Shown: in pieces, positions 1 through 20,440 of the stretch
Numbering within the stretch: the first letter of the stretch is position 1
How the letters are laid out: each line of letters opens with the position of its first letter
Source: a virus
IMG/VR virus record: IMGVR_UViG_3300038825_000703
Coordinates: 1,659 to 22,098 of that record
Direction: 5' to 3' (one strand)
Length of the DNA: 20,440 nucleotides
Notes under the pieces: generated by a model
Told to the model about the DNA's origin: nothing
Database searches by the model: none
What the model saw: only the letters and a program-made list of their open reading frames with translations
Made by a program: the position numbers and the translations under genes

Positions 1-26
1 ATTTTAAATTAAGAGCTATGTATTAA

Positions 27-89
27 ATGATTGAGGCAATAATAATTATTGAGATTGTTTTAGTTATTCTTGCCTCAGTTTATCAATGA
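27..89 (+). CDS. possible 20-residue hydrophobic peptide
   Basis: An ATG directly follows a TAA at 24-26, which could be the 3' end of a gene entering from the left edge. It opens a 20-codon frame that is almost all Ile, Val, Leu and Ala after the first residues, so the product would be a tiny membrane peptide. There is no strong ribosome binding site. The same bases hold an 8-bp inverted repeat (32-39 with 70-77), so this stretch may act as RNA structure instead. No function is recognised. Confidence 0.25.
   Translation: MIEAIIIIEIVLVILASVYQ
32..77 (+). other. large-loop hairpin, 8-bp GC-containing stem
   Basis: TGAGGCAA at 32-39 pairs perfectly with TTGCCTCA at 70-77, around a 30-nt AT-rich loop holding the palindrome AATAATTATT. 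No T-run follows, so this is not a typical intrinsic terminator. It lies just upstream of the ribosome binding site of the gene at 102, so a leader or processing role is possible. It resembles three other long-loop GC-rich hairpins further right. Confidence 0.4.
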
Positions 90-101
90 AAGGAAGGTTA
101 A

Positions 102-287
102 ATGAGTTTAGATAAAATAAAAGTTCAAAGATTTGTTTCATGGTTAGAACAGTGTCCAGTTGATTATGATGAAATACAAGAAACAACAGATGATGATATA
201 ATATCAATAAATTTTCATGGTAAAGATATTTATAAAACTACAATTAATGAAAAATGCGAATGTGATAAATGTAAAGGTATAATATGA
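102..287 (+). CDS. hypothetical acidic 61-residue protein with C-terminal Cys pairs
   Basis: The start is clear: AAGGAAGG lies a few bases before the ATG. The product is acidic in the middle (an ETTDDD stretch) and ends with Cys52, Cys54 and Cys57 spaced CxCxxC, a possible small metal site. No transmembrane segment or known domain is recognised. The stop overlaps the next start as ATGA (284-287), so the two are probably translationally coupled. It heads the + strand run that ends at 811. It is a real small phage gene by ribosome site and coupling, with unknown function. Confidence 0.75.
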   Translation: MSLDKIKVQRFVSWLEQCPVDYDEIQETTDDDIISINFHGKDIYKTTINEKCECDKCKGII

Positions 288-385
288 TAGTATTTGGACA
301 ACCTATTAAGAATACAAAGATTAGAATTATTTTAATCTGTATTATACTATTGACAAGTCTTGCAATAGGAATGATAATATTGTAA
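284..385 (+). CDS. 33-residue single-span membrane protein
   Basis: The ATG overlaps the preceding stop (ATGA), pointing to coupled translation. Residues 1-12 are polar with Lys9, Lys12 and Arg14. Residues 15-33 are continuously hydrophobic, rich in Ile and Leu, and end at the C terminus, so the product is a tail-anchored or single-pass membrane peptide. Its stop TAA (383-385) overlaps a further ATG at 385. Small early membrane peptides in phages may modify the host membrane, but nothing here indicates a particular role. Confidence 0.6.
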   Translation: MIVFGQPIKNTKIRIILICIILLTSLAIGMIIL

Positions 386-394
386 TGCAAATGA

Positions 395-586
395 ATGGAA
401 AGGATAAAAGGTTATTTAGAATACAAGTTAGACCTAGAATTATGTGGGGTAAATACCTTTGAGAAAGACCATGAAATTAGAAAAAGATATGAAAGGTATA
501 TCAAGGAAATTTCTGTGCGAAAGCACAGCAAGGATAGACAACAAGATATTAAAACTAATTCCAAAAACAATAATAACAAGAAATGA
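395..586 (+). CDS. hypothetical 63-residue charged protein (competing frame)
   Basis: This frame opens ten bases after the stop of the membrane peptide. Its first two thirds look like a real protein: a Tyr/Leu/Glu-rich segment, then Arg/Lys/Glu-rich helix-forming sequence. The last 15 residues are Lys/Asn low complexity, as if the frame had run past its natural end. No Shine-Dalgarno precedes the ATG. It overlaps the frame at 471-641 by 116 nt, more than phage neighbours usually share. Either both are real, only one is, or a frameshift joins them. Confidence 0.4.
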   Translation: MERIKGYLEYKLDLELCGVNTFEKDHEIRKRYERYIKEISVRKHSKDRQQDIKTNSKNNNNKK

Positions 587-641
587 CGCTAAAATAATAT
601 CAAGAACACTTTGGAATATAAAGAAAGGAAGGAAACAATGA
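471..641 (+). CDS. hypothetical basic 56-residue protein (competing frame)
   Basis: The product is strongly basic (Lys/Arg-rich, KKGRK near the end) and rich in Ile, without a recognised domain. Its codons end mostly in A, as in sure genes nearby, and its TGA overlaps the next ATG as ATGA (638-641), which favours a real coupled gene. A TTG at 459 is an alternative start, and that start would overlap the TGA (460-462) of a 25-codon frame starting at 385. Only a weak purine stretch precedes 471. Its relation to the frame at 395-586 is unresolved. Confidence 0.45.
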   Translation: MKLEKDMKGISRKFLCESTARIDNKILKLIPKTIITRNDAKIISRTLWNIKKGRKQ

Positions 642-811
642 AGTATGAATATCAAGATAATAGAGTGTGTATGTTTTATATAACTGATAGATTATCGGAC
701 ATATTAAAACAAAAAGACGAAAAAAAAACTCATAAAGAATTATCAGCTTTTTATGAAGAAATGATTTACAATTTAGGTGTTAATTCACTACATAATCATT
801 ATTCAGATTAA
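638..811 (+). CDS. hypothetical 57-residue protein
   Basis: An upstream in-frame ATG at 611 is possible, but the strong purine site AGGAAGGAA at 626-634 fits the ATG at 638, which also overlaps the previous stop. The product has an acidic/aromatic N terminus, a Lys-rich middle (about residues 26-36) and a helical-looking C-terminal third. No family is recognised. It is the last + gene before a long hairpin and the converging - strand island. Confidence 0.7.
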   Translation: MKYEYQDNRVCMFYITDRLSDILKQKDEKKTHKELSAFYEEMIYNLGVNSLHNHYSD

Positions 812-816
812 GAGGA

Positions 817-877
817 GGATTAGGGGGTAGAAAGAAAGAAAGGTATGATTCGATAGATCGAAAAACCCCCTAAATCC
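817..877. other. long nested hairpin between converging gene blocks
   Basis: Bases 817-828 (GGATTAGGGGGT) pair with 865-877 (ACCCCCTAAATCC), giving 12 pairs and one bulged A. Inside the loop, TTCGAT at 849-854 pairs perfectly with ATCGAA at 857-862 around a two-base loop, so the element is a hairpin within a hairpin. The loop also carries a GAAA-repeat tract. A 12-bp palindrome, ATATCTAGATAT, lies beside it at 881-892. Its place between converging blocks fits a bidirectional stop, but neither strand shows a clean T-run after the stem. A stable small RNA is an alternative. Confidence 0.6.
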
Positions 878-897
878 ATAATATCTAGATATAGTAG

Positions 898-1179
898 TTA
901 ACGATATTTAGAATACTTTATTTTGAGTTTGTTGGCAATCTCTTTTTCAAAGTTTTTATTCTTTTCTACTTCCGACCAATATTCCCCTACTATTCTGTCT
1001 ATTTCTGTTTCAGGCGTATTCTGACTTTTAAGGTACAATAAGAGCTTAGCAAGAGGGGGGTGTTTAACCTGATTTTTACGATTTCTATCTATAGCTTGTT
1101 TGTATTGAAAATTAGAAGACTTTCTAATTTTACTTAATTCATATTTGATAGTTTCAATTGGTACATATTTCTTATTCAT
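898..1179 (-). CDS. hypothetical basic 93-residue protein
   Basis: The product is Lys/Arg-rich and mostly helix-forming, with HPPLAKLL near residue 40 and a Lys-rich C terminus. No signal peptide, membrane span or known domain is seen. It could bind nucleic acid by charge, but that is inference. AGAAAGAA lies before the start. The gene follows the winged-helix gene after a 122-bp gap filled with repeats, so it may have its own promoter controlled there. It converges on the + block across the hairpin at 817-877. Confidence 0.6.
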   Translation of the reverse strand: MNKKYVPIETIKYELSKIRKSSNFQYKQAIDRNRKNQVKHPPLAKLLLYLKSQNTPETEIDRIVGEYWSEVEKNKNFEKEIANKLKIKYSKYR

Positions 1180-1191
1180 ACTAATTCTTTC

Positions 1192-1314
1192 TAACTAGTT
1201 AACTAGTTATATCTATATAATATATCTTTATTAAGGTACATTTATTCCACCACAGATTTGCATCAATTACACCACAGACTGACAGACCTGTTAACAAAGT
1301 GTTAACTATTAACC
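1192..1314. promoter_or_regulatory. palindrome and repeat cluster: operator or origin candidate
   Basis: The gap between two - strand genes holds three kinds of repeat. An 18-bp perfect palindrome at 1192-1209 consists of AACTAGTT twice in tandem with T/A flanks. CACCACAGA occurs twice (1248-1256 and 1270-1278), exactly 22 bp apart, with ATTN before each copy. GTTAAC occurs at 1198-1203, 1290-1295 and 1301-1306, with TTAACC at 1309-1314. The palindrome sits between an AT-rich TATA-like tract (1210-1228) and the start at 1179, where an operator would sit. The spaced direct repeats also resemble iterons. No DnaA box was identified. Confidence 0.5.
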
Positions 1315-1709
1315 AACTTTATCCCCCCTCTTTCCACAAACTTATCCCTAATCTTTTGTTGCTTAATTCTCTTTTGTTTTTCTGACATAACCCTACGCAA
1401 TCTAAGGTTGTCTTGCAATATGGATTGGAACTCAGGTTCATCTCTAAAATAATATTTGTTTGATTTATTCTGACCTCTATTTTTCCATGTGATATAGCCA
1501 AATAATTGTAATCTGTCCAAATGCCTGAGAACTGTCCTATTGTCCTTTATTTTGAGCTTACGTTTAAGATAGGTGTATGATGGACAACACCCCCTAATCG
1601 CAGTTCTGAGCCTTGTGAGGACGATATAAAGGCATTTTTCAGTAGGTGTTAGAACCTCATTGTCTATCAATGAATGGGGTACTTTTAAGAATGGCTCATT
1701 ACTACTCAT
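1302..1709 (-). CDS. winged-helix DNA-binding protein, replication-initiator/HTH_36-like
   Basis: The frame opens upstream at 1787, but that part would lie deep inside the oxygenase gene. The ATG at 1709 overlaps that gene's stop by 8 nt and gives 135 residues. LTPTEKCLYIVL (20-31) opens the fold, PSYTYLKRKLKI with NRTVLRHLDRLQ (43-68) reads as helix-turn-helix, and FGYITWKNRG...NKYYF (70-88) as the wing. This layout is that of HTH_36-type domains found in phage and plasmid replication or regulatory proteins. The C-terminal third is Lys/Arg-rich. Spaced repeats lie just downstream. The gene is richer in G+C than its neighbours (51 of 120 bases at 1561-1680). Confidence 0.7.
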   Translation of the reverse strand: MSSNEPFLKVPHSLIDNEVLTPTEKCLYIVLTRLRTAIRGCCPSYTYLKRKLKIKDNRTVLRHLDRLQLFGYITWKNRGQNKSNKYYFRDEPEFQSILQDNLRLRRVMSEKQKRIKQQKIRDKFVERGGIKLVNS

Positions 1710-2352
1710 CAAATACAATTTTAGCGTTAAAACTGAAAGAAATACGTTCATCTGTCTCACTATCCGAATAGAATGGATATACAGCATGACGTAAAGATGA
1801 TGGAAAGATATAGAAATCTTTTGTTATCGGCTCAACTAAATAATTGGCGTTTGTGAACATATCCTCAGTACCTTCAGTAAATTCAATCATACCACCAACT
1901 GAGTGATGTTCTTTAGAATGTTTATAATCTTTCATGGATTTAGGTAATTTTAAATATCCAACTGTAGATATATCAGGTGAAACATGACGATCTTCAAAAT
2001 GGGTATGGGTATGGTTGGGATTAAAATCCCCTGACTTTTGAATATTATGCCATGACGCTGTAACGATAATTTGTTTAACCTTTTTATGTTTATAATGCGA
2101 TATAGCATAATTAACAATCAAAGGGTCAAAGTATTTTTGTTTCCATTTTAACATGACAGGGTGGCTGACCAACAATTCTCTGTATAAATTTCCAGCAAGT
2201 CTATGACCAAATTGATGACCTTGTGTTTTTTCAGGTGATGATCTAATTGTATTTAAATCATCTAAAAATTCTTTTACTAAATCATCTGGTAATTCTGATT
2301 TTAAAATTGTTGAGCCAAAAGGTTTCAACAAACTACATTTAACATCACTCAT
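1702..2352 (-). CDS. putative 2OG-Fe(II) oxygenase
   Basis: The 216-residue product follows the phage-type 2-oxoglutarate/Fe(II) dioxygenase pattern. Trp101-His-Asn begins the core, followed by a His cluster (His114, His116, His118) as candidate iron ligands. The strand STVGYLKLP (129-137) comes next, then FPSSLRHAVYPF (183-194) with the distal His189, and ERISFSFN (202-209), whose Arg203 would bind 2-oxoglutarate. It resembles the 2OG-FeII_Oxy_5 group. The segment between the His cluster and the strand is longer than I would expect. It overlaps both neighbours by 8 nt, so it belongs to a three-gene unit. The substrate is unknown: protein, nucleic acid or small molecule are all possible. Confidence 0.72.
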   Translation of the reverse strand: MSDVKCSLLKPFGSTILKSELPDDLVKEFLDDLNTIRSSPEKTQGHQFGHRLAGNLYRELLVSHPVMLKWKQKYFDPLIVNYAISHYKHKKVKQIIVTASWHNIQKSGDFNPNHTHTHFEDRHVSPDISTVGYLKLPKSMKDYKHSKEHHSVGGMIEFTEGTEDMFTNANYLVEPITKDFYIFPSSLRHAVYPFYSDSETDERISFSFNAKIVFDE

Positions 2353-2863
2353 TTTTAAATTCCTCTATTGGTTTTAAGTTATTAATTGGGATAGACCAAA
2401 CATAAGGTCTTTCTTCTTTACCGAAGTTTGTCCAATTGCCACATTTTTGACAATTTTTTGCTTGTATGTAGCCATAAAAATAAAAGGTTGGGGTATCATC
2501 ACCCACCAAAAAATAATAATCTTCAGCTTTAAAACCTTTTCTAATTATAAGTGATTTATTTGGTTTAGAATACAACTGACTTCGCACTTGAACAGACTTA
2601 TTATTTATAATAAGGTCTTTACCAAAGAAATTGTTAACACTATGCGAAAAATAAGATTGCATTTTCTTAGAAAGAGCCATTTCACATAGCGTTCCTGAAA
2701 CGCTTTTACCCCATTTATCATATCTATTAAATGAAGCACCATGACCCCACTCAATATTTTGTCTTAAACTTTCAACCTCTCTTACAATTCCTGTACTAGC
2801 ACCAGATAATATTTCTTCCCATTTTAAATCGACTGTTTCAATGGACATAAATTTCTCATACAT
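2345..2863 (-). CDS. restriction-endonuclease-fold (PD-(D/E)XK-like) protein
   Basis: The 172-residue product is read as nuclease-like from a weak pattern: Glu61 in a helix (GTLCEMAL), Asp83 in GKDLII, then a strand NKSVQVRSQ with Gln92 and Arg94 where (D/E)xK would fall. Further strands are SLIIRK and DYYFLVGDD, followed by Cys138-x-x-Cys141 and a closing VWSIPINNLKPIEEF. Families with this order include phage endonucleases and Vsr/Hjc-type proteins, some with altered motifs. Arg in place of Lys makes catalysis uncertain. An ATG at 2848 (residue 6) is an equally good start. The gene is first in the island and diverges from the nuclease at 2928. Confidence 0.45.
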   Translation of the reverse strand: MYEKFMSIETVDLKWEEILSGASTGIVREVESLRQNIEWGHGASFNRYDKWGKSVSGTLCEMALSKKMQSYFSHSVNNFFGKDLIINNKSVQVRSQLYSKPNKSLIIRKGFKAEDYYFLVGDDTPTFYFYGYIQAKNCQKCGNWTNFGKEERPYVWSIPINNLKPIEEFKNE

Positions 2864-2890
2864 GATTTAAAATTAAATGCAAATTAATTG

Positions 2891-2927
2891 TTGACTTAAT
2901 TGTAAATAAGAATTAAATACATTGTCA
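2891..2927 (+). promoter_or_regulatory. sigma70-type promoter, nearly leaderless
   Basis: TTGACT at 2891-2896 matches five of six -35 bases. Sixteen bases on, TTAAAT (2913-2918) matches four of six -10 bases; TAAATA one base later is an alternative. Transcription would start about 2924-2927, right at the ATG at 2928, and no ribosome binding site lies between. This suggests a leaderless or near-leaderless early transcript made by host polymerase. Confidence 0.5.
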
Positions 2928-3878
2928 ATGGAAGAAAGATTTACAGATTTAGCTTGGACATCAGGAGATTTTAATAAAGCCACAACATCAGGAAGTCAAA
3001 CAGCTTTAACAGATATGATGTGGGGATTAACATATCATATATTCCCATATTTAAATATTAAAAAAAGAAAAGCATCTATAAGTTTAAAAGCAGGAACTTT
3101 TATACATGAGTGGTTTCAAAAAATATTAATTGGTAAAGCAAAAATTGAAGAAGCTGAACAACATTTTAAAACTCATTTAGAACAATTAGATTTAGATGAA
3201 AGACATAAAATAAAAGGTCTTTTTATTTTAAGACACATAAATAAATTTATTCAAAATCATATAGACGCTGTTAAAGAAATCGCAAAGACTGATAAAGGTT
3301 ATGAAATTGAGTTACCTTTTTCTGATTGGTATGATGATAAATATTTAGATACAAAATTAAATATAGCCAATGAAGGTTATATTGATGTGGTTCACAAAAT
3401 TTTAAAAATGTTTTGGGAAAATAAAAATAGGTTAGGTACTGTTCGATTATCGCCACTTAAAGTTAATAGAAAAGACACTAATACAAATAGAATAGGAGAT
3501 TGGGTTTATTCAAAATCTCCTCAAATAAAATCTCCACAATTTACTCATTGTATTCAAACATCAATTTATTCTAGGCATTTTAACAATGAATATAAACCAC
3601 ATTTAATTTATGTAACTGACGCAGACTACACAATATTTTCACCTGATAATTGTTGGGAGTTATCCCCTGAAGGACTGAAATATTTTTTTAAAAAATTCAT
3701 ACAAATAAATATAAGAAGACAAGAACTATTGAGAACAGCAGATGGAAGTATTAAAAAATTTGCTTGTTTAATTGATGTGGATTGGTCTGAGATTAGAAAT
3801 TACAAATCTAATTTTATGCTAGAAAACTATGCAGAGGAAGATATGCAAAGATTAGAAAAATTTTATGAGGAACTATAA
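2928..3878 (+). CDS. PD-(D/E)XK nuclease-family protein, Cas4/RecB-like, with odd motif III
   Basis: A TTG at 2922 is in frame, but the ATG at 2928 is preferred, giving 316 residues. The motif order is that of Cas4/RecB-type nucleases: KAGTFIHEW (54-62) with His60, Glu128 in YEIELPF, EGYIDVV (149-155) with Asp153, and late QTSIYSRHF (210-218), the QxxxY motif. The usual (D/E)xK should lie between the last two, but the best candidate is SPLK (175-178), with Pro in the acid's place. An upstream Glu may substitute, or the enzyme may be inactive. It leads an operon with a probable annealing protein, so DNA-end processing for recombination is the likely role. The stop overlaps the next ATG by one base. 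Confidence 0.65.
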   Translation: MEERFTDLAWTSGDFNKATTSGSQTALTDMMWGLTYHIFPYLNIKKRKASISLKAGTFIHEWFQKILIGKAKIEEAEQHFKTHLEQLDLDERHKIKGLFILRHINKFIQNHIDAVKEIAKTDKGYEIELPFSDWYDDKYLDTKLNIANEGYIDVVHKILKMFWENKNRLGTVRLSPLKVNRKDTNTNRIGDWVYSKSPQIKSPQFTHCIQTSIYSRHFNNEYKPHLIYVTDADYTIFSPDNCWELSPEGLKYFFKKFIQINIRRQELLRTADGSIKKFACLIDVDWSEIRNYKSNFMLENYAEEDMQRLEKFYEEL

Positions 3879-4123
3879 TGAGAGTTTGGAATATTAAAGT
3901 TACAGATAGAGGGGGGTCAGATGATTATTCTTTTATTCAAGAACATACACCTACCGAACAACAGTTAAATCAAATCAAAGAAATATATCAAAACTCAGGC
4001 AGATATTTAAAAGAAGAATTAGATGATATTGATGTTGAAATTTATAACAGTTTTGACAAATCAAAAATTCCTACATGGAATACATTTATAGAATATTTAA
4101 AGGAGGAAAAAACAAGTGATTGA
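3878..4123 (+). CDS. hypothetical acidic 81-residue protein
   Basis: The ATG overlaps the nuclease stop by one base (TAATG), so translation is probably coupled. The product starts MRVWNIKVTDRGGSDDYSF, which looks like a small beta strand pair, and continues with acidic, Gln/Glu-rich helices. No family is recognised. It could be a nuclease partner by position only. The strong AGGAGG for the following gene lies within its last codons. Confidence 0.65.
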   Translation: MRVWNIKVTDRGGSDDYSFIQEHTPTEQQLNQIKEIYQNSGRYLKEELDDIDVEIYNSFDKSKIPTWNTFIEYLKEEKTSD

Positions 4124-4277
4124 AAATATTAAAAAGGAACAAGTAAGAAACGATACATATATTTTAAATAAGATAATGCGTTATTTAAAATTAAATATTC
4201 ATAAAGTTGTAAATGATAATGACTTATCTTTTATTTATGAATATATAAAAGAAAGTAGAAAAAAGAGAGGTAATTAA
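4116..4277 (+). CDS. hypothetical 53-residue protein with GTG start
   Basis: AGGAGG at 4101-4106, nine bases upstream, decides the GTG start at 4116. The frame overlaps the preceding stop by 8 nt and its own TAA overlaps the next ATG (TAATG at 4275-4279). The product is basic, rich in Asn, Lys, Ile and Tyr, helix-forming, and ends KKRGN. It has no recognised domain. Ribosome site and tight coupling on both sides make it a real gene despite its size. Confidence 0.65.
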   Translation: MIENIKKEQVRNDTYILNKIMRYLKLNIHKVVNDNDLSFIYEYIKESRKKRGN

Positions 4278-4516
4278 TGACAGACAAAATATTAGTTAAA
4301 CTTGCTCAATATCAAACAGAAACAAGAAATCAAAAGCAAGAACTAAAAACTTACGTTCAAAAGTTATTAGATAGAGAGGAAGAAATAAAAAAACTAAAAG
4401 AAGAATACGAAGAAAAAATCAAACTATTGAAAGACGATATAGCTTTCAAAGATAGAATGATTAAAGAACTAAGACCCAAACCAAAGATAAGAAAGGTAAA
4501 GAAAAATGAAAATTGA
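4277..4516 (+). CDS. 79-residue coiled-coil protein
   Basis: Nearly the whole length is heptad-like, with Leu/Ile every three or four residues among Glu, Lys and Gln (about residues 5-65). The C terminus is basic (PKPKIRKVKK). There is no membrane segment. It overlaps the annealing-protein gene by 11 nt, so the two are likely made together. A scaffold or accessory role for recombination is inference from place only. Confidence 0.65.
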   Translation: MTDKILVKLAQYQTETRNQKQELKTYVQKLLDREEEIKKLKEEYEEKIKLLKDDIAFKDRMIKELRPKPKIRKVKKNEN

Positions 4517-5132
4517 TCCAATTGTAAAAGATATTTTACAAGAACTTAAATTCAATCCTAATGAATGTTTGTGGGAAAAGCATGGTGCAACTTGCATGAA
4601 ACATAGATATATTGAAATTGCAGGACAAGAGAAAGGTGTAGTCATTGAAAGTTTAGATGAAATAGAAAAGAACTCAGCAGAAGGTGTAGTTGCAATTAAA
4701 TGTACTGCAAGTCTAGGTAAATCAAAAGTAATTACTTATGGTGAAGCAACACCAAAAAATAATAAGAATGGTTATCCATATGCAATGGCAGAAAAAAGAG
4801 CAATTGATAGAGCTATACTAAAATTAATAGGTATTCATGGATTTGTTTATTCTGATGATGAAGTGGATGATAAGTTCGAAAATGTTGAAGTAAAAAAAAC
4901 AGAAACAAAAGAACAACCAAAAAAGAAAATTGATGATCTATATATTACAACAGCACTAGATAAAATTAAAAACAATAAAGAAAAAAAAGATTCTGTAGTT
5001 TTAAGAAGTGAAATGGAAAATCTTAAAACTGAGATACATCAGTCTATGGGTTGGGATGCGTTTACCAAGACTGAAAAGTTTAAAACATTCAACGCATTAA
5101 AAAATCAAATACTAAAACAACGAAGGAGTTAA
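4506..5132 (+). CDS. probable single-strand DNA annealing protein, Rad52/ERF/Sak-like
   Basis: The 208-residue product has the layout of phage annealing proteins. Residues 1-90 form alternating strands (GVVIESLDEIE, VVAIKCTASLGKSKVITYGEA). The signature GYPYAMAEKRAIDRAILKL (89-107) runs into GIHGFVYSDDEVDD (109-122), the Ala/Arg helix and acidic end typical of Rad52/ERF/DUF1071-type cores. A Lys/Glu-rich linker and a helical C-terminal domain follow, as in proteins that bind an SSB or nuclease partner. It would pair single strands during recombination-dependent replication. The Cas4/RecB-like protein upstream and the small protein downstream support this. Exact subfamily is not certain. Confidence 0.65.
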   Translation: MKIDPIVKDILQELKFNPNECLWEKHGATCMKHRYIEIAGQEKGVVIESLDEIEKNSAEGVVAIKCTASLGKSKVITYGEATPKNNKNGYPYAMAEKRAIDRAILKLIGIHGFVYSDDEVDDKFENVEVKKTETKEQPKKKIDDLYITTALDKIKNNKEKKDSVVLRSEMENLKTEIHQSMGWDAFTKTEKFKTFNALKNQILKQRRS

Positions 5133-5135
5133 ACT

Positions 5136-5330
5136 ATGGCATTTGAATTAAAAGAAGGTGAAGGTTATCTAAACAGAGATAATGAAAACCCAGAAAAGTT
5201 TTGGGGTTCATTCAAACTTAGTAAAGATATGAGAAGGGGTGATACCTTAAATCTTACTGAGTGGATAAACACCAAAGATGATGGAAAAGTTGTTCATAAA
5301 TTACAAGAGAGAAAGCCTAAACAGGCTTAA
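5136..5330 (+). CDS. hypothetical 64-residue protein after the annealing protein
   Basis: AAGGAG lies eight bases before the ATG, and only 3 nt separate it from the annealing-protein gene. The product is charged and probably beta-rich: GEGYLNRDNEN, then FWGSFKLSKDMRRGDTLNLTEW, which reads like a small single-domain DNA-associated fold seen near phage recombination genes. It is too short for a standard SSB. The hairpin at 5343-5390 follows its stop. Confidence 0.65.
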   Translation: MAFELKEGEGYLNRDNENPEKFWGSFKLSKDMRRGDTLNLTEWINTKDDGKVVHKLQERKPKQA

Positions 5331-5342
5331 TCTGTAATAGAT

Positions 5343-5394
5343 GGGGTGGTCGTTTTTTAAGCTCCCTTGCTGTTAGTTAGCTACCACCCCTTTT
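5343..5394 (+). terminator. GGGGTGGT hairpin: terminator or leader structure
   Basis: GGGGTGGT (5343-5350) pairs perfectly with ACCACCCC (5383-5390), followed by TTTT (5391-5394). Inside the 32-nt loop, AGCT at 5360-5363 can pair with AGCT at 5379-5382, stacking on the outer stem. The T-run fits an intrinsic terminator closing the recombination block. However, the stem ends eight bases before the ATG at 5399, which has no other ribosome site, so control of that gene is also possible. Confidence 0.6.
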
Positions 5395-5398
5395 ACTT

Positions 5399-5605
5399 AT
5401 GGACTTAATTATTTTATATGATGGATTGTATAGTTTAGTGCCTGTAACAAAACAAATGTTAGAAGATGTAAAAATTATTAGTGGTGTAGATTGTTTTGAT
5501 CTTTGCGACATACTACGTTTGAAACTTACTACATACCATGAAGGATGGAACGCACATATTATGAATGATGGTAGTGGTGATTTTTATGGATGTATTTGTA
5601 AATAA
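5399..5605 (+). CDS. hypothetical 68-residue protein
   Basis: The product begins with a hydrophobic strand (MDLIILYDGLYSLV), continues through VTKQMLEDVKIISGVDCFDLCDILRLKL, and ends NDGSGDFYGCICK, with four Cys in all. No family is recognised. There is no Shine-Dalgarno because the bases before the ATG belong to a GC-rich hairpin, which is unusual for this operon. A later in-frame ATG at 5456 would leave 49 residues. The frame is intact and followed by a gene with a clean AAGGAG. Confidence 0.55.
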   Translation: MDLIILYDGLYSLVPVTKQMLEDVKIISGVDCFDLCDILRLKLTTYHEGWNAHIMNDGSGDFYGCICK

Positions 5606-5620
5606 ATTTAAGGAGAATAG

Positions 5621-5956
5621 ATGTCAGATGACAATATAAAATGGATAGATATTGGTGAGAAAATGACCAAGCAAATGTTAGAACAAAAACAAAAAGAATA
5701 TGGTAGCTTTGATAACAACTCTTATATCATTGCAAACTTCATACAATCTGTATTGGAAGTAACAAATGGATTTAAAATAAAAGTACCTATAACTTTAGTA
5801 CCACAGTTGATGATCGTATTAAAATTAACAAGAACAATAGATGATGGTAGTGGCAAAGATATTTATAAACTTGACACACACAAAGATATTGATGGGTATA
5901 ATTCTTTATTAAAAGATATGCTTCACAATATGAAAGGTCAGGGTAAAAATGATTAA
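5621..5956 (+). CDS. DUF6378-like phage protein
   Basis: AAGGAG precedes the ATG. The 111-residue product has a helix ending KQKEYGSF (24-31), a helical middle, and the signature KLTRT...KDIYKLDTHKDIDGYNSLLKDML (83-108), in which Arg85, the two KD motifs and the DIDGY turn match my recollection of the DUF6378 family of phage proteins. Helical acidic proteins of this look recall MazG/dUTPase-like folds, but no catalytic set is clear enough to claim. It overlaps the next gene by 8 nt. Confidence 0.6.
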   Translation: MSDDNIKWIDIGEKMTKQMLEQKQKEYGSFDNNSYIIANFIQSVLEVTNGFKIKVPITLVPQLMIVLKLTRTIDDGSGKDIYKLDTHKDIDGYNSLLKDMLHNMKGQGKND

Positions 5957-6218
5957 TAAATCTAAGATATTTTACAGTCCAAGAATCAAAGAAATCATAG
6001 ATTTTATGTCAGTTTATTACAATGAACATCAATGTTTTCCTAAATTAGATGAGATTGGCAAAGCATTAAATCTTACAAAACAAAGAGTGGGTATTCTTTT
6101 AAAAAATGCTGAACGATTAGGATTGATAAAATCTGACAATGTTTTTATGAGAAAGTATATGTTGACGAAATCAACAAAAAACAGTAAATTAAAAGTCAAT
6201 AATTATTATGAGTTGTAA
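5949..6218 (+). CDS. LexA-like winged helix-turn-helix regulator
   Basis: The 89-residue product has, at about residues 11-60, the LexA N-terminal pattern: a first helix (RIKEIIDFMSVYYNEH), CFPKLDEIGKALNLTKQRVGILLKNAERLG with a Pro before helix 2 and a recognition helix around KQRVGILLKNA, then a short wing. There is no LexA protease domain, so this is a stand-alone DNA-binding unit. AGGG lies before the ATG. It is likely an early transcription regulator, acting with or against the XRE protein at 6604. Its target site is not identified. Confidence 0.65.
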   Translation: MINKSKIFYSPRIKEIIDFMSVYYNEHQCFPKLDEIGKALNLTKQRVGILLKNAERLGLIKSDNVFMRKYMLTKSTKNSKLKVNNYYEL

Positions 6219-6387
6219 AAAAATATATTACTATGAGTTTACTGCAACTCTTGAGGAGGAATTTGATTCTGTTGAGAAGGCAGCAGGACAAATAAATGCA
6301 ACAGATAATGCAATTGTGAAAGAAATAACACACAAAAATCTGGTGCATAGTTTAATAAAAAAGGAGGATAAAGATGATAGGAAATAA
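6208..6387 (+). CDS. hypothetical 59-residue protein
   Basis: The ATG lies inside the end of the regulator gene (11-nt overlap), and the end overlaps the next gene by 14 nt. The product starts SCKKIYYYEFTATLEEEFDSVEKAAGQINATDNAIVKEI, a pattern of strand, acidic helix and strand, and ends in a Lys/Asp-rich tail that also carries the next gene's AGGAGG. It may be a small alpha/beta accessory protein, with no family recognised. Confidence 0.6.
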   Translation: MSCKKIYYYEFTATLEEEFDSVEKAAGQINATDNAIVKEITHKNLVHSLIKKEDKDDRK

Positions 6388-6559
6388 TGAGCTTCCTATA
6401 ATCGAAAACCAAATGGATGATTTGCATAGAAAGATTAAATCATCTGTTCGTAATGGAAATCTATGCGTTCATATACTTAGAGATATGAGGTTGTATAGAA
6501 ATCTATTTAAAGAAGCTGTAAAAATACAGGACAGACAAGCTAAATATTTATACGAATAA
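6374..6559 (+). CDS. hypothetical 61-residue helical protein
   Basis: AGGAGG lies seven bases before the ATG. The product is helical and basic, with IIENQMDDLHRKIKSSVRNG then ILRDMRLYRNLFKEAVKIQDRQAKYLY, similar in look to small helix-pair proteins in phage early operons. No known domain is recognised. A 44-bp gap with the AAGGAAGGG ribosome site of the XRE gene follows. Confidence 0.65.
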   Translation: MIGNNELPIIENQMDDLHRKIKSSVRNGNLCVHILRDMRLYRNLFKEAVKIQDRQAKYLYE

Positions 6560-6603
6560 TTAGCATTGTTAGACATAAACTTTAAAAGAAAGGAAGGGTA
6601 TCT

Positions 6604-7029
6604 ATGTCTCAAAATAAAAGAAGAAAGACTGACGAACAACGATCAAGAGAAATAAGGTTCAACAAACATTGTGGAACAAGGCTAAGAAATTTGAGGTGTA
6701 AGAATAAATACACACAGACTGATCTTGGTAATGTTCTAGGTTATTCATTTCAACAAATACAGAAATACGAAAAAGGTGATAATGTTATGACTGGTTTTGT
6801 TGCAGGTGTGTTAGCAAATTTTCTGAAAGTAAATATAAATTATTTTGCTGAAGGTTTTAACTTTGATAACTATACAAGTAATCTTAAATACGAAGATCGT
6901 TTTCCAGAAGTAAATAGATGTAACCAAGTAAGGAATGAAAAGTTATATCCTAATCCTAATTCTTATGGTGAATTGTCCGACCATATGAATGTGTTTCCTA
7001 GTAATGAAATACTTAAAATTGGACAGTAA
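6604..7029 (+). CDS. XRE/Cro-CI family helix-turn-helix regulator
   Basis: Residues 20-84 form an HTH_3-type domain: FNKHCGTRLRNLRCKN, then YTQTDLGNVLGYSFQQIQKYEKGDN (37-60), where QTDLGNVLG and SFQQIQKYEKG are the helix-turn-helix. AGVLANFLKVNINYFAEGF closes the domain. The N terminus is a basic, Arg/Gln-rich extension. The C-terminal 55 residues are polar, of unknown role, and lack a CI-type protease domain. AAGGAAGGG precedes the ATG. It probably represses or times early transcription. Cro/CI-type proteins occur in temperate and virulent phages, so it does not prove lysogeny. Confidence 0.85.
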   Translation: MSQNKRRKTDEQRSREIRFNKHCGTRLRNLRCKNKYTQTDLGNVLGYSFQQIQKYEKGDNVMTGFVAGVLANFLKVNINYFAEGFNFDNYTSNLKYEDRFPEVNRCNQVRNEKLYPNPNSYGELSDHMNVFPSNEILKIGQ

Positions 7030-7064
7030 CAAATGCGAAAATAAACTATATAAATAATCAATAA

Positions 7065-7094
7065 GGTGGTTAGATAGTAGGCGATCTAGCCACC
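7065..7094 (+). promoter_or_regulatory. 11-bp hairpin flush against a start codon
   Basis: GGTGGTTAGAT (7065-7075) pairs with ATCTAGCCACC (7084-7094) around the 8-nt loop AGTAGGCG. All 11 pairs form in + strand RNA because position 6 is a U-G wobble; in - strand RNA it becomes a C-A mismatch, so the + RNA is the likelier functional form. No T-run follows. The stem ends five bases before the ATG at 7100, which has no ribosome site. Its arms recall the hairpin at 5343. Confidence 0.6.
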
Positions 7095-7099
7095 ACTAT

Positions 7100-7249
7100 A
7101 TGAAATACAAATCTCCAATTGCCAAACCACAAAAGCCTGTAGATCAATTAGATAAATTAGCAAATCTGTATAACAAAACTAAGGAGAAGAAGTATAAAGA
7201 ACAATGGTATGAATTGGTTAAAAAAATTGTTCGGCATATTCCTAATTAA
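7100..7249 (+). CDS. 49-residue basic protein behind a hairpin
   Basis: The product is basic with Pro and Lys at the start (KYKSPIAKPQKPVDQLDKL), then helix-forming sequence rich in Lys, Tyr and Trp (KTKEKKYKEQWYELVKKIV), ending RHIPN. It looks like a genuine small protein with one amphipathic helix, but no family is recognised. The ATG is placed five bases after a strong hairpin and lacks a Shine-Dalgarno. Its stop overlaps the stop of the converging - strand gene (7246-7249). It is the last + gene of the early block. Confidence 0.6.
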   Translation: MKYKSPIAKPQKPVDQLDKLANLYNKTKEKKYKEQWYELVKKIVRHIPN

Positions 7250-7428
7250 TTATTATTTTTTTCGTCATCATCTTTCATACATTGATAATGAGCTTTGCCT
7301 TTGCTTGTAGGATAGAAGGCAACAAAGCTATCTTGGTTCGTCATCTCCTCACCACAATATCTACATCTCCCAATATCAATGATAATAACCTTTGGTTTTT
7401 TCCAAAGTTTCTTTTTAGGTTTTGGCAT
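7246..7428 (-). CDS. small zinc-ribbon-like protein, 60 residues
   Basis: A very basic N terminus (PKPKKKLWKKPK) is followed by a strand, then Cys22-x-x-Cys25 in CRYCGEEM and His47-x-x-Cys50 in HYQCM, a likely CCHC zinc site. The tail is acidic then Asn-rich. Small proteins with CxYCG...HxxC patterns occur in marine phage late regions. Nucleic acid or protein binding is possible. It overlaps the upstream gene by 14 nt and is the last gene of the late operon, meeting the + block tail to tail. Confidence 0.7.
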   Translation of the reverse strand: MPKPKKKLWKKPKVIIIDIGRCRYCGEEMTNQDSFVAFYPTSKGKAHYQCMKDDDEKNNN

Positions 7429-7654
7429 AGTTAGGCTTTTTGCCTTTTCTTGATTTCTTTTCAGCTTTCTTTTTTCTTCTCACAGCAGCAGACAATTGAG
7501 ATTTAGTCATTGATCTTACTTTAGCTATTGGCAAACACTTAGGATAGTTTCTTCGCTTCTCACCTTTTGATCTACCACATGGGGGATATGAACCATCTGA
7601 TCTTTTATTGGCTACATCAACCCATTTTTCTGATGTCCACTTTCTTAAACTCAT
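7415..7654 (-). CDS. DUF5872-like basic protein, 79 residues
   Basis: The product opens SLRKWTSEKWVDVANKR, then YPPCGRSKGEKRRNYPKCLPIAKVRSMTKSQ and a helical Lys/Arg-rich tail. Two Trp at the start, paired Cys (26 and 40) and the PKCLPIAKVRSMT stretch match my recollection of DUF5872, a small family in aquatic viruses and bacteria. Function is unknown; charge suggests nucleic acid binding. Its ATG overlaps the previous stop (ATGA), fitting coupled translation in the run of tiny genes. Confidence 0.65.
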   Translation of the reverse strand: MSLRKWTSEKWVDVANKRSDGSYPPCGRSKGEKRRNYPKCLPIAKVRSMTKSQLSAAVRRKKKAEKKSRKGKKPNYAKT

Positions 7655-7788
7655 CTTTTTTTCTTTTTCTTTTTAGGTTTTATTCTACCTGAACAAACCC
7701 CAGCAGCGTACATATTGGCATAAGCTGAAGGATAAACTTTAAATTTACGTTTCGCTGCTGCCTTACCTCTTGCACATAATTTAGCCAT
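7651..7788 (-). CDS. 45-residue poly-Lys-tailed protein
   Basis: The frame starts MAKLCARGKAAAKRKFKVYPSA, passes through YANMYAAGVCSGRIKP, and ends in six Lys and an Arg. It has two Cys (5 and 32) and is extremely basic. Similar tiny proteins recur in marine phage late regions. The start lies inside the upstream gene's end (8-nt overlap), and the stop forms ATGA with the next start. A role with packaged DNA or virion RNA is possible but unproven. Confidence 0.65.
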   Translation of the reverse strand: MAKLCARGKAAAKRKFKVYPSAYANMYAAGVCSGRIKPKKKKKKR

Positions 7789-7984
7789 CTTCAAACTCCT
7801 TTAGTATTTGTAATTTTTCTTCTGCATGAGCAATCTTTTCAATCAGCTTATCTGCTTCATCTATGTGTTGTGGATGCTCACCAATCCCAACACTATTGTC
7901 TAAATAAATTTTTAATGTAGCGTCAGCTTCAGCAATCTGAGCTTCATATCTTTTTTCTAGTGCTTCAAGAATTATTTGCTTCAT
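7781..7984 (-). CDS. acidic helical 67-residue protein
   Basis: The product is a helical pair: KQIILEALEKRYEAQIAEADATLKIYL, a loop SVGIGEHPQHIDE, then ADKLIEKIAHAEEKLQILKEF. The GIGEHP loop between two helices is a feature I recall in many marine phage small proteins of unknown role. It is acidic, in contrast to the very basic neighbours, so a partner or counter-charge role is conceivable. Its start overlaps the preceding stop (ATGA). Confidence 0.7.
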   Translation of the reverse strand: MKQIILEALEKRYEAQIAEADATLKIYLDNSVGIGEHPQHIDEADKLIEKIAHAEEKLQILKEFEDG

Positions 7985-8124
7985 GCACTATGTCTTTTTT
8001 GAACAGCAAACTTAGCAACTTTTACTGCACCCTTATGAGGTTTGTATGTACCTTTCATAAGTTTGTAAGAGTTACCCTTTTTCATCCAATGAAATCCTTT
8101 AGGTGCTTTGACAGTTTTCATCAT
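7981..8124 (-). CDS. 46-47-residue basic protein
   Basis: Two ATGs in a row (8124 and 8121) can start it; the first overlaps the upstream TGA as ATGA. The product reads KTVKAPKGFHWMKKGNSYKL then MKGTYKPHKGAVKVAKFAVQ, basic with a probable small beta fold (the FHWMKKGNSYKLMKG strand pair). This pattern recurs in marine phage genomes as a conserved small protein. Function is unknown. Confidence 0.65.
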   Translation of the reverse strand: MMKTVKAPKGFHWMKKGNSYKLMKGTYKPHKGAVKVAKFAVQKRHSA

Positions 8125-8252
8125 GTCATTTTTCTCTTTTTCTTTTTTTTAAGTTTTGCAAAGTCAGCACCTGTGATCTTATCAAATGGTGGTGCAACTC
8201 TTGCAATCTTCATTTGTTTTTTACTGTACTTTTTATTTTTTCCTTTTGGCAT
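8121..8252 (-). CDS. 43-residue lysine-rich protein
   Basis: AAGGAG at 8262-8257 precedes the ATG at 8252. The product begins PKGKNKKYSKKQMKIARV, continues APPFDKITGADFAKL, and ends in a Lys/Arg run. The APPFDKITGADF core is a recurrent small-protein signature in marine phages as I recall it, flanked here by charged tails. It is the lead of a chain of overlapping tiny genes. The Lys run is coded by A-rich sequence (8133-8150 on the + strand as T-runs), a place where slippage or sequencing error could occur. Confidence 0.65.
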   Translation of the reverse strand: MPKGKNKKYSKKQMKIARVAPPFDKITGADFAKLKKKKKRKMT

Positions 8253-8262
8253 ATTACTCCTT

Positions 8263-8290
8263 ATTATATCCCTCCTTCATACCCAATCAA
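8263..8290 (-). promoter_or_regulatory. possible internal late promoter
   Basis: On the - strand, TTGATT (8290-8285) lies 16 bases before a perfect TATAAT (8268-8263). Transcription would start about 8256, leaving almost no leader for the ATG at 8252 and removing part of its AAGGAG. The match may therefore be chance in AT-rich sequence, but this 58-bp gap is among the largest between late genes. Confidence 0.3.
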
Positions 8291-8310
8291 TAAATGATTA
8301 CACCTGATTA

Positions 8311-8388
8311 TTAATATTTTTTCTTCTTCATCTTTTTCTTTTTTTTCTTTTTATCTTTTTTCTTTTTCATTCCATAATGTTTTGGCAT
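8311..8388 (-). CDS. 25-residue poly-lysine peptide
   Basis: AGGAGA lies before the ATG at 8388, a convincing ribosome site for so short a frame. The peptide is MPKHYGMKKKKDKK followed by more Lys, one Met and a final Tyr; 17 of 25 residues are Lys. Such a peptide would bind nucleic acid strongly. It is coded by long purine runs, so length is sensitive to slippage. A chance purine-rich frame cannot be fully excluded, but the ribosome site argues for expression. Confidence 0.5.
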   Translation of the reverse strand: MPKHYGMKKKKDKKKKKKKMKKKKY

Positions 8389-8403
8389 ATTTTTCTCCTG
8401 TTG

Positions 8404-8643
8404 TTACCATTTTTTACATGACCAGTATCTAGCACTGAACACATCTTTAGCTGTAGCACATTTATGTCTTGCTCTAAAGCTCTTTCTTCTAGCAGGGTTA
8501 GACTTTTTAATAGTCATATTAGCATCCCCATACCTAATAATCTTTTCCTTACCACCCTTACAGGCTTTGACTACAAATTTTTTACCACCTTGTACTTGCC
8601 TTCTAGGTGAATTACATTTCATTTTAGCTTTATCTATTGCCAT
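8404..8643 (-). CDS. DUF6321-like basic Cys protein, 79 residues
   Basis: The product runs MAIDKAKMKCNSPRRQVQGG, then VVKACKGGKEKIIRYGD, SFRARHKCATAKDVFSARYW and CKKW. The order KMKCN-PRR, VKAC..GKEKIIR(Y/F)G, SFRARH and a C-terminal (Y)W..KW matches a family I recall as DUF6321 in aquatic phages. Four Cys and strong basicity suggest a small structural or nucleic-acid-associated protein. GGAG lies before the start, which overlaps the upstream stop by 14 nt. Confidence 0.65.
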   Translation of the reverse strand: MAIDKAKMKCNSPRRQVQGGKKFVVKACKGGKEKIIRYGDANMTIKKSNPARRKSFRARHKCATAKDVFSARYWSCKKW

Positions 8644-8824
8644 CTAATTTAACTCCATCAAAGTATTTATAATCATATTCTACCACTCTGCAATCATGTT
8701 TTTTACGCATAGACTTTTGTTTATCTTTAAATTCTATTGCTTTCTGTTCAGTTTCAAATATTTGATTTGTAAACAATTCATGTTTATCTGAGTCATTTCT
8801 TTTCCAGATAACGCAATACATCAT
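8630..8824 (-). CDS. hypothetical 64-residue protein
   Basis: Translation can begin at 8824 or 8821 (Met-Met); the first overlaps the upstream stop as ATGA. The product opens with a strand YCVIWKRND, has a helix FETEQKAIEFKDKQKSMRKK, and ends with DCRVVEYDYKYFDGVKL. This beta-alpha-beta layout is common among small phage accessory proteins, but no family is recognised. Confidence 0.65.
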   Translation of the reverse strand: MMYCVIWKRNDSDKHELFTNQIFETEQKAIEFKDKQKSMRKKHDCRVVEYDYKYFDGVKLDGNR

Positions 8825-9030
8825 ATTGTTGTATTAATTCTGCAAATAAATCTAGTGTAACTTCTTTTGTTTTCAAATGTTTCATTAGATAATTCATTTA
8901 ATAACTCAAGCGATTTTTCATATCCATTGATGGCACAATCTTTCCAGGTATCAAAATAATTTATTGTTCTGGGTTCTACACAAGTATTGTTTATTGCTGA
9001 ACATAAAGTCATAATTAAAACATATTTCAT
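8821..9030 (-). CDS. small exported or membrane-anchored protein, 69 residues
   Basis: MKYVLIMTLCSAI resembles a short hydrophobic signal or anchor, with Cys10 possibly a lipid-type or disulfide Cys. The rest is polar with Cys18, Cys33 and Cys63 and aromatic DTWKDCAINGY, a pattern I recall from marine phage proteins near lysis genes. Export to the periplasm and disulfide bonding are inference. The start overlaps the upstream stop as ATGA, tying it to the coiled-coil gene. Confidence 0.65.
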   Translation of the reverse strand: MKYVLIMTLCSAINNTCVEPRTINYFDTWKDCAINGYEKSLELLNELSNETFENKRSYTRFICRINTTI

Positions 9031-9239
9031 TTAGCATCTTTCAACTTCCTTAACTCATCCTCTAGTTCAGTTATTTTTTTATTTGCATCTAGTAAGTCTT
9101 GCTGAGAATGTTCTAGTTTTTGCAAACATCTTTTGTTAGCCGAATCTTTAGACTTACCTGCATCCTGTAATTCTGCAACTTCTTGTTTAAGGATTCTTAG
9201 CTGATCCTTATATTCATTAATCAAATCAATGTCGGACAT
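9027..9239 (-). CDS. 70-residue coiled-coil protein
   Basis: From residue 5 to the end the product is a continuous heptad pattern of Leu/Ile with Glu, Lys and Gln (YKDQLRILKQEVAELQD, then CLQKLEHSQQDLLDANKKI). It has no membrane segment. It lies 3 nt after the holin-like gene, so a lysis-related partner role is possible, but it lacks the anchor expected of an inner spanin. Confidence 0.65.
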   Translation of the reverse strand: MSDIDLINEYKDQLRILKQEVAELQDAGKSKDSANKRCLQKLEHSQQDLLDANKKITELEDELRKLKDAK

Positions 9240-9242
9240 TAA

Positions 9243-9626
9243 TTATTTTTTATTGTTTTTAAAAATCTGTGTACCTTTTATTCCATAAATGGAAGCCACT
9301 ACCAATATCCACAAGTTTGTAAACCATGATGGTAGTTGTTGAAATTGATCGAAAAATTCTTTTATCTTAGCAGAAGCACCAGGATCATCTGAGAAGACCC
9401 CCCAAGCGATCACTAAAATTGGCAGCGTTAATACGACCAAAACGAACTCATCTTTCCAGTCCGATTGTCTTGCCTCTAAAAGTTTACCACTGTACTCAAG
9501 TTCTCCTTTTGCCATCTTTTCTGCATGAGCTGCTTGAGCATCAGCCATACGCATTTTAGTTTCTTGTTTCTTTTTATAGATATGCGTACCTGCATTTAAA
9601 GCTAATTTTACTGCACTAAACCACAT
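9243..9626 (-). CDS. holin, two visible spans (GTA-type/3TM-like)
   Basis: The 127-residue product starts with a weakly hydrophobic helix (1-15), then a charged helix (Lys/Glu/Ala, 18-55). Two membrane spans follow, FVLVVLTLPILVIAWGVF (61-78) and FTNLWILVVASIYGIKG (102-118), with an acidic/aromatic loop between. This resembles the holin family of gene-transfer-agent-like phage lysis cassettes (Holin_3TM). It would open the inner membrane so that the lysozyme reaches the cell wall. It directly follows the lysozyme gene, sharing one base (TAATG), which fits a lysis cassette. Confidence 0.75.
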   Translation of the reverse strand: MWFSAVKLALNAGTHIYKKKQETKMRMADAQAAHAEKMAKGELEYSGKLLEARQSDWKDEFVLVVLTLPILVIAWGVFSDDPGASAKIKEFFDQFQQLPSWFTNLWILVVASIYGIKGTQIFKNNKK

Positions 9627-10051
9627 TATGCACCTCTCATTTTTTCTGCTAGTTTTTTTGCTCTGTTAGGAGTTTGCTTTGCCCAAAGAGAATCCATCAT
9701 TTGAAAACTAGCTTCACCATAATCTTCTCTATCCAAAGCTTTCCACATATTCTTAAACTTAGATACACCACCTTCACCGATTTGGTAAACCATATTAATA
9801 ATTACTTCTTTAGCAGTATCATTAATTGATCTGTCTCCTATTAATCTTTCTGCTGCATCTACTGTTCTTTGAAAGTCTCTTTCAAATACAAGCTCACCTT
9901 CTTCTTTTGAATACTCTACACCATGTTCATATTGGTCTTCAGGTGTAATCTTATGTCCATAGAATATAGTATCAAAGCCTTCAGAACATTTGTAAATCTT
10001 CGGCACATAGCCTTCACAAATTTTTATTTCTTCTTTTACTTCTTCGTACAT
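9626..10051 (-). CDS. GH24 (T4-type) lysozyme with Cys in place of the catalytic Asp
   Basis: GGAG lies before the ATG at 10051. The 141-residue product matches the GH24 core: Glu13 in ICEGYVPKIYKC corresponds to T4 lysozyme Glu11, Cys22 falls at T4 Asp20, and Thr28 in DTIFYGH at T4 Thr26. The helical lobe with VYQIGEGGVSKFKNMWKALD and ends such as SLWAKQTPNRAKKLAEKM follow. It cleaves the peptidoglycan glycan chain for lysis. No signal or anchor is seen, so it depends on the holin. Cys at the Asp place also occurs in other phage lysozymes and does not mean loss of activity. Confidence 0.88.
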   Translation of the reverse strand: MYEEVKEEIKICEGYVPKIYKCSEGFDTIFYGHKITPEDQYEHGVEYSKEEGELVFERDFQRTVDAAERLIGDRSINDTAKEVIINMVYQIGEGGVSKFKNMWKALDREDYGEASFQMMDSLWAKQTPNRAKKLAEKMRGA

Positions 10052-10164
10052 ATTTTTTCTCCAAGTTCATTGTTAATCTTATTCTTAATCTCCAAACAAA
10101 GCCATATAATTTTCTGCACAAATATTCTAGTTTTATCAGTATATATTCCATAATCATACCTCAT
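10036..10164 (-). CDS. hypothetical 42-residue protein
   Basis: The frame can be read from 10233, but that part lies inside the Cys-rich gene. AAGGA just before the ATG at 10164 decides the start, leaving a 7-nt gap to that gene. The product begins MRYDYGIYTDKTRIF and has a hydrophobic helix VQKIIWLCLEI and a Lys-rich tail, perhaps a peripheral membrane helix. It overlaps the lysozyme start by 16 nt and carries its ribosome site. No family is recognised. Confidence 0.55.
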   Translation of the reverse strand: MRYDYGIYTDKTRIFVQKIIWLCLEIKNKINNELGEKICTKK

Positions 10165-10171
10165 AAAATCC

Positions 10172-10369
10172 TTAATGTTTGCACCCCTCACAATTACATA
10201 GTTCTTGATCGAAGCTATTAATATGTAAATCATCTTTGCAATGACAATCGCACTTGCAATCTTTACATTTCTTTTTTCTTTTCTTTGGTTTAGGAAAAAA
10301 TACTCTGTCCAAGTGTTCAGAGAACTTATCTAATAAACCAAAAAAATTATATAAAAATTTATCAATCAT
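10172..10369 (-). CDS. Cys-rich 65-residue protein with amphipathic N terminus
   Basis: Residues 1-25 form an amphipathic or membrane-associating helix (FLYNFFGLLDKF, RVFF). Then follows a Pro/Lys/Arg patch (PKPKKRKKK), and then a metal-binding-like tail with eight Cys: 35, 38, 40, 42, 44, 58, 60 and 63, plus His43, His49 and His65. The dense CxxCxCxCxC spacing resembles metallothionein-like or zinc/iron clusters more than a classic zinc finger. It lies next to the lysis genes and overlaps the upstream frame by 8 nt. Function is unknown. Confidence 0.6.
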   Translation of the reverse strand: MIDKFLYNFFGLLDKFSEHLDRVFFPKPKKRKKKCKDCKCDCHCKDDLHINSFDQELCNCEGCKH

Positions 10370-10586
10370 CTAAACTTGAAATACTTGTTATTTTTTTATT
10401 ACCTGAATATTCATCTACAATTATAGTAGCTTTAACTCTAGCACATTGATACTTGGCATTGCTAGACCTCTCACTTATTCTTTTCATTTTTAAACAGGTT
10501 GCCATCTTTTGATCTTTTATATAAAGATGTTCTTTCAAAACTGGTGGCTCACCTAAAAACATTAATAAACTAATGACTATTTCCAT
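10362..10586 (-). CDS. small probable exported protein, about 74 residues
   Basis: Two ATGs are possible (10592 and 10586). AGGGAG sits right against the first but seven bases from the second, so 10586 is preferred. MEIVISLLMFLGEPPV is a hydrophobic start like a short signal or anchor. The rest has Cys pairs (in TCLKMKR and YQCARVK) and a basic middle. This is a recurring small-protein type in marine phage lysis regions. It overlaps the coiled-coil membrane gene upstream. Confidence 0.6.
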   Translation of the reverse strand: MEIVISLLMFLGEPPVLKEHLYIKDQKMATCLKMKRISERSSNAKYQCARVKATIIVDEYSGNKKITSISSLDD

Positions 10587-10938
10587 TTCCATTCTCCCTA
10601 ACTTTGTCTTTTAATTTTTCTATGTCTGCTAGTGCTTTGTCTAATTGTTTTTCTATATGTTCTAGCATAACTTGGTTGTGTATGTTTTTATCTAAAAGCT
10701 CTTGATGTTTTTCTACAGTTTCGTAAAGGTCTTCCAGAAGTAAAAATTGTTCTTTATCAACTGTTGTTTGTTCAGATGCTTTTAATAAATCTGCGTTCAT
10801 TAATTCTCTTGATGTCTCTAATGATGTTAGTCTGGCAGTAATCTCTGTGTATGCAAAAATACCCATACTTACTGCAATGATAATTCCAACCATATTTTTG
10901 ATTGGCATAGCGACTGATGTATTTTCTGAAACTTTCAT
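10570..10938 (-). CDS. membrane-anchored coiled-coil protein, 122 residues
   Basis: Residues 13-30 (IKNMVGIIIAVSMGIFAY) are a membrane span. A long coiled coil fills residues 32-115 (LTSLETSRELM, EQFLLLEDLYETVEKHQELL, then LEHIEKQLDKALADIEKLKDKV). The tail is Asn/Gly-rich. An N-terminal anchor with a long periplasmic coiled coil is the shape of an inner spanin, but it is larger than many and no outer partner was found. Other envelope roles are possible. Its ATG overlaps the upstream stop (ATGA). Confidence 0.65.
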   Translation of the reverse strand: MKVSENTSVAMPIKNMVGIIIAVSMGIFAYTEITARLTSLETSRELMNADLLKASEQTTVDKEQFLLLEDLYETVEKHQELLDKNIHNQVMLEHIEKQLDKALADIEKLKDKVRENGNGNSH

Positions 10939-11099
10939 TCTGCTATTTTTCCTTTGTTAATTCCTTTTTTAATAACATATTTTTGTGTACCATTTGCACC
11001 TGTATCTACTTCTTTTCTTAGATACTTAAAGACATTCATTTCTTTTAATTTTTTTTCTGCCTTTTTTTTAAATGATTCCAAAACTTTAACATCCCTCAT
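10935..11099 (-). CDS. hypothetical basic 54-residue protein
   Basis: The frame starts inside the nuclease gene's end (14-nt overlap) and its stop forms ATGA with the next start. The product is basic: MRDVKVLESFKKKAEKKLKE, MNVFKYLRKEVDTGANGTQKY, VIKKGINKGKIAE. The second half suggests a small beta hairpin. No family is recognised. Tight coupling and unbroken sense in this slot argue for a real gene. Confidence 0.6.
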   Translation of the reverse strand: MRDVKVLESFKKKAEKKLKEMNVFKYLRKEVDTGANGTQKYVIKKGINKGKIAE

Positions 11100-11439
11100 A
11101 ATCAACCATCATAAGTTTTATGTTTAATTTTTTTTGCTTGTCAGTTGGAGTTCTATATATCTTCCTTGACCTTTTATTCCAATTTGGTTTACCTTTCTTA
11201 CGATAGGTATTTGTCTTAATATCAAGCAAAGATATTTTACCATTTCTATCGACAACCACAATATCAAAAGGACATTGAGGATCGACAGATTTTGCCACAT
11301 AATAACCTCTTTTTGTAAGTTCAGAAATTATTTCTAATTCTCCGACAATACCTTTAACTGATTTTGTTGTTATAATTTTGAGATTAGGGTGATCGCCAAG
11401 TTGACTAATCCACTCATACTTACTCCGAATACAACCCAT
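11086..11439 (-). CDS. Hjc/PD-(D/E)XK-type nuclease
   Basis: The 117-residue product fits archaeal Holliday-resolvase-like nucleases: KGIVGELEIISELTKRGY (29-46) with Glu34/Glu36, then PFDIVVV (57-63) with Asp59, then ISLLDIKTN (69-77) with Asp73-x-Lys75, and a basic C terminus rich in Lys, Arg and Tyr. All three motifs are intact. AAGG precedes the ATG at 11439, although that gives a 70-nt overlap with the XhlA-like gene. It could resolve branched DNA before packaging, or cut host DNA. Being inside the late lysis/structural block is unusual for a recombination gene. Confidence 0.72.
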   Translation of the reverse strand: MGCIRSKYEWISQLGDHPNLKIITTKSVKGIVGELEIISELTKRGYYVAKSVDPQCPFDIVVVDRNGKISLLDIKTNTYRKKGKPNWNKRSRKIYRTPTDKQKKLNIKLMMVDYEGC

Positions 11440-11582
11440 AGTACCTTATATATATTATTTATTTTATAATCAATATGTTGTAGGTGATTGTCTTTAATGG
11501 TGTCTATTTTGTTATGTATTAGCTTAATTTCACCTTGAAGTTTGATTATATCCTGTGAATTTTTCTGAGATTGTGTAGCCAT
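11370..11582 (-). CDS. XhlA-like coiled-coil membrane protein, 70 residues
   Basis: Residues 8-44 form a coiled coil (SQDIIKLQGEIKLIHNKIDTI), and residues 46-68 (KVLWVVFGVSMSGLVNLAIT and on) a C-terminal membrane span. This is the layout of XhlA-type proteins, which act with holins in some phage lysis systems. The start shares one base with the stop of the 1030-residue virion gene. The end overlaps the nuclease gene by 70 nt, a rather long overlap. Family assignment is by layout, not sequence match. Confidence 0.6.
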   Translation of the reverse strand: MATQSQKNSQDIIKLQGEIKLIHNKIDTIKDNHLQHIDYKINNIYKVLWVVFGVSMSGLVNLAITLISKL

Positions 11583-14500
11583 TATTTAAGCTCCTCTGGA
11601 ATCTGTGATTCTTTTGCATATTCTTTTAATTGTTTTCTTCTTTCTAAAATAATTTTTTTATATTTTTCATCTAGTTTTTTTCTTTCTTCTGGTGTTAAAT
11701 TTTTATCTTTTAATATTCTTGTTCTTCTTGATTTAATGCCAGTTATTTCATTTCTCATCAATCTTATGTTTTCTGCTCTTGTTTTTTGTGGATCAATTGG
11801 ATAGACGTTCAAACCAAATAATCTTCCAATAGTTTGTGTCATTGTAATTTTTGGATCACCAAATTTATTAACATCTTTATCAATTACTTCTTTTAATTTT
11901 CCTGCAAAACCAATGTCAGTCAACCAAGTAGGCATAGTCATTCTCCATAAATAAGCCATAGAATCTGCAACTTGTTTTTCTGCTGGATCAAATCTATTTA
12001 CTATTTCTCTTTGTGTAAATGGGTCTTTGTTAGTTGTAAGTGCAGCAATAAGTTGTGGTAAAGGTGCACCAAATAAACCAACGCTTGAAACAAATCTCTG
12101 AACATTAAGATCAGCAGCATCTTTTACTGAACCAATAAACATTGAATAAGGCAAGAAATAACTAAAATCTAAAAATTGCCATCTACCTTTATCATCTTTA
12201 ATAGGCATGGCTAAAGCATTTCCTCTATCTCTTAAATATTCTGGTAGTGCTTTTTTTAATTTTTCAAAATCATCTAATGTAACACCTTTATAATTTGCAA
12301 TAACTGCATGAAGTCCTAAAGGTAAAGCAACAAAAGGTGCGTATCTTTCTGGATGTCTAATAGCTGTTTCTAAAAGATTGGGTAATACTTTATAATAATA
12401 AGTTAAAAAAGGCATACCAACAGGTGCGTTTCTTAAATATCTAACTGACTGTGGAACTAAAGAATAATCAAATAAAGTTTTTTGTGCATTTAAAGCTGCT
12501 GTTGCTTCATCAACACCTTTAGACATTTCATCTATAATTTTTGCAGTCTTACCAATGATCTCCATTTTTTGATAAGCATTGGTTGCAAAATCACCTATTG
12601 CACCACCAATATATTTTATTTGATCTACAATGTTTCCTGTAGTTTTTGCTTTTGCTTTTAAATATTGTTTATTTATTTCAATCATTTCTTGTTTAGAAAA
12701 AGTAGAATTAACTACACCATATTTTTTTGCTATCTGTGTATAGACTCCATCTTTTCTTAAATCATCCCATGCTTGAAATAATCTTTTAGGTAGGTCTCTC
12801 CATCTTACACCTGAAAGATTTAAAAGAATCATATTAGATATAGCATTTCTCATTTGTGTCGGTGGGTTCAAAGCAACCTTACTCATCTTCCAAAGTTTTG
12901 TAGCTTTAGTTACAACACCATTATCTCCTAAAACTGATTTAGCAAAACCTGAATCAGCATTAGCAAATTCACCTGCAAGACCTATATCATCTGCAATTTC
13001 TTTTCTTACATAAGAACCTCTTAAAGTTCCATAATGTTTTGATTCTGGAATTTTTTTATATAAAGATAAATCTGCTTTATTTATATTTAGATTAGCTTCA
13101 TCAATTAATTTATCCATTTCTTTGACCATTTTATTATCTTTAGCTGGTCTCAATTCATCTCTTATTTCTCTTGCAATTCTATCTCTTTCACCTTTTAACC
13201 AAACAGGACTTACATTTTTTCCTTGAAAATTTACTAATCCTGTTTTCAAAGTCCAATTAGGGTCTTCTGTAATTTTTTTAAAAAAACCATATCGAACAAC
13301 ATCTGACATTGGATCTTCTATTGCTTTAGAACCTAGTAAAGCAACATCTTGTATTTCACCTAAAAAATCTTTTGCATTTTGGTCAAGCTCTTTTCTTTTC
13401 ATGGTGTAACCCATTCTTGTACCTTTATTAAAATATTTTAAATATAGTCTAGGAAGATAAGAACCTTCTCCTTGTTTGATTATTTCTTTTGATAATATTC
13501 CTGAATCCACTAAAGACTTACCTATAGTATCAATTGCTGATCTAAGTTCTTTTGCTTTTTTAATTGTATCTACATTTTTGATTGCAGATTCAGTTCCTTC
13601 TTTTGTTAAAAATCTTTTAACAGCTATGTTTTCTTCTGGTTTTAATTTAGAAAAAGTATCAAATACTTTTCTTGATAACTCTCTTACTTCTTCTAATTTT
13701 CCTGTTGCTTGACCTCTTAATAATAAATATTTTTCTTGATCTGGTAATTCTTTTAATGGTTTGTAATTTGGAAATTTTGCACTTGTCCAATTAATAATTT
13801 TATCTGCAACTTTTTGATAATTTCTTCCTAATAATCCAGGTGCTGCTTCAACACTTGTTAATGTTACATCTTCAATTGGTTTAGATATAGATTGTAAATT
13901 TTCAGATATTGTTTTTTCTTTATTAGCTTTTGGTTGTTCTAGTTCTTTTATAGGTTCTCCAGTTTTTTGTTTTGGTGTTTGTTTTTTATTTGCACCTCTT
14001 GTACTTTTTACTACTTTTACTAAACCAACAAGACCTTCAATAGCACTACCAGTTATTGATCCTTCTAATGCCATTTTAAATCTAGCTTCTGATTCTGTAT
14101 CTTCAGGATCAGCTTGTAGATATTCTGTAACTGGATTTGCTAATTTTGGATTAGATTGAACTAAGTTTGATAGTCGTTGTTCAAATGGAGAAAATGCTAA
14201 TTGTTCTGCTGCTGCACCTCTTGCAACTATTTCAGCACCTTTACCAATAGATGATGTGGGTGTTATTAATTTTAATTTTGAAAATGGAATAACAAATCCT
14301 GTCAAGTCTCTAACAAAGCTACCACCAAAATAAGTTGGTTCTTCTATCTTAGGTAAGTTAATTGAGTTTATTCCTTGAGATTTTAATTTTTCTTTTGCTT
14401 CAACGTATTCATCTCCAAACAAAACTTGGTAACCATCTTCTTCTGTTTTCACAAGACCTGCTTGAACAGATGTAGGTAATTTTGATTCTACCCAAGCAGA

Positions 14501-14674
14501 AAAATCTACAACTCCTTGAGATAAATCTCTTACTGCACCTATTGCTGTACGATAAATATTTTCACCTACGCCAACGTCTTCTTCAAATGGATCTTGTATT
14601 GTTGAAGTTTCTTTTTTTACAAATGGATCAACTATTTGTTTTTTATTTTCAAAAGGATCAACAATTGTTGCCAT
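11582..14674 (-). CDS. large internal virion/ejection protein, 1030 residues
   Basis: At 1030 residues this is the largest product in the window. The N terminus carries three DPF motifs (VDPFEN, VDPFVK, QDPFEE) within 30 residues. Helical segments fill the middle, including NPPTQMRNAISNMILLNLSG, a phrase that recurs in large phage internal proteins. A hydrophobic zone lies in the C-terminal third (MPFLTYYYKVLPNLL, YAPFVALPLGLHAVIANY), which could enter a membrane. The end is Lys/Glu-rich and helical. By size, position after other virion genes and lack of enzyme motifs, it is probably an ejected core protein like T7 gp15/gp16. No transglycosylase motif was seen. Confidence 0.65.
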   Translation of the reverse strand: MATIVDPFENKKQIVDPFVKKETSTIQDPFEEDVGVGENIYRTAIGAVRDLSQGVVDFSAWVESKLPTSVQAGLVKTEEDGYQVLFGDEYVEAKEKLKSQGINSINLPKIEEPTYFGGSFVRDLTGFVIPFSKLKLITPTSSIGKGAEIVARGAAAEQLAFSPFEQRLSNLVQSNPKLANPVTEYLQADPEDTESEARFKMALEGSITGSAIEGLVGLVKVVKSTRGANKKQTPKQKTGEPIKELEQPKANKEKTISENLQSISKPIEDVTLTSVEAAPGLLGRNYQKVADKIINWTSAKFPNYKPLKELPDQEKYLLLRGQATGKLEEVRELSRKVFDTFSKLKPEENIAVKRFLTKEGTESAIKNVDTIKKAKELRSAIDTIGKSLVDSGILSKEIIKQGEGSYLPRLYLKYFNKGTRMGYTMKRKELDQNAKDFLGEIQDVALLGSKAIEDPMSDVVRYGFFKKITEDPNWTLKTGLVNFQGKNVSPVWLKGERDRIAREIRDELRPAKDNKMVKEMDKLIDEANLNINKADLSLYKKIPESKHYGTLRGSYVRKEIADDIGLAGEFANADSGFAKSVLGDNGVVTKATKLWKMSKVALNPPTQMRNAISNMILLNLSGVRWRDLPKRLFQAWDDLRKDGVYTQIAKKYGVVNSTFSKQEMIEINKQYLKAKAKTTGNIVDQIKYIGGAIGDFATNAYQKMEIIGKTAKIIDEMSKGVDEATAALNAQKTLFDYSLVPQSVRYLRNAPVGMPFLTYYYKVLPNLLETAIRHPERYAPFVALPLGLHAVIANYKGVTLDDFEKLKKALPEYLRDRGNALAMPIKDDKGRWQFLDFSYFLPYSMFIGSVKDAADLNVQRFVSSVGLFGAPLPQLIAALTTNKDPFTQREIVNRFDPAEKQVADSMAYLWRMTMPTWLTDIGFAGKLKEVIDKDVNKFGDPKITMTQTIGRLFGLNVYPIDPQKTRAENIRLMRNEITGIKSRRTRILKDKNLTPEERKKLDEKYKKIILERRKQLKEYAKESQIPEELK

Positions 14675-14677
14675 TTG

Positions 14678-15454
14678 TTATCCTCCATATTTTCTATTAA
14701 AATATTCTATTAAATCTTTATCTGATATATTTGGGTTTGATGATTTTAATTGATTCCATTGTTCTAAACTTCCTTTAAAATTTTCAGGTAATTCTGACAT
14801 ATTTTGATCTACTGATGATGTTTGAACGTTGAAAATATCATCATAAACTTGTTCCCATTTAGGTAATATTTTTTGTATTGCATCTGGATCAGCTAAAGCA
14901 TCTTTTGATAAATTAGTTGTTACTTTAGATAAAAATTCTGTTTTACTCATAGGTTCTCTACCAGGTTTTCCATAAACCATTCTTGCAACTCTTTTTTCTA
15001 AATCAGTTCCAGTTTCTTCAATTTTTTTTAATGCTGCAAAATTTTTTTGTGCAGCAGTTGTTTCTGGACTTTCAGGTACAGGAGTTAATCCTCTTTCTTC
15101 TATTTGTGTTCTTGTAGCAAAAACTGTTTCACCTGTTTTAGGATCATAAGCAGTCATCAATCTTTCTTTTTCTGGTGTTAATGCTTTTTTTATTTGAGCA
15201 GCTTGTGTGTAAGCAGGGAATAGTCCTTCAAGTGGGTCTTTGCCTTGAATACCTTGACCATATAATGCAGAACCTAATAAAGCTAATTCAGGAATTTGAC
15301 CACCTAATAATCCACCTGGTTGATCCATTCTTTTTTGTAGCATACCACCACCGAATCTACCACCAGTTCCAATTAATCCTTGAGTTGGAGCACCAGTATA
15401 ATCCATCTGTGCTTGTCCTAATAATCTTTCTCTGAGTGCGTTTAGTAATGACAT
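14678..15454 (-). CDS. virion-associated protein, 258 residues
   Basis: The N-terminal third is rich in Gly, Leu and Gln (GLIGTGGRFGGGMLQKRMDQ, PGGLLGGQIPELALLGSALY), like internal virion proteins of marine podoviruses. The middle has TAYDPKTGETVFATRTQIEE, a short beta unit, followed by helices. The C terminus is acidic/polar and ends with DKDLIEYFNRKYGG. It lies between two other virion genes, sharing one base with the upstream gene. It is inferred to be a structural or ejection protein; no enzyme motif is seen. Confidence 0.6.
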   Translation of the reverse strand: MSLLNALRERLLGQAQMDYTGAPTQGLIGTGGRFGGGMLQKRMDQPGGLLGGQIPELALLGSALYGQGIQGKDPLEGLFPAYTQAAQIKKALTPEKERLMTAYDPKTGETVFATRTQIEERGLTPVPESPETTAAQKNFAALKKIEETGTDLEKRVARMVYGKPGREPMSKTEFLSKVTTNLSKDALADPDAIQKILPKWEQVYDDIFNVQTSSVDQNMSELPENFKGSLEQWNQLKSSNPNISDKDLIEYFNRKYGG

Positions 15455-16830
15455 TATATTAATCCTCTTGTTCTTAGGTATTCTATATTAAATGGATTAG
15501 TTTGTAAATTAGAAGCTAACAAACCACCATAAGGGTCAGTAGAATAACCAAATTGTTGGCTGACTGGTGTTATATTTAACAAATTATTAACTCTTTGTTT
15601 TGCAGCATTATAGTCTGTTTCTAGCTGTGATGAAAGAGGAGATTGTCCACCCATATTCATATTTGCAAAATAGTTACTTACCATAGATTCTTGAGGTACA
15701 GTTTCAGTTAATTCATAAGGAGATGCAATTCTAGTAAAAGCGTCTTGTTCATTTCCACCAGTTTTCATAGTAAATTGTTTTGTTATTGGATTGTAGTCCA
15801 TACCTGTCATTTGTGCATATCTATTAGGTTGAAAAGTTTTCATCCTTTCTTGAGAACTCATACCTTGAGATTGTCCTACTTCAGTAATAGTATCAAAGTC
15901 TGCTAACAATTGATCGTAAGTTAATGGAGCACCTAAAGTTCCTGATGGTGATGCTGCTTCCATTACTTTTCCAAAAAGACCTGGAGCAGGAAGTGTTGGT
16001 GATTGAGGAACATATCCTGAAGCCTCCCATTTAGCTATTGTTTCAGGTGAGTATAATGGATTTCCTTTTTTATCTACTGCGTTTTTCCAGCTATCTCCTA
16101 TCTTACCTGTTCGATTTAAAGTTTTTACATAATCTTTCATCTCTGTTAGAGATGCGTTGTCATCAAAATCTGTAAAACCAGCTTGTTTTAATTTTGCTTT
16201 GACAGAATCTAATTTGCTGTCAGCAATATATTTCATTTGATTATACTCATATTGAGTTGCATAATCTACTGGTCTGCTACCTAAAGGAGCAACTCCACCA
16301 AATTGTTCTGCATATTGTTCTTTTTGTTGTTGTACTACTTCAGGGTCTACAATTGCATCTGAAACAGTATAATTAGATGGATCATTTTTATCACCACCTA
16401 AAAAAGTAACATTACCTCCACCTTTTACAAAACCAGTAGAAGTTTGTTTTGCAGCATACTGCTCTCTAGCATCACCACTATCATTATTACTATTATTTCC
16501 TCCAGTAGTATTACCAGTTCCACCACCACTACTTTTTGAAATAGTACCCATATCACCTTGTAAACTATCTAGTCCACCTGGAGCATTATTTGGTTTACCA
16601 TCTAAAGAACCATATAAATCTATGTCTAGTAATATTTTTTTTTCTCTTGGAGTAATATAAGCCAATTCTGCAACAACATGGTCTGGATCAGATAACCATT
16701 TTTTAGGTACAGTAACTTCTTCTTGTTCACCTAAATAATTATATCCACCACCTTGTATAGCAGGTTTGATTTTTTTCTTTTGAGATGGAGTAAGTCTTTG
16801 ATCTTGATAATTTGTGTCAAGCAAACTCAT
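15454..16830 (-). CDS. virion-associated protein with Gly/Asn linker, 458 residues
   Basis: AAGGAGT lies before the ATG at 16830. The product starts SLLDTNYQDQRLTPSQKKKI, has KKWLSDPDHVVAELAYITPREKKILLDIDL at about 43-72, then a disordered Gly/Ser/Asn linker (about 98-118: SSGGGTGNTTGGNNSNND). The rest is mixed helical sequence with many Gln/Tyr/Asn. The AYITPREKKIL phrase preceding a Gly-rich linker recalls internal proteins in marine phages. It is probably part of the ejection or tail apparatus. It sits directly between the small membrane peptide gene and the 258-residue virion protein. Confidence 0.6.
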   Translation of the reverse strand: MSLLDTNYQDQRLTPSQKKKIKPAIQGGGYNYLGEQEEVTVPKKWLSDPDHVVAELAYITPREKKILLDIDLYGSLDGKPNNAPGGLDSLQGDMGTISKSSGGGTGNTTGGNNSNNDSGDAREQYAAKQTSTGFVKGGGNVTFLGGDKNDPSNYTVSDAIVDPEVVQQQKEQYAEQFGGVAPLGSRPVDYATQYEYNQMKYIADSKLDSVKAKLKQAGFTDFDDNASLTEMKDYVKTLNRTGKIGDSWKNAVDKKGNPLYSPETIAKWEASGYVPQSPTLPAPGLFGKVMEAASPSGTLGAPLTYDQLLADFDTITEVGQSQGMSSQERMKTFQPNRYAQMTGMDYNPITKQFTMKTGGNEQDAFTRIASPYELTETVPQESMVSNYFANMNMGGQSPLSSQLETDYNAAKQRVNNLLNITPVSQQFGYSTDPYGGLLASNLQTNPFNIEYLRTRGLI

Positions 16831-16839
16831 TTTAACTCC

Positions 16840-16950
16840 TTATAAAATTATAGAAATGATAAACAAAATGTATAAAGCAATAATGTGTTTAGTAGGCTTT
16901 GCTCTTACTTTTTGCTCAAGGTCAAAATAAAATTTTTTTATTCTATCCAT
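16840..16950 (-). CDS. 36-residue membrane peptide between virion genes
   Basis: The ATG shares one base with the preceding stop (TAATG), which suggests coupled translation. Residues 1-21 are charged (MDRIKKFYFDLEQKVRAKPT), and 22-36 are continuously hydrophobic (HIIALYILFIISIIL), giving one membrane span at the C terminus. Small membrane peptides next to ejection proteins could be lysis or virion accessories. No family is recognised. It fills what would otherwise be an empty 110-nt gap. Confidence 0.6.
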   Translation of the reverse strand: MDRIKKFYFDLEQKVRAKPTKHIIALYILFIISIIL

Positions 16951-17654
16951 TATAATAAACCTCCTAATAATCCTAGACCACCACCTAGTAATGCACCTGG
17001 AGCTCCTCCAAATTGTCCACCAACCATAGCACCTCCTAGTGCAGTAGAAAATGGATTTGCTTGTACTTGTTGTGATCCTATTGTTGTTGGTAATCCAGTT
17101 GCAATTGGTGATATAAAACCTGCATATTGTTGTAATGCTTGAGCTGGAGCTAATTGTTGTTGTCTTTGTATGTTTTCTAATTGTGCTCCTGTTTGTATTA
17201 AACTTGGTGCTCTTGTTGCAATACCTAATTGTCTTTGTCTTTCTTGACCATATTCTTGAAATGCTAAAGGTAATGCAGCTTGTGCTACTTGTGAAACTAT
17301 TTGCTGTTGAGACATAGGACTACCAGGTGTTCTTCCTGCACCTGTAAATTGTTGATTAACACTTGTTGCAATGTCTTGTGCAGATTTTTGAAGTAAAGGT
17401 TGTAAGAATGGATTTAAATATTGTCCACTTAATGTTGAAGCTAACTGTTGTTGAGCTGCTGTACCTAATGCTTCTTGCTGTGCTAATCCTGTTAATGTTT
17501 GTTGTGTAGGTGCAACATAGCCTGATGCTCCAACACCTTGATTATATAATTGTCCAGCTTCAGATAATATTTGTGCTAATGCTGGTTCTGCTGGTGCATA
17601 AGGTGTTACTGTTGTGGTTGTTGATCCACCACTTGATCCTCCTCCAAAACTCAT
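16950..17654 (-). CDS. internal virion protein, gp14-like, 234 residues
   Basis: The product opens with SFGGGSSGGSTTTTVTPYAP and EPALAQILSEAGQLY, a start seen in internal virion proteins of marine podoviruses. The body is rich in Gln, Ala and Leu helices (QQEALGTAAQQQLASTL), and the C terminus is Gly-rich and hydrophobic (GGAMVGGQFGGAPGALLGGG), able to insert in a membrane. These are traits of small ejected core proteins such as T7 gp14. It shares 4 nt with the GNAT-like gene upstream. Confidence 0.65.
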   Translation of the reverse strand: MSFGGGSSGGSTTTTVTPYAPAEPALAQILSEAGQLYNQGVGASGYVAPTQQTLTGLAQQEALGTAAQQQLASTLSGQYLNPFLQPLLQKSAQDIATSVNQQFTGAGRTPGSPMSQQQIVSQVAQAALPLAFQEYGQERQRQLGIATRAPSLIQTGAQLENIQRQQQLAPAQALQQYAGFISPIATGLPTTIGSQQVQANPFSTALGGAMVGGQFGGAPGALLGGGLGLLGGLL

Positions 17655-18094
17655 TCTGTCTCCTCTTGTTCTATTTTTTTTTCTAAAACAACATGGGTTC
17701 TATTGTACCCAAAATTATTTAAAACTCTTTGCCAACCTGGTCTTGCAATCAATTCCATCATTCGACAATCACTTTTTTTAGCAAAGTCCTCAATATCTTT
17801 TATAAGGTATTGCCACTTGTGTCTTTGTCTGCCAGTCATAATATAAATATGGCAAACTTTACCAAATTTTCTTTTTATTATTTCAGTAACAACGACACCA
17901 AAATATTTATCGACTGTTTTCTTTTGACTTTCATCCCAAAGAATCCAGACTTGAAACTTATCTTCTTTTGCAGTTTCTAATACAAATTCTGAATCGGTAA
18001 GTTGACCTGAATAAGCAAGAGCTTGTCTAATATCTTTATCTACTAAACCCCAAACTTTATCAAGTTCTTGAGTTGGTATTCGTATTAACTTCAT
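17651..18094 (-). CDS. GNAT-fold protein, T7 gp13-like virion gene
   Basis: The 147-residue product has the GNAT order: an N-terminal helix region, strands (FQVWILWDE, YFGVVVTEII), CHIYIMTGRQRHKWQYLIKD at the acetyl-CoA loop site (81-100), and MMELIARPGWQRVLNNFGY (112-130), which is the end motif of phage GNAT-like proteins. A beta strand HVVLEKK closes it. The strict acetyl-CoA loop pattern R/Q-x-x-G-x-G/A is only partly kept (TGRQRHKW), so it may be structural rather than enzymatic. Its position before ejection proteins parallels gp13-type genes of T7-like phages. Confidence 0.7.
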   Translation of the reverse strand: MKLIRIPTQELDKVWGLVDKDIRQALAYSGQLTDSEFVLETAKEDKFQVWILWDESQKKTVDKYFGVVVTEIIKRKFGKVCHIYIMTGRQRHKWQYLIKDIEDFAKKSDCRMMELIARPGWQRVLNNFGYNRTHVVLEKKIEQEETE

Positions 18095-18130
18095 AAATAT
18101 ATTATATTATCGTCTAAAACAACAATATAA
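18095..18130. other. 36-bp AT-rich gap with weak inverted repeat
   Basis: TTATATT at 18102-18108 and AATATAA at 18124-18130 form a 7-bp AT-only inverted repeat with a 15-nt loop. A TATAAT occurs on the - strand (18106-18101), but no good -35 lies at the right distance. It may be a weak promoter or spacer between the appendage genes and the GNAT/ejection group. Confidence 0.2.
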
Positions 18131-18472
18131 TTAAGCACTTTTTTCGTCAAATATTTCTACATAGCTAACAATCCCAGCTATGTTATTTGCAGATGCAGCT
18201 TTTAACTTTAAAGTATCACCTGACTCTAAAACCATAGTGCCTTTCACAAGATTTTCTATTGTTTTAGAACCTAAACTTATATGTCCTACTTCATGCTCTG
18301 CACCAGAATTTGAACTATCTGTAGTAAATGCCTCAACCTCAACAGCACCAGAATGAATATTTGTTATCTGTATAGATTTAATCAAAGTGGTTCTGTCTGT
18401 AGGACAAGTGTAAACTGTTGTTTTGTTTGTCGTTGTAAGATCAAACATTGCATTTTTATAAATATTAGCCAT
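18131..18472 (-). CDS. putative structural (decoration/tail) protein, 113 residues
   Basis: The product is beta-rich: ANIYKNAMFDLTTTNKTTVY, TLIKSIQITNIHSGAVEVEAF, VLESGDTLKLKAASANNIAG, IVSYVEIFDE. Alternating hydrophobic strands with Thr/Ser loops resemble small phage virion proteins with a beta-sandwich fold (ITNIHSG, LESGDTLKL). It overlaps the preceding gene by 8 nt and sits in the fibre cluster, so a head, tail or appendage role is plausible. Confidence 0.65.
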   Translation of the reverse strand: MANIYKNAMFDLTTTNKTTVYTCPTDRTTLIKSIQITNIHSGAVEVEAFTTDSSNSGAEHEVGHISLGSKTIENLVKGTMVLESGDTLKLKAASANNIAGIVSYVEIFDEKSA

Positions 18473-18797
18473 TCTTAGGGTACTTTACCTTGACTGCTTT
18501 TATAGCTTCATAGAAATCAAAATATTTAGATTTAAGTTGTGGGTCTTGATCTATTGAGTGCCATAGCATATCCAACTGATCTCCTATTTCAGGATAAGCA
18601 TTTCTTCTTTGTTGTGCATAATTAGATTGTTCAGGCTCATTAGCCATCTCATTCATTTTAGCTTCTATGTCAGCTTTAGATATTTCTGGTGTTCCATTGT
18701 GCCATTCTATTTCGCAAGTGTTAATATCATCTCCTCTTACAACTACTTCTGCATTTGGATTTATTTTTTGTATTGCTTTTGTTATTGTTTCACTCAT
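18465..18797 (-). CDS. conserved phage protein, YPxxGDQLDMLWH motif
   Basis: The 110-residue product has an N-terminal domain with INPNAEVVVRGDDINTCEIEWH, an acidic helix (ISKADIEAKMNEMANE), and RRNAYPEIGDQLDMLWHSID (64-83) followed by a helix and KVKYPKNG. The AYPxIxDQLDxLWH phrase occurs in many phage tail-cluster proteins (XkdW-like or fibre-assembly-like). It may be a chaperone or a minor tail part. It lies between two appendage proteins. Confidence 0.7.
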   Translation of the reverse strand: MSETITKAIQKINPNAEVVVRGDDINTCEIEWHNGTPEISKADIEAKMNEMANEPEQSNYAQQRRNAYPEIGDQLDMLWHSIDQDPQLKSKYFDFYEAIKAVKVKYPKNG

Positions 18798-18801
18798 AAT
18801 T

Positions 18802-19293
18802 TTATCCTTCTATTTCTAATAATTGAATATAAGAAGTTGTTGAATTAATACCCATTGTCATAGTTGCTCCACTATCAACAGCAAAATGAACTGTATAAGT
18901 TGTTGCAGAAGTTGTTGATGGAGAATCTAAATGAGAATAAGTTTCATTCATTGCTATTGCTCCACCAGAACTTGCATAAATAGTACCAAATGATTTATGA
19001 TTACCTGATCCTGTTGGTGCAAGATTTGTTGAACCTCTTAAAATTGTAGAAGTTCCATTTTTATTTTGTGTATCTACTGCACATTGAACCAATGTAACTA
19101 CAATAAGAACTTTATTGGATGTGCTTGAAGGTGTAATTGATGCAGATAATCCTGTTGATGAAAAAGATGATGATGTAGTCGTTGCACTAGTAGCAGTTCC
19201 TTGAACAACTTGCAAAACCTTACCAGTAGAAATAGCTGCTGGTAATGATGTTACACTAGATAAAGAATTATTATTTAAAGTTATGATTGCCAT
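18802..19293 (-). CDS. Ser/Thr-rich fibre or appendage protein, 163 residues
   Basis: The product is almost all beta: AIITLNNNSLSSVTSLPAAI, GKVLQVVQGTATSATTTSSS, then VLIVVTLVQCAVDTQNK, STILRGSTNL, HKSFGTIYASSG, YTVHFAVDSGATMTMGINS, ending IQLLEIEG. The Ser/Thr/Ala run and the GKVLQVVQ phrase are typical of phage fibre/receptor-binding proteins in marine phages. It is probably a trimeric tip or baseplate appendage. It sits one base after the 66-residue gene. Confidence 0.7.
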   Translation of the reverse strand: MAIITLNNNSLSSVTSLPAAISTGKVLQVVQGTATSATTTSSSFSSTGLSASITPSSTSNKVLIVVTLVQCAVDTQNKNGTSTILRGSTNLAPTGSGNHKSFGTIYASSGGAIAMNETYSHLDSPSTTSATTYTVHFAVDSGATMTMGINSTTSYIQLLEIEG

Positions 19294-19294
19294 A

Positions 19295-19495
19295 TTATAC
19301 TCCTATTAGTGCCTTCACTTCTTCTTCGGTTAAACCTAAGTCTAAAAGTTTTTGTTTGCCAGATGCTACAGCATTTTCTCTAGCTTCATCAGCATTTTTT
19401 AATTCTTGAGCTTTAGCATTAAGTTGTTCTTCAGTTGGATTATCTGAAAACCTAAATTGACCTTTTGCTAATTCTAACCAATGTTCATCATTCAT
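19295..19495 (-). CDS. small acidic helical protein, 66 residues
   Basis: The product is helical and acidic: MNDEHWLELAKGQFRFSDNP, TEEQLNAKAQELKNADEARE and KQKLLDLGLTEEEVKALIGV. The closing LGLTEEEVKAL phrase is common in small phage tail-cluster proteins with XkdW-like ends. It lies one base after the fibre stop. A fibre-assembly or chaperone role is inference from place. Confidence 0.65.
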   Translation of the reverse strand: MNDEHWLELAKGQFRFSDNPTEEQLNAKAQELKNADEARENAVASGKQKLLDLGLTEEEVKALIGV

Positions 19496-19496
19496 A

Positions 19497-20438
19497 TTAT
19501 GTCTCCATTAATTTTTTAAATGTTAAATAAGTTCCATAATAACCAGAACTATCTGAACTTGTTGTTTTTAATCTCAATTTATTATTAGAAGTATTTGTTA
19601 CATCATAAATAGCACTTGAAGCTAAACCATGATGGTCTTGAGCTGTGCTGGTATTTCCATAAGTTGTAATAAGGTCTTGTTCATTAGATGCAAATCCATC
19701 TGAACTTCCTTGCATAGAAACTCCAATATAACTTCTTGTACCAGCATTATTCCACATATAAGTATTAAATAATATTTCATAAACACCAGTTGAAGGAAAA
19801 GTAAATACTCCAGAACTTTCTGTTAATCCAGTTCCATGAGGTGCTCCACTTAATGTAGTGTATCTTGACCAACCACTATCCATTACAACTCCTGAAGCAT
19901 AGTTTTGATTTGACATTTTCCATCTATCAATTTCTGTAATTCCACCACCTTTAATAAGTGAGTAATCAATTCTTTTTAATGTACCAGCATCAGATACTAA
20001 AAATTCGTCTGTGTCTGCTGGTTCACTAGCAAGTTCAGTAGCACCAGAAATAATATCGTTATTTAATTTTGCTGAAGTAACTGCATTTGCATTTATTTTT
20101 GCAGTAGTAACTGCACTATCAACTATCTTAGCAGTAGAAACTGTAGCATCTGTCGGAACTCCAGCTGATAAAGAATTACCGAAGCACATAACGAAGTCAA
20201 TAACATCTCCTGTAGAAAGGTTAGATGCAAATGTAAGTGTTGAGCCACTTACTGTAAAACTGTCTGTCGGAGCTTGGATAGTTCCATTTAAGCTCACTAA
20301 AAATTGATTTACACTTTCATAGTCTGTGAAGTTTGAGCCACCATTTTGCATAGTGTACGCAGCTTGACCATTAACAGCAGTTATTGCGTCTAGCTTTACA
20401 AAGTTTCCTATTACTGGTGTCTTACCTATATATGCCAT
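19497..20438 (-). CDS. tail fibre protein with C1q-like tip, 313 residues
   Basis: Residues 1-90 form a T7-type fibre start (MAYIGKTPVIGNFVKLDAIT, VSGSTLTFASNLSTGDVIDF). A repetitive shaft follows at about 95-135 (STAKIVDSAVTTAKINANAV, TSAKLN), then a short collar. The C-terminal 140 residues include SGVFTFPSTGVYEILFNTYM and strands to YLTFKKL, a pattern like C1q/TNF-type trimeric heads. This protein likely binds the host surface. The start at 20438 is inside the window and the gene is complete, apart from any upstream control. Confidence 0.8.
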   Translation of the reverse strand: MAYIGKTPVIGNFVKLDAITAVNGQAAYTMQNGGSNFTDYESVNQFLVSLNGTIQAPTDSFTVSGSTLTFASNLSTGDVIDFVMCFGNSLSAGVPTDATVSTAKIVDSAVTTAKINANAVTSAKLNNDIISGATELASEPADTDEFLVSDAGTLKRIDYSLIKGGGITEIDRWKMSNQNYASGVVMDSGWSRYTTLSGAPHGTGLTESSGVFTFPSTGVYEILFNTYMWNNAGTRSYIGVSMQGSSDGFASNEQDLITTYGNTSTAQDHHGLASSAIYDVTNTSNNKLRLKTTSSDSSGYYGTYLTFKKLMET

Positions 20439-20440
20439 AA

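Follow-up and report, generated by a model that had tools for sequence, protein, structure and literature searches.

Organization of the gene block

The minus-strand genes at positions 898-2863 of the window, the stretch of 20,440 nucleotides analysed here (part of a 23,127-base virus record), belong to a conserved block in which a predicted nuclease-like protein (P1), a winged-helix protein (P3) and a basic protein (P4) are encoded by core genes, and a 2OG-Fe(II) oxygenase (P2) is encoded by an optional, freely exchanged cassette on which P1 does not depend. The original prediction had taken the P1, P2 and P3 genes for a single three-gene functional unit; this part was not borne out, because P2 is gained and lost between near-identical phages, and the trio is no fixed unit.

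The early genes of the window are on the plus strand (102-811 and 2922-7029), and most late genes, which start at 7246, are on the minus strand. The island at 898-2863 runs against the genes on both sides, as described originally. The three minus-strand genes of the original prediction (2345-2863, 1702-2352 and 1302-1709) are all open reading frames, and the 8-nt overlaps it reported are found at both junctions (2345-2352, TCACTCAT; 1702-1709, CTACTCAT). As a correction to that trio, a fourth minus-strand gene, P4 (898-1179), is part of the same conserved block. The features of the region are as follows.

820-828 / 865-873 (820..873), unstranded: perfect inverted repeat of 9 nt at the convergence of the plus- and minus-strand blocks
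898..1179, minus strand: P4, conserved basic protein of 93 aa, last gene of the block, syntenic in relatives
1180..1301, minus strand: noncoding stretch between P3 and P4, with repeats at 1262-1278 and 1240-1256, followed by AT-rich TAAAGATATA...AACTAGTTAG; putative iterons of an origin, or putative operator
1302..1709, minus strand: P3, winged-helix DNA-binding protein of 135 aa, similar to phage replication initiators in their N-terminal part
1702..2352, minus strand: P2, 2OG-Fe(II) oxygenase of 216 aa (PF13759 / phrog_81; H114xH116, H189, R203), optional cassette
2345..2863, minus strand: P1, PD-(D/E)XK-fold nuclease-like protein of 172 aa (167 aa from the probable start at 2848), assigned from a structural model and conserved residues
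2922..3878, plus strand: putative PD-(D/E)XK exonuclease, divergent neighbour with RecB-like motifs recognised by eye; it lies opposite P1 in close relatives
4506..5132, plus strand: putative single-strand annealing protein of the recombination module, assigned from its sequence pattern by eye, syntenic in relatives

The start of P1 is probably the sixth codon (2848) and not 2863, since a stop lies just upstream of the sixth codon in some relatives. For P3, the mechanical ORF caller gave a start at 1787, and the relatives favour 1709. The base counts given earlier were exact (51 G/C in 1561-1680 and 16 in 3061-3120), and in G+C the 120-mer at 1561-1680 ranks within the highest 1.1% for the window and the highest 0.23% for positions 1-7100. 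This is no sign of foreign origin, because the P3 gene is a conserved coding sequence with an overall G+C content of 36%, against 31% for the window. The inverted repeat at 820-873 is a possible two-way terminator judging from its sequence and position, and it was absent from the terminator-like sites of a terminator and promoter scan. The same scan found no more promoter hits in the window than in shuffled sequences, and the best minus-strand promoter-like site in it (TTGACA-18-TACAAT, 2928-2899) lies in the divergent gap. An Rfam search gave no match. Two further observations concern genes outside the block: a homologue of cI-like HTH_3 repressors, conserved in relatives, is encoded at 6604-7029 in the early plus-strand block, and a second PD-(D/E)XK-like protein, with weak matches to PDDEXK_5 and phrog_5018, at 11086-11439 among the late genes.

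P2 is an exchangeable cassette

The arrangement of the block recurs in dozens of contigs, far beyond chance, and the order is kept: the exonuclease gene diverges from P1, which is followed by P2 where present, P3 and P4. Relatives with scattered genes, which would have spoken against the original prediction, were not seen. Among the 82 distinct P1 proteins, the gene after P1 is P2 in 54, P3 directly in 23 and something else in five. On the tree of these proteins, at least six changes are needed between having P2 and having P3 as the next gene, and nine when all three states are counted.

Three comparisons led us to conclude that P2 is freely exchanged and that P1 does not depend on it. Between contigs L081 and L089, DNA identity is 94.9% as far as the end of P1 and 96.6% beyond the end of P2; only the P2 gene is extra, and the crossover lies within the ATGA stop/start overlap at both ends. 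The P1 of contig L084, which lacks P2, is the same as the P1 of L080 and L082, which carry it, except for the C-terminal tail, and all active-site residues of P1 are kept in the phages without P2. Finally, the P2 of the window is 96-97% identical to those of L036-L038, while the P1 proteins are only 64-65% identical, with 97% for P2 against 65% for P1 in L036-L037, so P1 and P2 need not match each other.

In 106 fetched P2 loci, which are partly redundant and were in part fetched through P1 so that the count is no clean frequency, P1 was immediately upstream in 96, in the same locus with a gene between in four and absent in two, and the upstream DNA was missing in four. The pairing includes relatives found via P2 alone, whose divergent P1 was detectable only by profile, and it is also present in the cultured Pelagibacter phage HTVC106P (MN698244). 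Its gp10 and gp11, annotated only as hypothetical proteins, are the same pair in the same order, with overlapping genes, and are 27% and 42% identical to P1 and P2, respectively. Unlike the window, HTVC106P has a methyltransferase-like gp07 and an HNH-like gp09 upstream, and P3 and P4 are not adjacent. Its gp12 (L004:4157-4411) resembles, by HMM label, a piece from the N-terminus of the exonuclease family found opposite P1 in the group of the window. Neither a nuclease partner nor a swap site like those of P1 and P2 was found in the literature searched, although the search was not exhaustive.

Predicted structures and active sites of P1 and P2

The AlphaFold2 model of P1 (pLDDT 90, pTM 0.87) agreed with the restriction-fold pattern noticed originally. 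The 18 top-scoring solved entries were all PD-(D/E)XK enzymes, at modest scores (Z 5.0-7.7, below 8), with Eco15I/NhoI, I-Ssp6803I, Hjc, D212, PvuII and DpnI among the top matches; Hjc (Z 6.0-6.5) was tied with restriction and homing enzymes. The predicted fold is thus PD-(D/E)XK, and a non-nuclease fold, which would have counted against the original prediction, was not seen. The predicted active-site set consists of E61, D83, Q92 and R94, and Q96, K100 and R108 are invariant in addition. In all of the 82 distinct P1 relatives G57, E61, D83, Q96, K100 and R108 are unchanged; Q or E occupies position 92, and position 94 has R in 68 relatives and K in 14. The conserved motif is therefore E..D..(Q/E)x(R/K), and the superfamily pattern is E / D / (E,D,Q)xK. 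These residues fit a restriction-type active site; P1 is a putative and not a proven nuclease, since most members carry arginine in place of the lysine that is usual there. At the sequence level, P1 belongs to phrog_18407, a family without assigned function, and had no meaningful match to Pfam nuclease families, to solved structures in the PDB or in PADLOC. In bacterial genomes P1 was found only in two MAG contigs, whose content resembles co-binned phage.

P2 matched PF13759 (2OG-FeII_Oxy_5) over residues 100-209 with an E-value of 1e-14 and 55.2 bits, against a Pfam gathering cut-off of 27, so that the oxygenase pattern seen earlier was confirmed; its score was below the cut-off of TIGR02466 (38 versus 62.5 bits). 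P2 and all 30 relatives tested belong to phrog_81, and H114, H116, H189 and R203, corresponding to the family pattern HxH...H...R, are invariant in 30 relatives. The model of P2 (pLDDT 89) matched, with Z about 15, enzymes of the prolyl-4-hydroxylase type and 3bvc and 2rg4, two uncharacterised proteins from marine bacteria, and the HxH is also present in 3bvc. P2 thus resembles the oxygenases of PF13759, TIGR02466 and phrog_81, including cyanophage copies, in fold and residue pattern. In several cyanophage genomes P2-type oxygenases are encoded near gp45/gp44, gp32/gp59 or UvsY genes; unlike the window, the more distant cyanophage PF13759 copies examined had no P1 homologue nearby. A PD(D/E)XK protein that precedes the oxygenase of cyanophage Sf-FR1 was considered as a homologue of P1 and rejected, as there was no HMM match.

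P3, the paired repeats and neighbouring genes

The winged helix noticed originally in P3 was recovered in Pfam as HTH_36 (E 5e-10). In PHROG, P3 matched phage replication initiators in their N-terminal part (replication initiation protein family phrog_270, E 7e-12), and further matches were among initiator and helicase-loader families (phrog_428, phrog_391 and phrog_345). A tblastn search of cultured phages with P3 gave no match. A stand-alone DnaA domain IV protein is encoded directly before the P3 relative in L032 (3848-4363) and L033 (8274-8789), called by a Pfam match in L032 and by similarity in L033.

The repeat region mentioned in the original prediction consists of two 17-nt copies (1240-1256 and 1262-1278), which are identical at 14 of 17 positions, a level reached in none of 100 shuffles. 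The two copies are 22 nt apart and lie upstream of P4. The best internal repeat had a spacing of 22-23 nt in 37 of 39 sequences (window included), although in some of these phages shuffled sequences matched equally well. Between phage types the two copies vary in a coordinated way (e.g. GGTAC-N7-GTACC and GGTG-N9-CACC), and the distances between repeat types track P3 better than they track P4 or P1 (partial r 0.42 for P3 given P4, permutation p 0.001; -0.06 for P4 given P3). Since their divergence follows P3 and an AT-rich stretch adjoins them, the paired repeats are probably an origin or operator, to which P3 would bind. The locus is similar to lambda-O-type initiators with iteron origins in its winged-helix N-terminal domain, paired repeats about 22 nt apart and AT-rich stretch. 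It differs in that the protein is short and has no C-terminal part, and in that there are only two repeats, which lie outside the gene.

P4 had no convincing assignment in Pfam or PHROG and only chance-level hits in phages; by analogy of position, it may occupy the place expected for a helicase loader. The product of 2922-3878 matched the 'putative nuclease' of Pelagibacter phage HTVC028P and had no Pfam assignment, and that of 4506-5132 had no PHROG match.

Modification genes in the wider group

The positions around P1 and P2 are occupied in divergent lineages by methyltransferases of the C5 (PF00145), MT-A70 (PF05063), N4/N6 (PF01555) and Dam types (PF05869), and a PAPS-reductase-like gene (phrog_424) is present beside P1 in several divergent contigs (e.g. 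L178:3026-3850 and L153:4835-5692). A methyltransferase of these types was near P1 in 21 of 91 dereplicated loci and in none of the 43 loci carrying P4, a comparison which is biased, with an inflated odds ratio, because the gene clusters were defined near P1, and on which we place no weight. Searches for PF00145 and PF01555 in 21 records of the window lineage (that of the window included), many of which are fragments, found none, and the controls worked. As far as gene content tells, the P1/P2 locus gathers DNA-modification genes in the wider group, in distant lineages and not in the close relatives of the window.

A likeness to TET/JBP-TAGT hypermodification loci is seen in the relative L033, a contig without detectable P2, in which a TET-associated (TAGT) glycosyltransferase (5712-6884; PF20691, E 4e-38) is encoded between P1 and P3. 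Unlike TET/JBP, P2 is of the PF13759/P4H type, and no glycosyltransferase or C5-methyltransferase was detected in the window. P2 itself did not match the profile of TET/JBP DNA dioxygenases; a Pfam search up to an E-value of 1 gave PF13759 alone. TET-like oxidation of phage-made 5-methylcytosine was rejected for the window lineage, as a search of the 21 related records, with a working control, found no C5-methyltransferase.

Possible roles of the block

We tentatively propose, giving it slightly less than an even chance, that the block belongs to a replication-recombination module of a pelagiphage-like phage and makes up its replication half, with a single accessory slot, and that P2 optionally modifies phage DNA or a protein bound to it. 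P3 would bind the paired repeats between the P3 and P4 genes and start replication there, P4 would assist the start from the loader position, and P1 may trim or resolve DNA intermediates of replication or recombination, in cooperation with the exonuclease and the annealing protein encoded nearby. P2 would most likely hydroxylate phage DNA or, as the second-best candidate, a protein bound to phage DNA, and would add protection or regulation, with P1 working without it. The gene order, the predicted folds, the cassette exchange, the conservation of the P1 active-site residues and the concerted repeats are the directly observed parts of this scheme, and the match of P3 to initiators and the DnaA domain IV protein beside P3 in L032 support a replication module. 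The role in modifying or processing nucleic acid that was originally suggested is still plausible, but not for the trio as one unit, given that P2 is optional; the action on host defence or rival phages suggested with it stays conjectural.

DNA or a DNA-bound protein is preferred as the target of P2 mainly because modification genes gather at the locus. Against a DNA substrate, the window's close relatives lack a recognisable DNA methyltransferase in the PF00145 and PF01555 searches, and the closest solved folds to P2 are protein prolyl hydroxylases, which favours a protein substrate. P2 could accordingly be a prolyl-4-hydroxylase-type enzyme that hydroxylates a host protein or a phage replication protein in favour of infection, with the slot beside P1 an inherited convenience; we regard this as somewhat unlikely. 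The best matches of the P2 model (Z 14-15.7) were a Pseudomonas putida P4H with EF-Tu (4iw3 and 4j25), PHD2 and a viral collagen prolyl hydroxylase, and EF-Tu is a precedent substrate for a bacterial P4H. The independence of P2 from a closely matching P1, and its pI of 6.7, unlike the basic P1, P3 and P4, point in the same direction. However, P2 shares only 11-20% sequence identity with the prolyl hydroxylase structures, the fold is common to many 2OG enzymes, and the rest of the locus is mostly concerned with DNA metabolism. In addition, P4Hs carry HxD, where P2 and its family have HxH.

Marine phages commonly carry accessory genes for 2OG-Fe(II) oxygenases. The functions of these enzymes have not been specifically investigated, and metabolic roles have been proposed for them in cyanophages and pelagiphages (PMC9602691); in other pelagiphages they are co-located with ferrochelatase and described as its partners (PMC9599517). 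That P2 is a metabolic auxiliary gene altering host 2-oxoglutarate, oxygen or iron handling, with an incidental location, nevertheless seems very improbable to us, as the partner of P2 is a nuclease-like gene across wide divergence and no ferrochelatase was apparent by eye among the ORFs of the window. Hardly more probable is a pair resembling restriction-modification, in which phage DNA would carry a mark made by P2, and P1 would cut host or rival DNA that lacks it. The position of P1 directly upstream of P2 in most fetched loci, including those of very divergent phages and HTVC106P, would suit such a pair, as would the restriction enzymes among the best fold matches of P1, some of which are modification-dependent (Eco15I, NhoI and DpnI), although these matches are tied with homing-endonuclease and Holliday-junction-resolvase folds. 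What makes a strict pair unlikely is that P1 stays the same in the absence of P2: it is kept intact in phages without P2 and without detectable PF00145 or PF01555 methyltransferases, so that the two are not obligately paired, and nearly the same P2 is found with P1 proteins differing by 35%.

A P1-P2 two-gene module, in which the oxygenase, of PF13759 type, would introduce a new DNA modification and the modified DNA would be read or processed by the PD-(D/E)XK partner, is in our view doubtful; if true, it would be a phage modification system distinct from TET/JBP and methylation. The near-isogenic phages which differ by one 2OG oxygenase gene at a fixed site, beside a conserved nuclease-like gene, are a natural experiment, in which the effect of P2 on phage DNA would be directly measurable from DNA of phages that have or lack it.
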